Source: Pseudomonadales bacterium (lineage in GTDB: Bacteria > Pseudomonadota > Gammaproteobacteria > Pseudomonadales > Pseudohongiellaceae). Taken from it: a DNA stretch of 64,000 nt. Shown here in pieces: positions 1 through 64,000 of the stretch (its first letter is position 1; each line of letters begins with the position of its first letter). The notes beneath the pieces are model-generated. The model worked only from the letters and a program-made list of their open reading frames with translations. It did not search any database and was not told the origin of the DNA. Made by a program: the position numbers and the translations under genes. The stretch is from NCBI GenBank assembly GCA_022819645.1, contig JAJEGU010000036.1:1-64000 (forward strand). Reading direction: 5' to 3'.

Positions 1-165
1 GTGGCCGAACATCCCCCGGAACCCAAGGTAGTGCCCCGCGTCCATGACCCGGTCCCACCGGGCCCGCTCGGCGGCGTCGGAAACGGGGCGCACCCGCACC
101 GCGGACAGGGGGAAATCCCATGCCGCCGGGATGGCGCCGCCGCGTTCGTGTGGAGAATCGGACAT
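1..165 (-). CDS. DUF4338 (DruA-like) protein, N-terminal fragment
   Basis: Reading the minus strand from an ATG at 165 gives 55 codons that are open to the left edge, so the gene is cut by the window. The stretch WDRVMDAGHYLGFRGMFGH matches the start of DUF4338 proteins, whose hallmark is W-D-x-L/V-M-x-x-H-Y-L-G-F-R-G. This family includes DruA of the Druantia anti-phage system, and many members are also found as stand-alone genes near mobile elements. Which type this is cannot be decided from the N-terminus. Its upstream region (166-276) is shared with the zinc block on the other strand. Confidence 0.7.
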   Translation of the reverse strand, partial: MSDSPHERGGAIPAAWDFPLSAVRVRPVSDAAERARWDRVMDAGHYLGFRGMFGH

Positions 166-276
166 GGGGACAGCATAATCCTTCCGCCGCCAAATGTCCA
201 GAACGGGAATTTCCGGCAAGGCTTCAGTGAGTTAAGGGCGACTTTAAGATGGCCCTGGCGGGTTCAGCACATCTGC

Positions 277-328
277 TTGACCGATATCGACACTGGTCTG
301 ATAATGAACCGTTGATTTGGCGGGTTCA
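277..328 (+). promoter_or_regulatory. Sigma70-like promoter with operator-like repeats
   Basis: TTGACC at 277-282 and GATAAT at 300-305 are separated by exactly 17 bp, with a TG just before the -10. The predicted start, near 312, lies inside an inverted repeat: TGAACC at 305-310 and GGTTCA at 323-328. The 10-mer GGCGGGTTCA occurs at 319-328 and again at 257-266, just upstream of the -35. Repeats on both sides of a promoter suggest a repressor site. The downstream genes look like zinc uptake, so Zur is a guess, but the repeat does not resemble the usual AT-rich Zur box. Confidence 0.5.
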
Positions 329-347
329 TTCGCGTCGGAATACTGGC

Positions 348-659
348 ATGGAGCATACGCAGGGCGAATTCAGGGTTGCGGCCAGAGACCGGTTCCGGTC
401 GTTGCCGCTGACCGCCATGGTTTGCCTGCTGTTGCTGTTCGTGCAAGGCGCGGCGCTTTCGCACAGTCATGACGACGACTCGCAAGCCCGCTACGACTGC
501 GACATCTGCCTCAAGATCGGTTCAAGCACCGACGGCATCGCGACAGGCCATGTCGACATCCCTGTTTCCCCGGTTCGTCAAGAATGGCTCGACGCCACCG
601 CGGAAGCGCCTTTCCTGCCACTGCTGGACATTCGCTCCAGAGCGCCTCCCCTGGTCTGA
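348..659 (+). CDS. DUF2946-like small metal-associated secreted protein
   Basis: This 103-residue protein has a hydrophobic N-terminal segment (about residues 22-37, AMVCLLLLFVQGAALS). It is followed at once by HSHDDD and a C-D-I-C motif. The layout of leader, His-x-His and CxxC is typical of DUF2946-like small proteins found beside TonB receptors and metal transporters. The ATG at 348 is about 36 bp downstream of the predicted transcription start, and it is preferred over the longer frame opening at 249 because that start lies upstream of the promoter. The znuD-like receptor follows after 81 bp, probably in the same transcript. A role in periplasmic zinc or other metal handling is inferred only from this context. 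Confidence 0.55.
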   Translation: MEHTQGEFRVAARDRFRSLPLTAMVCLLLLFVQGAALSHSHDDDSQARYDCDICLKIGSSTDGIATGHVDIPVSPVRQEWLDATAEAPFLPLLDIRSRAPPLV

Positions 660-740
660 CAAACAGTTTTCGGATTTCCACTTCGGCAAAACGCCGCGAG
701 CGGGTTTCGGGTTTATCAGCTAACAGGATCGGGGAATGCA

Positions 741-3014
741 ATGAACAATTCACGCAAGAAATTATCAACCGCCATCAGTCTGGCGCTGGCGGTCGGTTAT
801 AACGGCGGCGCGCTCGCGCAGGATGAGGCCGACCATATCGAAGATCAGATCGTAGAAATCGTAGTAACCGCGGCGTTTCAGGAATCGGAGGCGGAAACTG
901 CCCTGCCGGTCGGCGTCCTCTCCGGCGAGGCGTTGCGGGAGAGAATCGGAAATAGCCTGGGTGAAACTCTCAAGAACGAAATCGGCGTCGCCAATGCGTC
1001 CTTCGGCCCCGGGGTAGGACATCCCGTAATTCGCGGCCAATCCGGGAACCGTGTGAAAGTCCTGCAGAATGGAGTCGGCGTTACCGATGCATCGAGTGTC
1101 AGCGCCGACCACGCCATCGCTGTCAATACGTCAACGGCGGAGCGTCTTGAAGTCATTCGCGGGCCTTCTTCCTTGCTGTACGGCAGCGGCGCCATCGGCG
1201 GCGTCGTCAACGTTATAGACAACCGGATACCTGAGAACCTGCCTGAAGAACCCAGTTTCGTCGTCCAGCAAACTCATAACACCGTGAATTCCCAGGACGA
1301 TACCCTGATCCGCATAGACGGCGCGGCGGGCAATGTGGCTTTCCATCTCGACGCTTTCAGGAGGCGCAACGACAACGTCGAAATCAGCGGTTACGCCATC
1401 GACGAGGCAGCCGTCGAGGCGCTTGAGGAACTGATTCACGAACACCTCGAAGAAGAGGGGCATCACGAAGACGACCTCGACGACCACGACGACGACCATC
1501 ACGATGAGGACGAGCACGAAGAAGAAGTTGAAAACACCCATGGATTCATCGGCAACTCCGATGGCGAGTCCAGCGGCGGCAATTTCGGTTTTTCGTTCGT
1601 CGGCGACAGTGGATTCATCGGTTTTTCGGTAAGCGAACTCGAAGACAACTACGGGATCCCGCTGGGAGTGCATGTTCACGCACATGGAGAGGAAGAGCAC
1701 GCAGAAGAGGAGCATGACGAAGACGAGGAGCATCACGAAGAAGAACATCACGAAGAGGACGATCACGGTCACGGGGAAGAAGTTGAATTCGTTCGATCCG
1801 ACATGAAAAAGACGCGCTACGACGTCAAGGGCGGGCTGCGGTTCAGCGAAGGGTGGATACAAAGTATTCAGGCCACGGCGGGATTCAGCGATTACCTGCT
1901 TAACGAGATCGAAGTTTTCGAAGACGGCGACAGCGTATCGGGAACGAGCTTCTCGAACGAGGGCTCGGAGGGGCGCGTCACATTGACGCATGTTCCGGTC
2001 GGAAACTGGACCGGCGTCTGGGGTTTGCAATTCACGGATACCGTATTCAGCGCCTCCGGCGAGGAAGCTTTCATACCTGAGTCCGATGTCAATGCGCTTG
2101 GCATTTTCGGAGTGGAGCGCTACAACGCCGGGAACTGGACCGGTGAAATCGGCATTCGGCTCGAGGACAACGGCGTCGACCCCAGTGGTCGTTGCGAACA
2201 CGGCAGCAATACGACGAGCGTCAGCGGAAGTGTGCTCTACGACGTGGGCAACGAGGCCAATCTGCTGTTCGCGGCTACACGCTCGCAACGGGCGCCCCAA
2301 GTAGAAGAATTGTATTCCAACGTTTCCTCGGATACCTGCGCCCGCTTCGCCGACGATGAAGATCTGGTGTTGCACGCATCCAGTTCGCTGCTTGAAATCG
2401 GAAATCCTCTGCTCGAAGAAGAGACTTCCAGCAACCTGGAGTTCGGATTTCGTCGATACGGCGGCAACTTCACAGGCGAGTTCAGCGCCTATCACAATCA
2501 GATCGACGATTATATTTTCCTCGATTTGACCGGCGAGGAATTCGAGGAACAGCAACTGGCCGCATATCAGGCCAGAGACGCGCGCTTCACCGGCATCGAA
2601 GGCGAAGTTTCATTCGACGTGATGGAAGGCGAGAATTCATCGCTGGCCCTGGGCGTGTTCGGCGACCTGGTGAACGCCGAATTCGATTCCGGCGGCTATG
2701 TCCCGCGCATTCCGGCGTCCAAGATCGGCGCCGAACTGCGCTGGTTCGGAGACAACTGGAGCGTTCATCTGCATGCCACTCGAGTGAACGGGCAGGAAGA
2801 CGTCGCCGAACTCGAATTGCCCACCGATGGTTATACCTTGCTTTCGTTCTACGCCGACTACCATATCGACGTCGGCGAAGACAACAGCCTGGATGTGTTC
2901 CTGCGCGGCGAAAACCTGCTCGATGAGGAAATCCGCAATCATGTGTCCTTCCTGAAGAACTACGCGCCCGAACCGGGCCGCGGCGTGATGGTCGGAGTTC
3001 GTTTCGAGTACTGA
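741..3014 (+). CDS. znuD: TonB-dependent receptor, ZnuD-like (zinc uptake)
   Basis: The protein has 757 residues. A signal peptide ends near residue 26 (GGALA-QDE). A plug domain runs to about residue 160 with the conserved VIRGQSGNRVKVLQNGV and EVIRGPSSLLYGSGAIGG stretches. A 22-strand-type barrel region follows, ending in an aromatic residue (VRFEY) as expected for BAM recognition. Two extracellular loops, about residues 231-266 and 310-350, are very rich in His, Asp and Glu. This is the hallmark of ZnuD-type zinc receptors, which use TonB energy to import zinc or zinc complexes across the outer membrane. The RBS-like GGGGA lies just before the ATG. It sits between a DUF2946-like gene and a ZIP importer remnant, which supports the zinc assignment. 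The exact metal is inferred. Confidence 0.85.
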   Translation: MNNSRKKLSTAISLALAVGYNGGALAQDEADHIEDQIVEIVVTAAFQESEAETALPVGVLSGEALRERIGNSLGETLKNEIGVANASFGPGVGHPVIRGQSGNRVKVLQNGVGVTDASSVSADHAIAVNTSTAERLEVIRGPSSLLYGSGAIGGVVNVIDNRIPENLPEEPSFVVQQTHNTVNSQDDTLIRIDGAAGNVAFHLDAFRRRNDNVEISGYAIDEAAVEALEELIHEHLEEEGHHEDDLDDHDDDHHDEDEHEEEVENTHGFIGNSDGESSGGNFGFSFVGDSGFIGFSVSELEDNYGIPLGVHVHAHGEEEHAEEEHDEDEEHHEEEHHEEDDHGHGEEVEFVRSDMKKTRYDVKGGLRFSEGWIQSIQATAGFSDYLLNEIEVFEDGDSVSGTSFSNEGSEGRVTLTHVPVGNWTGVWGLQFTDTVFSASGEEAFIPESDVNALGIFGVERYNAGNWTGEIGIRLEDNGVDPSGRCEHGSNTTSVSGSVLYDVGNEANLLFAATRSQRAPQVEELYSNVSSDTCARFADDEDLVLHASSSLLEIGNPLLEEETSSNLEFGFRRYGGNFTGEFSAYHNQIDDYIFLDLTGEEFEEQQLAAYQARDARFTGIEGEVSFDVMEGENSSLALGVFGDLVNAEFDSGGYVPRIPASKIGAELRWFGDNWSVHLHATRVNGQEDVAELELPTDGYTLLSFYADYHIDVGEDNSLDVFLRGENLLDEEIRNHVSFLKNYAPEPGRGVMVGVRFEY

Positions 3015-3021
3015 GCGGGCG

Positions 3022-3281
3022 GTGAGTCAAGAGAAGCCACGGGCAATTCCGGCGAGCGCCGCAGGTCTGGATACGTCGATTCTGCGCCGCATACTGACGA
3101 TTTTCGTGTTGATGACACCGCCGGGAATCGTCTTCGGCACGACGGTTTCCAACCTGATGGTGGGTGAAATCGCCGAACTGGCCGAGGGCGTTTTCAACGC
3201 GCTCGCCCGGGAACCTTCATCTATGTCGCTATCAAGGACGTGATCGGAGGAGAATTGTGGCTCACCCGGGCATCCCGCTGA
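3022..3281 (+). pseudogene. ZIP-family metal importer, frameshifted C-terminal remnant
   Basis: A frame opens at GTG 3022 and reads IFVLMTPPGIVFGTTVSNL followed by AELAEGVFNALA. This resembles the last membrane helices of ZIP zinc/iron importers. The reading then loses the family pattern near 3206-3211. In the next frame the sequence continues GTFIYVAIKDVIGGELW, which is the conserved ZIP tail (A-A-G-T-F-x-Y-V-A). A small indel has therefore broken the gene, and the N-terminal two thirds are missing. The remnant starts 7 bp after znuD ends, so a receptor-ZIP operon probably existed. It is unlikely to be functional. Confidence 0.65.
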
Positions 3282-3364
3282 CCATCGGCCGCGACTGCCT
3301 GGTCACCGAAGGCAAGCAAGGAGGGGAGAGGCGCGGTGGCGTTCATGCGCGGTCCTTGTGTCAA

Positions 3365-6300
3365 TCAAACGATCTTTGCGTATTTCCAACGCGAGAAGCC
3401 CGAATACAGCACGGGCAGGATAACCAGCGTCAGCAGCGTGGAGGAAACCAGCCCGCCGACGACCACCGAAGCAAGCGGGCGCTGTATTTCCGCGCCGACG
3501 CCCTGGGACAGCAGCATCGGGATCAGGCCCAGCGCGGTGGTGGCGGCGGTCATGAGAACTGGCCGCAATCTCGACGTCGCGCCGTCGAAAATCGCCTGTT
3601 CCACGTTCGAGCCTTGCTCGATGCGGTCGTTTACGGCATTGACCATAACCACGCCATTGAGAACCGCCACGCCGAGCAGGGCGATAAATCCGATGGAGCC
3701 AGGCACGGAAAGATATTGGCCTGAGAAATACAGCGCCGCGATGCCTCCAATCAGGGCAAGGGGGACGTTAAGCATGATGAGCAGCGCCTGGCCGACCGAA
3801 TGGAAGGCAAAGTACAACAGTATGAATATCAGGCCCAGCGAGGCGGGCACGACTATCGCCAGCCGCGCCTGCGCCCGCTGTTGATTCTCGAATTGACCGC
3901 CGAATACCACGCTGTAACCCGGGGGCAATTCGATCTCCTCGTCGATCCGGCTCCGCAACTCCGCGACCAGACCGCCCATGTCGCGCCCAACTACGTTCGC
4001 CTGGATCACGACCCGCCTTTGGACGTCGTCGCGGCGAATCTGCGGCGGTCCGGACTCGATTTCCACCCGCGCCACGTCGCCAAGCCGTACCCAGGCGCCA
4101 TTGGGCGCCTGCAGCACGAGCTGTCGGATGCGGGCCGTATCGCCGCGATGCGCTTCGTCCAGCCGCACGTAGATGTCGTAACGCTCATTGCCGCGAATGA
4201 CCTGTCCCGCGGCGCGCCCGCCAATGGCGTCCGCGACGATCGACATCACATCATCGACCGGAATGCCATAACGCGACAGGGCATCGCGATCTGGACGCAC
4301 CACCAATTGCGCTTCGCCGGCAATCTGTTCCATGGCGACATCCCGGGCGCCGTCGACGGTAGCGGAAAGCGCCTCGATTTCCGCCCCTTTCTCGGCAAGA
4401 ACGTCGAGTTCGGGGCCGAACAGCTTGATGGCAAGCTGGGCCCGCACGCCCGACAGGAGTTCATCCACCCTGGTCGCGATCGGCTGCGAGAACGAAAACA
4501 GCGCTCCCGGCACGATCGACATCTCGCTTTCCATCAGCGCCTGCAGACTGTATCGATCCGGCGCCGACGTCCACTCCCCCACGGGTTTCAGACCCACGAA
4601 AATCTCGATGTTGGAGATGGGTTCGGGATCTCCCCCGAGTTCCGGCCGGCCGATATGGCTGGCGGCGTAAAGCACTTCCGGAAAATTCATCAGGCGGGCT
4701 TCCAGCATTTCGGCTACCGTCAGCGCCGTGTCCATGTTCGATGAGGGCGCCAGGGTCACCCTGATATTGAGTGTGCCTTCTTCGAGCTCGGGAACGAACT
4801 CGGCGCCGAGCCGCGGCGTCAGCGCCACCGCTCCAAGGAGTAACGATGCGGCGCCGGCGACGATCAGCGGGCGATGCGCCAGCGACCAGAGCAGCGTTCT
4901 CCTGTAAGCCAGTTCGAACGGTTGCAGCAGAATATTGAGGCGCTGGCGCGGCGGGCGCCTGTACACATAGGCGGCCAGTGCCGGCACGGCCAGGAGCGCC
5001 ACCGCCAGCGCCGCGAGCATGGCGAAGACGATGGACAGCGCCATGGGGCGGAACAGTCTGCCCTCCACGCCCTGTAAGGTGAACAGCGGCGCGAAGACGA
5101 TGATGACGATCAGCACCGCGAAGAACACCGGGCGGCCCACTTCGCCGGCGGCGCGCCGTATGCGTTCCAGCGAATTGCCGCCGCCCGCCGCCGTAGCGGG
5201 TTCGTGCAATCGGCGAACGATGTTCTCGACCATGACCACCGAACCGTCCACCATCATGCCGATGGCGATGGCCAATCCCCCCAGGGACATCAGATTGGCC
5301 GAAACATTCCAGTACGCCATTCCCATGAGAGCCAGGACGATCGAAACGGGTACCGAAATGAGCACCAGCAGCATCGCCCGCAGGTTCAGCAGGAACAGGG
5401 TAAGAATTACTGCAATCAGCACAAAGGCTTGCAGCAGTGCGCGGGTGACGGTCTGTACCGCGCTGTTGACGAGTTCCGACTGGTCGTAGAACACCTCGAA
5501 GCTCACGCCCTCCGGAAGGGCCTGCCGTATAATGGGGAGGCGTTCGTTGATGCCGTCGATCGTCGCGCGCGTATTCGCTCCAATGCGTTTCAGCACGATT
5601 CCGGAAACCACTTCGCCGAGATGCTGCCCGCGGCCGTCCGCGCCGCGGCTGGTCATGGTCACCGCGCCCTGGCGAATTTCCGCCCCGAAAGTAATATTGC
5701 CCACATCCTGGACGCGCACGGTAACGCCGTCTTCCTCCCGTAGCGGGATATTGGCGATATCGATCAGACCCGGTTCTCCGCTGCGCACCCAACCCACCCC
5801 GCGAATCACCAGTTGTTCGGCGCCCCGGTCCATGTACCATCCGCCGGCGTTGCGGTTGTTCGCCTCGATGATCGCCGTGACCTCCTGTGGCGTGAGCTGA
5901 TGCGCAAGCAGACGCTGTGGATCCAGATTGACCTGGTACTGACGCACTTCGCCGCCGAACGAGAGCACGTTCGTCACCCCCTCCACGGGCATCAGCAACA
6001 GCTTGATGACCCAGTCGTTCAGGCTGCGAAGCGTCATTGCATCGTATCGCGCCGGGTCTTCGGCCCGCAGGTAATATTTGAAGATCTGCCCGAGACCGGA
6101 AGTGTTCGGACCCATTTCCGGCACACCGACGCCCTCGGGAATCTGCCCGCGGGCTTCCTGCAATCGTTCGAATACGAGTTGCCGGGCGAAGTAGATATCG
6201 GTGCCGTCTTCGAACACCACGGTGATTACGGACAGGCCGGTCGCCGAGATCGAGCGCACTTCGTCGACGTCCGGCAGCGAGAACATGACTGCCTCGACAG

Positions 6301-6502
6301 GAAAGGTGATGAGTTGCTCCACCTCTTCCGCGGCCAGGCCGGGGGCTTCGGTATTGATTGTCACCTGCACGTTGGTGACGTCGGGAAACGCGTCGAGATT
6401 GAGTTGCGGCAGAAGATTGGCGGCGCCCGCGCCAAGGCCGAGAAAGGCGAGCAGAACCAGCAGCCGATTGCCTACCGCCCAGTCAATGACGCGATTCAAC
6501 AT
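3365..6502 (-). CDS. czcA: Heavy-metal efflux RND pump, CzcA/CusA family
   Basis: The 1045-residue protein has the inner-membrane RND layout: a TM helix at the N-terminus (LLVLLAFLGLGAGAANLL), a large periplasmic loop, six TM segments, a second periplasmic loop and six more TM segments. The HME signature IGMMVDGSVVMVEN is present in the fourth TM region, and the N-terminal NLDAFPDVTNVQV is typical of the family. It would export divalent metals by proton antiport through a CzcB-CzcC channel. It is the last gene of a czcC-czcB-czcA operon, 18 bp after czcB. The zinc/cobalt/cadmium type is favoured by the acidic-His CzcB partner and the zinc-uptake genes opposite, but the substrate is not proven. 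Confidence 0.88.
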   Translation of the reverse strand: MLNRVIDWAVGNRLLVLLAFLGLGAGAANLLPQLNLDAFPDVTNVQVTINTEAPGLAAEEVEQLITFPVEAVMFSLPDVDEVRSISATGLSVITVVFEDGTDIYFARQLVFERLQEARGQIPEGVGVPEMGPNTSGLGQIFKYYLRAEDPARYDAMTLRSLNDWVIKLLLMPVEGVTNVLSFGGEVRQYQVNLDPQRLLAHQLTPQEVTAIIEANNRNAGGWYMDRGAEQLVIRGVGWVRSGEPGLIDIANIPLREEDGVTVRVQDVGNITFGAEIRQGAVTMTSRGADGRGQHLGEVVSGIVLKRIGANTRATIDGINERLPIIRQALPEGVSFEVFYDQSELVNSAVQTVTRALLQAFVLIAVILTLFLLNLRAMLLVLISVPVSIVLALMGMAYWNVSANLMSLGGLAIAIGMMVDGSVVMVENIVRRLHEPATAAGGGNSLERIRRAAGEVGRPVFFAVLIVIIVFAPLFTLQGVEGRLFRPMALSIVFAMLAALAVALLAVPALAAYVYRRPPRQRLNILLQPFELAYRRTLLWSLAHRPLIVAGAASLLLGAVALTPRLGAEFVPELEEGTLNIRVTLAPSSNMDTALTVAEMLEARLMNFPEVLYAASHIGRPELGGDPEPISNIEIFVGLKPVGEWTSAPDRYSLQALMESEMSIVPGALFSFSQPIATRVDELLSGVRAQLAIKLFGPELDVLAEKGAEIEALSATVDGARDVAMEQIAGEAQLVVRPDRDALSRYGIPVDDVMSIVADAIGGRAAGQVIRGNERYDIYVRLDEAHRGDTARIRQLVLQAPNGAWVRLGDVARVEIESGPPQIRRDDVQRRVVIQANVVGRDMGGLVAELRSRIDEEIELPPGYSVVFGGQFENQQRAQARLAIVVPASLGLIFILLYFAFHSVGQALLIMLNVPLALIGGIAALYFSGQYLSVPGSIGFIALLGVAVLNGVVMVNAVNDRIEQGSNVEQAIFDGATSRLRPVLMTAATTALGLIPMLLSQGVGAEIQRPLASVVVGGLVSSTLLTLVILPVLYSGFSRWKYAKIV

Positions 6503-6520
6503 TGCCGTCCTTCCGAGTCT

Positions 6521-7732
6521 TCAATGATTGTGGATATTGAACCCGGTCTTCGCGTATTCGGACTGCAGATAGAAACCGCCTTCAACCACGATCCTCACGC
6601 CGGGAGCAATGCCGCCGATCACCGCGTAGCCCGCTTCGGTGCGTTCGAGAGTAACTTCGGCGGGTTCGAATCCGCCTTCGTCATTGACCAGAAAGACCCG
6701 CCAATCCCCTTCCGCGTCGCGAAACACGGCCGATTCGGGGACGGCCAGCGCAATTTCCGGCTCTTCCTCCATAATGAAACTGTCAACGAACATGCCCGGG
6801 TGAAGTTCATCGCCTTCGTTGGGGATCTGTACGCGCACGGGCAGCGTGCGCGTACTCTCGTCGAGCGCGTGAAAGGCCTGGACCACATAGCCGTCGATCC
6901 AGTCTCCCGCCGCGTTGACGCGGGCGGGACTGCCTACATGGACTCCCGCCGCCTGCTGCGCAGGCAGTCTCGCTTCGACCCAGAGAGTGGATTCGTCGGT
7001 GACCTCGAACAGGACGCGTCCGGGTTCGATCGATTCTCCGATAATGAACTCGTCGCGCACGACGGTGCCGGCGAATGTCGCCAGCAAGGTGAACTCGCCA
7101 TGGGCCAGACTCGCGTTATCGCTGTTCACCAGGGCTTCGATCTGCTCGTCCGCCATGCCGAAGGCGGACACTCGCGCCCGCGCCTGCTGCGCGTCGACTT
7201 GCGCTTCGATATAGCGGCGGTCGGAGACGACCTCACGGCCAAGTTCCCGTACGCGAGCCCATTCGCGTTCCGACACCACTAGAGTGCCCTGCGCCTCCGC
7301 CATTTCGACGCTCGACAAGGTCACCAGCGGCTGGCCCTCGGACACGGCCTCGCCGAGTTCGACATGCCGTTCCACGACCTGGGCGCGGATACGTGGCGTC
7401 ACCTGGTAAGTGGCGTAGGCATTCAGGCGCACTTCCCCCGGAGCGCGCACCGCGACTTCCAGCATGCGCGGGCTCAGAATTTCGCTGCGAATCCCGGCGG
7501 CCTCTTGCTGGGCGGTGGACAAGAGTACGACGCTGACCTCTTCCTCGGCATGATCTTCCTCGGCATGATCTTCCTCGTGTTCGTCCGCCCCGGCGTGGTC
7601 GACCGGCTCCGGGCTCCGCACCGCTCCCGCGGGTTGCGGTGAATCGCAGCCAAGCAAAGCCCATATGAGCATCGTCAGGCAGAGCCATTTCAGGCGGGCG
7701 GCTGCGCCGTCAATCAGGATACGGTCACTCAT
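6521..7732 (-). CDS. czcB: RND efflux periplasmic adaptor, CzcB-like lipoprotein
   Basis: The 403-residue protein starts with a lipoprotein signal (LTMLIWALLGC), so it is likely anchored to a membrane by lipidated Cys. Immediately after comes a His/Asp/Glu-rich segment (about residues 45-66) with repeated HAEED units, a plausible metal-binding tail. The remainder is a membrane-fusion protein: VRAPGEVRLNAYATYQV, then a barrel-sandwich/lipoyl region, an alpha-hairpin and a beta-barrel. It would link CzcA to CzcC. The gene lies 15 bp downstream of czcC. Confidence 0.85.
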   Translation of the reverse strand: MSDRILIDGAAARLKWLCLTMLIWALLGCDSPQPAGAVRSPEPVDHAGADEHEEDHAEEDHAEEEVSVVLLSTAQQEAAGIRSEILSPRMLEVAVRAPGEVRLNAYATYQVTPRIRAQVVERHVELGEAVSEGQPLVTLSSVEMAEAQGTLVVSEREWARVRELGREVVSDRRYIEAQVDAQQARARVSAFGMADEQIEALVNSDNASLAHGEFTLLATFAGTVVRDEFIIGESIEPGRVLFEVTDESTLWVEARLPAQQAAGVHVGSPARVNAAGDWIDGYVVQAFHALDESTRTLPVRVQIPNEGDELHPGMFVDSFIMEEEPEIALAVPESAVFRDAEGDWRVFLVNDEGGFEPAEVTLERTEAGYAVIGGIAPGVRIVVEGGFYLQSEYAKTGFNIHNH

Positions 7733-7747
7733 CTCGACATTTTCCAG

Positions 7748-9031
7748 TTAAATATTGATATCAAGCCAGGCTTCCACCTCCCCCGAGGCGGCGAGCCACT
7801 CGAACCAGGACATCCACAGTTCGCGCCGAAGTTCCAGCGCGTTCATGGCCACGTCAAGGGTCTGGTTAAGTTGTACCAGATATTCGGTCGTACTCAATTC
7901 TCCCGCCAACATCAGTTGTTCCAGCAACTCCGATTGCTGTTCGAGGCTGGGCGTTCCGGTTCGCAGCCAGGATTCCCACGCCTCGCGCGTGTGCCGGTAA
8001 CGTTCGCCAGCCCTGAGGATGCTCCTGCGCGCGCGAATTTCGGCGTTTTCGGCATTCATCTCGGCCTGTGAGTGTCGAGCTATCGCGGCGGCGACTTCGC
8101 TGGAAAAATCATTACGCACATGCAGTGGAAGACTTACCGAAAGTCCGACGCGATATTGATGGTCCTCCTCGCCTGCCTCGAACGCAACGGTCGGATTGGG
8201 TCTGCGTTCGCGGTTGCGCAGATCGACAGTCGCCTGCGCCGCTGTTGCGTCGAGCCGGAGAGCCTGTAATTGCGGGAGCGCGTCGATCAGCTGCTCCAGC
8301 CGTGCGTCGTCGATGGATACCGGCGGCAACTCCAGCGGCAACAACGGCCACTCGGCCGAAACCGGCACCGGAACGACGGCCCGCAGCAACTGATCCGCCC
8401 CCGCGCGAGCCGATTCCGCGGTCGCATGTGCGATTTCCGCCTGGGCGTAGGCAAGATTCGCGCTGTTCAACTCCACTTGCGTCAGATCGCCGGCCAGGCT
8501 GCGTTGCAAGGTGAGGTCGGCGAAAGAACGCATCAGGCTAATGCGGGTCTCGGCCAGTTCATCCTGTGACGCCGCGGTCCAGTATTCGCCCAAAAGCCTC
8601 AGCAGTTCGCCGGCGATTCCGCGCCGCATCACCGTCAGTCTTGCTTCGGTGCTTTCGCGTTCGCGGCGCGCGACCGCCGTTCGCCCATCGCGCAGCCCCG
8701 TGAAATCCAGGGTCTGGCTGACGCCGACAATGCGTGTGTCGAATACCTTGTCTTCCCAGTTCAGCGACAGTTCGGGATTGTAGATCGGACGTTCGGCAGC
8801 GCTCAGCAGGGCCTGGCTTGCTTCGACCGCCGCCTCGGCGGCCAGCACCTGGGGATGCATGCGTACGGTTCGCTGCGCAAGTTCCAGCAGACGGGGGGCG
8901 TCGGCGGGTGACAGCGGCTCGTAATCCGGCGCTTGCGGCGCCGCGATGGCCGGAGCCAGCAGCATGGCCGCGCAGACTGCCGCGGCGCCGCGGCGCGTGC
9001 TCGATGCTGTCTGAAAAATCAAAGGCGGCAC
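7748..9031 (-). CDS. czcC: Outer-membrane efflux channel, CzcC-like (TolC family)
   Basis: The 427-residue protein has an N-terminal signal sequence ending near AAPQAPDY and the long amphipathic helices of the outer-membrane efflux family. Two repeats are visible, each beginning with A-E-A-x-x-E-A-x-like patterns (VLAAEAAVEASQALLSAAE and a second copy near residue 300). It starts with GTG at 9031; an AAGG lies about 10 bp upstream. As the first gene of czcCBA it would form the exit duct. Its promoter must lie between 9032 and the tRNA gene at 9311. Confidence 0.82.
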   Translation of the reverse strand: MPPLIFQTASSTRRGAAAVCAAMLLAPAIAAPQAPDYEPLSPADAPRLLELAQRTVRMHPQVLAAEAAVEASQALLSAAERPIYNPELSLNWEDKVFDTRIVGVSQTLDFTGLRDGRTAVARRERESTEARLTVMRRGIAGELLRLLGEYWTAASQDELAETRISLMRSFADLTLQRSLAGDLTQVELNSANLAYAQAEIAHATAESARAGADQLLRAVVPVPVSAEWPLLPLELPPVSIDDARLEQLIDALPQLQALRLDATAAQATVDLRNRERRPNPTVAFEAGEEDHQYRVGLSVSLPLHVRNDFSSEVAAAIARHSQAEMNAENAEIRARRSILRAGERYRHTREAWESWLRTGTPSLEQQSELLEQLMLAGELSTTEYLVQLNQTLDVAMNALELRRELWMSWFEWLAASGEVEAWLDINI

Positions 9032-9182
9032 TCCAATTCACCTTGCCCCCCGTTCTTTGCCACCTTTTTTGCCCAACATGAAAACTCATATTCTAGCGAA
9101 ACGGGTCGAAGGGGGTAACCAGTCGGATTCAGGAAAAATGCTTTGGTTATAGTGTGTTGTCCCATAAGTTCGCCGCATTTCA

Positions 9183-9279
9183 GAGCGGTCCTGAAGCGTC
9201 AATGCAAGGTACCGTCCGCAGGCAATAACGCGAGTATTGCCAAGGGCGGCAACGCCGCGGTGGCGCTTCAGGACCGCTC
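9183..9279. repeat. 97-bp nested inverted repeat downstream of tRNA-Leu
   Basis: A perfect 16-bp inverted repeat (GAGCGGTCCTGAAGCG at 9183-9198, complement at 9264-9279) encloses a second perfect hairpin, GGCAATA at 9221-9227 with TATTGCC at 9235-9241. There is no convincing coding frame. It lies between the tRNA-Leu 3' end and czcC. It could be a miniature mobile element, a terminator-like structure or a processed RNA hairpin. Confidence 0.6.
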
Positions 9280-9310
9280 CCGAAGGGCGCGTCCCCCGCG
9301 CAAGCGTGTT

Positions 9311-9396
9311 TGGTGCCGAAGGCCGGATTTGAACCGGCACGGCCGTGGGCCACTACCCCCTCAAGATAGCGTGTCTACCAATTCCACCACTTCGGC
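9311..9396 (-). tRNA. leuU: tRNA-Leu (anticodon GAG)
   Basis: The minus strand folds as a class II tRNA. The acceptor stem is GCCGAAG (9396-9390) paired with CTTCGGC, and ACCA is encoded at 9314-9311. The D-arm contains AATTGGTAGACAC. The anticodon stem CTATC/GGTAG has loop TTGAGGG, giving anticodon GAG. A long variable arm is present, and the T-loop is GGTTCAAATCC. It follows secG by 18 bp, the same arrangement as secG-leuU in E. coli. Confidence 0.95.
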
Positions 9397-9414
9397 ACAT
9401 TTTTTCTGCTGGGT

Positions 9415-9933
9415 TCATTGCGGGTCGGGCAAATCGTCCTGGTTGGGTTCATCCACCGGGGGGAGGTCATCGGCTGCCGGGACGATCTGGATGAGATCGG
9501 CATTGCCGGCGTCGTCCGCCGGCGTGACCTGGATGGGTTCCGAGATGATGATATCGCCGCCGGCGTCGATTTGCGGGAGGCTGTCGTCTACGGGCAGTTC
9601 GATCTCATTCAGGTCATCGACCGCAGTCTGCTGTTCGATAACCGATTGCTGCAGCAAATCCTGGTTTTCGATGGGCAGGCCTGTGGGGTCTGCAATTTGC
9701 GACTGGCCCCGGGCGTAAATCGCCAGCCCGAGGCTGGTGCCGTAGAACAGCACTGCGGCCACCGTGGTGGCCTGCACGAGAAAGCTGCCGCTGCCCGAGG
9801 AGCCGAAAACGGTTTGCGACGCCCCGGCGCCGAATGAGGCGCCGGCGTCGGCGCCCTTGCCCTGCTGCAGCAGGACGAGGCCGACAATGGCCACAGCCAC
9901 GACGACATGAAGAACGACAACCAGTGTTTGCAT
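9415..9933 (-). CDS. secG: Protein-export membrane protein SecG, extended C-terminus
   Basis: SecG is the small SecYEG translocon subunit. The 172-residue product starts MQTLVVVLHVVVAVAIVGLV, has the conserved LLQQGKGADAGASFGAG loop with FGSSGS, and a second TM segment (FLVQATTVAAVLFYGTSLGL). The usual protein is 75-130 residues. Here an acidic, proline-rich tail of about 90 residues follows. The ATG at 9933 was chosen because it is 1 bp after the tpiA stop and begins the recognisable SecG sequence; a longer in-frame extension to 10008 overlaps tpiA. It is followed by tRNA-Leu. Confidence 0.92.
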   Translation of the reverse strand: MQTLVVVLHVVVAVAIVGLVLLQQGKGADAGASFGAGASQTVFGSSGSGSFLVQATTVAAVLFYGTSLGLAIYARGQSQIADPTGLPIENQDLLQQSVIEQQTAVDDLNEIELPVDDSLPQIDAGGDIIISEPIQVTPADDAGNADLIQIVPAADDLPPVDEPNQDDLPDPQ

Positions 9934-9934
9934 A

Positions 9935-10693
9935 TCAGCTACCCGCGCTGGCACAGATGGCGATGAATTCCCGCGCTTGCAGCGAAGCGCCTCCCACCAG
10001 ACCACCATCTATGTCCGGCTGGGCGAATAATTCCCCGGCATTGGCCGCGTTTACGCTGCCGCCATAGAGAATGCGAATTTCATCCGCAATTCCCCCGCTG
10101 CGCTGTTTGAGCCGCTCACGCAACAGCGCGTGAACCGCCTGGGCCTGTTCCGGCGTTGCCGGGTCGCCGCTGCCGATGGCCCAGACCGGCTCGTAGGCCA
10201 GCACCGCCTTGTCCATGGCTGCGATTCCCTGATTGTCGATGACGGCGTCAAGCTGGCGCAGGACCACCGCTGCGGTTTCGCCGGCGTCGCGTTCCGGCCT
10301 CGTTTCGCCGACGCAGAGGATCGGCACGAGCCCGGCTTTCCGGGCGGCTGCAAATTTGTCCGCTGTCTGGGCATCGGTTTCCCCGAGTCTGCCCCTGCGC
10401 TCGGAATGCCCGACAATGACCAGGCCAACACCGGCGTCCGCCAGCATGGAAGCGGACACTTCTCCCGTCATGGCGCCTTCCCCGAAGCTGAACAGGTTCT
10501 GGGCGCCCAATCCGATCCGGCTTCCGGCCAGTATCGCCCTGGTATCCGCCAAATGCGGAAACGAAGGGCAAACCGCGATTTCCACCCGGCCTTCGAGGCT
10601 TTGCAGGGCGGGCTTGATGGCTTCAAGCAAGTCCCTGTTTCGTCCCGGGGAGCCATGCATTTTCCAATTGCCGACCACCAGTTTACGGCGCAT
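9935..10693 (-). CDS. tpiA: Triosephosphate isomerase
   Basis: The 252-residue protein matches the usual length. It interconverts dihydroxyacetone phosphate and glyceraldehyde 3-phosphate. Visible active-site elements are VVGNWKMHG (substrate Asn and Lys), VGHSERR (catalytic His electrophile), LAYEPVWAIGSG (catalytic Glu and loop 6) and ILYGGSVNAAN (phosphate-binding). It lies between glmM and secG; the secG start follows the stop by 1 bp, suggesting co-translation. Confidence 0.97.
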   Translation of the reverse strand: MRRKLVVGNWKMHGSPGRNRDLLEAIKPALQSLEGRVEIAVCPSFPHLADTRAILAGSRIGLGAQNLFSFGEGAMTGEVSASMLADAGVGLVIVGHSERRGRLGETDAQTADKFAAARKAGLVPILCVGETRPERDAGETAAVVLRQLDAVIDNQGIAAMDKAVLAYEPVWAIGSGDPATPEQAQAVHALLRERLKQRSGGIADEIRILYGGSVNAANAGELFAQPDIDGGLVGGASLQAREFIAICASAGS

Positions 10694-10825
10694 GTTCGCT
10701 GATTTCTCGTATTCCGAAGCAGCGATTCAAGCCGCCAAAACGGGGCGCTGATTCTAGCGAAAGCGCTCTTTGCGCGCAATAGCTTTGCTGAGCCGAAAGA
10801 CGACAGTGGGTGTCCCGAAGGTTGT

Positions 10826-10869
10826 CCCTCCCCGTCATTCTGCGCGTAGTCGCAGAATGACGGGGAGGG
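10826..10869. repeat. Palindromic intergenic repeat (CATTCTGCG type)
   Basis: Two perfect 19-bp arms (10826-10844 and 10851-10869) surround the 6-bp loop CGTAGT. The core reads CATTCTGCG...CGCAGAATG. It lies between glmM and tpiA, and its position after glmM would allow it to act as an mRNA-stabilising or terminating hairpin. A related CATTCTGCG/CGCAGAATG inverted repeat is present at 54766-54851, so this is a dispersed repeat family. Confidence 0.75.
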
Positions 10870-10915
10870 GGGGGTACACGCGGAATGACGAGGGCCGGTT
10901 TTGCACCGCAGGAAT

Positions 10916-12265
10916 TCAATTCTGCCGGGCGACCAACTCCGAAAGTTCCTCGGCCAGGGTTTGCACGTGGGCGGCGTCTTCGCCTTCCACCATGACGCGA
11001 ACCACGGGCTCGGTGCCCGATGGCCGCAGCAGCACCCGCCCGTTGCCGCCGAGCTTTTGCTTCACCCTGGCAATGGCGGCCTGCACCGCCGGATAGGTGC
11101 TTGGGTCCGCGCCATTGGCGATGCGAACGTTCACCACGGACTGCGGCAGCTTGTGCATTTCCTGGCACAAGTCCGCCAGGGGTTTTTCGAGGCCGACAAT
11201 GGCCGCCAGGGTTTGCAGCGCCGAGACGATGCCGTCGCCGGTGGTGTTGAGATCGGTGATGATGATATGGCCCGAGGATTCACCGCCCAGGCCCCAACCC
11301 CGGTCGACCAGTTCCTGCATGACATAGCGGTCGCCCACCGGGCTGCGGGCGAAGGGGATATCGCGCTCCGCCAGGGCAAGTTCAAGCCCGAGATTGCTCA
11401 TCTGGGTGCCGACCACGCCGCCGAATTCCAGGCCTTCCCGTTGCCGGTTACGGGCGATGACATAGAGGATTTCGTCGCCGTCGACGATTCTACCGCGATG
11501 GTCCACCATGATGACCCGGTCTCCGTCGCCATCGAAGGCGATGCCGAGATCGGCACCGACTTCCAGCACCCGCTCCACCAGTTTTCCGGGCAGGGTGGAG
11601 CCGCCCTTCTTGTTGATGTTGAGCCCATTGGGAGACACGCCGATGGCGCTGACTTCGGCGCCGAGTTCCTCGAATACGTTCGGCGCGATGTGGTAGGTGG
11701 AGCCGTGGGCGCAGTCCACCACGATCTTCAGCCCGGTCAGCTTGAGCATCGGGCCGATGGTGCTCTTGCAGAATTCGATATAGCGCCCCGCCGCGTCATC
11801 GACTCGCGAGGCCTTGCCGATGGTCTGGGAGGAAACCGTGGTCAGTTCCTTGTCCAGCTCGGCCTCGATGGCCAGTTCAATGGCGTCGGGCAGTTTGGTT
11901 CCCTGGCCGGAGAAAAACTTGATGCCGTTGTCGTGAAAGGAATTGTGGGAAGCGCTGATGACGATGCCGGCCCGGGCGCGCAGGGTGCGGGTCAGGTAGG
12001 CGATGGCCGGCGTCGGCATGGGGCCAAGCAGGCTGATGTCCACGCCGGCGGCGGTGACGCCGGCTTCGAGGGCCGCTTCGAACATGTAGCCGGAAATGCG
12101 GGTGTCCTTGCCGATGAGAATCTTGTTGCGGCCGTTGCCCATGCCGCCGAACACCTTGCCCGCGGCCCAGCCGAGCTTGAGCATGAAGTCCGGCGTGATC
12201 GGCGCGGCGCCCACGGGGCCGCGGATGCCATCGGTGCCGAAATATTGTTTGCCGTTGCTGCCCAT
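10916..12265 (-). CDS. glmM: Phosphoglucosamine mutase
   Basis: GlmM converts glucosamine-6-phosphate to glucosamine-1-phosphate for UDP-GlcNAc, peptidoglycan and LPS synthesis. The 449-residue protein contains [14 protein letters not shown] at the start, the phosphoserine loop [19 protein letters not shown], the metal-binding loop FDGDGDRVI, the sugar-binding GGESSGHII and the phosphate-binding [14 protein letters not shown]. The ATG at 12265 is 11 bp after the folP stop and starts the conserved sequence; a frame opening further upstream is within folP. Confidence 0.97.
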
Positions 12266-12276
12266 GGCGATGTGGT

Positions 12277-13140
12277 TCAACCAGCTTCCCGGGGGAATGA
12301 GTGTACTGCAATCGCGTCCATTGTGGCAGCTACGTCGTGGCTGCGGATGATGCGGGCGCCACCTTCCAGGGCAAGCATTGTGGCGGCGATGCTGCCTGGC
12401 AGCCGGTCCCCGGGCGCCCGGCCCGTGGCGGCGCCGATCATGGCCTTGCGCGACACGCCGGCGAGCACGGGAAAGCCGGAATCGGCAAACCGGGAAAGAT
12501 TGCGCAAAAGGGCGTAGTTGTGCGCGGCGGTCTTGCCGAAGCCGAATCCCGGATCGACAAGAATGCGCTCGGGAGCGATGCCCGCCGCCATGGCGGCCGC
12601 TGCGCGCCGATCGAGGAAATCCGCGACATCGGCAACCACATCGCCGTACTCCGGCTGCTGCTGCATGGTTCCCGGCTCGCCGCGCATGTGCATCAGGCAA
12701 GGCGCCATGCCGGAGCCGGCTGCGGCTTCCAGGGCGCCGGGGCGGCGCAGGGCGCGCACGTCATTGATCATGCCGGCGCCGGCGCGGGCGGCGGCCCGCA
12801 TGACTTCAGGCGAACTCGTATCCACCGAAACGATCACATCAAGGCGGGCCAGCACCGCCTCCACCAGTGGCATCACCCGGTCGATTTCTTCTTCGGCTGA
12901 AACTTGCCCGGCGCCGGGGCGGGTCGATTCACCACCGATATCGATCAGCGCCGCACCTTCGTTGACCATGCCTTCGGCCTGGCGCAGGGCCTTGTCGAGA
13001 TCGATGCGGAAACCGCTGCCGGATTCCGCGGCCAGGGCGCCGCCGTCGTAGAAGGAGTCCGGCGTCAGATTGACGATGCCCATGCAAACCGGGCGCGAGA
13101 GGTCAAGACCGCCCTGGCCGGTGCTGAGCATGGTGGCCAC
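12277..13140 (-). CDS. folP: Dihydropteroate synthase
   Basis: This enzyme condenses p-aminobenzoate with 6-hydroxymethyl-dihydropterin diphosphate in folate synthesis and is the sulfonamide target. The 287-residue protein shows the family signatures [54 protein letters not shown] and [11 protein letters not shown]. It lies between ftsH and glmM, 30 bp after the ftsH stop. Confidence 0.97.
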
Positions 13141-13170
13141 TGTCGGGAACTGCGCCGCGGAAACAACCGG

Positions 13171-15108
13171 TCAGTGTTCGGTGGCGGGGTCGCCTATGGG
13201 TCCAGGCTGACCGGAATCGCTCCGGGTTTCCGCGGGTTCGGCTTTGGCGCTGTCGTCGATATCATCGTTGTCGGACCAGTCCGCCGGCGGGCGCGGCTTC
13301 TTGCGCGCCATGATGTCGTCGATCTGGTCGGTGTCAATGGTCTCGTACTCCATCAGGGCGTCCTTCATCAATTCGAGAATGTCGCGATTCTCTTCCAGAA
13401 TCTGCTGGGCCTTGACGTAGCATTCGTCGATGATCCGGCGCACTTCACGGTCGATGGCGACGGCGGTGTCCACCGAAACGGTCTTGGCCTGATGCGCCGC
13501 GGAACGGCCCAGGAAAACCTCGCCTTCGTCTTCGGAGTAGAGCAGCGGCCCGAGTTCATCGGTCAGGCCCCATTTGGTCACCATATTGCGGGCCATTTCC
13601 GTGGCGCGCTGGATATCGTTGGAAGCGCCGGTGGTGACGCCTTCCTTGCCGAGGGTCATTTCCTCGGCGATGCGGCCGCCGTACAGGCTGCAGATCTGGC
13701 TCAGGATCGAGCGCTTGCTGAGGCTGTAGCGGTCTTCCTCGGGCAGGAACATGGTCACGCCGAGGGCGCGTCCCCGGGGAATGATGCTGACCTTGTAGAC
13801 CGGATCATGCTCGGGCACCAGCCTGCCGACAATGGCGTGGCCGGCTTCATGGTAGGCGGTGTTGACGCGCTCTTTCTCCGACATGACCATGGACTTGCGC
13901 TCGGCGCCCATCATGATCTTGTCCTTGGCTTTCTCGAATTCCTCCATGGTGACGAGACGGCGGTTGGCGCGGGCGGCGAACAGGGCCGCCTCATTGACGA
14001 GGTTGGCGAGATCGGCGCCGGAGAATCCCGGCGTGCCCCGGGCAATGACCGAAGCCTCCACCTTCTCGGCGATGGGCACATTGCGCATGTGCACCTTGAG
14101 GATCTGCTCGCGGCCGCGGATGTCGGGCAGGCCCACCACCACCTGGCGGTCGAAGCGGCCGGGGCGCAACAGTGCCGGGTCGAGCACATCGGGGCGGTTG
14201 GTGGCGGCCATGACGATAATGCCGTCATTGCCTTCAAAACCGTCCATTTCGACCAGCAACTGGTTCAGGGTCTGCTCGCGTTCGTCGTGCCCGCCACCGA
14301 GTCCGGCGCCGCGGTGGCGGCCCACGGCGTCGATTTCGTCGATGAAAATAATGCAGGGAGACTGTTTCTTGGCCTGCTCGAACATGTCCCTGACCCGGGA
14401 AGCGCCGACGCCGACGAACATTTCCACGAAGTCGGAACCGGAAATCGAGAAAAAGGGGACCTTGGCCTCGCCCGCGATGGCCTTGGCGAGGAGCGTCTTT
14501 CCGGTGCCGGGCTGGCCCACCATGAGCACCCCCCGGGGAATACGACCGCCAAGACGCTGGAACTTGTCCGGCTCGCGCAGGAAATCCACAAGCTCCTTGA
14601 CGTCTTCCTTGGCTTCCTCCACTCCGGCCACATCGGCGAAAGTCACCTTGATCTGGTCCTCGCCGAGCAGTTTGGCCTTGCTCTTGCCGAAGGACATGGG
14701 CCCGCCCTTGCCGCCGCCGATGCCGCCCTGCATCTGCCGCATGAAAAAGAAAAACAGCGCGATGATGATGAGTACCGGGAATCCGGCCACGAGCAATTGC
14801 GCCCAGATGCTTTGCCGTTCGGGTTCGCGACCGACGACTTCAACGCCGTTTTCGAGCAGGTCGTCGAGAAGCCGGTCATCGCCGATGGACGGCAGGGTGG
14901 TGCGGAAGCGGCTGCCGTCATTGCGGATGCCGGTGAGATTGATTCCCGAAAACTCCACCGCCTCGATTCGCCCGGAGTTCACTTCGCGGATGAATTCCGA
15001 ATAGACGACGGTCTCTTCGGTGGTTCCCTGATTGATATTGTTGAACACCGTCAGCAGCACGCCGGCGATGATCATCCAGAGAATCAGGTTCTTTGCCATG
15101 TCGTTCAA
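13171..15108 (-). CDS. ftsH: ATP-dependent zinc metalloprotease FtsH
   Basis: FtsH is the inner-membrane AAA+ protease that degrades sigma32, LpxC and misassembled membrane proteins. The 645-residue protein has two N-terminal TM helices ([18 protein letters not shown] and [16 protein letters not shown]) flanking a periplasmic domain, Walker A GQPGTGKT, Walker [17 protein letters not shown], the second region of homology ([18 protein letters not shown]) and the zinc motif HEAGH. Its downstream neighbour is folP and rlmE is upstream, as in E. coli. Confidence 0.98.
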
Positions 15109-15158
15109 GGCCTTGCCTCCCCCGGGTCAGCCCCGGATCGCATTCCGCCGGCAGGTAT

Positions 15159-15803
15159 TCACGGCGCTGCGAACTTCCTATTCTGCCCACGAAAACCACT
15201 TGCGAGCAAGTACATTTCATTGGAACGCGCCCGGGACGCTTCCGGTTTCCTGGTTTTGACCGTGGCGAACTCCGCCTTGAGCGATGCCCGGAATTCCTCG
15301 CAGCCCGCGCCCTGGAAGACTTTTACCAGCAGGCCGCCGCCGGGAGCGAGCACCCGCGCCGCCAGGTCCAGGGCAAGTTCGGCGAGCGCCATGGCGCGGG
15401 GCTGATCGATACCCTTCACTCCACTCATATTGGGGGCCATGTCGGAGATTACAAGGTCCGCGCCTGCCCCCGCCAGCCGGTTCAGCACATGGTCAAGAAC
15501 GGCCTGGTCGCTGAAATCGCCCTGGATGAATTCCACGCCGGGAATCGGCGCCATGGGCAGCAGATCCACCGCAATCACTCTGCCATTGGGGTCGCTGCGC
15601 TCCGCGGCCACCTGGGACCAGCCCCCCGGCGCCGCGCCGAGGTCCACGACGGTCATGCCCGGTCGAATGATCCGGTCCCGTTTATTGATCTCCCGCAGCT
15701 TGAAACTCGCCCGGGAGCGATAGCCTTCCTCCCGGCTGCGCTTGACGTGCGGATCGGAGAAATGCTCCCGCAGCCAGCGCTTGCTCGATTTCGACCGGCT
15801 CAT
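15159..15803 (-). CDS. rlmE: 23S rRNA 2'-O-methyltransferase RlmE (FtsJ)
   Basis: RlmE methylates U2552 of 23S rRNA. The 214-residue product starts at ATG 15803 ([18 protein letters not shown]) and contains the SAM motif [15 protein letters not shown] and the K-D-K-E catalytic pattern ([30 protein letters not shown] and SNEMYLLA). The longer frame begins inside greA and is rejected because MSRSK is the normal start. It is directly upstream of ftsH. Confidence 0.96.
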
Positions 15804-15813
15804 GGCGCCGCGG

Positions 15814-16290
15814 CTAGACATGCTCCACGGTATCGATTTCGTACTCGATGTCGCCCGCCGGCGCCTGCACCACGACTTCGTCTCCCTCAAGCTTGCCCAT
15901 CAGCGCCCGGGCAATGGGGGAAACAACGGAAATCTTGCCCGCGGCGACGTCGGCCTCGTCCTCGCCGACAATCTGGTAGGTCACGTTTTCCCCGGTCTTG
16001 AGATTGAACAGGGTGACCGTGGCGCCGAATATGACCTTGCCGCCGGCCTCGATGCGGGTCACGTCGATGACTTCGGCGTCGGCAAGCTTGCGTTCGATCT
16101 CGGTAATGCGGCCCTCGCAGAAACCCTGCTGTTCCCGGGCGGCGTGATATTCGGCGTTCTCGCGCAGGTCGCCGTGCTCCCTCGCCTCGGCAATGGCTTT
16201 GGAAATCGAGGGGCGGACCACGGATTTGAGATGCTGCAACTCTTCCCGCAGCTTCTTCTCGCCGGCGACTGTCATGGGAACTCTGGGCAT
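15814..16290 (-). CDS. greA: Transcription elongation factor GreA
   Basis: GreA stimulates cleavage of backtracked transcripts by RNA polymerase. The 158-residue protein has the N-terminal coiled coil, including the acidic tip [20 protein letters not shown], and the C-terminal FKBP-like domain ending in [13 protein letters not shown]. Length and layout are normal. It sits between carB and rlmE; the stop is 10 bp before the rlmE start. Confidence 0.97.
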
Positions 16291-16322
16291 GGCCTGGTCT
16301 TGTTTCCGTCTGCTGGTGAATT

Positions 16323-19533
<3,211 letters not shown>

Positions 19534-19550
<17 letters not shown>

Positions 19551-20691
19551 GGCTGGTCATCAGTTGCATGAAATGGTCGAAAAGCGGCGCGGCGTCGTGT
19601 GGCCCGGGGCTGGCTTCCGGATGGCCCTGAAAGCCGAAGGCGGGCTTGTCCCGGTGGGCGATGCCTTGCAGGGTGCCGTCGAACAGGGAACGGTGGGTGC
19701 AGCGAAGCGGCGCCGGCAGGCTGTCCTCGTCGATGGCGAATCCATGGTTCTGGCTCGTGATCAGCACCGAGCCGTCATCAAGATTGCTCACGGGATGATT
19801 CGCGCCGTGATGGCCATGGGGCATTTTCACCGAACGGGCGCCGCAGGCGAGGCCAAGCAACTGATGGCCGAGACAGATGCCGAACAGGGGTATGCCGGCG
19901 GCGAGAAACTCGCGCACCGCGGCAATGGCGTAATCGCAGGGCTCCGGGTCGCCGGGGCCATTGGAAAGGAAAATGCCGTCAGGCCCCATGGCCAGCGCCT
20001 CCCCCGCCGGGGTGGTCGCGGGAACCACGGTGATGGCGCAGCCCCGGGATGCGAGCATTCGCAGAATATTGTGCTTGACGCCGAAATCGTAAGCCACGAC
20101 ATGAAAGCGGGAAACATCCAGCGCGGCTGCTGCGGTTTCATTACGCTTGTCGGGCGCCCAGACGCCTTCGTCCCAGGCGTAACTGTCGGCAACGCTGACC
20201 ACCCGCGCCAGGTCCATGCCCTTGAGGCCGGGAAACTTGCGGGCCTCGGCGAGAGCCCGTTCGGCGCCGCCACGGGCAAACTCCGGGCCGGAGAGCAGGC
20301 AACCGTTCAGCGAGCCTTTTTCCCGCAGGAGACGGGTGAGGCGCCGGGTGTCGATTTCGGCGATGGCGACGACATTCTGCTCCTTGAGAAATTCGTCCAG
20401 GCTTTGCCGGCTGCGGAAATTGCTCGCCAGCAGCGGCAAATCGCGGATAACCAGCCCGGCGGCCCAGGCCCGGGAGGATTCCATGTCCTCGGCGTTGGCG
20501 CCGGTATTGCCGATATGGGGATAGGTGAGGGTTACGATCTGCCGGGCGTAGGATGGATCGCTGAGGATTTCCTGATAGCCGGTCATGGCGGTATTGAAAA
20601 CGACTTCGCCACTGCTGCAACCGGCTGCGCCAATGGCGATACCCTCGAACAGATTACCGTCTTCAAGGGCCAGGACCGCGGATTTCTTCAA
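19534..20691 (-). CDS. carA: Carbamoyl-phosphate synthase small subunit (glutaminase)
   Basis: CarA hydrolyses glutamine and feeds ammonia to CarB. The protein has the N-terminal CPSase domain ([14 protein letters not shown]) and a class I glutamine amidotransferase domain with nucleophile Cys in [14 protein letters not shown] and the His/Glu pair in [11 protein letters not shown]. Start choice: two in-frame TTG codons exist at 20703 and 20691. The second has GGAG six bases upstream and gives the usual [12 protein letters not shown] start, so 385 residues are proposed. Its TTG overlaps the TGA of a possible leader frame. Upstream lie a promoter and an attenuator-like terminator. Confidence 0.96.
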
Positions 20692-20810
20692 CTTTCGCTC
20701 CAAAAGGCAACCTGAATCGCGGGCACAAAAAAACGGAATGGAGATTGCTCCAATCCGCTCTCGGGAACAGCTCCGCTGGGGCTGCCGGCACAGGTTTCAG
20801 CATTCCACAT
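20688..20810 (-). CDS. Candidate carAB leader peptide
   Basis: A 40-codon frame starts at ATG 20810, about 5 bp after the predicted carA transcription start. It ends at a TGA (20688-20690) that overlaps the carA start codon as TTGA. It spans the terminator-like hairpin at 20727-20757, so a ribosome moving through it would melt that hairpin. Leader-peptide control of carA is known in Pseudomonas. Here the start lacks room for a Shine-Dalgarno and the peptide has no obvious regulatory codon run, so this is only a candidate. Confidence 0.3.
20727..20757 (-). terminator. Attenuator-like terminator in carA leader
   Basis: On the minus strand, CGGATTGGAG and CTCCATTCCG form a 10-bp stem with one mismatch and a CAAT loop (20757-20734). 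Seven U residues follow (20733-20727). This is a good intrinsic terminator located between the carA promoter and the carA start codon, so it would stop transcription before the operon unless it is prevented from folding. Confidence 0.6.
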
Positions 20811-20821
20811 ACTGAGGGGGT

Positions 20822-20850
20822 ATTCTAGGCCGATGCGCCGCGGGTGTCTA
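20822..20850 (-). promoter_or_regulatory. Predicted sigma70 promoter of carAB
   Basis: Minus-strand TAGACA (20850-20845) and TAGAAT (20827-20822) are separated by 17 bp; each hexamer matches consensus at 5 of 6 positions. The predicted start near 20815 gives a leader of about 125 nt before carA. Confidence 0.6.
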
Positions 20851-20898
20851 CTTGAAAATGGGACATCTCTTGTCAGACAACTTGTCCGGGCGGCGGAC

Positions 20899-20926
20899 TT
20901 GACGGCATGAACGCTCGGGGTAGACT
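20899..20926 (+). promoter_or_regulatory. Predicted promoter of the 20969 lipoprotein gene
   Basis: TTGACG at 20899-20904 and TAGACT at 20921-20926 are spaced by 16 bp. Transcription would start near 20933, which fits a coding start at GTG 20969 rather than the ATG at 20936. Confidence 0.4.
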
Positions 20927-20968
20927 GGGCGGTCCATGCCGGAGATTGATGATCCAGGGAGTATTCCA

Positions 20969-21526
20969 GTGTATCGAACCACTTTGTTGACCCTTGCCGG
21001 GGTTTTTGCGGCAAGCCTGCTGCTGCTCGGGGCCTGCCAGACGCCCCGGTTGAACCTGTTCGGCGCCGCCGAGCCGGGCGCCCCCCTGGCGGTGGGTGAA
21101 GAAGTCAATCTGGACTTTTTCACCAGCTACCTGAATTTCGATACCGGCGTATCCCTCGACGCCGGAGCGGATTACGCCTTTCGCATCACGATCCTGAGCC
21201 ACTGGATCGACCGCGACATTGACGTCAATGAAGCCGGGGAACCGCTGGACGAGCGGGGTTTCGGCAACAGCCTGATGCCCTTCGAGTGGGCGGGCAATCT
21301 GCGCCGGTCCCGGAGCCACAACTGGTTCGAGCTCATGCTGCGCCAGCCGGATTGCCCCCGGGACAGCCTTGCGGGAGTCTCCGACCTGCAGTACGACGCG
21401 GCGAGCGGCAGCTACCGCTTCGTCGCGGCGTGCAGCGGCAATCTCGCCCTGTTCGTCAATGACAGCTACGGTTTCTATGGCAACAATGCGGGTTACGCCA
21501 ATATCCTGCTGACCCGGCTCGACTGA
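20969..21526 (+). CDS. Conserved-type lipoprotein of unknown function
   Basis: The protein has a classical lipoprotein signal peptide (YRTTLLTLAGVFAAS then LLLLGAC), so it should be lipidated. GTG at 20969 is preceded by AGGGAG at good spacing and gives a normal signal peptide, so it is preferred over ATG 20936. The mature part is about 160 residues with no motif I can name. The C-terminal NDSYGFYGNNAGYANILLTR and the preceding beta-rich sequence faintly recall PA-IL-type beta-sandwich lectins. That similarity is weak. It is followed after 17 bp by a CBS-domain gene. Confidence 0.75.
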   Translation: MYRTTLLTLAGVFAASLLLLGACQTPRLNLFGAAEPGAPLAVGEEVNLDFFTSYLNFDTGVSLDAGADYAFRITILSHWIDRDIDVNEAGEPLDERGFGNSLMPFEWAGNLRRSRSHNWFELMLRQPDCPRDSLAGVSDLQYDAASGSYRFVAACSGNLALFVNDSYGFYGNNAGYANILLTRLD

Positions 21527-21543
21527 AACACTGGAGGCGCGCC

Positions 21544-21975
21544 ATGCATACCATGCGACAGATACTCGACCGCAAACAGAAGAAGGAACTCTGCTCCATT
21601 CGCCCGGAGGCCAGCGTCTATGACGCCATCAAGCTGATGGCGGATCATCGCGTCGGCGCCTTGCTCGTGATGACCGGGCCCGAATTGCAGGGCATCATTT
21701 CCGAGCGCGATTACGCCCGGGAGGTGATTCTCAAGGGCCGCGCTTCGCGGGATACCCGGGTTGATGAAATCATGACCACCCGGGTGGTTTCGGTGCCTTC
21801 CAGCCATGCCGTGGACGCTGCGCTCAATCTGATGACCGACAACCACATCCGCCATTTGCCGGTGGTGGATGACGGCCTGGTGGTGGGCATCGCCTCGCTT
21901 GGCGATATCGTCAAGGACATCATGAGCGACCAGCGGGCAACCATAGAGCAATTGCAGAATTACATTCGCAGCTGA
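21544..21975 (+). CDS. CBS-domain pair protein
   Basis: The 143-residue protein is essentially two tandem CBS domains (about residues 10-70 and 75-135), seen in SVYDAIKLMADHRVGALLV with GIISERDYAREVIL, and VDAALNLMTDNHIRHLPVV. Such stand-alone CBS pairs bind adenosyl ligands and act as energy or redox sensors. The partner is unknown. A GGAGG-type RBS precedes the ATG. It is followed by a palindromic repeat and converges on the ModF-like gene. Confidence 0.9.
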   Translation: MHTMRQILDRKQKKELCSIRPEASVYDAIKLMADHRVGALLVMTGPELQGIISERDYAREVILKGRASRDTRVDEIMTTRVVSVPSSHAVDAALNLMTDNHIRHLPVVDDGLVVGIASLGDIVKDIMSDQRATIEQLQNYIRS

Positions 21976-21986
21976 CCGGCATCGTC

Positions 21987-22038
21987 AGGGAAGCTCTGAT
22001 CAAGTCAGAGCTTCCCTGCGGCACATGGAAGTGCCGCC
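21987..22038. repeat. 52-bp two-hairpin repeat, copy 1
   Basis: The sequence is identical over 52 bp to 26557-26608. It contains GGGAAGCTCTGA/TCAGAGCTTCCC (12-bp arms) followed by GCGGCAC/GTGCCGC (7-bp arms). It sits between convergent genes and could terminate both, and it also encodes the last codons and stop of the ModF-like gene. Confidence 0.85.
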
Positions 22039-23616
22039 CTGCCCTGCTTCCGACTGTTCCAGCCGGTATCCGCCGTCCCTGGTGGCGACGAAACGCAGGC
22101 GGTAATTGATGCAGGCGGGTTTTTCGTCGGGGATGTGGCTGACGTAAATCAGCCGGGTGGGTGTTTGCCCGGCGATGGCGTCGAGCATTCCGAGAACGAA
22201 GTCCCTGTGGTAGTCATCGAGACCGACGCAGGGCTCGTCGAGCACGAGAATGGCGGGCTGTTTCACCATCGCCCGGGCGAGCAGCACGAGGCGCTGCTGA
22301 CCGAAGGAAATCTGGTGGTAGTAGCGCCCGGCAAGATGCGCCATGCCAAGACTTTCAAGCCAGACCCCGGCCCGGCCCTGTTCACTGGCGGCGCTGTCGT
22401 CGTAAAGCCCCACCGAATCAAAAAATCCCGACACCGCCACATCGAGCACTTTCCAGCCCTTCACATAGCGGTTGTGCAACTCATTGGACACGACGCCAAA
22501 GCGGCGCTTGATGTCCCAGACGGTCTCGCCGCTGCCCTTGCGCCGGCCGAACAGGTACACCTCCTGGCCATAGCCCTTGTGGTTCTCGCCGTCGATGAGG
22601 CTCAGCAGGGTGGACTTGCCACAGCCGTTGGGGCCTTCGACGAGCACGTGATGCGCGCTGGTCATGGTCCAGTGAACATCCCGCAGCACTTGCAGGTCGC
22701 CGTAGCCGGCGCTCACGCCTTTCAGTTCGATCAGTTTCGATTCAGGCGGGTGGGTGTCCTGGTTTGTGTCCGGGGAATGGGTATCCTGGATTTTTGGATG
22801 GGTGTCCCGGCTTTTCCGGCTTTTTTTTCGGCTGGTCTCGTCAACAAAGTGCGCGAATGGCAGGCGTTCGGGGATAACCGGCTCGCGCCGAAAGCGCGCA
22901 ATGGCCTTTTGCCATCGGGCTTCCCGCATTGGGCCCTGCGCCAGCACGCCAAGGTTTTCCATGACGAGCAAATGCGTTGCGCCGGGGAAGCGGTCGCCCC
23001 CGCGCCGGCACAGGTGCAGGCTGGCGCAGCCGGGGCCGAGATGCCCGGCGATGGCCTGCTCGATGCGAGCGCGGGATTCCCGGTCCACCGCTTCCAGTGG
23101 CTCATCGAAAATCAGCAGCCGCGGGCGTGATGCGTACTGGCCGTATAGCGCCCGGGCGATGAGAGCGCGGCGGATCTGGCCTGAGGAAAGAAAGCGGATT
23201 CCCTTTTGCAGCAGGGCGGTGAGGTCGAGCTCCGCGGCAAGCCCCTGCAGTCGTGATTCGTCCTGTTTCGCCGCTGGCAAGCTTGAACGAATCAGTTCAG
23301 CCACCAGGGTGCCCTGGTCGATCGCGTCTTCACGGAAATCGCTGATGTCGAGCCGCTCATCACGCCGCCACAGCCGCTGCTGCTCCTCGAAGGAAACGGA
23401 CAGGATATCCCGGACGGGGTCAAAACCCTCGGCGAATCGCAGGTAGCTGCCGGTTTCGGGACGACGCCCGGTGATGAGGTCGACGAGCAGGGATTTGCCG
23501 GCGCCATTGGGACCGAAAACGCACCAGTGCTCGCCGGCGTTGACTGCAAAGCGCTCTACGGTGAACAAGTCATGGCGGTTGATTCGGCAGCGCGCCTGGT
23601 CAATCTGGAATAACAT
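22000..23616 (-). CDS. modF: ModF-like ABC ATPase with two nucleotide-binding domains
   Basis: The 538-residue soluble protein has two ABC ATPase domains, matching ModF (PhrA-like) of the molybdate locus, whose precise role is unclear. NBD1 has Walker A FGPNGAGKS, a degenerate signature FLSSGQIRRALIARAL and Walker B LLIFDEPLEAVD. NBD2 has EGPNGCGKS, HQISFGQQRLVLLARAM, LVLDEPCVGLD and YVSHIPDE. The switch His expected after Walker B of NBD1 is not visible (CASLHLCRRGGDRF). The linker (about residues 263-291) has repeated DTH units. The last residues (GTSMCRREALT) come from a palindromic repeat, so the natural C-terminus has been altered. No molybdate genes are nearby. Confidence 0.8.
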   Translation of the reverse strand: MLFQIDQARCRINRHDLFTVERFAVNAGEHWCVFGPNGAGKSLLVDLITGRRPETGSYLRFAEGFDPVRDILSVSFEEQQRLWRRDERLDISDFREDAIDQGTLVAELIRSSLPAAKQDESRLQGLAAELDLTALLQKGIRFLSSGQIRRALIARALYGQYASRPRLLIFDEPLEAVDRESRARIEQAIAGHLGPGCASLHLCRRGGDRFPGATHLLVMENLGVLAQGPMREARWQKAIARFRREPVIPERLPFAHFVDETSRKKSRKSRDTHPKIQDTHSPDTNQDTHPPESKLIELKGVSAGYGDLQVLRDVHWTMTSAHHVLVEGPNGCGKSTLLSLIDGENHKGYGQEVYLFGRRKGSGETVWDIKRRFGVVSNELHNRYVKGWKVLDVAVSGFFDSVGLYDDSAASEQGRAGVWLESLGMAHLAGRYYHQISFGQQRLVLLARAMVKQPAILVLDEPCVGLDDYHRDFVLGMLDAIAGQTPTRLIYVSHIPDEKPACINYRLRFVATRDGGYRLEQSEAGQGGTSMCRREALT

Positions 23617-23648
23617 TGCGCGAGTATAGCGAACAGGCCAGAAAACTG

Positions 23649-23999
23649 ATGGGCCGGACTTTTCGTGTCTTGATTGTGCTTTTGCCGCTTTCGGCCTGCG
23701 CGGGCGTGGAGCCTGTTGCCGGGCTCGATGGCGAGCGGCTGTTTTTGGACAATTGCGCGGAATGTCATCAGGTGGATGGACGCGGGGTCGCGAATGTGTA
23801 TCCCGCCCTCGACGGCAATGAAACCGTGGCGGGCTCCGGGGCTGATGTGGCGCTGGTGCTCATCATCGGACGCGGCGAGATGCCTTCCTTTCGCGGGGCG
23901 CTCGGTTCGGCGGAAATGGCGGCGGTGATCAATTACGTGCGCAATGCCTGGAGCAATAGCGGCGAGCCCATCAGCGCCGGGGAAATCGAAGCCTTGTAG
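23649..23999 (+). CDS. Small c-type cytochrome lipoprotein
   Basis: The protein has a lipobox (LIVLLPLSAC) followed by a class I cytochrome c domain. The haem motif is CAECH, and MPSF supplies the likely axial Met (GRGEMPSFRG), with the C-terminal helix VINYVRNAW. It is about 116 residues. ATG 23649 is used; TTG at 23616 would add 11 residues but overlaps the divergent modF start. A single-haem electron carrier anchored to a membrane is likely. Its partner is not evident, because the neighbours are a ModF-like ATPase and an SDR. Confidence 0.85.
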   Translation: MGRTFRVLIVLLPLSACAGVEPVAGLDGERLFLDNCAECHQVDGRGVANVYPALDGNETVAGSGADVALVLIIGRGEMPSFRGALGSAEMAAVINYVRNAWSNSGEPISAGEIEAL

Positions 24000-24001
24000 C
24001 T

Positions 24002-24760
24002 TCAGGAGCGCAAGTAGGAGGCGCCGTTGACGTCGATGATGGTTCCGGTGGCGAATTCGGCGCCGCGGGAGGCGAGGAAAAGCACGGCATGCGCGACTTC
24101 CCCGGGTTCGGCGACGCGATGGAAAGGGCTCTGGGCGCGGATTTCCTCGCCTTCGGGGCTGCCAAGGCGATCAGCGGTCAATTCGGTATTGACGAATCCC
24201 GGTGCCACCGCGCCAACGAAGATGTCGTGCGGCGCCAGCGCCACGGCAAGTGACTGGCTCAGGGAATTGAGTGCGGCCTTGCTCGCGCCGTAGGCGGGTT
24301 TCAGCGGCTCGCCGCGAAAAGCCCCCCGGGAAGTGATATTGACGATCCTTCCGCCACCGCCCGCGATCATGTGCCGCGCCGCGCAATAGCAGAGATTGGC
24401 GGGGCCGAGCAGATTCGCGGCCAGGGTCTCGCGCCAGGCCCTCTGCCATTCCCCGTAGGAAACTTCGGCGATGCGATGATAGATGCCGATGCCGGCATTG
24501 TTCACGAGAACATCAATGCCACCAAGACGTTCCGCGACATCGTCCACAGCGGATTGAACCGCATCCGGGTCCGCCACGTCGGCGGCCAGGACGATATGAC
24601 CCTCGCCCGGCAATTGCGCCAGCGCCGCTTCCGCCGCCGCCGTATTGCCGCGGTACACGATGGCGACTTGCGCCCCGGCCCCGGCGAAGGCCAGCGCAAT
24701 GGCGCGACCGATGCCCCGGGAGCCGCCGGTGACCAGTACTTTCTGATTGTCGAATCTCAT
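24002..24760 (-). CDS. Short-chain dehydrogenase/reductase (FabG-like)
   Basis: The 252-residue protein is a classical SDR: VLVTGGSRGIGRAIA (dinucleotide binding), LVNNAGIG, the catalytic Ser-Tyr-Lys (ITSRGAF, PAYGASKAAL) and the C-terminal TGTIIDVNGA. R-x-N residues after the second strand (YRGN) favour NADP(H). The ATG at 24760 (MRFDNQKVLVTGG) is the normal SDR start. It follows a thiolase-like gene on the same strand with a 59-bp gap, suggesting joint action on an acyl or hydroxyacyl substrate. Confidence 0.9.
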   Translation of the reverse strand: MRFDNQKVLVTGGSRGIGRAIALAFAGAGAQVAIVYRGNTAAAEAALAQLPGEGHIVLAADVADPDAVQSAVDDVAERLGGIDVLVNNAGIGIYHRIAEVSYGEWQRAWRETLAANLLGPANLCYCAARHMIAGGGGRIVNITSRGAFRGEPLKPAYGASKAALNSLSQSLAVALAPHDIFVGAVAPGFVNTELTADRLGSPEGEEIRAQSPFHRVAEPGEVAHAVLFLASRGAEFATGTIIDVNGASYLRS

Positions 24761-24819
24761 TTTGGTATCCGCATCCTGTCCAGTGGTTGATTGGGAGGCG
24801 CGCAGAATGGCCCAATGGG

Positions 24820-26358
24820 TCAATCGAGCCTGAACACGTTACCCTCTCCGGTTGCATTGACCCGGCCGCCGCGACCGATTTGCCCTTCGTCCGCAAGGCA
24901 CCGCAATGTGGCTTCATCCGCCGGCGTGTTGGCGATAAATCGCTTTCCGTTATCGCGCAATCGGCCAATGACGATACCCCGCACAGGCGCGCCTCGCCGA
25001 AAGCAAACGGTCCAGGTTTCCACCGTGGCCGCCCCCCGGGGCTGTTCGGTAAACTCCGGGCCGGCCATGGCGTCGATTTGCGCCTGCATCGTGGAAGAAT
25101 CCGGCCTCCGCCATGGCCCGGCGAATGGCGCCGTGGAGTATATCCCCGTTGCATGCTTGGAAAGATAGCCGCCATTGGCGGTGATGAGGCCAAAACTGCC
25201 GGGGCGGGCCCGGAGCAAACCCGACAGGGTGGCGATGGCGTGCATGCTGTAGTTGTTGCCGGGGCCGCCGAAGAACGGCAATCCGCCGGTAACCGTCAGG
25301 CCCCTGGGATCATCGACCGCCAGACCGAGTTCGGCGCAGGCCACTTCCACCGCCGAGGGAAAGCAGGAATACAGATCAATGAAATCCATGTCGGCCACGG
25401 TCTTGCCGGCCATGGCGAAAGCCGTGGCGGTATTGGCGCGAATCGCCGGTGAGGAATGATAATTGACCCGTTGGGAGACGAGCCGCTTTTCCCTTGCTTC
25501 GGCGCAGCCGTGGAGGAAAATCCACCGGCGCGGGTCGATGCCCAACTCCCGCGCCCGACCCACCGAAGTCATGAGCAGGGCGGCGCCCTGGTTTACCCGG
25601 TCCCTGGCGTTGAGTAACTTCGGATACGGCAGGCAGATGAACGGATTGGTCTCGCTGATTTCGGCGAGTTCCCCGGCGCTGCGGGCTTCTCCATAAAACG
25701 CGTGGGGATTGTCCCGCGCCACCCGGGCAAAAGGAGCCATGACCCGGCCCATGTGCGGCAAATGCTCATGCAGACTGTGGCCAAGCCGGGCGCGGATGGC
25801 GTTTTCGAACAGCGGATAGGTCTGCACGGGAATACCGACGCCATGGGCCAATTCGTGCGGAGTCGCCAGCACTGCGCCCATGCCGCGGTCCTCCAGCGGA
25901 CCACCGCCGGGCTCATGCCAATCGAGGTTGAGACCGGCGCGGGACGCGGTGCGGGCGGTATCGATGGCTTCGCCGCCGGCAAGCAGGGCCATGCCCGCTT
26001 CACCTTCGGCAATCGCCTGGGCGATTTCATTCACCAGGGTCTGGGGGGTATCGCCGCCGATGGGGCCATAGATCATCCGGGCCGGATTCGCGCCAATGCG
26101 CCTCGCCACAGCCCGCGGCGGGTTTTCCGCCCGACCGAAGCCATGATCGTCCCGGGGCCGGTTGCGGGAATCCTCGAAGCAGCGAACCACCGCCATCGTG
26201 TCGATGTGGGCGGCAAGCCCTTCTTTCCTCCCCGTATCCTGAAGGGCGGCGTCCGCGGCGCGGGCGGCAAGACCCATGGGCGGCAGAGACCGCAGCGGCG
26301 GCTTGCGCTCGCTGTACTGGCCCGCGCCGACAATTACCGGGGTGGAGTCTTCAAGCAA
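24820..26358 (-). CDS. Thiolase-like acetyl-CoA acetyltransferase (SCP-x type)
   Basis: The 512-residue protein has the thiolase fold of the SCPx/acetyl-CoA acetyltransferase group: VIVGAGQYSERKPP at the start, GGEA motifs, DFIDLYSCFPSAVEVA and GLPFFGGPGNNYSMHAIA. The Cys and His positions differ from biosynthetic thiolases such as PhaA, so a lipid-degradation or steroid/fatty-acyl role is more likely. An extra C-terminal domain of about 120 residues is typical of this subgroup. It forms a two-gene unit with the SDR downstream. Confidence 0.85.
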   Translation of the reverse strand: MLEDSTPVIVGAGQYSERKPPLRSLPPMGLAARAADAALQDTGRKEGLAAHIDTMAVVRCFEDSRNRPRDDHGFGRAENPPRAVARRIGANPARMIYGPIGGDTPQTLVNEIAQAIAEGEAGMALLAGGEAIDTARTASRAGLNLDWHEPGGGPLEDRGMGAVLATPHELAHGVGIPVQTYPLFENAIRARLGHSLHEHLPHMGRVMAPFARVARDNPHAFYGEARSAGELAEISETNPFICLPYPKLLNARDRVNQGAALLMTSVGRARELGIDPRRWIFLHGCAEAREKRLVSQRVNYHSSPAIRANTATAFAMAGKTVADMDFIDLYSCFPSAVEVACAELGLAVDDPRGLTVTGGLPFFGGPGNNYSMHAIATLSGLLRARPGSFGLITANGGYLSKHATGIYSTAPFAGPWRRPDSSTMQAQIDAMAGPEFTEQPRGAATVETWTVCFRRGAPVRGIVIGRLRDNGKRFIANTPADEATLRCLADEGQIGRGGRVNATGEGNVFRLD

Positions 26359-26387
26359 AATGGCTTCGCCTTGTCGGGTGGAAAATC

Positions 26388-26558
26388 ATGGAAAAATTTG
26401 TTTCGCAAGTCAAAAAGGCCGCTTGGGAGACCGGAGATCCAGATTGTAATGCACAGGCTGTAATGCAATGGACATTCCCCGGCATTGCTTTTACTCTGGC
26501 CAGGGGCGTGGATGAGAGCGGATTTGCAGCCGTGAATTCCTACGGCGCAGGCTCCTAG
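26388..26558 (+). CDS. Possible small protein, 56 residues
   Basis: An ATG at 26388 with GGTGGA five bases upstream opens a 56-codon frame (MEKFVSQVKKAAWETGDPDC and onward). The product is mildly acidic with no TM segment or motif I recognise. Its stop TAG is formed by the first bases of the 52-bp repeat at 26557. It may be a real small gene, or a remnant truncated by the repeat. Confidence 0.3.
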   Translation: MEKFVSQVKKAAWETGDPDCNAQAVMQWTFPGIAFTLARGVDESGFAAVNSYGAGS

Positions 26559-26700
26559 GGAAGCTCTGATCAAGTCAGAGCTTCCCTGCGGCACATGGAA
26601 GTGCCGCCGAATTCGATGGCTTAAGCCATTGAATTCGGGAGCAAAACAAAACCACGCTTTTGTTTTGCGATAATGAAAAACTCCACGGATGGAGTTTTTC
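26557..26700. repeat. Array of five consecutive hairpins; includes 52-bp repeat copy 2
   Basis: Five stems follow each other with almost no spacing. (1) 26558-26586, 12-bp arms. (2) 26588-26607, 7-bp arms. (3) 26609-26636, 12-bp arms with one G-T, starting and ending in GAATTC. (4) 26641-26668, GCAAAACAAAA and its complement, 11 bp perfect. (5) 26675-26700, GAAAAACTCCA and its complement, 11 bp perfect. Stems 1 and 2 equal the copy at 21987-22038. The array ends 35 bp upstream of the glycosylase start and has no coding frame. Confidence 0.85.
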
Positions 26701-26734
26701 AGAGAATACCTAGTGCACAGCGGAGGAACTGGAT

Positions 26735-27382
26735 TTGTCCAGAATCATGGGCGGCGGCGACGAGCGGCCCGCGCCGTATTGGGATGAGGCCCGGCGGGCT
26801 TTGGGAGAGACTGATCCGGTGCTGGGCGGGATTATCGCCCGGGCGGGTGACTCGATGCTGCGGCCGCGGCATGATCCTTTCTTTTCGCTGTCGCGTTCGA
26901 TCGTGGGCCAGCAGATTTCGGTGAAGGCGGCCGAGTCGGTGTGGCAGAAGATGCTCGGCCACATGGGGGATATCACTCCCGGCGCCGTCGCGGGAGAAAA
27001 CGTGGAAAGCCTGCGCGGATGCGGACTGTCGCGGCAGAAAGCCGGCTATCTGCTGAGCCTGGCCGAACATTTCATCGACGGTTCGCTGCAACAGGAACAA
27101 TGGAGCGAGATGGACGACGAGGCCGTGATCGAGCGCCTCGTCCAGGTCAAGGGCATCGGCCGCTGGACCGCGGAGATGTTCCTGATTTTCCACCTGCTGC
27201 GGCCCGACGTGTTGCCGGTCGACGATATCGGCATCCAGAAAGCGATCGGCAATCACTTCAACGGCGGCGTTCGCCCGAGCGCCAAAGAGATGATCGCGAT
27301 AGCCGCACCCTGGCGGCCATGGCGTTCGGTCGCTTCCTGGTACCTCTGGCGCAGCCTCGACGCCGTGCCGGTGGAATATTGA
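26735..27382 (+). CDS. alkA: DNA-3-methyladenine glycosylase II family (AlkA-like)
   Basis: The 215-residue protein removes alkylated bases from DNA. It has the HhH-GPD fold: FFSLSRSIVGQQISVKAAES, the helix-hairpin-helix VKGIGRWTAEMFLIFHL and the catalytic Asp region VLPVDDIGIQKAIG. It ends WRPWRSVASWYLWR as usual. It lacks the N-terminal domain of E. coli AlkA but matches the shorter bacterial form. The start is TTG 26735 with GGAGG upstream (cagcGGAGGaact). A relic of its C-terminal region is found at 29395-29437. Confidence 0.9.
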   Translation: MSRIMGGGDERPAPYWDEARRALGETDPVLGGIIARAGDSMLRPRHDPFFSLSRSIVGQQISVKAAESVWQKMLGHMGDITPGAVAGENVESLRGCGLSRQKAGYLLSLAEHFIDGSLQQEQWSEMDDEAVIERLVQVKGIGRWTAEMFLIFHLLRPDVLPVDDIGIQKAIGNHFNGGVRPSAKEMIAIAAPWRPWRSVASWYLWRSLDAVPVEY

Positions 27383-27526
27383 AGCAGGTTTCATTTAGAA
27401 TAATTGAACAGGAAACGCACGATTTACAATTTACCGGGCTAACAAATTGTCGACAGAGATGAAGATTAGATTCCAGATTCAGATGTTTTCCGCATGCTTT
27501 GCTCAATTTTTTTGTGAGCACTCGAT

Positions 27527-28477
27527 ATGTCTCAACGAGTAGCAGTACTCCTCTCAACATACAATGGCTAGAAGTATTTAGCGATACAGCTAGATTCTAT
27601 TCTGAGCCAAACGCACCAAAACTTCGTGATTGTTGCTAGGGATGATGGGTCTGACGACAACACGACTGCAATTCTTTTCAACTATGCGAATAAACATTCC
27701 GACAAGATTTTTCTGCACCTGGGCAATTCAGAAAATTTTGGAGCTTGTCGTAGTTATGCTTTCTTGATGGAATATGTTCTGAGAAAAAAAGAAGAATTGG
27801 GATTGAGTAATGCATACATCATGTTTAGCGACCAAGATGATATATGGAAAGACAGTAAAATTGAAAGACAAATGGAAATTATGTTGGAAACACAGAGCGG
27901 TGATAACGATAGGCCCGTCTTAGTACATAGCGACCTAGAAGTAATTGATTTCCACGAAAAGACGATTTCCAAATCATTCTTCGATTATCAGGGACTTGAA
28001 CGCAATCGAAACCGCCTTTCACATTTGGCACTGTACAATATCGTTACGGGATGCACCGTCCTAGTTAACGAGCCTTTAGCCCGTCTCGCACTTCCCATGC
28101 CACCTGAGACTCTCATGCACGATTGGTGGCTCACTTTGTGTGTCGCCGCTTTTGGTAGTCGTAGATTCATTGAAAATACAACTGTACGATATCGGCAACA
28201 TGAAGAGAATGTAATTGGTGCGAAAAAAATTGAGCCAATCAAGACTGATTTGCGAGGATTTATCCGAGACGCACTAGTTAATACACCGCCAGTAAAAAAC
28301 TTGCAGAGCGTTGCCAATCAGGCCCATTCATTTTATCGAATACACCAGAAGAAATTGTCGCTAACACAGCGCCTTGGTTTGCAACTGTGCTCATTGATGC
28401 GCTTCCATTTCCGGTGGCTACAAAAAATTTGTTACCTGATAATCTTGTCATTGCCGCGCCGAAAGGAACTCTTGTGA
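27527..28477 (+). pseudogene. Family 2 glycosyltransferase interrupted by an in-frame TAG
   Basis: From ATG 27527 the frame reads VAVLLSTYNG, then TAG at 27569-27571, then KYLAIQLDSILSQTHQ and DDGSDDNT. This is the usual GT2 start (STYNG-x-KYLxxQLDSIL), with the variable residue after NG turned into amber. The remaining 283 residues contain the DxD-like FSDQDDIW and H-D-W-W, typical of rhamnosyltransferase-like GT2 enzymes. Either the gene is inactive, or a shorter product is made from an internal start, or the TAG is suppressed. It overlaps the sulfotransferase start (GTGA). It is AT-rich compared with its flanks. Confidence 0.8.
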
Positions 28478-29271
28478 AAGAACCGGATTATGCAGCCTTG
28501 CGCGACGCAAGCCCGTTGTTCCTTATCGGTGTACCCAGGTCGGGGACAACAATTTTGGCCAATCTGATAAATTCGCATAGCCGGATTTTGATGACCCACG
28601 AGACGTCCGTGTTTCTTCAGTTGCATGAAATCATTACAAAAAACCCGCTCGGTGGTTCCGCCGGCCACTTATTTGGTAAGACCTACAAGGAGCTATGGTC
28701 ACAGCACGTACTCGAGCACACCAAGTTATTGATTGAATCCTTCTATTGCAAAATCGCAAAGCAACAAAGCAGGGGACCCCTAAGTTTTTGGGGAGAGAAA
28801 CATCCGCACTTCGAGAGATGCTTACCATGGCTTGAGAGCTTGTATCCCAATTCAATCTACATTTATATTGTGCGGGATCCCCGGGACACAATTTGTTCTA
28901 TTGCGAAAATGAACAAGTGGTCAATCTCCGATTCAGCAAAAGAATGGCATAGAATTTCGAGAATTTATGAAGACTTTGTGCAATCGATCCCATCGGATCG
29001 ATTGGAACTCTTAAAGTACGAGGATTTGGTTTTTGACTATGAATTAGCCATTTGTGAACTTCTTGAATACCTAGGACTTGAATTGGATGACAGCTCTAGG
29101 TCTTATATCGCAGAATACAAATCCAAGTCTTCACATCTTCCCGGATCCACACAGAATATTGACTTTGCGATTAGCTCGGTAGCACGCTGGCAGCGGGAAA
29201 TGACTTTTGACGAGCAAAATTTTGTGCATAGCATCTGTAAGCCCCTTATACTCAAGTATGGTTATGACTGA
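28474..29271 (+). CDS. Sulfotransferase family protein
   Basis: The product has about 265 residues. The PAPS-binding 5' loop is seen in LFLIGVPRSGTTILANLIN and the 3' phosphate site in YIYIVRDPRDTICSIAKM, so it should transfer sulfate from PAPS to a glycan or other acceptor. GTG 28474 is chosen: AGGA lies upstream and it overlaps the glycosyltransferase stop as GTGA, indicating coupling. The gene is AT-rich, and together with the preceding GT2 gene it forms a surface-glycan modification pair of likely foreign origin. Confidence 0.8.
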   Translation: MKEPDYAALRDASPLFLIGVPRSGTTILANLINSHSRILMTHETSVFLQLHEIITKNPLGGSAGHLFGKTYKELWSQHVLEHTKLLIESFYCKIAKQQSRGPLSFWGEKHPHFERCLPWLESLYPNSIYIYIVRDPRDTICSIAKMNKWSISDSAKEWHRISRIYEDFVQSIPSDRLELLKYEDLVFDYELAICELLEYLGLELDDSSRSYIAEYKSKSSHLPGSTQNIDFAISSVARWQREMTFDEQNFVHSICKPLILKYGYD

Positions 29272-29394
29272 AACGCCAGTTTGGTCAGCGCGTAGTTTCC
29301 GGTTACGCACCTGGGCGTCGCGCCAGTGAAACTCTGGCCCGCATACTGCATGAATGAGGCAGCCGGTCGCGGTTCCAATGTCGCGCTTGTCCTG

Positions 29395-29437
29395 AAAAAG
29401 CGATCGGCAATCATTTCAACGAAGGCGGTCGCAACCG
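29395..29437 (+). other. Short relic resembling the alkA C-terminal region
   Basis: The sequence reads EKAIGNHFNEGGRNR in one frame, against QKAIGNHFNGGVRPS in alkA (near 27237-27280). The nucleotides match over about 22 bp with one mismatch, then more loosely. The rest of 29272-29394 shows nothing recognisable. Confidence 0.4.
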
Positions 29438-30658
29438 CTAATCCGCCGCCTGCGCCGTCGCATAGACCGCCACGTCCTCGACGCTCATGCCAAGCTGGCG
29501 CGCGAGACCGCGCCAGCCTGTCAGACCCGCGGAGACTTCATCCACAATCCGGTTCGCATCTTCGTTCTTCAATCCGAAGAACGGCGCCGCGCGATGCGCA
29601 AGCTCAAGACTGGCTTCCGGTCCTTCTTCGCTGATCCATGTGGTCAATTCGCGCACTTTTTCCGCTAGCGGCACGGGATTGAGATCGTAGGCGGGCGAGA
29701 GCCGCCATTTCCCGTCGCCGTCATGGAGAAAACCGTGATTGCGCAGATGATCGTCGAGATTGCCGATCTTCACGCCAAACACGACGCGCCGCCAAAGTTC
29801 GCGCAAGTCCTCGGTCGGCGCGCTCGAATACATCCGTATGCATTCGGCGATGTCGGTATAGGTCGCGGTGTCTCCGTCATTGAGCCCGAGCAGGCTCATG
29901 GCTGACAGAAACGGAATGCGCTTGTCGCCGTCCCGGTCAAAACGCCGAATCAGCGCCACCGGCCTGCCGGCGACGGTCTCCAGGCGTCCCCGCGCGGCGT
30001 TCACCCCCGCCCTGTTCGCCAGCGTGAGCGCGAGGACTTCGCCATGCGGGATGCTGCGGTCATCGTCGGGTTTTGGAAACTTGGCAATGGCAAGCGAACC
30101 GTCCTTGTCCACAACCGCCGACTTCGGCCGCGCTCCGCCCAGGGGCGAGCCTTCATTGAGCAAAAGTTTCAGGTCGTCCGCGGTTTCGGTGTTGCCCAAC
30201 ACCGCATCGGTCGCGTTCAACAGTGCCGGAAGCCGGATCAAGGGCGGCACGCGGAAGCGGCCCATATCACGATCGAACTCGGCTTCGCCCTCGCGGCGGT
30301 AGCGAAGCGCGCCAATGCGGGTGTGGTCGTTGACCGCCAGCAAATAATCGATTTCGGAAAGGCCGCGGGCTTCGCCGGACTTGCGAAATGCGCGCCTGAT
30401 GAGCTGCTGGCCCCAGCGGTCCGGCGCGGAGTCGCGCATCGCGCCCGGCAAGGCCGACTTTTCCGAACTGGTGTACGCCGGAAGCGGGCCAAGCGGCAGA
30501 TTGGCCGGGTCGAGAGCAAAGGCCGCGCCGCAATTCAGCCAATCGTCCGCATACGAAAATACGGAACTTCGCCCACGCGCCCTGGCCAGGTAGCGGCAAT
30601 AGCCAACGAGTCGGGTTTGACCACCGTGATCGATATGGACTTCAACCGTCTCGTTCAT
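29438..30658 (-). CDS. hipA: HipA-family serine/threonine kinase toxin
   Basis: HipA toxins phosphorylate glutamyl-tRNA synthetase or other targets and induce dormancy. The 406-residue protein has the N-terminal HipA-N1 region and the kinase core: the Gly-rich loop LGGARPKSAVV, the catalytic loop GNLDDHLRNHGFL and the metal-binding LSPAYDLNPVP. These are all conserved, so an active kinase is likely. It overlaps the end of hipB by 4 bp (ATGA), the usual antitoxin-first order. Confidence 0.93.
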   Translation of the reverse strand: MNETVEVHIDHGGQTRLVGYCRYLARARGRSSVFSYADDWLNCGAAFALDPANLPLGPLPAYTSSEKSALPGAMRDSAPDRWGQQLIRRAFRKSGEARGLSEIDYLLAVNDHTRIGALRYRREGEAEFDRDMGRFRVPPLIRLPALLNATDAVLGNTETADDLKLLLNEGSPLGGARPKSAVVDKDGSLAIAKFPKPDDDRSIPHGEVLALTLANRAGVNAARGRLETVAGRPVALIRRFDRDGDKRIPFLSAMSLLGLNDGDTATYTDIAECIRMYSSAPTEDLRELWRRVVFGVKIGNLDDHLRNHGFLHDGDGKWRLSPAYDLNPVPLAEKVRELTTWISEEGPEASLELAHRAAPFFGLKNEDANRIVDEVSAGLTGWRGLARQLGMSVEDVAVYATAQAAD

Positions 30659-30990
30659 GTCGCTCTCCGCTTGCGTCCGCGCGGCATGATACGTTGCGGC
30701 AGGCGGTCTTCCTCAATATCCAGCCCCAGGGCGTCATTGCGGCGGTCCGCCAGTTGTTCGACACCGCCCACGAGTCCCAGGATCGCCAATACCGAGACAT
30801 AGGCGCCGATCGAGACGGTCGGATCGCCTTTCTCGATCTTGCCGTAGGTACTCCGGCTCAGGAAGGCGCGCTCGGCCATCGAGATAGTCGAGAATCGACG
30901 TTTTTTCCGCGCGACCGCGATGTCACCGCCGAGTTTGACGAGAGCTTTACGCGCCGCGCGCGGGAGTGTGTCGTTCGCTTGGGATTTCAT
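30655..30990 (-). CDS. hipB: HipB-like XRE antitoxin
   Basis: The 111-residue protein has an XRE-type helix-turn-helix (VARKKRRFSTISMAERAFLSRSTYGKIEKG region) and a basic C-terminal tail. It would bind HipA and repress the operon. The ATG at 30990 is directly downstream of a 41-bp palindrome. The hipBA pair sits between the sulfotransferase and the large glycosyltransferase, in an accessory stretch. Confidence 0.9.
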   Translation of the reverse strand: MKSQANDTLPRAARKALVKLGGDIAVARKKRRFSTISMAERAFLSRSTYGKIEKGDPTVSIGAYVSVLAILGLVGGVEQLADRRNDALGLDIEEDRLPQRIMPRGRKRRAT

Positions 30991-30998
30991 GATTTGTC

Positions 30999-31039
30999 TT
31001 ATAAATTAAGCAATATAGCTTATATTGCTTAATTTATAA
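30999..31039. promoter_or_regulatory. 41-bp palindrome, likely HipB operator
   Basis: Two perfect 19-bp arms (30999-31017 and 31021-31039, TTATAAATTAAGCAATATA and its complement) flank a 3-bp GCT centre. It lies 9 bp upstream of hipB, and its AT-rich halves could also contain the -10. The standard HipB box in E. coli (TATCC-N8-GGATA) is absent. A terminator role for the downstream glycosyltransferase gene is less likely because there is no GC-rich stem. Confidence 0.7.
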
Positions 31040-31078
31040 AACATAATTATCGCGATCACCAGCTTCGTGCTATCGGGC

Positions 31079-34000
31079 TCAGGCCCGGTTGCGCCCGGTG
31101 GGGCCGAACAACTCTTCCAGGGTTTGCCGGAACCGCTCTGTGGAACAATCCCTGGCCACGGCCTCGCGGCCGGCGGCGCTGATCCGCTCCCACAATTCGG
31201 CGTCGCGATAAAGGCGCAGGCATTGTTCGGCGAAAGACTCCGGATTTTCGCCGACGAGCACTTCCCGCTCGTGGCGCCAGCCGAGTTGCCGCGCGAGCAG
31301 GGGCGTGACCACCGCGGGAATGCCATGGGCGGCGGCCTCGTGCACCTTGTGCGGTATGCCGGCGGCAAAACGCGTCGGCGCGATAAAGACCCGGCTGTCC
31401 CGATACAGGCTGTCCAGGGTTTCCAGCCTGCCTTTCATATGGATGTTCGGCCGCTCGATGCTGAACAGCGACGGCGCCGCGGTGTGGCCGGCCACGGCCA
31501 GATCGATTCCCGGTATTTCCCGTTCTATGAGGGGCAACACGTTGCAGACAAACCATAACAGCGAATCCACATTGGGTGAGTGTTCGTCCTTCAGGGCGCC
31601 CACAAAAAGAAGTCCCTTGCGGGCGTCGAACGGCGCCGGCTCCGCGACCGGCTCCAGGCCGTGGCCGAGCACCAGAACGCGGTCGTGTCCGCGCTCGCGG
31701 AAAAGACCGGCTTCCGCGCCGGATACGGTCAAAACCGCCGAAGCTTCGGCGGCCAACTCGAGTTCTTCCGAGATGACGCGCTTTTTTTCGTCCTCACCGA
31801 TGGACTCGCCCTGCAATTCGCGCCAGAGCAACTCGCGCCCGGCGAACACGGCCTCCGCGTCGTAAACGATGTCGAACTGTCTGGCTTCCCGCGGCAGGGA
31901 TTGCAGCACCTGATTGAAAAACGCCATGTTGGTCGGGCGGCTGACCATTACATAATTGTAAAAGTCGGCCCTCTCGGCCAGCAGTTGCGCGAGCCCCGAA
32001 CGCCCCCGATTCAGCAGCACTTCGACATTTTCCGGCAAGGTCCGATACACCTCGTCCCAATTGTCGTTGGGGAAATGCATGGGGAAAAAAGTGACGTTCA
32101 GCGGCATTTGCGAAAGCAGGCTGACGATATGGCGGCAACGGGGATAACCGCCGCCCAGACTGGCGTGGGGAACCGCATCGTCGATCAGCAGCAGGTTTGG
32201 ATGGCCGTTACTCGTGCGGGCGCGCAATGTCCGGGCCGGGTCGGCATCCGCCTGCCCCTTGAGAAATTCCGCGTGTTTCTCGCGGAACAGCGCGCGGTTT
32301 TTCTCCTGCAAGGCAACCGCGGCCTGCAACCCGCCGGTGCTGGCGAATTCGTAATGGCGCACCTTGATCCGCGGCTCGTAGATCGTGCGCAGACCCTCCC
32401 GCCGCAGCCGCAGGCAGAAATCCGATTCCTCGTAGTAGGCCGGGGCGAAAGCCTCGTCGAAACCGCCAAGCTCCCGGAACTGCGCGGTTCGAAACGTGAG
32501 AAACGCGCCGGAGCAATAGTCGACTTGCCGGCGAAAGCGGAATGCCGCGTCTTCGGGATTTTCTCCGCGTCCGTACCCGGCACAGGAGCCGTCGCGCCAG
32601 ACGATGTTGCCGGCTTCCTGCAATCTCCCGTCGAGCGCCTCGATGCGGCCGCCCACGGCGCCGGCGCTCGCGTCTTCCCGCAAGACGTCGACAGCGGCGC
32701 CAAGCGCGCCGGGTTCGATGAAGGCGTCATTGTTAAGCAACAGCAGGAATTCGCCGGTGGCAAGTTCGGCGCCCTGATTGACGGCTTTTACGAAACCGGA
32801 ATTTTCCGGGTTCCTGATCACTCTGGCGTTTTCCAGCCGTTCAAGCAGATCGCCGGTGCGGTCGCCGGAAGCGTTGTCGACGACGATCAACTCGAAAGGA
32901 ACATCGGCATTGTTCAGCAGCGTTCGCAGGCAGAGCAGACTGAGATGGGCCTGATTGTAGAAAACCAGCAGGACTGACAGGACCGGGTCGCCGATTGCCG
33001 GAAAGCTCAGTTTTTCGCCGCTCGCGAAAAACTCGTTCAGGGCCACTTCAGCCTTTCGGTCAAACGCCGCCTTGAAGTCCTGAGACTGTTTCCGTTTCGC
33101 GGGTTCCCGAACCGGAGTTTTCCGTTCCGCCGGCGCACTCGTGTCGGTTTCGGCGGCTTGCCCGACCGGGGCCTGCGCCGCCTTGGGTTTCAGCATCTCT
33201 CCCAGTGCCCGATAGGGACGCGTCAGTTTCCAGCTATTGGAATTTAAGACATCTTTCAGATTGCTCCGAAGTTCCTGTATCGAATCATGGAGATTGACAT
33301 TCGTGGCCTGCAATTCGCGTATCACCGCGTTCAGCCGTGCTTCCATGTGCATGAGTTCTCCCAGTTTCCCCTCTGCGTTCTGTTTGGCCCGCGCCAGGCG
33401 TTCAAGTTCGCTGCCGAGCTCGCCGATCCGTTGCACGCTTTCTTCCCATTCCCGCTGCCCGGCCCCCAATAACCGGTTCAACTGATCGCCGGTCCAACGG
33501 CGTAGCCATTTGTCGTAAATCGTGGCCCTGGCCTTGCCGACTTTATGCTCCGGATCGAACCGTTGCAGGAGATCGTCGAGGTCGGCGGTTTGCGACGCCC
33601 CGCCGGAACGATAGAACGCCGTGCACCGATTCACGTGATGAAAATCGGTGCGCTCGCTCAATTGCAGCCAAAAGTCCCAGTCCTCGAATATGTCGAAGTT
33701 CTCATCGAAACGGCAGCCCTCGTCCAGCAACTCGCGGGCGAAAAGCATGGAGTGGATCGGAATATAGTTGTCCCGCATCAGCAGCAGCCTGTCGAATGGC
33801 TGCTGGAATGTCTCCAGCGTGGATTTTCCGGTAATGTCGGTCTTGCGGGTACTGCTGTAGGCAGCGCGTACGTCCTGCCGGCTGGTCAGACAGCCCAGGA
33901 GATGCTCGACATGATCGGTCGCAAACCAGTCGTCTTCATCCAGAAACAGCAGGTACTCGCCGCGGGCCCGTTCAAGTCCGGCATTCGCCGCGCTCGGGCG

Positions 34001-34234
34001 GGACAGTGGCGATTCGGGCAAGACGAGCACGACGCGTTCGTCCGCGCAGGCATCCCGATACGCGGCTTTACCGCGGGCGGCGGCGTCAACCAGGATGATT
34101 TCCAGCCGGGAATGAGTCTGCCCGGTGGCGGAAGCCAGTGCTTCCCCCAACTCGGGCCGGCCCATGGTCCGGCAGATAATGGAAACCAGCGGAGATTGCG
34201 GATTTGTTTGCGGGCCTGGGGTTTCGCTCGCCAT
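31079..34234 (-). CDS. Three-domain glycosyltransferase (GT2-coiled coil-GT2-GT4)
   Basis: The protein has 1051 residues from ATG 34234 (MASETPGPQTNPQSP). Domain 1 (about 15-230) is GT2 with LLFLDEDDWF. A coiled coil follows (about 245-345, ERLARAKQNAEGKLGELMHM). Domain 2 (about 415-690) is a second GT2 with LLLLNNDAFIEPGA and YCSGAFLTFR. Domain 3 (about 735-1050) is GT4, with RFAAGIPHKVHEAAAHG as the sugar-nucleotide site. Such fusions build O-antigen or other surface polymers. It follows DUF484 by 19 bp, the place where xerC is usually found. Confidence 0.85.
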   Translation of the reverse strand: MASETPGPQTNPQSPLVSIICRTMGRPELGEALASATGQTHSRLEIILVDAAARGKAAYRDACADERVVLVLPESPLSRPSAANAGLERARGEYLLFLDEDDWFATDHVEHLLGCLTSRQDVRAAYSSTRKTDITGKSTLETFQQPFDRLLLMRDNYIPIHSMLFARELLDEGCRFDENFDIFEDWDFWLQLSERTDFHHVNRCTAFYRSGGASQTADLDDLLQRFDPEHKVGKARATIYDKWLRRWTGDQLNRLLGAGQREWEESVQRIGELGSELERLARAKQNAEGKLGELMHMEARLNAVIRELQATNVNLHDSIQELRSNLKDVLNSNSWKLTRPYRALGEMLKPKAAQAPVGQAAETDTSAPAERKTPVREPAKRKQSQDFKAAFDRKAEVALNEFFASGEKLSFPAIGDPVLSVLLVFYNQAHLSLLCLRTLLNNADVPFELIVVDNASGDRTGDLLERLENARVIRNPENSGFVKAVNQGAELATGEFLLLLNNDAFIEPGALGAAVDVLREDASAGAVGGRIEALDGRLQEAGNIVWRDGSCAGYGRGENPEDAAFRFRRQVDYCSGAFLTFRTAQFRELGGFDEAFAPAYYEESDFCLRLRREGLRTIYEPRIKVRHYEFASTGGLQAAVALQEKNRALFREKHAEFLKGQADADPARTLRARTSNGHPNLLLIDDAVPHASLGGGYPRCRHIVSLLSQMPLNVTFFPMHFPNDNWDEVYRTLPENVEVLLNRGRSGLAQLLAERADFYNYVMVSRPTNMAFFNQVLQSLPREARQFDIVYDAEAVFAGRELLWRELQGESIGEDEKKRVISEELELAAEASAVLTVSGAEAGLFRERGHDRVLVLGHGLEPVAEPAPFDARKGLLFVGALKDEHSPNVDSLLWFVCNVLPLIEREIPGIDLAVAGHTAAPSLFSIERPNIHMKGRLETLDSLYRDSRVFIAPTRFAAGIPHKVHEAAAHGIPAVVTPLLARQLGWRHEREVLVGENPESFAEQCLRLYRDAELWERISAAGREAVARDCSTERFRQTLEELFGPTGRNRA

Positions 34235-34253
34235 GAAGTCCTGTGCCAGGTCG

Positions 34254-34973
34254 CTAAGCGCGCGCCAGGTGCAATGTGAACATGGCGCCCATGACTTCGG
34301 CAATAAAATCCAGAAACAGTGTTTCCATGTGGATGGTGAAGTGGTCCGGGGACCGCTGGCCAAGCGCCATGAGGGCAAGGGGCTTGCCACCGGAATTGAT
34401 CGGGCAAAGCGCGGTGGACTGGATCCGGGCGCTGCCCTCGGGAAACAGCCAGTCGAGTATCTCCTCGCGCTGCTGGCCGCAATGCGCCTTGTTGAGGCGG
34501 AACACATCCTTGAATTCGTCCAGCATCCGGGCCCCGTCTTCCCTGCGGAAATCGCCTTCGGGCAGGGCCTCCCGGCCGGCAAGAAAGATCACTTCCAGCA
34601 CTTCCACATCGGTGCGGCTGAACAGATGTCCCCGGGTGACCGCGATGACCTGCTCCGGATTGCGGGTTTCGATCAGGGCAAGCACGAGCTGGCGGCTGAT
34701 ATTGAACAACTGCTCGCTGCGGCGACCGTTTTCGAGCAACTCGCCCAGCTTGCGGCTGGTGTTTTCAAATCGCTGCCGCAGCAGGGCGACCTGGTGTTCG
34801 AGCAGGGAGACCGCCTTGCCGGATTCATGTGGCAAGACGAGTTCGGCCACGAGTTTCTCTTGCCGGAGAAAGAACCCGGGATTGTCCGCCAGCCAGGCGG
34901 CAACCCGCTCTTCGGTCAACTCAAGGGCTTCTTCGCCGGCTGCGCCGGATTCGGCGGTTGCGTGCTTGTTCAT
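34254..34973 (-). CDS. DUF484 family protein
   Basis: The 239-residue protein has VAAWLADNPGFFLRQEKLV at the start, a central coiled coil and a GAF-like C-terminal part. This matches the DUF484 family, which lies between dapF and xerC in many gammaproteobacteria. The start overlaps the dapF stop (ATGA). Function unknown. Confidence 0.9.
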   Translation of the reverse strand: MNKHATAESGAAGEEALELTEERVAAWLADNPGFFLRQEKLVAELVLPHESGKAVSLLEHQVALLRQRFENTSRKLGELLENGRRSEQLFNISRQLVLALIETRNPEQVIAVTRGHLFSRTDVEVLEVIFLAGREALPEGDFRREDGARMLDEFKDVFRLNKAHCGQQREEILDWLFPEGSARIQSTALCPINSGGKPLALMALGQRSPDHFTIHMETLFLDFIAEVMGAMFTLHLARA

Positions 34974-35806
34974 AGGATTGCGGTTCCTTCGTAGACGGCC
35001 TGCGCCGGCCCCGACATGATTACCGGGGTCGAGCCGCCCTGCCATTCAATCTGCAGTTCTCCCCCGGCCAGCGCCACGGTTACCGGACTGTCGAGCCACC
35101 CGGCCGCCATGCCGCTTGCCGCCGCCGCGCAGGCGCCGCTGCCGCAGGCCGGAGTTTCTCCCGGACCCCGCTCGTACACGCGAAGCCCGATGCGATGGCG
35201 ACTTTCCACCCGCATGAACCCCACGTTCACGCCAGCGGGGAAATCCGCGTGATTTCCCAGCGCCTTTCCTATTCTCTTTACGGCAGCATTCGCCAGGTCT
35301 TCAACTTCAATTACCGCATGGGGGTTCCCCATGGACAGCGCGGCAAAGCGGATTTCTCCGTCCGGGGCGCCCAGGGCGAGGCGATACTGGCGCTGGCGGC
35401 GCGGAGCGCGGAAAGGCAGTGCTTGCGGGTCAAAGTCGGGATGGCCCATGTCCACGGCCACATTGCCATTGTCCAGCAGGCGCAATTCCAGGATTCGATT
35501 CAGGGTGGTCACCCGGATGGGGTTGCGCGAGCTCAGGCTCTTGTCGGCCACGTAACGGGCAAGGCAGCGGGCGCCATTGCCGCAATGTTCGACTTCGCCT
35601 CCGTCGGGATTGAAGATGCGGTAGTGGAAATCCGCATCCGGCCCGCGGCTGGCCTCAAGCACCAGCAACTGATCAAAGCCCACGCCCCGGCGGCGGTCGG
35701 CGAGCGCCGCGATACGGCTCGGCGGCAAGTCGAATTCGCGCTCGCGGCAGTCCACGAGCATGAAGTCGTTGCCCAGTCCGTGCATCTTGGTGAATCGGAT
35801 TTGCAT
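34970..35806 (-). CDS. dapF: Diaminopimelate epimerase
   Basis: DapF converts LL- to meso-diaminopimelate for lysine and peptidoglycan. The 278-residue protein begins QIRFTKMHGLGNDFMLVD, and the two catalytic cysteines are in EHCGNGARC and ETPACGSGACAAAA. Length and layout are normal. It follows lysA with a 33-bp gap and is coupled to DUF484. Confidence 0.97.
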   Translation of the reverse strand: MQIRFTKMHGLGNDFMLVDCREREFDLPPSRIAALADRRRGVGFDQLLVLEASRGPDADFHYRIFNPDGGEVEHCGNGARCLARYVADKSLSSRNPIRVTTLNRILELRLLDNGNVAVDMGHPDFDPQALPFRAPRRQRQYRLALGAPDGEIRFAALSMGNPHAVIEVEDLANAAVKRIGKALGNHADFPAGVNVGFMRVESRHRIGLRVYERGPGETPACGSGACAAAASGMAAGWLDSPVTVALAGGELQIEWQGGSTPVIMSGPAQAVYEGTAIL

Positions 35807-35839
35807 GATGGCTGCCCGGAGTTTTCAGCACCGGAAATT

Positions 35840-37093
35840 TCAGTCCAGGCCCGGCAGGGTCGATTCCAGGGCGAACAGTTCGGCACTGGATTCGCGCTGG
35901 CGAACGATGTGGAACCGGTCGCCATCCACCATGACTTCCACCGCCCGGGTGCGGGAGTTGTAGTTGCTGCTCATGACGAATCCATAGGCGCCGGCGCCGC
36001 GCACCGCGAGCAGGTCGCCGGGCTGTACGCACAGTTCACGATCCTTGCCAAGAAAATCGGCCGACTCGCAAACCGGTCCAACGACGTCGTAGACGGCCGT
36101 TTCGCCATGTCGCCGGCTGACCGGAACGATTTCCTGCCAGGCGCCGTATAGCGCGGGGCGCAGCAGATCGTTCATGGCGCCGTCGACGATGGCGAAATTG
36201 CGCGCCGAATTTGACTTCAGATATTCGATCCCGGTTACGAATACGCCGGCATTCGCGGCGATCGAACGGCCGGGTTCGATGACGAGTTCCAGCCCGCGGC
36301 CCTGAAAGCGGTTCGCGACCGCCCGCATCAGTTCATCCGGCTGCGGCGGAGTCTCGTCGCCATAACGGACGCCGAGGCCGCCGCCCATGTCGAAATGCCG
36401 CAGCCGGATGCCCTCGCCTTCCAGTTCTTCGACGATCGGCAACAGCCGGTCGATGGCGTCCAGATAAGGTTCGACGCCGGTCAATTGCGAGCCGATATGG
36501 CAGTCGATGCCGATCGGGTCGATCGCCGGCAGGCGCTCGGCGCGCCGATAGAGCTTGATGGCGCGCTCGGCGGGAATGCCGAACTTGCTTTCCTTCAGAC
36601 CGGTGGCGATATATGGATGCGTGCCGGCGTCGACATCGGGATTGATGCGCAGCGAAACGGGAGCTACGCGGCCCCCCTGGCCCGCGATGTCGTTGATGCG
36701 TTCCAGTTCCGCTTCCGACTCGACATTGAAACAGCGGATGCCGGCTTCGAGCGCCTGGCGAATCTCCCGGGCGCTCTTGCCCGGGCCGGAAAAAACCGTC
36801 TTGCCCGCATCGCCGCCCGCGGCGAGCACCCGCTGAAGCTCTCCGCCCGAAACGATGTCGAAACCGCTGCCGAGCTGGGCAAGCACATTCAGCACCGCCA
36901 GGTTGGAATTGGCCTTGACGGCGAAACAAACGAGGCCTTCGCGTTCTCCGAGCGCTTCCCGATAGACCCGGTAATGGCGCTCAAGCGTTGCCCGGGAATA
37001 GACGTAGCAAGGCGTGCCGGCGATTTCCGCGATTTCGGCAAGGGCTACGTCTTCGGCGAACAGTTCATCGCCGCGATACAGGAAGTGGTCCAT
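35840..37093 (-). CDS. lysA: Diaminopimelate decarboxylase
   Basis: LysA makes L-lysine from meso-diaminopimelate using PLP. The 417-residue protein contains the PLP-lysine region CFAVKANSNLAVL, IGIDCHIGSQL, DMGGGLGVRY, EPGRSIAANAG, GPVCESADFLG and GAGAYGFVMSSNYN. ATG 37093 (MDHFLYRGDELF) is the usual start; the longer frame runs into the AT-rich region. It is followed by dapF, and its normal upstream partner lptM now lies 5.4 kb away. Confidence 0.97.
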   Translation of the reverse strand: MDHFLYRGDELFAEDVALAEIAEIAGTPCYVYSRATLERHYRVYREALGEREGLVCFAVKANSNLAVLNVLAQLGSGFDIVSGGELQRVLAAGGDAGKTVFSGPGKSAREIRQALEAGIRCFNVESEAELERINDIAGQGGRVAPVSLRINPDVDAGTHPYIATGLKESKFGIPAERAIKLYRRAERLPAIDPIGIDCHIGSQLTGVEPYLDAIDRLLPIVEELEGEGIRLRHFDMGGGLGVRYGDETPPQPDELMRAVANRFQGRGLELVIEPGRSIAANAGVFVTGIEYLKSNSARNFAIVDGAMNDLLRPALYGAWQEIVPVSRRHGETAVYDVVGPVCESADFLGKDRELCVQPGDLLAVRGAGAYGFVMSSNYNSRTRAVEVMVDGDRFHIVRQRESSAELFALESTLPGLD

Positions 37094-37291
37094 GGTTTTC
37101 TGCTCTGAACGGAGTGTCCAATATAACATCTCAAATTATCATTGAAGACCTGCTCTACTTGCATTGGCTCAAACCACAATTTTCTGGAAAAATCACTTAA
37201 ACAAAAACCTTCCTGCCAAACTTGATATAAATGCCAAAGAGAAGCGATCACATACACAAATCTAGCAGGAAGATTTAAAAACTCAGATAGA

Positions 37292-38269
37292 TCACCAATT
37301 CCAAGCACCGGAGCCCAAGTGAGATTTGGCTTGCGAGATACTACTCTTGATGGAGTTTAGCGTTCCAACTGCTACGATGCGTCGCCATTTGTGCCAGTTC
37401 GTATCAGTGATTGTTTCGCTTGAACTACTACTGCCAGTTGCGGCCATGTAACCGAGATTAAATGTAGCTCCGGTTCGGCGTGACATGACCATCTCGACCG
37501 TATCGTTCGTGTAAATCACCATTCCCATACCAGCATTGGGGGTGGCATTTGCGTCCGGATGAGTATGGAGAATTATGGCTTTTGCCGTTTTTGTTGGAGA
37601 AGGATCAGGATTCCCCCATGATTGAATGTTGTTAGTTCCGTTATGCAGCCAACTTGAGAAATTTACGCCATCGGTACTATAGTAAGCATATTTCAGCGAA
37701 TAATTCGATGGGAAGATAGCTGGAAACTCAGATTGAATAGGATGGATATTTTGAGCCCCAGATTCTCTCCTAACCTCCATATCCAATACCATAACTTCTT
37801 CAGGTAGGGATATGCCATCACCCAATGTGAAACCAAACTTAAAGTCTACTGGAGCGGTTGTGCCTCCTTGTGATGCTGTACATGCATTTGGCGGTAATCC
37901 GTCTTCATCGTAAAGCAACGGATCCACTCGAAGTTCGATACCATTGCTCGATGAAATCTCAATTCCAGCATCCCAATTCTGGGTTACTCCTGTTAAGGTT
38001 GACGTATTTCTTTCACAATCTCCTCCTTGCGTTGGATTCCAGGCATTCCCTGCTGTGCTGCGTGCCGTCATCTGGAACTGAGCACCAACATTGTCCCAAG
38101 GAACAACAACGTTACCAACGACATCCAATCTGGTTATTACTGGTGCGCTATGCTGATTCATCCAGATGTCATAGACATCATTGCTCTTGAAATAAGTTGT
38201 TTGAGCCAAACTTATTGACGGCAAAAACAGGATGAATGCTAGCAGTGTTAAGAATTTAGACTTATTCAT
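37292..38269 (-). CDS. Secreted protein of unknown function
   Basis: The 325-residue product has a clear Sec signal peptide (KFLTLLAFILFLPSISLAQT). The mature protein is rich in Ser, Thr and Asn with few charged clusters, has paired cysteines (DCERNTS and NACTAS) and looks beta-rich and extracellular. I recognise no domain. The RBS AAGGAGA lies 6 bp before the ATG. It is AT-rich and lies in the island between lysA and lptM, so it is likely a recent arrival. Confidence 0.65.
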   Translation of the reverse strand: MNKSKFLTLLAFILFLPSISLAQTTYFKSNDVYDIWMNQHSAPVITRLDVVGNVVVPWDNVGAQFQMTARSTAGNAWNPTQGGDCERNTSTLTGVTQNWDAGIEISSSNGIELRVDPLLYDEDGLPPNACTASQGGTTAPVDFKFGFTLGDGISLPEEVMVLDMEVRRESGAQNIHPIQSEFPAIFPSNYSLKYAYYSTDGVNFSSWLHNGTNNIQSWGNPDPSPTKTAKAIILHTHPDANATPNAGMGMVIYTNDTVEMVMSRRTGATFNLGYMAATGSSSSSETITDTNWHKWRRIVAVGTLNSIKSSISQAKSHLGSGAWNW

Positions 38270-38570
38270 AAAGAATCTCCTTATATGAAGTGCATGTTGA
38301 AAGTCCTAAACGAGAAGCTTATTCGAATAGGCTGTATCTTGTTCTTGGGCGCTTGCTTACTAGAAGAGTTGCCTACACGAACGTTTAGAAATCTATCACG
38401 ATACATTATGTGAGTGCAAGAGTGATTTACAGCATACGAAGATGATTTTACAAGCCCTTGCTATCTTTCGGCACGAATTCCAGCCTGAAATAGCCACTAT
38501 CACAGTGTGCTCGTTATCGTAACTGTATCTATTGTTGCCTTAGTACAGCACAGAAGTCACGCGCTTTACC
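38270..38570. other. Noncoding gap upstream of the secreted-protein gene
   Basis: About 300 bp of AT-rich sequence with no sustained open frame on either strand. It should hold the promoter of the minus-strand secreted-protein gene. I see no clear hairpin or repeat. Confidence 0.5.
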
Positions 38571-38574
38571 TTAG

Positions 38575-39900
38575 CCCGAATATTGCATGAGCAGGCGGGC
38601 GGGGCGCCCATATTTCTATATAATTCAGTTAGTTAGGCCGATATCGAAGGACTGCGCCCATGACAGATTGTAATCCGCATTCCATCGCTTTTCCGCACTG
38701 CAAAGGTCGCCTCATGGAGGCCTCTTTTTCCGGGGGCGCGATCACCTCCGACGGCGGCGCGGTGCTGCTGCGCCAGGCCGACCGGATACTGGGATTGACC
38801 GACCGGGCCGCGCGGTCGCTGACCGATACGCGCCGCAAGGCCAGTTGCCGGCACTCGCTTTTGACGATGGTCCGGCAGCGGGTGTACGCGCCGGCGCTGG
38901 GATACGAGGATTTGAACGACCACGAAGAGCTGCGCTCGGACCCGGCGCTGCAAACGGCGGTGGACGCCGACGGGCCGCTGGCCGGCGCTTCCACCCTGTG
39001 CCGCATCGAGCAGGGCATGGGCCGGGAAGACGCGGTGCGCCTGCACGAGGCGCTGGTGGGGCAGTTCATCGCATCCTTCCCGCGCCCGCCCCGCCGTCTG
39101 GTGCTGGACTTCGACGCCACCGACGATCCGGTGCATGGCGGGCGGGAGGGGCGTTTCTTTCACGGCTACCACAACCGCTACTGCTTTCCGCCCCTGTATG
39201 TGTTCTGTGGCGACCGGCCGCTGGCGGCCTGGCTGCGCTCCCGGCGGGTGATCGTCAAGGCCGAACATGCCGTGCGCGGCGCCAACCCGCGTTACCTCGT
39301 CACCAGCCTGAAGGGCGCCCCGCAATGGCTGTGCGACCGGGTGTATTGCGCCCGCGGCGACATGGAGAACCGCATCAAGGAGCAGCAGCTCGACCTGTTC
39401 GCCGACCGCACCAGTTGCCACGCCTGGTGGCCGAACCAGTACCGTCTGCCGCTTTCCGCCATGGCCTACGTGTTGCTCGAAGCCATTCGCCGCATCGCGC
39501 TTGCCGGCGGCGAACTCGCCCGCGCCTACGTCGGCACGATCCGGCTCAAGTTGCTGAAGATCGGCGCCGTCGTGTTGCGCAATACCCGTCGAATCCGATT
39601 GCCGCTCTCCAACTCCTGTCCCCACCAGGAACTGTTCCACACCGCCGCGGCCAGACTGCAACCCGGATAAACCCGTCGGCAAACCCGCTTTCCACTCGGG
39701 CGACTCTTGCCCGGGAACACGCTCGCCCCGCATTCGTCGCACGCTCCCGCGGGGAGGGAAACCCGCCGACAAATCGCAACGAAAATCCCAAAAACGGGCT
39801 GCAACGGTTCGGTTGCCGACAAACCGGAACCGTCACGCAATGACAGGCCGCGAAAAACACGGATTCACGGCAATTTCAATCCACTCATGCAATATCCGGG
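38575..39900 (+). mobile_element. IS1380-family element, internally deleted
   Basis: The ends are imperfect inverted repeats: CCCGAATATTGCATGAGCAG at 38575-38594 and, reversed, CCCGGATATTGCATGAGTGG at 39900-39881. The element is flanked by a 4-bp direct duplication TTAG (38571-38574 and 39901-39904), as expected for IS1380. It is 1326 bp, shorter than the roughly 1.6-1.7 kb usual for the family. Its GC-rich body contrasts with the AT-rich island around it. Confidence 0.88.
38660..39670 (+). pseudogene. IS1380 transposase with internal deletion
   Basis: The 336-residue product keeps the N-terminal SGGAITSDGGAVLLRQADR, the first catalytic Asp region LVLDFDATDDPVHGG, and the C-terminal CARGDMENRIKEQQLDLFAD with the catalytic Glu. 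The middle of the family sequence is missing: FCGDRPLAAWLR joins directly to SRRVIVKAEHA. The lost segment of about 110-120 residues normally carries the second catalytic Asp (R-x-D-S-G-F). The frame stays open, but the enzyme should be inactive. Confidence 0.85.
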
Positions 39901-39925
39901 TTAGACTAAGCAGGGCTGGGCTCCT

Positions 39926-40099
39926 ATGGTCAGGGTTCGGGTAGGACCGGAATCAGACTACGCGCGCATCGAATTCTTATGGAGATCCTACAATTCCCAA
40001 TTAATTCAAGTGGTTCCAGCGCTTGGCGAGTTTCTTAAATTTCTTGCCGCCGACATCTGCTTGCCAGGTGCAATTGACAAACTAAGAACAAGCGGCTAA
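39926..40099 (+). CDS. Possible small protein, 57 residues
   Basis: A 57-codon frame (MVRVRVGPESDYARIEFLWR at the start) begins 22 bp after the IS target duplication. It has no recognised motif and no convincing RBS. It could be a truncated remnant of whatever the IS entered. The rest of 40100-40256 holds only the likely promoter region of the next gene. Confidence 0.22.
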   Translation: MVRVRVGPESDYARIEFLWRSYNSQLIQVVPALGEFLKFLAADICLPGAIDKLRTSG

Positions 40100-40256
40100 T
40101 TTGGATTTTCCAGTATACTTAACCGAATAAAGTACCCTCACGAAAAAGAGATGCCGAAAAATGAAAGATAGAGTACCAACCCTATAGCGGCATCATTAGT
40201 AATGGGAGGTTCTACCACATATCTAACAATGATACAGGTATTAGAAGGTTTCTATC

Positions 40257-40940
40257 ATGGTGAAAAAGTTTGGGAATTCAATTTCAATAACAACCGCTTT
40301 TATTCTAATCTTTGTTGTGTTCATCGTAATTAGTGCCTGGAAAAATAATTTTTCTGATGATTTGGCTATACTAGAACACCAGAATGACCAATTATTAGAA
40401 TTGCTGAGATCAATAGACGATACGCTAGTTAACTTAGCTGAACTAACAAGCAATACCCAGGACATGATATCTAATCTTGATGCTAATATAAGGATGGAAA
40501 ATCAAAGTGAAGTTCCCATAACCGAATTGTCGCATTTTGTAGAAGACCCAAGCACACTACCCGATCTGATGAATCTTCCGATTGATACTCGATTAAAGGA
40601 AGAGTTTTCTTTGCTTGTTGATGAGTATTATGTAAATTTCTTAAGAGATATTAATGTTGATCAGATCACTATAGACAATATTGTTCTGGAACTAGTTGAA
40701 GAGTACAGTCAATATCAAGATGGCTATTCTGAATCAGAAGATTCTGAAACAAGTTTTGAATTTGTATCTGCACAACCCGGAGAAGGAGTTGCCTACATTC
40801 CAAGTCGAGTTATGAGCAGATTCTTAGAAGATGAAGGGTTTCTTCAGTTTTCATCATTTCAATCCGGTCTTGCTAAAGGTCAATACGATGTTTTTGAGTA
40901 CTTCGAATTTCAAATTAGGAATCTTGTCTCAGAACAGTAA
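40257..40940 (+). CDS. Membrane-anchored coiled-coil protein of unknown function
   Basis: The 227-residue protein has one N-terminal TM helix (ITTAFILIFVVFIVISAW), then a predicted coiled coil (about 35-80, HQNDQLLELLRSIDDTLVN) and an acidic C-terminal domain of about 140 residues with no recognised motif. A single-pass inner-membrane protein facing the periplasm is likely. AGAAGG is 8 bp before the ATG. AT-rich; part of the lysA-lptM island; converges on the membrane protein downstream. Confidence 0.65.
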   Translation: MVKKFGNSISITTAFILIFVVFIVISAWKNNFSDDLAILEHQNDQLLELLRSIDDTLVNLAELTSNTQDMISNLDANIRMENQSEVPITELSHFVEDPSTLPDLMNLPIDTRLKEEFSLLVDEYYVNFLRDINVDQITIDNIVLELVEEYSQYQDGYSESEDSETSFEFVSAQPGEGVAYIPSRVMSRFLEDEGFLQFSSFQSGLAKGQYDVFEYFEFQIRNLVSEQ

Positions 40941-40949
40941 CTAAGAATC

Positions 40950-42383
40950 CTACGAATAAATCTTGCCCTTTCCTAAAAATCTGCTTTTCATGATCGAATA
41001 TGAAATTAGGGAGAGTCCAAGTAGAAACGTCGCAGGAATCACAGCAAAAAGCGCAGCCTTTACTGGGAGGATCCTATCTGCATTTTCCCCGCCCAGCGAC
41101 GAAGGGAGGATTTCCCTTATCTGCTTATCATCCAAAAGCGCAACTAATGCATCTGTATCCAAATACGAAATTTCTGAAGAACTTTTTCCAAGAAATATAT
41201 TCCTGTTTCCTGTCTCCAAGTATTCCAATATTAAACTTTGTGCAGTGAGAGCGTCAGCTTTTCTGTTTGGCAAACCGCCACTAAATGATTGATATCCAAC
41301 GATTGACAATCCAATGATAGCAATAAGCAACCATAAGATAGCGGCTTGTTTAACAAATTTCGAACTCTTGTGATGGACCATATGCCAAGCACACATTCCG
41401 TTCACCCATATCCCTACTATCATTATTTCCCAATAGCGATTAGCTGGCGGCACTCCTTCTCCGCCGCGGAAATAGGCCATTGCCAAGATTTGGCAAGCAA
41501 TGAACACTCCCACCGAAAGGATAAATGGGGAGCCACGTAAGGCAAGAGTACTCCTAATTAGGTAAAACACCAACGGCACATAGATTACTAGCCCGATAAC
41601 AAAGCTTACCCTGAACGGCCAACTGATCGCCGCCAAAATTGATATTAGAAATCCGCGAATATGCTGTGCGTGGTAAACTTGGGCTCCTGGCTCTTCGTGT
41701 AGCGTCAATATGAATAGAGTGAATAGGGATATGCTGATCATACATTGCAGTATCTGCCATTTTGTTATCACTCTAGATTGTACTGCACTTACAAGTATCG
41801 CGCCAACAAATGCAGGGAATACGAAAGCGCCCGGAGTCATAGATAGCATCGCTAAAATTGAGAGGGAATATCCAAATATATATTGAGAATTAGCTAATGA
41901 TTGAAGAGCGAGTATGGAAAAGAGAATTACAAAATAGAATTGGGTTTGAAATGCAACGGTTATTGAAATCCATGAAAAAGGAACAGCGAATAGTATGACC
42001 GTCAATACAACAGGAAATAGAGGGTTATAGCTGTGATGATTTAATATGATAAATCTGACCAGAACAGCACAAATAATCGCATGTAATAGCGCATTGATAA
42101 TCATTTGAAGCTGCGGATCCCACCCTGCATTGACTACGTATAAAGCAAGAGATGTTAAACGAGTCAATACTAGCCTATGGCCATTGTGTGGCGCTAAAAT
42201 TTCGCTTATTCCAAGATCGCTATTTTCATATTTCCTATACACCCAGTCGGCTTCCGCATCCCATTCATCATAATACGGAATTGACGTTCCGTAATTCTCT
42301 ACTGTCCATGCCATGGAAGAGAACACAACTAAAAATGTTCCTAACAACATCCAATTAGTATGTATTTCGGATGATCGTTTCAT
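40950..42383 (-). CDS. Polytopic membrane protein, GT-C-like
   Basis: The product is about 477 residues with roughly 10 TM helices. After TM1 comes SIPYYDEWDAEADWVYR and then APHNGHRLVLTRL. Acidic residues in the first loop plus an H-N-x-H-R pattern are seen in bacterial GT-C-type polyprenyl-phosphate-sugar transferases and their unassigned relatives. A glycan-transfer role is inferred only from this. ATG 42383 with AGGG upstream is preferred over TTG 42398. AT-rich. Confidence 0.6.
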   Translation of the reverse strand: MKRSSEIHTNWMLLGTFLVVFSSMAWTVENYGTSIPYYDEWDAEADWVYRKYENSDLGISEILAPHNGHRLVLTRLTSLALYVVNAGWDPQLQMIINALLHAIICAVLVRFIILNHHSYNPLFPVVLTVILFAVPFSWISITVAFQTQFYFVILFSILALQSLANSQYIFGYSLSILAMLSMTPGAFVFPAFVGAILVSAVQSRVITKWQILQCMISISLFTLFILTLHEEPGAQVYHAQHIRGFLISILAAISWPFRVSFVIGLVIYVPLVFYLIRSTLALRGSPFILSVGVFIACQILAMAYFRGGEGVPPANRYWEIMIVGIWVNGMCAWHMVHHKSSKFVKQAAILWLLIAIIGLSIVGYQSFSGGLPNRKADALTAQSLILEYLETGNRNIFLGKSSSEISYLDTDALVALLDDKQIREILPSSLGGENADRILPVKAALFAVIPATFLLGLSLISYSIMKSRFLGKGKIYS

Positions 42384-42445
42384 GTTTTTCCCTATCAAAA
42401 ACCTGCAAGAAAGTTCATCCAGAAATTCCTATTTTGATTTTCACT

Positions 42446-42610
42446 TTAATCCCTAGTATGTGAGGAAGAAGTTTGTGATAACTGTTCTTCCCCAAAAATC
42501 TCAACAGTTTCTGGACGCTCTAAACCACCTTTCTGTCCGCAGGAGCCATTTAGCAATGCCAACACCAGCAACACTATTAACTGAGTAGTTTTACATGAAC
42601 AGTTTGTCAT
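42446..42610 (-). CDS. lptM: LptM (YifL)-like small lipoprotein
   Basis: The 54-residue product has a lipobox (LLVLALLNGSC) followed by GQKGGLERPE, matching the C-G-Q-K-G-x-L-x-x-P start of mature LptM, which assists LptD maturation. In many gammaproteobacteria lptM lies immediately upstream of lysA on the same strand. Here both remain on the minus strand but are separated by an AT-rich island and an IS. The tail after the motif is short and unlike the usual Pro-rich form. Confidence 0.65.
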   Translation of the reverse strand: MTNCSCKTTQLIVLLVLALLNGSCGQKGGLERPETVEIFGEEQLSQTSSSHTRD

Positions 42611-42722
42611 GTATGTGGCACTAAATAAAGACATGGATTGCGCTTGCTGCCTCATAATCTCAAAATGCCCTAATAGGAATTATATGCGACATTTCCGTGA
42701 CTTGAAAATTCATTTGGCTCTG

Positions 42723-44390
42723 CTACACCCAGAACGAGAAGTAGAGGTAAACCGCGGCGACCAGGCCAAGCACGACGGCAGTGGCGGCGATGTCCCTTCG
42801 ATCATAGCTTCGGCGCACGGCTTCGCGGTCGATCGTCGCCAGCGTCAGGCCGCGAATCTGCTCGGGCTTCGGCGGCGCGGCGCCATAGGAGAAGGCGACG
42901 ATGACGGCAATGCTGATCAGGAACAGTACGCCGGAAAAATACAGGAAATTGAAATCGGCGATCGCCGCCAGGAAAGCGGGATTCTCGATCTTGCCGGCGC
43001 CGAAAACCGCCTGCAGAAGCAATTTTCCCATTCCCAGCACGAAGCCGAGTCCCATGCCCCAGACCGCGCCGCGCGAATTGATGCGCTGGTTGAACAGCCC
43101 CAGCAGAAAGACCGCCGTGATCGGCGGCGCCAGATAACTCTGTACGTTTTGCAGATATTGATAAAGTCCGCCCTCGGAGACCGCCGGCATGATCGGAATC
43201 CAGATCAGGCCGAGAACGATGACCACGCCCGTGGCGAGCCGCCCGACGGTGACGATCCGCTGTTCCGAGGCGCCCGGCCGCAACTTCTCGTACACGTCGA
43301 CCGTGAACAGCGTCGCCGTCGAATTGAAAAGCGAGGACAGGGAACTCATCAGCGCCGCCAGCAGGCCGGCGACCACGAGTCCCCGCAATCCGGCCGGCAA
43401 CAGCGAGACGACCATCGTCGGAAAGACCTGGTCGCCGACGAGATTGCCCGCCGCGTCCACCGGAATCTGCAACATGCCGCGATCGGTCAGGGCGGCGCCG
43501 ATCAGGCCCGGCACGAGAAAGATGAACACGGGCCAGACCTTGAGAAACGCGCCCCACAAGGCGCCGCGGCGGGCGGCCGTCAGATTTTTCGCCGCCAGCG
43601 TGCGTTGCACGATGTATTGATCGGTACACCAGTACCAGATGCCGACGATGGGCGATGCGACCAGTATCCCCAGCCAGGGAAATTCGGGATCGGACAAGGG
43701 CCGCCACAAGGCGTAATCGGCGACATTGGCCGCGGCGAAGGATTGCAACTCGCCCCAGCCGCCCAGTTGCTGGAGGCCGAACCAGGTAATCGCGGCCGAG
43801 CCGAGAATCAGCACCAGCGCCTGCACCGAATCGGTATACAGCACGGCTCGCAGTCCGCCGGCGACCGTGTACAGGCCCGTAAGCAGCACGGTCACGACCG
43901 CGCCGACCCAGAACGCCGCATCCGGGCTGCCGAATGTGTCCGGCAACAAGGTGCGGAAAATGATCGCGCCGGCATAGACGGTGACGGAAACCTTTGTCAG
44001 CACATAGGCCGCGAGCGAGACAAGCGACAGGATCCAGCGCGGTTTCGGCCCGAAGCGGCGTTCGAGAAACTCCGGCATGGTGAATACGCCGGCCTGGTAA
44101 TAGAAAGGAACGAACACCCAGGCAAGCAGGACGACGATCCATGCGTGCAATTCGTAATGCGCCATGGCCAGGCCGGTCGACGCGCCTTGTCCCGCCAGGC
44201 CGACGATATGTTCTGAGCCGATGTTCGAGGCGAAAATCGACGCGCCGATGGCGAAGAAGCCGACATTGCGTCCGGCGAGAAAGTAGTCAGTCGAGGTCTG
44301 TTGCCTGCGCGTGACCGACGCCACCAGCGCCAGCAGCACACCGAAATAGGCGGCGATGACAATCCAGTCGAGCGTGCTGAGAGATGACAT
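42723..44390 (-). CDS. Sodium:sugar symporter, SSS/SGLT family
   Basis: The 555-residue protein has about 14 TM helices and starts STLDWIVIAAYFGVLLALV. It carries the SGLT-type segments GRNVGFFAIGASIFASNIGSEH (cut here for length), GLYTVAGGLRAVLYTDSVQ and CTDQYIVQRTLAAKNL. It resembles vSGLT-like glucose/galactose/xylose carriers. It is divergent from xylB-xylA with a 95-bp shared promoter region, so sodium-driven xylose uptake is a reasonable inference. Confidence 0.88.
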   Translation of the reverse strand: MSSLSTLDWIVIAAYFGVLLALVASVTRRQQTSTDYFLAGRNVGFFAIGASIFASNIGSEHIVGLAGQGASTGLAMAHYELHAWIVVLLAWVFVPFYYQAGVFTMPEFLERRFGPKPRWILSLVSLAAYVLTKVSVTVYAGAIIFRTLLPDTFGSPDAAFWVGAVVTVLLTGLYTVAGGLRAVLYTDSVQALVLILGSAAITWFGLQQLGGWGELQSFAAANVADYALWRPLSDPEFPWLGILVASPIVGIWYWCTDQYIVQRTLAAKNLTAARRGALWGAFLKVWPVFIFLVPGLIGAALTDRGMLQIPVDAAGNLVGDQVFPTMVVSLLPAGLRGLVVAGLLAALMSSLSSLFNSTATLFTVDVYEKLRPGASEQRIVTVGRLATGVVIVLGLIWIPIMPAVSEGGLYQYLQNVQSYLAPPITAVFLLGLFNQRINSRGAVWGMGLGFVLGMGKLLLQAVFGAGKIENPAFLAAIADFNFLYFSGVLFLISIAVIVAFSYGAAPPKPEQIRGLTLATIDREAVRRSYDRRDIAATAVVLGLVAAVYLYFSFWV

Positions 44391-44485
44391 GGGCTCGGTC
44401 CTTGTTTCAAGCCGGTCAAGAATCTAGCATTACGCGGGTCTTGTAAACAGTGCGGCCGGGCAGGAAAACAGATGGGAAATCCGTT

Positions 44486-45967
44486 TTGAACACCGTTGTC
44501 GGCATCGATCTGGGCACACAGGCGCTCAAGCTGGTGTTTTACGACGTGGACTTGCGCGAAGTCGCGGCGGTGGAGTCCTCTCCGCTGGAACTGCGCCAGG
44601 ACGATAGCGGCGCCGCCGAACAGCTTAGCCAATGGTGGCTGAGCGCACTGAAAACCGCTTTTTCCGGGGTCGATCCGGAACTTCGCGCTTCCGCCCGAGC
44701 GCTGGCGGTTTCCGGCCAGCAACATGGTTTTGTCGCCATCGATTCAGCCGATCGGGTTCTGGCGCCGGTGAAGTTGTGGTGCGATACCTCGACTGAAGAC
44801 GAATGCGCCGAAATCATGCGCGAAGCCGGCGGGTTCGATGCCTGCATCGAGCAGGCGGGAAATCCGATTCCGCCCGGCTACACGGCCTCGAAGATCCGCT
44901 GGCTGAAGAAGAAGCTCCCACGCGAATACGAAAAACTCGACGCCATTCTCCTGCCCCACGATTACCTCAATCTCTATCTGACCGGCGAACGCTGCATGGA
45001 AATGGGCGATGCCTCGGGCACCGGCCTGCTCGATGTCCGCCGGCGCGACTGGTCGCCGGCCATGTTGCGCGCGGTCGACCACGACCGGGATTTGAAGGAA
45101 TGCCTGCCCCCCTTGCGCATCGGCAATGAAGCGGTCGGCGAGGTTCGCGCCGACGCGGCCGCCGAACTCGGCATTCCCGCGGGCATTCCGGTGGCCATCG
45201 GCGGCGGCGACAACATGATGGGCGCCATCGGCACCGGCAACGTCGAGCCCGGCAACGTCACCATGAGCCTGGGAACATCGGGCACCGTCTATGCGTACGC
45301 GGACAAGCCCGTCATCGATCCCGGAGGCAACGTCGCCGCCTTCTGTTCGTCGACCGGCGGCTGGCTGCCCCTGCTTTGCACGATGAATTGCACCGTCACG
45401 ACCGAACTGATGCGGAACCTGTTCGGCGCCGGCCTGACCGCGTTCGAATCGCGCATCAGGCAGGCGTCGCGCGGCTCGGAAGGCGTGATCACGCTGCCGT
45501 TCTTCAATGGCGAGCGCACGCCGAATCTTCCCGGAGCCCGCGGCTGCATCGTCGGTCTCGACAGCCGCAACATGAAACCCGAAAACTTCCTGCGCTCAGC
45601 CGTCGAAGGCGCCACTTTCGCATTGAAGTTCGGCATCGACGAACTCGCGGCCCTCGGCGTGGGAACCGCCAATATCGTGTTGACCGGCGGCGGCGCGAAC
45701 AGCGGCGAATGGCGGCAGATCGTCGCCGACGTCTGCGCCTCCCCGGTAACCGTATACGAACAGCAGGAAGGGGCGGCTTTCGGGGCGGCGTTGCAAGCCA
45801 TGCAACTGCTCGAACCTGGCGCCTTGATCACGGAAATCTGCCGCATGAACCTGACCCGCAACGACGACCGATGTTGCGAACCCCGGCGCGAAGCGGTGAA
45901 ATCCTACGAAGACGCCTATGGCCGATATCAGCAGGCGGTAGCAGCGGCATCTTCGCTTTACGCCTGA
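44486..45967 (+). CDS. xylB: Xylulokinase (FGGY family)
   Basis: XylB phosphorylates D-xylulose. The protein is about 493 residues: VVGIDLGTQALKLVFYD at the start, LAVSGQQHGFVAID, LPHDYLNLYLTGE, MSLGTSGTVYAY and the FGGY C-terminal IVLTGGGANSGEWRQIVADV. TTG 44486 with GGGA upstream starts the conserved sequence; a GTG at 44450 would add 12 residues. It is followed by xylA after 51 bp. Confidence 0.93.
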   Translation: MNTVVGIDLGTQALKLVFYDVDLREVAAVESSPLELRQDDSGAAEQLSQWWLSALKTAFSGVDPELRASARALAVSGQQHGFVAIDSADRVLAPVKLWCDTSTEDECAEIMREAGGFDACIEQAGNPIPPGYTASKIRWLKKKLPREYEKLDAILLPHDYLNLYLTGERCMEMGDASGTGLLDVRRRDWSPAMLRAVDHDRDLKECLPPLRIGNEAVGEVRADAAAELGIPAGIPVAIGGGDNMMGAIGTGNVEPGNVTMSLGTSGTVYAYADKPVIDPGGNVAAFCSSTGGWLPLLCTMNCTVTTELMRNLFGAGLTAFESRIRQASRGSEGVITLPFFNGERTPNLPGARGCIVGLDSRNMKPENFLRSAVEGATFALKFGIDELAALGVGTANIVLTGGGANSGEWRQIVADVCASPVTVYEQQEGAAFGAALQAMQLLEPGALITEICRMNLTRNDDRCCEPRREAVKSYEDAYGRYQQAVAAASSLYA

Positions 45968-46018
45968 AAGCGGAAGTGGCCCGGAACTGAAAACCGGAAC
46001 CAAAAAAGAGTACGGAAA

Positions 46019-47368
46019 ATGAGTCGAACAGTTTTTACCGGAGACCGGGAGTACTTTCCCGGCATCGGCCGGATCGGATACGAAGGACCCGAATCCGACA
46101 ACGCGCTCGCCTTCAAGGCCTACGACCCGGCGCGCGTGGTCGCCGGCAAGACGATGGAAGAACACCTCCGTTTCGCCGTCTGTTACTGGCATACGTTTTG
46201 CGCCGAAGGCGCCGACCCGTTCGGGCCGGGAACGCGCCGGCACGCATGGGCGGCGAAAGCCGACGCAATGGACCGTTCTCGCGACCGTCTGGATGCCGCC
46301 TTCGAGTTTTTCAGCAAGCTGAACGTGCCATTCTGGTGCTTCCACGACTTTGACCTCTCCAGCGAAGGCGCCTCGGTCGGTGAGTCCGAAGAAAATCTGC
46401 GGGCGATGGTCGAACTCGCGAAAGAGCGGCAGCGCGAGACGGGTTTGCGGCTGCTCTGGGGCACGGCGAACCTGTTTTCCCATCCGCGTTACATGAACGG
46501 CGCCGCCACCAATCCCGATTTCGCCGTCGTCGCGCGAGCCGCGGCCCAGGTCAAGGCCGCGCTCGAGGCAACCGTCGAACTGGGCGGGAGCAATTACGTA
46601 TTCTGGGGCGGCCGCGAAGGCTACGCCTGCCTGCAGAACACCGATACGCGCCGGGAACTCGAACACATGGCGATTTTCCTGGAAAAGGCCCGCGACTACG
46701 GCCGTTCGATCGGTTTCGACGGCGCCTTCCTGATCGAACCCAAGCCGATGGAGCCGATGAAGCATCAATACGATTTCGACGCCCAGACGGTGATCGGATT
46801 CCTGCGCCATCATGGGCTCGCGGGCGATTTCAAGTTGAACATCGAAGCGAACCACGCCACCCTCGCGGGACACCCGTTCGCCCACGATCTGCGCATGGCG
46901 GCTGACGCGGGCCTGCTCGGCTCCATCGACGCCAATCGCGGCGACCCGCAAAACGGCTGGGACACCGACCAGTTCCCGCTCGACCTGTACGACTGCGTCC
47001 ACGGCATGATGGTCGTGCTCGAAGCGGGCGGCCTCGGCCGCGGCGGACTCAATTTCGACGCCAAGGTCAGGCGGGAATCCACCGACATCGAGGACATGTT
47101 CATCGCCCACATCGGCGGCATGGACGCATTCGCGCGAGGCCTGTTGATCGCCGACAGCATCCTGGCCGACCCGAGAATGCATTCGCTCAGGCAGGGACGC
47201 TACGGCAGCTTCGATTCCGGCGACGGCGAACGCTTCGAAAACCGGGAACTCGATCTCGTCGCATTGCGCGACATAGCTGCCGGCTCCGAAGAGCCCGCCC
47301 AGATCAGCGGCAAACAGGAACTGGTGGAAAACCTGATCAACGATCACATCGCCCGCGCCGGCCGCTAG
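46019..47368 (+). CDS. xylA: Xylose isomerase
   Basis: XylA converts D-xylose to D-xylulose. The 449-residue protein has the active-site [11 protein letters not shown], the metal ligands in [17 protein letters not shown] and [12 protein letters not shown], and the second metal site in [20 protein letters not shown]. This is the class II (longer) type. With xylB and the symporter it forms a compact xylose pathway. No XylR regulator is seen in the window. Confidence 0.97.
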
Positions 47369-47442
47369 CCGCGCCGCCTTCGGAAAAACAGTTTTCACAG
47401 TGACTTTTTCGGATTTAATTCCGAATTGGTTAGCATCCCCGC

Positions 47443-47829
47443 TCACGCAAACTTGATCGGGCAAGGGTAATTTCCGAGCAACTTGTCGCTGGTGAGCAGT
47501 GTTATGCCCTCGACCTGCGCCTGCGCGGCTAGCATGCGGTCAAACGGATCTTTGTGTATCGGCGGCAAGGACAGCACGAAAGCGGCGTGGTTCCCGGAAA
47601 TCGGTAATTCCTCGTATCCATTCTCCAACAGGCCGCGGCGCAGCACATGCGGGTCAACATTGAAGTCATCGCGGCCCAGGCCGCGTTTTATGGCGACTTC
47701 CCAGATCGAGGCGGCGCTGAAAACTCTTGTCGTATCGCTTGCCTCAATCAGTTCCCTCGTTTCCGGGCGCAAGCGTTCAGGCGCCGCGGCCGCCAGCAGC
47801 AGCAAGTTGGTGTCGATCAAGAATTTCAC
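47443..47829 (-). CDS. vapC: VapC-family PIN-domain toxin
   Basis: The 128-residue PIN-domain RNase shows the acidic residues in FLIDTNLLL, SIWEVAIKRGLG, KDPFDRMLAAQA and LLTSDKLLGNY. All four conserved positions are present, so it should be active. The start overlaps the antitoxin end by 4 bp. The pair lies directly downstream of xylA in the opposite orientation. Confidence 0.92.
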   Translation of the reverse strand: MKFLIDTNLLLLAAAAPERLRPETRELIEASDTTRVFSAASIWEVAIKRGLGRDDFNVDPHVLRRGLLENGYEELPISGNHAAFVLSLPPIHKDPFDRMLAAQAQVEGITLLTSDKLLGNYPCPIKFA

Positions 47830-48065
47830 GTTTCACCTTCGAACATCGACTCGATTTCCGAGGCGCCGAGCTTATCGAAGTCTTCGGGTATCTCAAACTT
47901 TCCGCGCAAAAAACCAACCGGCGTCGGCTCCGGCGCCCCGTCAAGACTGACCACCTTGACCAGCGGCTTGCCGGCTCTGGCTATGACAAAAGGCTCTCCC
48001 TTGACCGCACTCTCCACGAGCCTGGAAAGCTGAGTCTTCGCCTCGTGCATGTTAACGACCCTCAT
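47826..48065 (-). CDS. Phd/YefM-type antitoxin
   Basis: The 79-residue protein starts VVNMHEAKTQLSRLVESAV, the Phd/YefM DNA-binding fold, and continues FVIARAGKPLVKV. The C-terminal part should wrap the toxin. It precedes the PIN toxin with a 4-bp overlap. The likely autoregulated promoter lies in the AT-rich repeat TAGTCTAGTCGCTCTAGTTT at about 48082-48102. Confidence 0.9.
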   Translation of the reverse strand: MRVVNMHEAKTQLSRLVESAVKGEPFVIARAGKPLVKVVSLDGAPEPTPVGFLRGKFEIPEDFDKLGASEIESMFEGET

Positions 48066-48392
48066 GACGGCATTCCCTAATTAGTCTAGTCGCTCTAGTT
48101 TAGTTTATAACCTAAAAGGGAGCAACCCGGAGACTACGACAATCCCGCGCCTAGCCGAGTACTGGCAGCCATATATCTGCGTGACTGATGGTCCATCTGA
48201 CCCCATGACCGCCCGACCGTGCGGACAGGACGACCGGGTATTTGATTGCGCCCAATTTGCCATTGACTCGAATTCCCTCTGCTTGGTAGGATTCGAGTCA
48301 TCCAGCGACTCCCGAGTTACTCATTAGGTTGGAGCGTGGACTAGGAAGAGGGCTCCATTTGGAGCCCTCAATTATTTTGGGGGATTCTGGAT
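48066..48392 (+). other. Noncoding region with two hairpins ahead of the NYN gene
   Basis: No credible gene. It contains GACTCGAAT (48265-48273) pairing with ATTCGAGTC (48291-48299). Further on, GAGGGCTCC (48348-48356) pairs with GGAGCCCTC (48361-48369), followed by AATTATTTT. The second is terminator-like and ends about 15-23 bp before the NYN start codon, so it may attenuate expression or end a short upstream RNA. Confidence 0.55.
48348..48378 (+). terminator. Terminator-like hairpin in the NYN gene leader
   Basis: A 9-bp perfect GC-rich stem with ATTT loop is followed by AATTATTTT. The GGGGGA Shine-Dalgarno of the NYN gene starts right after it. Confidence 0.5.
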
Positions 48393-49205
48393 TTGCGTTG
48401 CGCAGTCTTTGTAGATGCTGGCTACCTGTATGCTGCGGGATCCGAACTCTTGGGCGGACGCAAAATGTCCCGCAGCCAAATCCAACTGGATATCCACAAG
48501 GTTCTCTCTAGCTTGCGTGATGTCGCCGCCGAGGCGTCTACTCGGGATTCCTTCCTTCGCGTGTATTGGTACGATGGCGAACTTCGCACCGGATCAACGA
48601 CTGAACAGGAACAGCTAGCCGACACGGATGGCGTGAAACTGCGATTGGGAACGATAACTTTCGCCGGTCGACAGAAAGGCGTGGATTCCTTGATCGTGAC
48701 CGACCTGATCGAACTCGCACGTAATCGCGCGATCTCAGATGCAATTCTTGTGTCTGGGGATGAGGATGTGCGCATCGGCGTACAGATCACGCAGAGTTTC
48801 GGTGTGCGTGTACATCTTCTCGGAATCGAACCGTGTTCCCAGAACCAATCGCGGCTACTTCGCCAAGAAGCAGACTCGACTATCAAATGGCAACGATCAG
48901 ACATTGAGCAATTCCTCACAATCATAGAGCGCGCCACCGATGCGGAAAACGTGCCTCCGGCAAAGATTGATCAATCACCCTCAAATCAAGCGGAACTCGA
49001 CACCGCGATAAGTGAATTCGTTCGCGACTGCTCTGCAGATGAATTAGCTACCTTAGCCGAATTGGAAAAGCGAGCACAGATTCCGCCCAACCTTGACCGG
49101 CGGCTTCTCGGTAGTGCCGCGAAAAAAGTAGACCGTCTGCTAGAAAACGAAGAACGGACATACATTCGGCTAGCCGTCAAACACCTCGCTCGCGGCTTGC
49201 GCTGA
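48393..49205 (+). CDS. NYN-domain (PIN-like) putative nuclease
   Basis: The 270-residue protein has an N-terminal NYN domain (about 1-150) with the acidic residues expected of the fold: D8 in CAVFVDAGYLY, D98 in QKGVDSLIVTD, D104, and D123/D125 in LVSGDEDVRIGV. NYN proteins are RNases related to PIN and FLAP nucleases. The C-terminal about 110 residues are helical and unassigned; they may be an OST-HTH-like or partner-binding module, which I cannot confirm. The start is TTG 48393 with GGGGGA 8 bp upstream. It precedes a PLD-like gene on the same strand by 127 bp. Confidence 0.82.
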   Translation: MRCAVFVDAGYLYAAGSELLGGRKMSRSQIQLDIHKVLSSLRDVAAEASTRDSFLRVYWYDGELRTGSTTEQEQLADTDGVKLRLGTITFAGRQKGVDSLIVTDLIELARNRAISDAILVSGDEDVRIGVQITQSFGVRVHLLGIEPCSQNQSRLLRQEADSTIKWQRSDIEQFLTIIERATDAENVPPAKIDQSPSNQAELDTAISEFVRDCSADELATLAELEKRAQIPPNLDRRLLGSAAKKVDRLLENEERTYIRLAVKHLARGLR

Positions 49206-49332
49206 CATTACAAGCAAGTCTAGACTCATGTTGCCTTGGGTGTGACAATCACGACCCCCACAAGAGGATCATCTAAACGCACCTTGCTTGGCCTCTTGAA
49301 GCGAACACATTTTAAACATAAGGAGTCAAGAT

Positions 49333-50679
49333 ATGGATCTTGTTTTGGGGAAAATTAACGGTAATTATCTTAGATTCTATACAGATAATTTCTCAGAAAA
49401 TACAGAAGAAGTTTTGGCAGCAGTGGCTTATGCAACTGACGAGGAATTACTTTTTAATTGGTGTTTTGATCGCAGCATTCCGTTAAAATTTTATGGAAGA
49501 TTAGACGATGATGTGGCAGTAACTGTGCCTATACTGGAAAAATTCTTAAGAAAGAGTTCAAGCTCAAGTGCGTATACATGCAAACTAGTTCAACACCATC
49601 ACGCAAAAGTGATTTGGTGGCGTGGTGTGGGAGTGTATATCGGTTCTGCCAACCTGACTAATAGCGCTTGGATAAAAAACATTGAGGCAGGATGTTTTTT
49701 CTCCGAAGATGAACTAGATGACAAGATAGTAATGGAATTGTTAGATCTATTCAAAGTTTTAGAAGAGAACTCGACACCACTTACAGAGGAATTACTTAAA
49801 CTAATGAAAGATCGCTCAAACCAAATTCGCGAGAATTCTCCTAGCTCAGAGAAATTTTGGAATAATCCTAGCATAAAGAAATGGCCGGGGCTAATTACAG
49901 TACAATCTCATGATGCAAATACTATTAGCCGCCAAAATTTCCTTGAAGAATGGTATTCTACATTGCAAACTCTTAGGGATATTGGTCTGCGAGTTAGCGA
50001 TAAGAAATGGAGACCATCTTGGGTCGACGATCAAGCTGCGACTGGAGCGCAAGCCGATCAATTTCTTCACGCTCACTACTATAATCATGTACTTGTTTCA
50101 AAAAGATCTACTCATAATGAACTGTATGAAAAAAACAAGAATAGAAATGAGGAAGCACTATCTGATGCTTTAGAATGGTGGAGAGATACTACAGAAGCTC
50201 CTACTGGAGAAGATGTAACGCTAAACGAGAAGGTGCCTTATTTACGCGCAGCTTTATCAGAACGATCCCTGACATCTCTTGACTCTGCTAAATTTTACGA
50301 AATATGTAAGCGTGTAAACGCGATTTGGGAGTATTCTCGTCGAGTATCTAATAAAACAGTAGGGCTTCCCGATAATGGTTCTTCATACACAATGGAAGAC
50401 AAACTGAAAGCATTATCACGGAAAATTTGGAATGAAAATACTTCGGATGGCAAGGCAGTTGCCTCAGTTCTCAACTTCATTTTGTACGAAGGAAACAGAG
50501 ATCAGTTACCCGAACGCCTCTGGCAAAGTATTTTTGACCCGAAATGGAAGATACCAGGACTTGGTATAAGCTCACTTGGTGAAATTGTTGGATGGGCATT
50601 ACCTGACACGTTTCCCCCAAGAAATGGACGTACATCAAAAGCGCTAAAATCTCTAGGATTTCCGGTTACAGTGCATTAG
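49333..50679 (+). CDS. PLD/HKD-domain protein, putative nuclease
   Basis: The 448-residue protein has a single phospholipase-D-type motif: H90-A-K92, then G104-S-A-N107 (VYIGSANLTN). An Asp is not seen at the usual position after HxK. Proteins with one HKD motif (Nuc, BfiI) act as dimers, and similar HKD domains occur in restriction and anti-phage proteins. The remaining 300 residues are Trp-rich (KKWRPSWVDD, EWWRDTT, RLWQSIFDPKW) and unassigned. AT-rich relative to neighbours, so likely acquired. ATG 49333 has AAGGAG upstream. Function unknown; a defence role is inferred from domain and context only. Confidence 0.7.
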   Translation: MDLVLGKINGNYLRFYTDNFSENTEEVLAAVAYATDEELLFNWCFDRSIPLKFYGRLDDDVAVTVPILEKFLRKSSSSSAYTCKLVQHHHAKVIWWRGVGVYIGSANLTNSAWIKNIEAGCFFSEDELDDKIVMELLDLFKVLEENSTPLTEELLKLMKDRSNQIRENSPSSEKFWNNPSIKKWPGLITVQSHDANTISRQNFLEEWYSTLQTLRDIGLRVSDKKWRPSWVDDQAATGAQADQFLHAHYYNHVLVSKRSTHNELYEKNKNRNEEALSDALEWWRDTTEAPTGEDVTLNEKVPYLRAALSERSLTSLDSAKFYEICKRVNAIWEYSRRVSNKTVGLPDNGSSYTMEDKLKALSRKIWNENTSDGKAVASVLNFILYEGNRDQLPERLWQSIFDPKWKIPGLGISSLGEIVGWALPDTFPPRNGRTSKALKSLGFPVTVH

Positions 50680-51023
50680 AAATTGGCTACATAAAAAGTC
50701 TGCTCTGAGTACCAGAATGCGGAGGTTCAGGTACTGCTTACGCGGATAATCACAGAGTTGCGATCTATCTGGAGAGTGCAAAATGGGATTTCTGCAACCT
50801 GAAGTCAACTAAACTTCAAGATGTTCCGTCCGCAGGCCTCTACTATGTACCATGTAGTTTGAGTATCTTAGCCTGGGTAGCACAAATCAATAATGGCACC
50901 GACCGGGTCTCGCCCTTGAAAATCGGCGGAAGCATACTTATATTTGCGTGCCTGAAACGGGCGCCCGTGTGGGGGCCGGGTGTATCGGGCATGGATCGGG
51001 CATAGACGGGGAATTGCGAACCA
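50680..51023. other. Region between the PLD gene and the ABC operon
   Basis: A frame at 50709-51005 stays open for 98 codons on the plus strand but begins right after a TGA and has no early ATG/GTG/TTG, so it is not called as a gene. It may be the degraded end of a former gene. I see no hairpin or tRNA. The ABC ATPase promoter should lie in the last 100 bp. Confidence 0.4.
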
Positions 51024-51962
51024 GTGATTGAAATCAGGAATCTGACCAGGAAATTCGATCAGGTCGTCGCGGTGAACGACCTCAGTTTCGAGGTCCGCGA
51101 AGGCGAGGTGCTCGGCTTTCTCGGGCCGAACGGCGCGGGCAAGTCGACCACGATGAAAGTCATCACCGGCTTTCTCGCGCCGAGCGCCGGCAGCGTCACC
51201 ATCGACGGCTTCGATATCGGCAGCAAGCCGCTCGAAGCCAAGGCGCTGATCGGCTATCTGCCGGAAGGCGCGCCTTGCTACGGCGACATGACGACGCTGC
51301 AGTTCCTGCGCTTCATCGCCCGCATTCGCGGCTTTCGCGGCGAGGAAGCCGAGCGGCGCATCGCCGGCGTCATGGGCGACGTGGCGCTCGAATCGGTCGC
51401 GCATCAGACCATCGAGACCTTGTCCAAGGGATTCAAGCGGCGGGTGGGCCTTGCCCAGGCGATCCTGCACGACCCCAAGGTGCTGATTCTCGACGAACCC
51501 ACCGACGGTCTCGACCCGAACCAGAAGAATCATGTGCGCGAACTGATCCGCAACCTGGCCAAGGACAAGATCGTCGTCGTTTCCACCCATATCCTCGAAG
51601 AAGTCACCGCGGTATGCACCCGCGCCATCATCATCGACGAAGGCAGGATCGTCGCCGACGGTACGCCGGCCGAACTCGAAGCGCGCTCGCGCTACCATCA
51701 CGCGGTCGAGGTGCGGCTGGCCGGCGAACTCGACCTGGCCAACGAGCTCGAAGGAGTGGCGGAGATTGCCGGCGTCGAGCAGGATCGGCTCGACCAGGCG
51801 AGCTTCACGATTCTCTCGGCGGGCAAGCCGATTTTCGCGCGCATTTCCGAACTCGCCCAGCAGCGGCAATGGCCGGTCGAGGAGTTTCACGTGCGGCGCG
51901 GGCAACTCGAAGACGTGTTCCGCACGGTTACCGAAGACGCCGGCACGCGGGAGGCGGCATGA
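51024..51962 (+). CDS. ABC transporter ATPase, GldA/NosF-like
   Basis: The 312-residue ATPase has Walker A GPNGAGKSTT, signature LSKGFKRRVGLAQAI, Walker B VLILDEPTDGLDPNQ and the switch His in VSTHILEEV. The C-terminal extension of about 90 residues is typical of GldA-type exporters. It starts with GTG 51024 (IEIRNLTRKFDQ). It overlaps the permease (ATGA). With the next two genes it makes a gliding-type ABC-2 exporter, common outside gliding bacteria and of unknown substrate. Confidence 0.92.
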   Translation: MIEIRNLTRKFDQVVAVNDLSFEVREGEVLGFLGPNGAGKSTTMKVITGFLAPSAGSVTIDGFDIGSKPLEAKALIGYLPEGAPCYGDMTTLQFLRFIARIRGFRGEEAERRIAGVMGDVALESVAHQTIETLSKGFKRRVGLAQAILHDPKVLILDEPTDGLDPNQKNHVRELIRNLAKDKIVVVSTHILEEVTAVCTRAIIIDEGRIVADGTPAELEARSRYHHAVEVRLAGELDLANELEGVAEIAGVEQDRLDQASFTILSAGKPIFARISELAQQRQWPVEEFHVRRGQLEDVFRTVTEDAGTREAA

Positions 51963-52711
51963 TGCAGAAGCTCTCCTTAAACAACTTGGGCATCATCTTC
52001 CGGCGCGAACTGATGGGCTACTTCGCCACGCCGCTGGCGTACGTGTTCATCGTGATCTTTCTCATCACCAACGGCATATTCACTTTCGAACTCGGCGGCT
52101 TCTACGCCCGGGGCCAGGCCGACCTGTTGCCGTTCTTCGGTTTCCATCCCTGGCTCTACCTGTTCATGGTGCCGGCCATCGCCATGGCGCTCTGGGCCGA
52201 CGAACGCAAGACCGGCACCATCGAACTGTTGCTGACGCTGCCGGTAAGACTCGCGGACGCCGTGCTCGGCAAGTTTCTCGCCGCCTGGGCGCTGACGGGA
52301 ATCGCCCTGTTGCTGACTTTCCCGATCTGGATCACGGCGAACTATCTCGGCGATCCGGACAACGGCGTCATCGTGGCGAGTTATATCGGGAGCTGGTTCA
52401 TGGCCGGAGCCTATCTCGCCATCGGCTCGTGCATGTCCGCCTGCACCCGCAATCCGGTGATCGCCTTCATTCTGACGGTCAGCATCTGTTTCCTGTTCGT
52501 CATCATGGGTTCGCCGATCCTGCTCAACGCTTTTCCGGACTGGACGCCCCAGGCGATCGTCGACGCGTTCGCGGCGCTCGGATTCCTGACGCATTTCGAC
52601 TCGATCTCCAAGGGCGTGCTCGACATCCGGGACGTGCTTTACTTCAGCGTGTTCATCGCCGCCTGGCTGCTCGCCAGCGCAATCGTCATTGAAATCAAGA
52701 AAGCGAATTAG
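51959..52711 (+). CDS. ABC-2 permease, GldF-like
   Basis: The 250-residue membrane protein has about six TM helices, starting with the soluble IIFRRELMGYFATPLAYVF and including FMVPAIAMALWADERKTGT, a hallmark of ABC-2 permeases. ATG 51959 overlaps the ATPase stop. The GldG-like gene follows after 10 bp. Confidence 0.9.
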   Translation: MMQKLSLNNLGIIFRRELMGYFATPLAYVFIVIFLITNGIFTFELGGFYARGQADLLPFFGFHPWLYLFMVPAIAMALWADERKTGTIELLLTLPVRLADAVLGKFLAAWALTGIALLLTFPIWITANYLGDPDNGVIVASYIGSWFMAGAYLAIGSCMSACTRNPVIAFILTVSICFLFVIMGSPILLNAFPDWTPQAIVDAFAALGFLTHFDSISKGVLDIRDVLYFSVFIAAWLLASAIVIEIKKAN

Positions 52712-52721
52712 GACTAGGAAT

Positions 52722-54752
52722 ATGACAACCGGACGCCTGGTATCACTGGTCGGACTGGTGCTGATCGCAGCGGCCCTGCTATTCGCGGTCGCCGTGATTT
52801 CCCTGCTGCCGGGCTGGCGCCTGGACCTGACCGAAGACCGCCTGTTCACTCTGGCTCCCGCGACCCGGGACATCGTCTCGAACCTTGAGACGCCGATCGA
52901 GCTGACATTCTTTTATTCGGATTCGGCGACGGAGGACGTGCCCCAGATTCGAACCTACGCCACCCGGGTGCAGGAATTGCTGCGGGAGATCGTGATCGCC
53001 AGCGATGGCCTGCTGAGCCTCAGCGTGATCGACCCGGAGCCATTTTCCGAAGACGAGGATCTCGCCAACCAGTTCGGCATTCAGCCGGTTCCCGTCACCC
53101 AGGGCGGCGAAGCCATCTATTTCGGTCTCGTGGCGGCCCAGCCACTGGCCGAAGGCGCGCCGGAGAGTCTGCGCATCTCCGAAACCATGCCCCTGATCCG
53201 GCCCGACCAGGAGCCCTTCCTCGAATATGAGTTCGTCAAGCTCATCACCCAGGCGGCCAATCCCGAACGCACCGTGGTGGCCCTGCTCACCGAACTCGAT
53301 CTCGACGGCGGCTTTGACCCCGCCAGCAACCAGATGCTGCAGCCCTGGTTCGTCATGGACGTGATCCGGCAATTGTATGAAGTGCGCCGCATCAGCGTCC
53401 TCGACGAGGAAATCGGGGAAGACGTGGACATCGTCATGCTGGTGCATCCGGGAGAGTTGTCGCCGCGGATGCTGTACGCCATCGACCAGCACCTGATGCG
53501 GGGCGGCCAGGCGATGGTCTTTCTCGACCCCAATGCCGACTCCCTGGTGACGCGCTCGCCCCAGGGTATTCTCGTGCCCGCCGGCATGAGTTCCGACCTG
53601 CCCCGCCTGCTGGAAGCCTGGGGCGTGGAATACGACAGCAGCAAGGTGCTTGCCGACAGCGATCTGGCCTTGCGCGTTTCCATGGGCCAGGGCTCGCGCC
53701 CGGAGCCCCACCTCGGCATGCTCGGCGTCCAGCGCGACAATCTCGACGGCGACGACATCATCACCAGCCGGCTGGAAACCATCAATGTTTCCTCGGCGGG
53801 GGTGATTGCCAAGGCCGAGGGCGCCTCCACCCTGTTCGAGCCGCTGATGCGATCCTCCCCCAATTCCATGCTCATGGAAGCCGCGCTGGTGCAGGATATT
53901 ACCGAGCCCGCGGCGCTGTTCGAGAGCTTTGCGCCAAGCCCGGAGAGCTATACCCTGGCCGCCAGAATCAGCGGCGTGCTCGAATCGGCTTTCCCCGCTG
54001 GACCGCCGCCGCCGGAAGTGGAGGAGGATGCATCGGACGAGGAAGCGGAAGCCGACACGGAATCAGCCGAAGCCGCGGAGGAAACCGAAGCGGAAACCGC
54101 CGACGCCGATGCTGTCGCGGAAACCGAACCCGCCACCACCACCGAACCGGACAACGCGGAAGAAGCCGCGCCGCATCTGGCCCGGTCCGAGGCGCCGGTC
54201 AACATCCTGCTGTTCGCCGACACCGACATGATGTCGGACCGCATGTGGGTGCAGGTGGCCCAGTTCCTCGGCCAGCGCATTCCCCAGCCCTTCGCCAACA
54301 ATGGCGACCTCATCATCAATGCCCTGGACAATCTCGCCGGCGGCGCCAGTCTTGCCAGTATCCGCAGCCGGGGAACCTATTCCCGGCCATTCAGCCGGGT
54401 GATCGAGATGCAGCGCCAGGCCGACGACCGGCTGCGCGCGGAAGAGTCGGTGCTGCTCGCCCGGCTGGCGGAAACCGAAGCCGAAGTCGCGCGCCTGAGC
54501 CAGAATGAGGAAGGCGACCCGCTGGACGTGATCGCCCCGGAAATCCAGGCCGAAATCGACCAGTTCAACCAGGAAATGATCGACACCCGCCGCCGGCTGC
54601 GCGATGTGCAGTTCCAGTTGACCGAGGATATCGAGCGGCTCGGCAGCAATCTGCGCTGGATCAATACCCTGCTGATGCCCGCGCTGCTCAGCGTACTGCT
54701 GCTTGCCACATTCTTCCTGCGATCCGGAAGGCGCCGCGCCGCGAAGGGCTGA
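52722..54752 (+). CDS. GldG-family ABC auxiliary protein
   Basis: The 676-residue protein has an N-terminal TM helix (LVGLVLIAAALLFAVAVI), then a large periplasmic ABC-type-uncharacterised domain (GldG) with WRLDLTEDRLFTLAPATR, and a C-terminal TM helix (LLMPALLSVLLLATFFL). A low-complexity acidic Glu/Ala/Thr segment lies at about residues 425-485. A coiled coil precedes the last TM. It starts at ATG 52722, after AGGA. The DUF4340 gene that often follows GldG in such operons is absent; repeats and a two-component pair follow. Confidence 0.88.
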   Translation: MTTGRLVSLVGLVLIAAALLFAVAVISLLPGWRLDLTEDRLFTLAPATRDIVSNLETPIELTFFYSDSATEDVPQIRTYATRVQELLREIVIASDGLLSLSVIDPEPFSEDEDLANQFGIQPVPVTQGGEAIYFGLVAAQPLAEGAPESLRISETMPLIRPDQEPFLEYEFVKLITQAANPERTVVALLTELDLDGGFDPASNQMLQPWFVMDVIRQLYEVRRISVLDEEIGEDVDIVMLVHPGELSPRMLYAIDQHLMRGGQAMVFLDPNADSLVTRSPQGILVPAGMSSDLPRLLEAWGVEYDSSKVLADSDLALRVSMGQGSRPEPHLGMLGVQRDNLDGDDIITSRLETINVSSAGVIAKAEGASTLFEPLMRSSPNSMLMEAALVQDITEPAALFESFAPSPESYTLAARISGVLESAFPAGPPPPEVEEDASDEEAEADTESAEAAEETEAETADADAVAETEPATTTEPDNAEEAAPHLARSEAPVNILLFADTDMMSDRMWVQVAQFLGQRIPQPFANNGDLIINALDNLAGGASLASIRSRGTYSRPFSRVIEMQRQADDRLRAEESVLLARLAETEAEVARLSQNEEGDPLDVIAPEIQAEIDQFNQEMIDTRRRLRDVQFQLTEDIERLGSNLRWINTLLMPALLSVLLLATFFLRSGRRRAAKG

Positions 54753-54765
54753 AGCTCCACGCGCT

Positions 54766-54918
54766 TGTCATTCTGCGCGAAATCGCGAAATCTTGTTGGG
54801 AGGACTCTGCTTGAGATTCTGCGACTCCGCTTCGCTCCGCGCAGAATGACAGGTGGGGAGGCTTCGCTCCACGCAGTAATGGGGGAGGCTTTGCTCCACG
54901 CGGTAATGAAGGTAAAGG
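54766..54918. repeat. Intergenic repeat cluster (CATTCTGCG palindrome plus tandem copies)
   Basis: TGTCATTCTGCGCG at 54766-54779 pairs with its complement at 54838-54851, enclosing a further GATTCTGCG copy. It is followed by two imperfect tandem units of about 27 bp, GGGGAGGCTTCGCTCCACGC with AGTAAT, then GGGGGAGGCTTTGCTCCACG with CGGTAAT. This is related to the palindrome at 10826-10869. It sits between convergent genes. Confidence 0.7.
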
Positions 54919-54940
54919 AGGCTTCGACCCGCTGCAAATC

Positions 54941-56278
54941 TCAGGACTTTGACTCGCCAGCCGCGCCGGGTCGGCGGGGCAGCTTCACGGTGACGCAGGT
55001 TCCCTCGCCGGGCTTGCTGTCGATGTTCAGGCCGCCGCCGTGGGCTTCCGCGATCAGGCGGCACAAGTACAGGCCCAGCCCCGTACCGCCGGTATTGCGT
55101 CGCCTGGCGCTGTCGGCGCGATAAAAAGGCTCGGCGATTTGCGCCAGATGTTCCCTGGAAATGCCCTCGCCCTGATCGATCACTTCAATCCGCGCCTCCT
55201 CGCCCGGGAAGGAAACCCTGACGATGATCGGATTGTTCTCGCCGTGGCGCACGGCATTGTTGAGCAGATTGGTGAGCAGCAGTCGGATGCGCAGCTTGTC
55301 GATGTGAAACTCCTGGTCGGGTCGGGGCGTTTTCACTTCGAGGCTGCCCTTGTATTCGACGTACTGGGCGGTGACCGAGCGCAGGAAAGCGCCCAGGTGA
55401 ACCGCTTCGGCCACCAGCACCGAATGTTCCTGATTGAGCCGCTCAGCCTCGATCAGGTCGGCGATGAGCAGGTCGATTTCGTTGATGTCCTCGCGCAGTT
55501 GCCCGGTTTGCTCGCTGTCTTCGAGAAATTCCAGCCGCAGTTTCGCCTTGGCCAGGGGCGAGCGTAATTCGTGGCTGATGGCGAGCAGCAACTGGCGCTT
55601 GGCTTCCAGCATGGACTGCAGGGAATCGGCCATGTGATTGATGCTTTCGGTGAGTTCGCCAAGCTCGTCCTGCCGGTCGCTGTCCACGCGAAAACCCAGG
55701 TCGCCATTGCGGATGCGTTCGGCGCCCTGCTTGAGCAGCCGCACCGGCGCCAGCAGCCGGTTCACCATGATGTAATTGAGCAGCAGCACGAGCGCGGCAA
55801 GGGCGAACCCGGCGTAGATCACGATATTATTGGCGCCGGCTTCGGGTACGACGCGCTGGTAGAGGTAGAACTCGTAGCCGCCCCGCTCCACCAGGATGAT
55901 GTCCTCGCCGCCGATGCGGCGGATTTCAGCATCGGCGCTCAGGGTATGGTCGAATTCCGCCTGGCTTACGTCGATGCGGTCATCGGTGTCGGAACTCCAG
56001 CGCATGATGGGACTGCGGATCTGGATGGTCCAGCCGAGCTCCTCGGCAAGCCGCATGGCGTTCGCAAGATTGGGAGGCGCGCCGATGCTTTCGATATCGA
56101 TAATGGAATCGATATTGCGGGTGAAGAAATCCGGGATGGCGTCGATGGTATTGCTGCTGTTGCTCACCAGTTGCAGGGCGCCGGCGATGATGACGATGAA
56201 CAGCAGCACCGTGGTGCCGAAAATCAGCAACAGGCGCAGGAACAGCGAGCGGCGTATCGACTGCGCCAGATGGTTCAT
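54941..56278 (-). CDS. Sensor histidine kinase (EnvZ/CpxA type)
   Basis: The 445-residue protein has TM1 (LFLRLLLIFGTTVLLFIVI), a periplasmic sensor of about 110 residues, TM2 (NIVIYAGFALAALVLLLNYI) and a HAMP domain. The H-box is AISHELRSPLAKAKL, the N-box NLLNNAVRHGE, then G1 VIDQGEGIS and G2 GGTGLGLYL. All catalytic boxes are intact. It overlaps the regulator end (ATGA). The stimulus is not evident; the divergent type II secretion operon is a possible target. Confidence 0.94.
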   Translation of the reverse strand: MNHLAQSIRRSLFLRLLLIFGTTVLLFIVIIAGALQLVSNSSNTIDAIPDFFTRNIDSIIDIESIGAPPNLANAMRLAEELGWTIQIRSPIMRWSSDTDDRIDVSQAEFDHTLSADAEIRRIGGEDIILVERGGYEFYLYQRVVPEAGANNIVIYAGFALAALVLLLNYIMVNRLLAPVRLLKQGAERIRNGDLGFRVDSDRQDELGELTESINHMADSLQSMLEAKRQLLLAISHELRSPLAKAKLRLEFLEDSEQTGQLREDINEIDLLIADLIEAERLNQEHSVLVAEAVHLGAFLRSVTAQYVEYKGSLEVKTPRPDQEFHIDKLRIRLLLTNLLNNAVRHGENNPIIVRVSFPGEEARIEVIDQGEGISREHLAQIAEPFYRADSARRRNTGGTGLGLYLCRLIAEAHGGGLNIDSKPGEGTCVTVKLPRRPGAAGESKS

Positions 56279-56973
56279 AGCTGCTTGCCGACAAAGGTGT
56301 AGCCGCGCCCCCAGATGGTCTTGATGAAGCGCGGCGTCTTCGAAGTGTCGTTGAGCTTGTGGCGCAGGCGGCTCACAAGAGTGTCCACGGCCCGGGAGAA
56401 CAGCTCGGCATTGATGCCCCGCAACCGGTTCATGAGTTCATCCCGACTGAAAGTCTTGTTGGGGAACTGCATGAAAAGCACCAGCAATTCGTATTCCATC
56501 GTGGTGAGGTCGAGCACTTTGCCGTCGAGCTTGACCTCCCGCCGCGAGACATCCACCTCAAGCCCCTCGATCCCCCGGATTTCCCGCAGCTCGTGCTCTT
56601 CCATGCTGCGGCGCAGAATGTTCTGGATGCGGGCGAGCAATTCCCGGGGTTCAAATGGCTTGGGCAGGTAATCGTCGGCGCCGAGTTCAAGCCCGGCGAT
56701 ACGGTCGGTGACTTCAGCATGGGCGGTGAGCATGAGAATCGGCAGGTCGCCGTAAATCGCGGATTTGGCGCGGATCTCCCGGCAGACTTCAAAACCGTCC
56801 TTGACCGGCAGCATCACGTCGAGAATCAGCAGGTCCGGCTTGAGCCTTTTCAGCAACTCGAAACCCTGGGGCGGCGCCAGCGCCACGTGGCACTCCATTC
56901 CATGACGCTCAAGATACTGGGTCAGTAACTGGCCAAGTTTCTCATCGTCATCCAGGATGAGGATTTTCTTCAT
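56275..56973 (-). CDS. OmpR-family response regulator
   Basis: The 232-residue protein has a receiver with the acidic pocket ILDDDEKLG, phosphoacceptor Asp in LLILDVMLPVKDG, Thr in LMLTAHAE and Lys in YLPKPFEPREL, and an OmpR winged-helix ending FIKTIWGRGYTFVGKQL. ATG 56973 (MKKILILDDDE) starts the receiver; the longer frame adds a non-conserved tail. It is the first gene of the two-component pair, divergent from gspL with a 179-bp gap. Confidence 0.95.
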   Translation of the reverse strand: MKKILILDDDEKLGQLLTQYLERHGMECHVALAPPQGFELLKRLKPDLLILDVMLPVKDGFEVCREIRAKSAIYGDLPILMLTAHAEVTDRIAGLELGADDYLPKPFEPRELLARIQNILRRSMEEHELREIRGIEGLEVDVSRREVKLDGKVLDLTTMEYELLVLFMQFPNKTFSRDELMNRLRGINAELFSRAVDTLVSRLRHKLNDTSKTPRFIKTIWGRGYTFVGKQL

Positions 56974-57152
56974 GTCAGACTTTGGAAGCCTGCGCCGCAG
57001 GCTCCCTGCCCCTCTGGGTTCCCACCGATAGTACGGATTCGCCCCCGGCAAATCAATTTTGCGCCCGGACGCCGATTCAAGGTAACAAACTTTATTGGCC
57101 GTGCTGCCGACTAACTCCCTGATTCATTGCATATCGTCTCCGGGCGCTGCGA

Positions 57153-58433
57153 ATGTCTGGTTTATTGTCTCCCCATGCCTGGGCGGCGCGGCTGCCGCCA
57201 GCGCTCAGGCGCTTGCTGTTTGCCAACCCCGGCCGCGAATTGCTGCGGCAGGTGGACGCCAGTCTGCTGATTTTTGGCGGTCAGGCGCTGCACGTGGAAA
57301 GCGGGAATGCGGCGCCTTTGGCTGAAGAATCGGAACAGGAAAACAGTCATCCGGGCGCCCTGGCGATTGCCGCCGCCGCCCGCAAACTGCTTGGCGCCGG
57401 CAAGGAGCGCTCGATACTGCTGTTGTTGCCGCCGGGAGAGTTTGCCGCCACCTGGGCGGAAATGCCCGGGGTCAGTGGCGAGAACCTGCGTTCGGCGGTT
57501 TTGTTGCAGGCCGAGACTGCCCTGCCGTCGCTGGAAGAACCGCTTGCCCTTGCGGTGCATGGCGAGGAGGACGGCCCACAGGCCGTGCTGTGGATGCGCT
57601 CGGCACGGCTTGATGAACTGCACCGGGCGTTTGCTGAACATGGCCTGTTCCTTGCCGCGGTCAAGCCCCGCATCCTGCACAGCCAGTCACCCCGGTCGGG
57701 GCTTGTGGATACCGATGGCGCAAGCCTGACTTTCTCCCATTCCATCGGCGGCGCCCTGCGGCAATGGAAGCATATCGAAGCCGCTGACCTTGAGCAGGAA
57801 GAGTTCGCCAGCCAGTGGGAGGCCGAACTGCGGGCCACTGTCGGCGGCGACCCGCGGCGGATCGATTCCCTGGCGCAGTATGCCGGGGCGCTCAATCGGG
57901 AAGCTCATGGAGATTACAGTTTCTTCCCCGCCGCCGCCCTGGCCCGCCACCGCCGCCGGAAGCAGCGCCGTCTTGCCCTGCGCGGAGCGGCCGCACTCGG
58001 GGTTGTGGCTCTTCTTGCGGCCCTGCCTTTCATTTTCCAGCAGTTCGAGATCAACAGTCTCAACCGCCAGCTCGACTCAAGACGCGAGTTGTCGGCCCCC
58101 GCAAGGGCGAACCGGGAAGTCGTGGTGGATTTCGAGGACCGCTGGGGCGCGGTCAACGACTTTCCTGATCAGGCGGTGCGGGCGGCCCTGTTCAACCTGC
58201 AACTCGTGCTCAGCCCGAACCGGCTGTCGGATCTGGAAATCTCCGAAGGCGTCATTCGCATCCAGGGCACCAGCGAAGACCCCCAGTCGATCCTGCAAAG
58301 GCTGGAACAGGACCCCATGTTCACCGAAGTCGTGTTCTCCCGCGCCACCAGCAATGACCAGTACTACATCGACCTGCGACTGGCCGAAATCAATTTTGAA
58401 GCCTACATGGCGCGTTACTTCCCGGATCGCTGA
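57153..58433 (+). CDS. gspL: Type II secretion protein L
   Basis: The 426-residue bitopic protein has a cytoplasmic actin-like domain (about 1-250, SILLLLPPGEFAATWAEMPG), one TM helix (ALGVVALLAALPFIFQQFEI near 287-306) and a periplasmic ferredoxin-like domain ending QYYIDLRLAEINF. GspL anchors the GspE ATPase and pairs with GspM. It is the first gene of the operon; a strong Shine-Dalgarno is not visible before ATG 57153. Confidence 0.85.
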   Translation: MSGLLSPHAWAARLPPALRRLLFANPGRELLRQVDASLLIFGGQALHVESGNAAPLAEESEQENSHPGALAIAAAARKLLGAGKERSILLLLPPGEFAATWAEMPGVSGENLRSAVLLQAETALPSLEEPLALAVHGEEDGPQAVLWMRSARLDELHRAFAEHGLFLAAVKPRILHSQSPRSGLVDTDGASLTFSHSIGGALRQWKHIEAADLEQEEFASQWEAELRATVGGDPRRIDSLAQYAGALNREAHGDYSFFPAAALARHRRRKQRRLALRGAAALGVVALLAALPFIFQQFEINSLNRQLDSRRELSAPARANREVVVDFEDRWGAVNDFPDQAVRAALFNLQLVLSPNRLSDLEISEGVIRIQGTSEDPQSILQRLEQDPMFTEVVFSRATSNDQYYIDLRLAEINFEAYMARYFPDR

Positions 58434-58436
58434 ATC

Positions 58437-58988
58437 ATGGCGATTTCCACCCGCGAAAGAAACTTGCTGTTACTGCTGGGGGCCGTTGGAGTCGCGTTCC
58501 TGGCGAGTTATCTCTTTCCCGCCATCGGCGCCTGGAGCGAGCAACGCGGCCAGCAGGTCGAGGCGCTGGAACTCGCCCTGGACCAGGAACAGCGGCTGAT
58601 TGAAAACAGCGCCCGCTGGGCCGAAGACAGGGCCGAAGTCGAGTTGCGGGAAACCGAAATGCAGCTGGGCATTTTCTCCGGCGACACAATCCCGCTTATT
58701 GAAGCGGCGATCCAGCAGGATCTGTCGCGCTACGCCAGGGAATCGGGCCTGACGGTGAACTCGACCCGGCTTGCCGAGCGGCTGGAAACCGAAGGCTGGC
58801 TGCTGATCAGCCAGGAAATGTCCTTCCGCACCACAGAGGCCGACCGCACCGTGGCTTTTCTCGAACGCCTCGGAGAGTCCATGCCGCGGTTGCGGGTTAC
58901 AGATTTCAGCCTGAGCCGCAGCCGCACCCAGTACACCGGCGCCATTACCGTGGTGGGCTTCGCCCGCCCGGCATTCGCTGCGGACTGA
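58437..58988 (+). CDS. gspM: Type II secretion protein M
   Basis: The 183-residue protein has a short cytoplasmic N-terminus (ISTRERNLLLLLGAVGVAFL), one TM helix, a periplasmic coiled coil and a ferredoxin-like C-terminus. It starts 3 bp after the gspL stop. It matches GspM in size and layout. Confidence 0.85.
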   Translation: MAISTRERNLLLLLGAVGVAFLASYLFPAIGAWSEQRGQQVEALELALDQEQRLIENSARWAEDRAEVELRETEMQLGIFSGDTIPLIEAAIQQDLSRYARESGLTVNSTRLAERLETEGWLLISQEMSFRTTEADRTVAFLERLGESMPRLRVTDFSLSRSRTQYTGAITVVGFARPAFAAD

Positions 58989-59000
58989 CAGGAACCGAAC

Positions 59001-60464
59001 ATGACTTTCACTTCGCTCAATCTGCCGGTTTTCTCGCAACTGCTGGAGCCCGAGGGCATTGCACCCGAGCGCGATTTCGGCGAATCCGGCCAGCTTGTCT
59101 GCAACCACCTGCCCGACATCGAGCAGCGGGCCCGGATCCGCTTCATCCTCGGCGAACCGGTTCGATTCCGCATGGCCCCGGACGACGAGGTGCGGCGGCT
59201 GGCGCGGCACTGGCGCGCCGAGCTTTCGCCCAAGATCGACAATGACGACGAGGAACTGCTCGCCACGGGTTTCGAGGACGACGAGGAATTGCTCGATCTC
59301 GCTTCGGAGGCGCCGATCATCCGCCTCGTCAACCACCTTTTCGCCCGGGCCCTCGACCTCAATTCCAGCGATATCCATTTCGAGCCCGGCGAAACCAGCC
59401 TCGACGTGCGCTGCCGGGTGGACGGCATCATGACGGTGGTGGAACGCCTGCCGGTGCGAATCCATACCGCGGTGGCCTCCCGGCTCAAGCTCATGGCGCG
59501 GCTCGATATAGGCGAAAAACGCCTGCCCCAGGACGGCCGCATCAACTACCAGCTCGGCAGCAGGCAACTCGACATGCGCGTCTCCACCCTGCCGGGGGTG
59601 CATGGCGAGTCCATCGTGCTGCGCATCCTCGACCGCGGCGACATGGCGGTGGACCTCGCCGAGCTCGGCATGCCCGCCAAAGTGCTGGGCGATTACCGAT
59701 CGGTCATCGGCCAGCCACACGGGATGATCCTGATCACCGGTCCCACGGGAAGCGGCAAGACCACGACCCTCTACGCCACGCTGGAAAAAATCAGCGACGA
59801 CACCCGGAAGATCATCACCGTGGAGGACCCGGTGGAATACCAGTTGCCGGGCATTACCCAGATCCAGGTCAACTCGGCCATCGGCCTCGGTTTCGCCCAG
59901 GGACTGCGCTCGATCGTGCGGCAGGACCCGGACGTATTGATGGTGGGCGAGATCCGCGACCACGACACCGCCGAGATCGCCATCGAGTCGGCGCTGACCG
60001 GCCATCTCGTCTTCTCGACCCTGCACACCAACGATGCCGCCGGCGCCATTACCCGCCTGCAGGACATGGGCGTGGAGGGCTATCTGATCAGTTCCAGCCT
60101 GCTTGCGGTCCAGGCCCAGCGCCTTGTGCGGCGCATCTGCACCGACTGCGCCGAAGAGCGGCCGCTCAACCCGGACGAAGCCGCGGTACTGCGCATCGAC
60201 GCCGGCGACTGGCCCGCGGTGCGCCGCGGCGCGGGCTGCGAGCGTTGCGGCAATACCGGCTATCGCGGCCGCATCGGCCTGTATGAGTTGATGCCGATGA
60301 GCGACGAGATCCGCCATCGCATCGCCAGCGGCGCCGACGCCAACGAGATTCGCGAGCAGGCCATCGGCGAAGGCATGCGCACCCTGCGCCAGGACGCCCT
60401 CGACAAACTCAGGGACGGACTGACCACGCCGGAAGAAGTCGTGCGGGTGACCAGGGCGATATGA
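59001..60464 (+). CDS. gspE: Type II secretion ATPase E
   Basis: The 487-residue cytoplasmic ATPase has Walker A LITGPTGSGKTTTLYATL, the Asp box TVEDPVEYQLPGI, Walker B VGEIRDHDTAEIAI, the His box HTNDAAGAITRL, and the zinc-binding tetracysteine CTDCAEE...CERCGNTGYRGR. It powers pseudopilus assembly. gspF overlaps it by 4 bp. Confidence 0.96.
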   Translation: MTFTSLNLPVFSQLLEPEGIAPERDFGESGQLVCNHLPDIEQRARIRFILGEPVRFRMAPDDEVRRLARHWRAELSPKIDNDDEELLATGFEDDEELLDLASEAPIIRLVNHLFARALDLNSSDIHFEPGETSLDVRCRVDGIMTVVERLPVRIHTAVASRLKLMARLDIGEKRLPQDGRINYQLGSRQLDMRVSTLPGVHGESIVLRILDRGDMAVDLAELGMPAKVLGDYRSVIGQPHGMILITGPTGSGKTTTLYATLEKISDDTRKIITVEDPVEYQLPGITQIQVNSAIGLGFAQGLRSIVRQDPDVLMVGEIRDHDTAEIAIESALTGHLVFSTLHTNDAAGAITRLQDMGVEGYLISSSLLAVQAQRLVRRICTDCAEERPLNPDEAAVLRIDAGDWPAVRRGAGCERCGNTGYRGRIGLYELMPMSDEIRHRIASGADANEIREQAIGEGMRTLRQDALDKLRDGLTTPEEVVRVTRAI

Positions 60465-61666
60465 ACGAGCGGATTTTCCGATACCAGGCTTTCGACGCCG
60501 GCGGCAATCGCCAGAGCGGTTCGCTGGAAGCCGAAACCGAACGCGAGGCGGTGCGTATCCTGCAAGGCCGCAGGCTTACGCCGATCCGGATTCAGCCCGG
60601 CAAGGCGGCAAGCTGGAATTTTGAGCGGCGCAAGATTTCCCCCGCCAGCCTGCTCGATTTCACCAACGGACTTTGCACCCTGGTGGAAGCCCGGGTGCCC
60701 ATCGACCGCGCCCTGCGCCTGCTCGAGGGCATGTCCGGCTCCGCCGCCATGCGCGAGATCGTGCGCGGCTTGCTGCGGGAAGTGAAGGAGGGCAGCAGCC
60801 TCGCGGAAGCCATGGAACAGCACCCCGGGATCTTCGGCAAAATGTACGTCAATATCGTCCGCGCCGGCGAGGAAGGCGGCATCCTGCACGAATTGCTGCC
60901 CGACCTCGCCGAATTCCTCGAACGCAACGCCAGAACCCGCCAGTCGATCGTTTCGGCCATGGTCTATCCGGTGGTGCTCGTAATTACCGGCATTCTCTCG
61001 GTGGGGCTGCTGATGATTTTCGTCATTCCCCAGTTCGCCGCCATGTTCGTGGATTCCGGGGCGGAAATTCCCGCCTCGGCGGCTGCCCTGCTGGCCATGA
61101 GCGAATGGCTGCAGAATTACGGTTATCTGCTGTTGCTGCTTGCGGGGCTGGCCTTTCTCGGCTGGAAACGACTCGACGCCTCGACCGCCGGGCGCCTGCG
61201 CAAGGACGCTTTTCTGCTGTCCCTGCCCCTGCTCGGCAATTTGCTGCTATACCGCGAATGCGCCCTGTTCGCCCGCACCATGGGGGCGCTGATGGGCGCC
61301 GGGATTCCCCTGATCCGGGCCTTGCGGGTGGCCAGGGAAGTGCTCGTCAACAGCGTACTGACCGGAGAGCTCGCCCGGGTCGAAGAAGACGTGCGCGGCG
61401 GCGCCGGGCTCGGCGTGTCGCTGGAGAAGACCAACCGCTTTCCCACCCTGCTGCATCAGTTGGTCGGCGTGGGCGAAGAATCCGGCCGCACGGCGGACAT
61501 TCTGCTCAAGGCCGCGGAAACTTTCGACACGCAAGTGCGCAATCAGGTCGCCACCCTGGTTTCCGCCTTGCAGCCCGCGCTGATCATCATTCTCGCCATC
61601 GTTGTCGGTGGCATTACGATTACCATGCTTTCCGCGGTGTTCAGCATGAATACCGTGGAATTCTGA
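60461..61666 (+). CDS. gspF: Type II secretion inner-membrane protein F
   Basis: The 401-residue protein has two repeated GspF domains: LCTLVEARVPIDRALRLLE and GALMGAGIPLIRALRVARE. Three TM regions are visible, including VVLVITGILSVGLLMIFVI and ALIIILAIVVGGITITMLSA at the end. It is the inner-membrane platform. It follows gspE with an ATGA overlap. Confidence 0.96.
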   Translation: MNERIFRYQAFDAGGNRQSGSLEAETEREAVRILQGRRLTPIRIQPGKAASWNFERRKISPASLLDFTNGLCTLVEARVPIDRALRLLEGMSGSAAMREIVRGLLREVKEGSSLAEAMEQHPGIFGKMYVNIVRAGEEGGILHELLPDLAEFLERNARTRQSIVSAMVYPVVLVITGILSVGLLMIFVIPQFAAMFVDSGAEIPASAAALLAMSEWLQNYGYLLLLLAGLAFLGWKRLDASTAGRLRKDAFLLSLPLLGNLLLYRECALFARTMGALMGAGIPLIRALRVAREVLVNSVLTGELARVEEDVRGGAGLGVSLEKTNRFPTLLHQLVGVGEESGRTADILLKAAETFDTQVRNQVATLVSALQPALIIILAIVVGGITITMLSAVFSMNTVEF

Positions 61667-61682
61667 CAGGGAGACCGACGCG

Positions 61683-63860
61683 ATGCGAGTTCATTCCAGA
61701 TCCGGGCCGGGGCCGCTGGGCCTGCTGCCGCTGGCCGTTTTGCTTGCGTCCTGCGCCGGCGTAACCGACAGCGGCGGCGCGGGCGCAAACCAACCCGCGA
61801 CGCCCGCCCAGGCCGCCCAGCCGGAAGCCGCCCCCTCCGAGCCAGGGTCGCCCGGCCCGGACGCCATAACCGCGGCCCAGGCCGCGGCCGCGGCCGCCCA
61901 GCTTGAGCTGATCGATGAAATCAATCGCGACGGCTCGCTTCTTTCCGGCGGCGGCGGCGCGGATATCGCCCCGGAGCCGGTCAGCGTCGTCGGCGACGAC
62001 GTGGTGGAACTCAATTACGAGGAGGCGGACCTGCGAATCGTGCTCGAGGAACTCGCCGAAGCGCTGGATATCTCCCTGGTCATCGACCCGACCATCAACC
62101 GGACCGTGAGCCTGCGCACGGCCGAGGAACGGCCCCTGGCCCGGGAAGACATCTGGCCCCTGATGCGCCTGCTGACCCGGGACGCCGGGGTGGTCATCAA
62201 CCGGGTCGGCAATGTCTACAACGTGCGTCAGGTAAGCGCGCCCGCGCCCACCGAGTTCACCACGCCGGACAGCCTCGGCGGCAGCGGCGCCGCGCGCATC
62301 ATGCAGGTGACGCCGCTGGTCTACGTCTCGGCGGAGGCCGCCATCGAAGTCATCCGCCCGCTATTGCAGAACGAAGCCGACGTCCGGCAGTTTACCGTCA
62401 ACAATACCCTGGCGATCAGCGCCGGCCCGGAAGAACTTCAGCGCATCAACCAGTTGCTGTTACTCGTGGACGCCGACCCCTTTCTCAACCAGGGCATCCG
62501 CATTTATCCGCTGGAGAACGCCAATGCCATTGAAGTGGCCGAGGAACTCGCGGAAATCCTGCTTTTGATCGAAGGCGAGAATCCTTCCTACCAGGTCCGC
62601 GGCATCGGCCGCATCAATGCCCTGCTCGTCACCGCCCCGGCCACCCGGGGCTTCGACGAAGTCAGCCGCTGGGTGGCGATTCTCGACGCCGAAAGCCAGC
62701 AGCAGGTGGAGCAATTGTTCATGTACCGGGTCAAGAACCTGCCGGCGGTGGAGCTTGCGGGAACCCTCAGCCAGGTATTCGAGGAAGACGAGGAACCCTT
62801 GCTGCCCGGTCTGCAGGCGGAAGACGACCTGGCCGACATCGAAGAGCAGGTGAACCTGGACCTGGTGGACAACTCGGAAGACCAGAACGGCGAAGGCGAC
62901 GCCGGGGCCGCCACGCCCGCGGCCGCGGAAAGTGGAACCTCCACGGGGGTTTCCGCCAATCTGCAAGTGCGGATCGTCGCCGACGAGGCCACCAACAGCC
63001 TGCTGATCCGGGCCAGCGCCAGGGACTACCGGCAGTTGCTCACCACCATCAGCCAGCTCGACGTGGCGCCGCTGCAAGTCATGGTGAATGCCGTCATCGC
63101 CCAGGTGACCCTCAACGACGAGACTCGCTTTGGCGTCGACTGGAGCCGGGTCGCCCGGGACGCCGAACTGATGCCGCTGGAAAACACCGCGGAGACCGGT
63201 TTCGTGCCCACCCTGAACGGACTCATGTTCACCCGCAGTTTCCTCGACGGCGCGGCCCGGGTGGAAGCCACCCTGGAGGCCATCGCCCAGAACAACGAGG
63301 TGCGCCTGCTCGCCCGGCCGTCGCTGCTCGTGACCAACAATCAGGAAGGCGAAATCCAGATCGGCGCCGAAGTGCCCATCGAGGCGGGGCAGTCCATCAC
63401 CACCGGCGGCCTCTCCACCACCAATATCCAGTACCGGCCCACGGGAATCGAGCTGTACATCACGCCCCAGATCAACGAGGACGGCGTGGTGACCCTGACC
63501 ATTCGCCAGGTGCTCTCCTCGGTGGACAACGCGGCGTCCGGGGTCAACAACAACCCGGTGTTCAACAATCAGGAAATCAGCACCACCGTGGTGGTGAACA
63601 ACGGCGAGAACATCGTTCTCGGCGGCCTGATCCAGAGCGACAACGAGAACCTCAATCGCGGCGTTCCCCTGCTCAACCAGGTTCCCGTGCTGGGCAGCCT
63701 GTTTTCCTACCGGCAACTGCGCGTCGAGCGGCGCGAGTTGTTCATCGTGCTGCGGCCGGAAATCATCAACCTCAACCCCGAGGGCGGAGGTGTACAATAC
63801 TCCGACATCCTCAATCGTTTCGAACTCGTCTCCCAGTTGTTCGAGGAGGAGGAAATGTGA
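61683..63860 (+). CDS. gspD: Type II secretion secretin D (lipidated)
   Basis: The 725-residue secretin forms the outer-membrane exit pore. It starts with a lipobox (LLPLAVLLASC), then an Ala/Pro linker, an N0 domain (VVELNYEEADLRIVLEELAE), N1-N3 domains and the secretin core (LLARPSLLVTNNQEGEIQIG and ENIVLGGLIQSDNEN). An acidic insert is seen near residues 385-425. Lipidation may remove the need for a separate pilotin, as seen for some secretins. Confidence 0.95.
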   Translation: MRVHSRSGPGPLGLLPLAVLLASCAGVTDSGGAGANQPATPAQAAQPEAAPSEPGSPGPDAITAAQAAAAAAQLELIDEINRDGSLLSGGGGADIAPEPVSVVGDDVVELNYEEADLRIVLEELAEALDISLVIDPTINRTVSLRTAEERPLAREDIWPLMRLLTRDAGVVINRVGNVYNVRQVSAPAPTEFTTPDSLGGSGAARIMQVTPLVYVSAEAAIEVIRPLLQNEADVRQFTVNNTLAISAGPEELQRINQLLLLVDADPFLNQGIRIYPLENANAIEVAEELAEILLLIEGENPSYQVRGIGRINALLVTAPATRGFDEVSRWVAILDAESQQQVEQLFMYRVKNLPAVELAGTLSQVFEEDEEPLLPGLQAEDDLADIEEQVNLDLVDNSEDQNGEGDAGAATPAAAESGTSTGVSANLQVRIVADEATNSLLIRASARDYRQLLTTISQLDVAPLQVMVNAVIAQVTLNDETRFGVDWSRVARDAELMPLENTAETGFVPTLNGLMFTRSFLDGAARVEATLEAIAQNNEVRLLARPSLLVTNNQEGEIQIGAEVPIEAGQSITTGGLSTTNIQYRPTGIELYITPQINEDGVVTLTIRQVLSSVDNAASGVNNNPVFNNQEISTTVVVNNGENIVLGGLIQSDNENLNRGVPLLNQVPVLGSLFSYRQLRVERRELFIVLRPEIINLNPEGGGVQYSDILNRFELVSQLFEEEEM

Positions 63861-63901
63861 GCAGGCCAACACGGTTCCGACAAGCGACAGGAGAGCGAAT
63901 C

Positions 63902-64000
63902 ATGAATACGTCCAATCCGGGAATGCGGTCCTCCGGCTTCACCCTGATCGAGATTCTGGTGGTGATGGCAATCATCGCCATGCTCGCGGTGCTGGTGGCG
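63902..64000 (+). CDS. gspG: Type II secretion pseudopilin G, N-terminal fragment
   Basis: The first 33 codons read MNTSNPGMRSSGFTLIEILV and VMAIIAMLAVLVA before the window ends. The prepilin peptidase site G-FTLIE and hydrophobic helix are clear. GspG is the expected major pseudopilin after D, but GspH/I/J share this start, so the letter is tentative. Confidence 0.75.
   Translation, partial: MNTSNPGMRSSGFTLIEILVVMAIIAMLAVLVA

Follow-up and report, generated by a model that had tools for sequence, protein, structure and literature searches.

The window, the whole 64,000-nt stretch of Pseudomonadales DNA analysed here, carries a small structured RNA and, directly behind it, a gene for an NYN ribonuclease, a combination found on phages, prophages and plasmids. 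We consider this combination most likely to be a module resembling the type III toxin-antitoxin systems or AbiF, and put the probability of that reading at about 0.57. As judged from sequence, the unit at this locus is the NYN gene together with its leader RNA.

A conserved leader RNA

The NYN gene (48393-49205, + strand; 270 residues, TTG start) is preceded by a predicted sigma70-type promoter (48263-48292, + strand), made up of TTGACT, an 18-nt spacer and TAGGAT and agreeing with 9 of 12 consensus positions, and by an RNA of about 78 nt (48300-48377, + strand) that lies directly 5' of the gene, was recognised with the covariance models R1 and R2, and consists of two hairpins. Hairpin 1 (48302-48339, + strand, with arms at about 48302-48312 and about 48331-48339) is variable in sequence and conserved in fold; it was read from the sequence, and it is not cleanly formed when the window leader is folded by itself to minimum free energy. 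Hairpin 2 (48348-48369, + strand) has nine base pairs and a 4-nt loop, GAGGGCTCC-ATTT-GGAGCCCTC, followed by AATTATTTT. The sequence-only reading had noticed a terminator-like hairpin in the NYN leader; it is indeed there, as the 3' half of the conserved RNA, and because it belongs to an RNA that is conserved and covaries, it is more than a chance feature. The window copy is a divergent member of the family. It is the best match in the window to R2 (27.1 bits, E = 2e-4, as a held-out sequence), the next independent place scoring 12.5 bits, and it reaches 22.2 bits with R1 (E = 0.01). When its own genome was searched with R2, it ranked below both strands of a plain terminator on C14 (32.8 and 30.6 bits). 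Of the six leaders compared with Rfam (E up to 1), none matched, and the three weak matches obtained fell in other parts of those loci.

Of the 42 NYN loci modelled, 35 have the RNA directly 5' of the gene by covariance model; 23 of these come from plasmids, phage records or viral contigs. The models matched 21 of the 28 loci outside the R1 training set; R1 accounted for 20 (E up to 0.01), and the leader of L159 was convincingly matched by R2 only. No match was obtained with the covariance models in seven of the 42 loci (L181, L184, L186, L188, L190, L191 and L231), and five remote NYN matches are likewise without the leader RNA, so NYN also exists without it. When 2.9 million viral contigs were scanned for the RNA first, with a strict motif, 13 matched, and all 13 carry an NYN gene. 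Phage tail, portal or terminase genes lie near NYN in several viral contigs; a megablast search of E. coli genomes with one phage copy (L169) gave no match. R1, run on 398 genomes, found matches in 49 at E up to 0.01. Those in G134 (strong, 59.5 bits) and G233 (weak, 26.4 bits) adjoin an NYN gene; in the other 47 genomes the matches are weak (at most 35.3 bits) and not known to adjoin NYN, the one inspected, in the window's own genome on C14, being a plain terminator. The same search overlooked G148 and G160, both of which have a true leader.

The leader also has a recurrent layout. A TTGAC box is the best -35 element in 21 of 26 leaders scored, and in 19 of these 21 the second NYN codon lies 97-106 nt beyond the end of the -10 box. 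A hairpin comparable to hairpin 2 ends 21-31 nt before that codon in 25 of the 26 (Streptomyces L181 is the exception), leaving about 18-28 nt between hairpin 2 and the NYN start codon; the T-run after it is poor in many members. The pairs covary strongly, as scored against shuffled alignments. The unfitted MAFFT alignment A9 contains 13 two-sided cells against 3.7 after shuffling (0/500) and 6 pairs against 2.6 (2/500). MAFFT misaligned hairpin 1 in the diverse leaders, and model-guided alignments were therefore added. In the model-fitted alignment A11 there are 86 two-sided cells against 20.9 after shuffling, spread over 17 of 21 pairs (0/500) and including all nine pairs of the hairpin 1 helix; pair counts on such model-guided alignments lean towards the structure, and related sequences do not represent independent events.

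The NYN protein and related systems

Pfam identifies NYN as the sole family in the window protein (PF01936, 49.6 bits against a cut-off of 24.2), and the catalytic aspartates are present, D8, D98 and D123 being invariant in 16 NYN sequences. The AlphaFold model (pLDDT 88.0, pTM 0.65) has an NYN domain at about residues 1-177, a low-confidence linker (181-194) and a helical C-terminal part (199-268). The three aspartates match D13, D118 and D143, the active-site residues of a tested CRISPR-associated NYN ribonuclease from Bacteroides fragilis described in PMC11346440, and the last two are 25 residues apart in both proteins. Since it has an NYN domain and three conserved aspartates, as that enzyme does, the window protein is likely to be a metal-dependent RNase. 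It differs from the enzyme of that account (PMC11346440) in having its own RNA and the helical C-terminal part, and no CRISPR neighbour was noticed in the window. NCBIfam gave no match for the window protein, and PADLOC only a weak match to HEC-09 (E = 0.022), with none for three relatives. Among the PHROGs, nothing matched the window protein at E up to 1e-4; one relative (L166) weakly matches phrog_5783 (31 bits). A six-sequence NYN profile found nothing among solved structures at E up to 0.1.

Bacteria use RNA-restrained toxins against viruses, and the type III toxin-antitoxin systems, which include ToxIN, CptIN and TenpIN, are among the systems with which the locus can be compared. It resembles them in being mobile and in having an RNA gene, a terminator and an endoribonuclease gene in one predicted transcript: in the 35 of 42 loci the RNA gene is directly 5' of the putative toxin gene, with transcription predicted, and the terminator-like hairpin of 25 of 26 leaders is a predicted terminator between the two. 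It differs in its NYN fold, as against the ToxN fold, and in an RNA without tandem repeats, there being one unit per locus and two separate units only in L177; Pfam and NCBIfam did not assign the protein to the ToxN, CptN or TenpN families.

The second parallel is AbiF/RCd22, an Abi_2 protein with a non-coding RNA from prophage phi027 of Clostridioides difficile. According to PMC12373285, this RNA contains the abiF motif (RF03085) and neutralises the toxin in cis and in trans. Like the RNA-NYN locus, AbiF/RCd22 is prophage-borne and consists of one promoter, a short structured RNA, a terminator and an effector gene close behind, with the RNA conserved beside its gene (PMC12373285). The effector here is an NYN protein and not Abi_2, and whereas AbiF/RCd22 has two abiF motifs in that account (PMC12373285), the RNA here, at about 78 nt, has one variable hairpin before the terminator. 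Membership of AbiF itself is not indicated: Pfam found no Abi_2 match in the NYN protein, and the six leaders had no match in a copy of Rfam whose inclusion of RF03085 is unconfirmed. The RNA-NYN locus thus copies the layout of AbiF/RCd22 and ToxIN. We did not recognise a description of this RNA-NYN pair in the titles and the beginnings of abstracts surveyed, which were of open-access papers and a minority of preprints.

Possible modes of action of the RNA

The action of the leader RNA on NYN we infer to be as follows. Most transcripts would end at hairpin 2 and give abundant RNA, and readthrough past it would give a little NYN, which the RNA would bind and hold inactive. An infecting phage that stops host transcription would cause the loss of a short-lived RNA, and the released NYN could then cut RNA and so bring the phage or the cell to a halt. 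That the compact, non-repeat, phage-carried RNA works in this way, in trans, as antitoxin (or sensor) for an NYN protein unrelated to ToxN and Abi_2, the two making up a new family of RNA-restrained ribonucleases, we hold tentatively, at somewhat short of even odds.

It is possible, if on balance unlikely, that the leader is a cis-acting control element only, with hairpin 2 serving as an attenuator and the leader being the site at which NYN itself or a phage antiterminator sets NYN expression, and with no inhibition in trans. The RNA lies directly before NYN in the loci found, hairpin 2 is terminator-like, and nucleases that regulate themselves by way of their own leaders are known, all of which would suit such a role. 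The Azospirillum plasmid locus L177, however, has two separate, complete RNA copies in tandem before one NYN gene, the distal copy stopping about 180 nt short of the gene, with the other copy in between. A purely cis role has no need of two copies, and the arrangement counts for the toxin-antitoxin-like module. A simple attenuator would not need the hairpin 1 pairing that two-sided changes have kept either. In the analogous AbiF, cis control and neutralisation in trans occur together (PMC12373285).

We regard as improbable a role for the RNA as a working partner (a guide, a cofactor or a processed sRNA) that directs NYN to phage or host targets and does not inhibit it. Such a role would fit the presence of a conserved RNA beside a ribonuclease gene and a hairpin 1 loop that is fairly conserved inside the main phage group, and trimming of crRNA has been proposed for a CRISPR-associated NYN protein (PMC11346440). 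On the other hand, a variable guide-like segment was not recognised in the RNA, and the compensatory changes of hairpin 1 are those to be expected of recognition by shape, neither counterpoint being decisive.

VapBC, the PLD gene and the extent of the unit

The sequence-only reading had joined VapBC, the NYN gene and a downstream PLD gene into one defence or RNA-processing unit. Its VapBC, NYN and PLD open reading frames are all where it had placed them, and the flanks are, as it had said, a xylose operon (symporter, xylulokinase and xylose isomerase) and an ABC operon, which is Gld-like by profile matches below their cut-offs. The gene for the VapC-type PIN toxin (47443-47829, - strand; Pfam PIN, 45.2 bits, cut-off 23.6) overlaps that for its Phd/YefM-type antitoxin partner (47826-48065, - strand; Pfam PhdYeFM, 40.4 bits, cut-off 29.8; NCBIfam phd_fam), as in VapBC. 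This is a separate, ordinary toxin-antitoxin pair outside the RNA-NYN unit. Blastn against the loci of relatives showed VapBC at the same site without NYN or PLD in two of them, and the 2.8 kb stretch that carries the RNA, NYN and PLD (48130-50914, delimited also by junction sequences), absent from related genomes, is replaced there by 162 and 284 bp of other sequence. No phage genes that would point to a degraded prophage were noticed beside the insert in an unsystematic look.

The NYN and PLD genes do share the inserted stretch and, as had been reported, the + strand, and they are members of mobile, phage-associated nuclease families. They differ, however, in base composition: the PLD gene is AT-rich, as claimed (GC 39%, GC3 31%, where three genes of the flanking operons have a GC3 of 80-82%), with NYN in between (GC3 54%). 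NYN is served by a predicted promoter and a leader of its own; on visual inspection, the PLD genes of the window and of 28 relatives showed no shared leader. Co-occurrence elsewhere had been named beforehand as the check on which a conserved pairing would stand or fall, and the two genes proved to be unlinked in other genomes. The NYN protein was found in none of 95 other PLD-matching loci (L002-L096, some overlapping; tblastn, E up to 1e-3), and an NYN match of any kind occurs in 4 of 47 PLD-bearing genomes, full-length in one, where it is apparently on another contig. With these linkage data and the empty sites in relatives, we reject the three-gene unit, to which we leave a very small probability. 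A reading in which the hairpin does no more than end a transcript from upstream, as an ordinary terminator, and NYN stands alone has a negligible chance of being right: hairpin 2 alone resembles common terminators, and the weak model match inspected elsewhere is one, but the whole hairpin 1-linker-hairpin 2 block is kept in loci that differ in sequence further upstream, hairpin 1 carries two-sided changes, and the RNA is linked to NYN.

The PLD-type gene (49333-50679, + strand; 448 residues) encodes an independent, putative phage-borne nuclease that probably acts alone. Its product is a full-length member of phrog_28026 (residues 1-448, E = 2.7e-172), phage accessory proteins without assigned function whose genes often lie within tail modules; the window gene is without a recognised surrounding prophage. 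The model (pLDDT 86.9) has a single-HxK nuclease domain at its N-terminus and is all-helical in the rest, and the predicted PLD fold matches the nucleases SauUSI, NucT and Nuc; the PLDc_2 score (25.6 bits) is just below its cut-off of 27. One active-site half is present, with H90, K92, N107 and E118 invariant in 48 of 48 aligned sequences. The D of the classical HKD motif is absent here. The protein has the PLD nuclease half, with HxK and GSxN, in common with the PLD domains of DISARM DrmC and SauUSI, and differs from them in lacking a helicase part and having its own helical remainder. DrmC was rejected as an assignment, NF038319 scoring 32.5 bits against a cut-off of 133 over only 52 residues, in the active-site half; the flanking genes scanned (VapBC, NYN, xylose and ABC-operon) include no drm gene. 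The PLD protein is thus a second, separate candidate, a putative single-gene phage accessory nuclease family.

The conserved RNA is tied to one NYN subfamily. If it only sets expression, it is still a structured RNA without an Rfam match and with a clear partner in NYN. If it inhibits NYN, the pair would make a new class of phage-borne module that carries its own trigger and perhaps serves in defence, and one more protein fold would join the RNA-held toxins exemplified by ToxIN and AbiF. Should the RNA prove to be an antitoxin in trans, the RNA-terminator-RNase design would have arisen independently on a further fold and would act in the fights of phage against phage.

A variable insertion site and its separate residents

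Family profile searches confirmed the genes that the sequence-only reading had placed in the window, namely a VapC-type PIN toxin (47443-47829, reverse strand), a Phd/YefM-type antitoxin (47826-48065, reverse strand), an NYN gene (48393-49205, forward strand) and a gene with a single-half PLD domain (49333-50679, forward strand), and its flanks were also correct, with a xylose operon on one side and a Gld-like ABC operon on the other. The proposal that VapBC, NYN and PLD form a single defence or RNA-processing unit did not hold: VapBC occupies the site without NYN-PLD in two relatives (G042 and G045), and NYN and PLD are unlinked elsewhere. Three flanking operon genes have a GC3 of 80-82%, whereas the values for NYN and PLD are 54% and 31%, so both genes look foreign, to unequal degrees. 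Of the 84 genomes searched within the genus, only the source genome has the PLD protein; NYN is present there, and two further matches to it are weak and remote.

In genome G028 both VapBC and NYN-PLD are missing from the equivalent site, and only 22 bp separate the matching ends. G042 and G045 carry VapBC and lack 48130-50914, in place of which they have 162 and 284 bp of different sequence, and in G043 and G082 different sequence fills the space from xylose isomerase to the ABC operon. Judged from these sites, VapBC resides here separately from NYN and PLD, which probably came after it, jointly or one after the other. An ATPase-like ORF was recognised, by eye only, at the site in G043 and G082. 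Within the genus, the interval that separates xylose isomerase from the ABC operon (window 47369-51023; loci L147-L151) is a site of variable insertion: it is empty, holds VapBC only or holds other genes.

NYN and PLD scarcely co-occur. When 104 loci were searched by tblastn with NYN as the protein query (E up to 1e-3), no match fell in any of the 95 PLD-matching loci L002-L096, some of which overlap and two of which are fragments. Any NYN match was found in 4 of 47 PLD-bearing genomes (from 54 loci submitted) and a full-length NYN in one; the whole PLD contig of that genome (L031) gave no NYN tblastn match, so the two genes lie on different contigs. Within 12.5 kb of a Roseomonas haemaphysalidis plasmid (L022:2765-15220) lie VapBC, genes for an HNH protein and a UvrD-type helicase, a PLD gene with 55% identity and a gene annotated as NYN; this NYN is unmatched by that of the window, making a comparable mixture with a different NYN.

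The PLD protein

The classical HKD motif includes a D, which the PLD protein lacks; H90, K92, N107 and E118 are kept in all 48 aligned sequences. A match to phrog_28026 spans its full length (E=2.7e-172). The structure model (pLDDT 86.9) has an N-terminal PLD nuclease fold resembling SauUSI, NucT and Nuc (E 1.6e-5 to 4.1e-4, among the best 50 of 186 matches), and an all-helical remainder matched by none of those best 50. Tail-tube and/or DUF6441 genes adjoin PLD on the opposite strand in 16 of 20 viral-contig loci, and in three more the neighbourhood includes terminase-portal, baseplate-hub or primase genes. At least one of 11 phage markers, drawn from four of the 20 viral loci, was found in 13/54 genome loci; the two collections overlap, and marker-free loci may still be prophages. 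The full-length protein is also found on five plasmids. Overall it reads as a predicted stand-alone phage accessory nuclease.

In a Klebsiella plasmid (L026:4986-5249), a short ORF between TnsE and hsp20-clpK genes matches only PLD residues 363-447 and seems to be what remains of a phrog_28026 gene. The same fragment accounts for the 15 weaker of the 20 best plasmid matches listed, and Klebsiella contributes 1092 of the 1328 matching plasmid records.

A structured leader RNA linked to NYN

Directly upstream of NYN lies a predicted leader RNA of about 78 nt (48300-48377, forward strand). The NYN leaders of five viral-contig relatives (proteins 44-48% identical) share an anatomy of predicted TTGAC-type promoter, hairpin 1, short linker, GC-rich hairpin 2 and start codon. 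Among 26 leaders scored together, TTGAC was the best -35 box in 21, and in 25 hairpin 2 sits 21-31 nt before the second NYN codon. When 2.9 million viral contigs were scanned with a strict sequence pattern, one that passes over 5 of the 18 leaders already found on viral contigs, 13 contigs matched and all were NYN contigs; in 12 the second NYN codon comes 27 or 31 nt after the motif, and the stretch of the thirteenth ends before NYN, which is on the same contig in L101.

Of 42 NYN loci, 35 have a leader recognised by covariance models (R1 and R2); the 42 include the window, 6 of 15 plasmid and phage database matches, and identical or near-duplicate pairs (L100/L098, L174/L173, L178/L176, L180/L171). 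Matches comprised the first five viral-contig relatives (5/5), 13 further relatives from the next search (13/13), plasmid or phage records (5/6), locus L159, phylum genomes other than the source genome (4/9), new order genomes (6/7) and the window; L181, L184, L186, L188, L190, L191 and L231 were unmatched, as were five remote NYN matches outside the 42 (L103, L104, L160-L162). Two-hairpin leaders are visible by eye at two of the more distant NYN genes (L186:1378-1446 and L188:208-288), and the models may capture only part of the RNA family. Fourteen leaders, the window's not among them, went into R1; of the 28 loci outside this training set 21 were matched, most weakly the window (R1 E=0.01) and L159 (R1 E=0.025, no better than opposite-strand noise; R2 3e-4). 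In 350 kb searched, all 29 matches of at least 22 bits fall on NYN leaders.

Pairing is kept in 97.5% of cells of a plain MAFFT alignment (A9); two-sided cells number 13, compared with 3.7 after shuffling (0/500), and two-sided pairs 6, compared with 2.6 (2/500). The model-fitted alignment A11 (30 sequences, window excluded), which leans towards the model, gives two-sided changes in 17/21 pairs, including 9/9 in hairpin 1, and 86 cells against 20.9 shuffled (0/500); slid structures drop to 41-53% paired. At the level of comparative sequence, these data establish the anatomy, the pairing and the RNA-NYN linkage. R2, which was built without the window leader, scores that leader above everything else in the window (27.1 bits, E=2e-4, with the independent runner-up at 12.5 bits), yet over the whole source genome it gives a plain terminator a higher score (32.8 bits), and we therefore regard the window copy as a divergent family member, recognised by position and model jointly.

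An Azospirillum thermophilum plasmid (L177:2737-2982) has two tandem RNA copies, each with a terminator-like hairpin 2, before one NYN, an arrangement that favours a role in trans. In Sinorhizobium fredii pNGR234a (L178:2995-3846), the annotated start of NYN is an internal one (3202). It lies about 207 bp further into the gene than the start in the close relative L176, and parts NYN from the leader RNA. Immediately after the RNA-NYN module, these two Sinorhizobium plasmids carry an annotated RES-Xre toxin-antitoxin pair (L176:3935-5019 and L178:3935-5020).

A putative RNA-restrained toxin

The protein belongs to the NYN family. Three NYN proteins searched against NCBIfam had no match, PADLOC gave one weak match among those tried and Rfam none for six leaders, and no description of this RNA-NYN pair was recognised in the literature searched. 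Membership of type III toxin-antitoxin systems or AbiF as defined is ruled out by the lack of repeats, the different protein family and the lack of an Rfam match.

Asp8, Asp98 and Asp123 are invariant in 16 NYN sequences and correspond by spacing to those in the active site of an NYN ribonuclease tested in PMC11346440. In AbiF/RCd22 of a Clostridioides prophage, according to PMC12373285, transcription mostly halts at a terminator, readthrough yields the toxin, and the RNA binds the toxin directly and so neutralises it; the RNA-NYN layout equals the one described there. Because the catalytic aspartates are conserved and the layout is the same, we infer that NYN may be a ribonuclease toxin held in check by its leader RNA. 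Such a pair would work like type III and AbiF systems, and would serve in defence or prophage maintenance.
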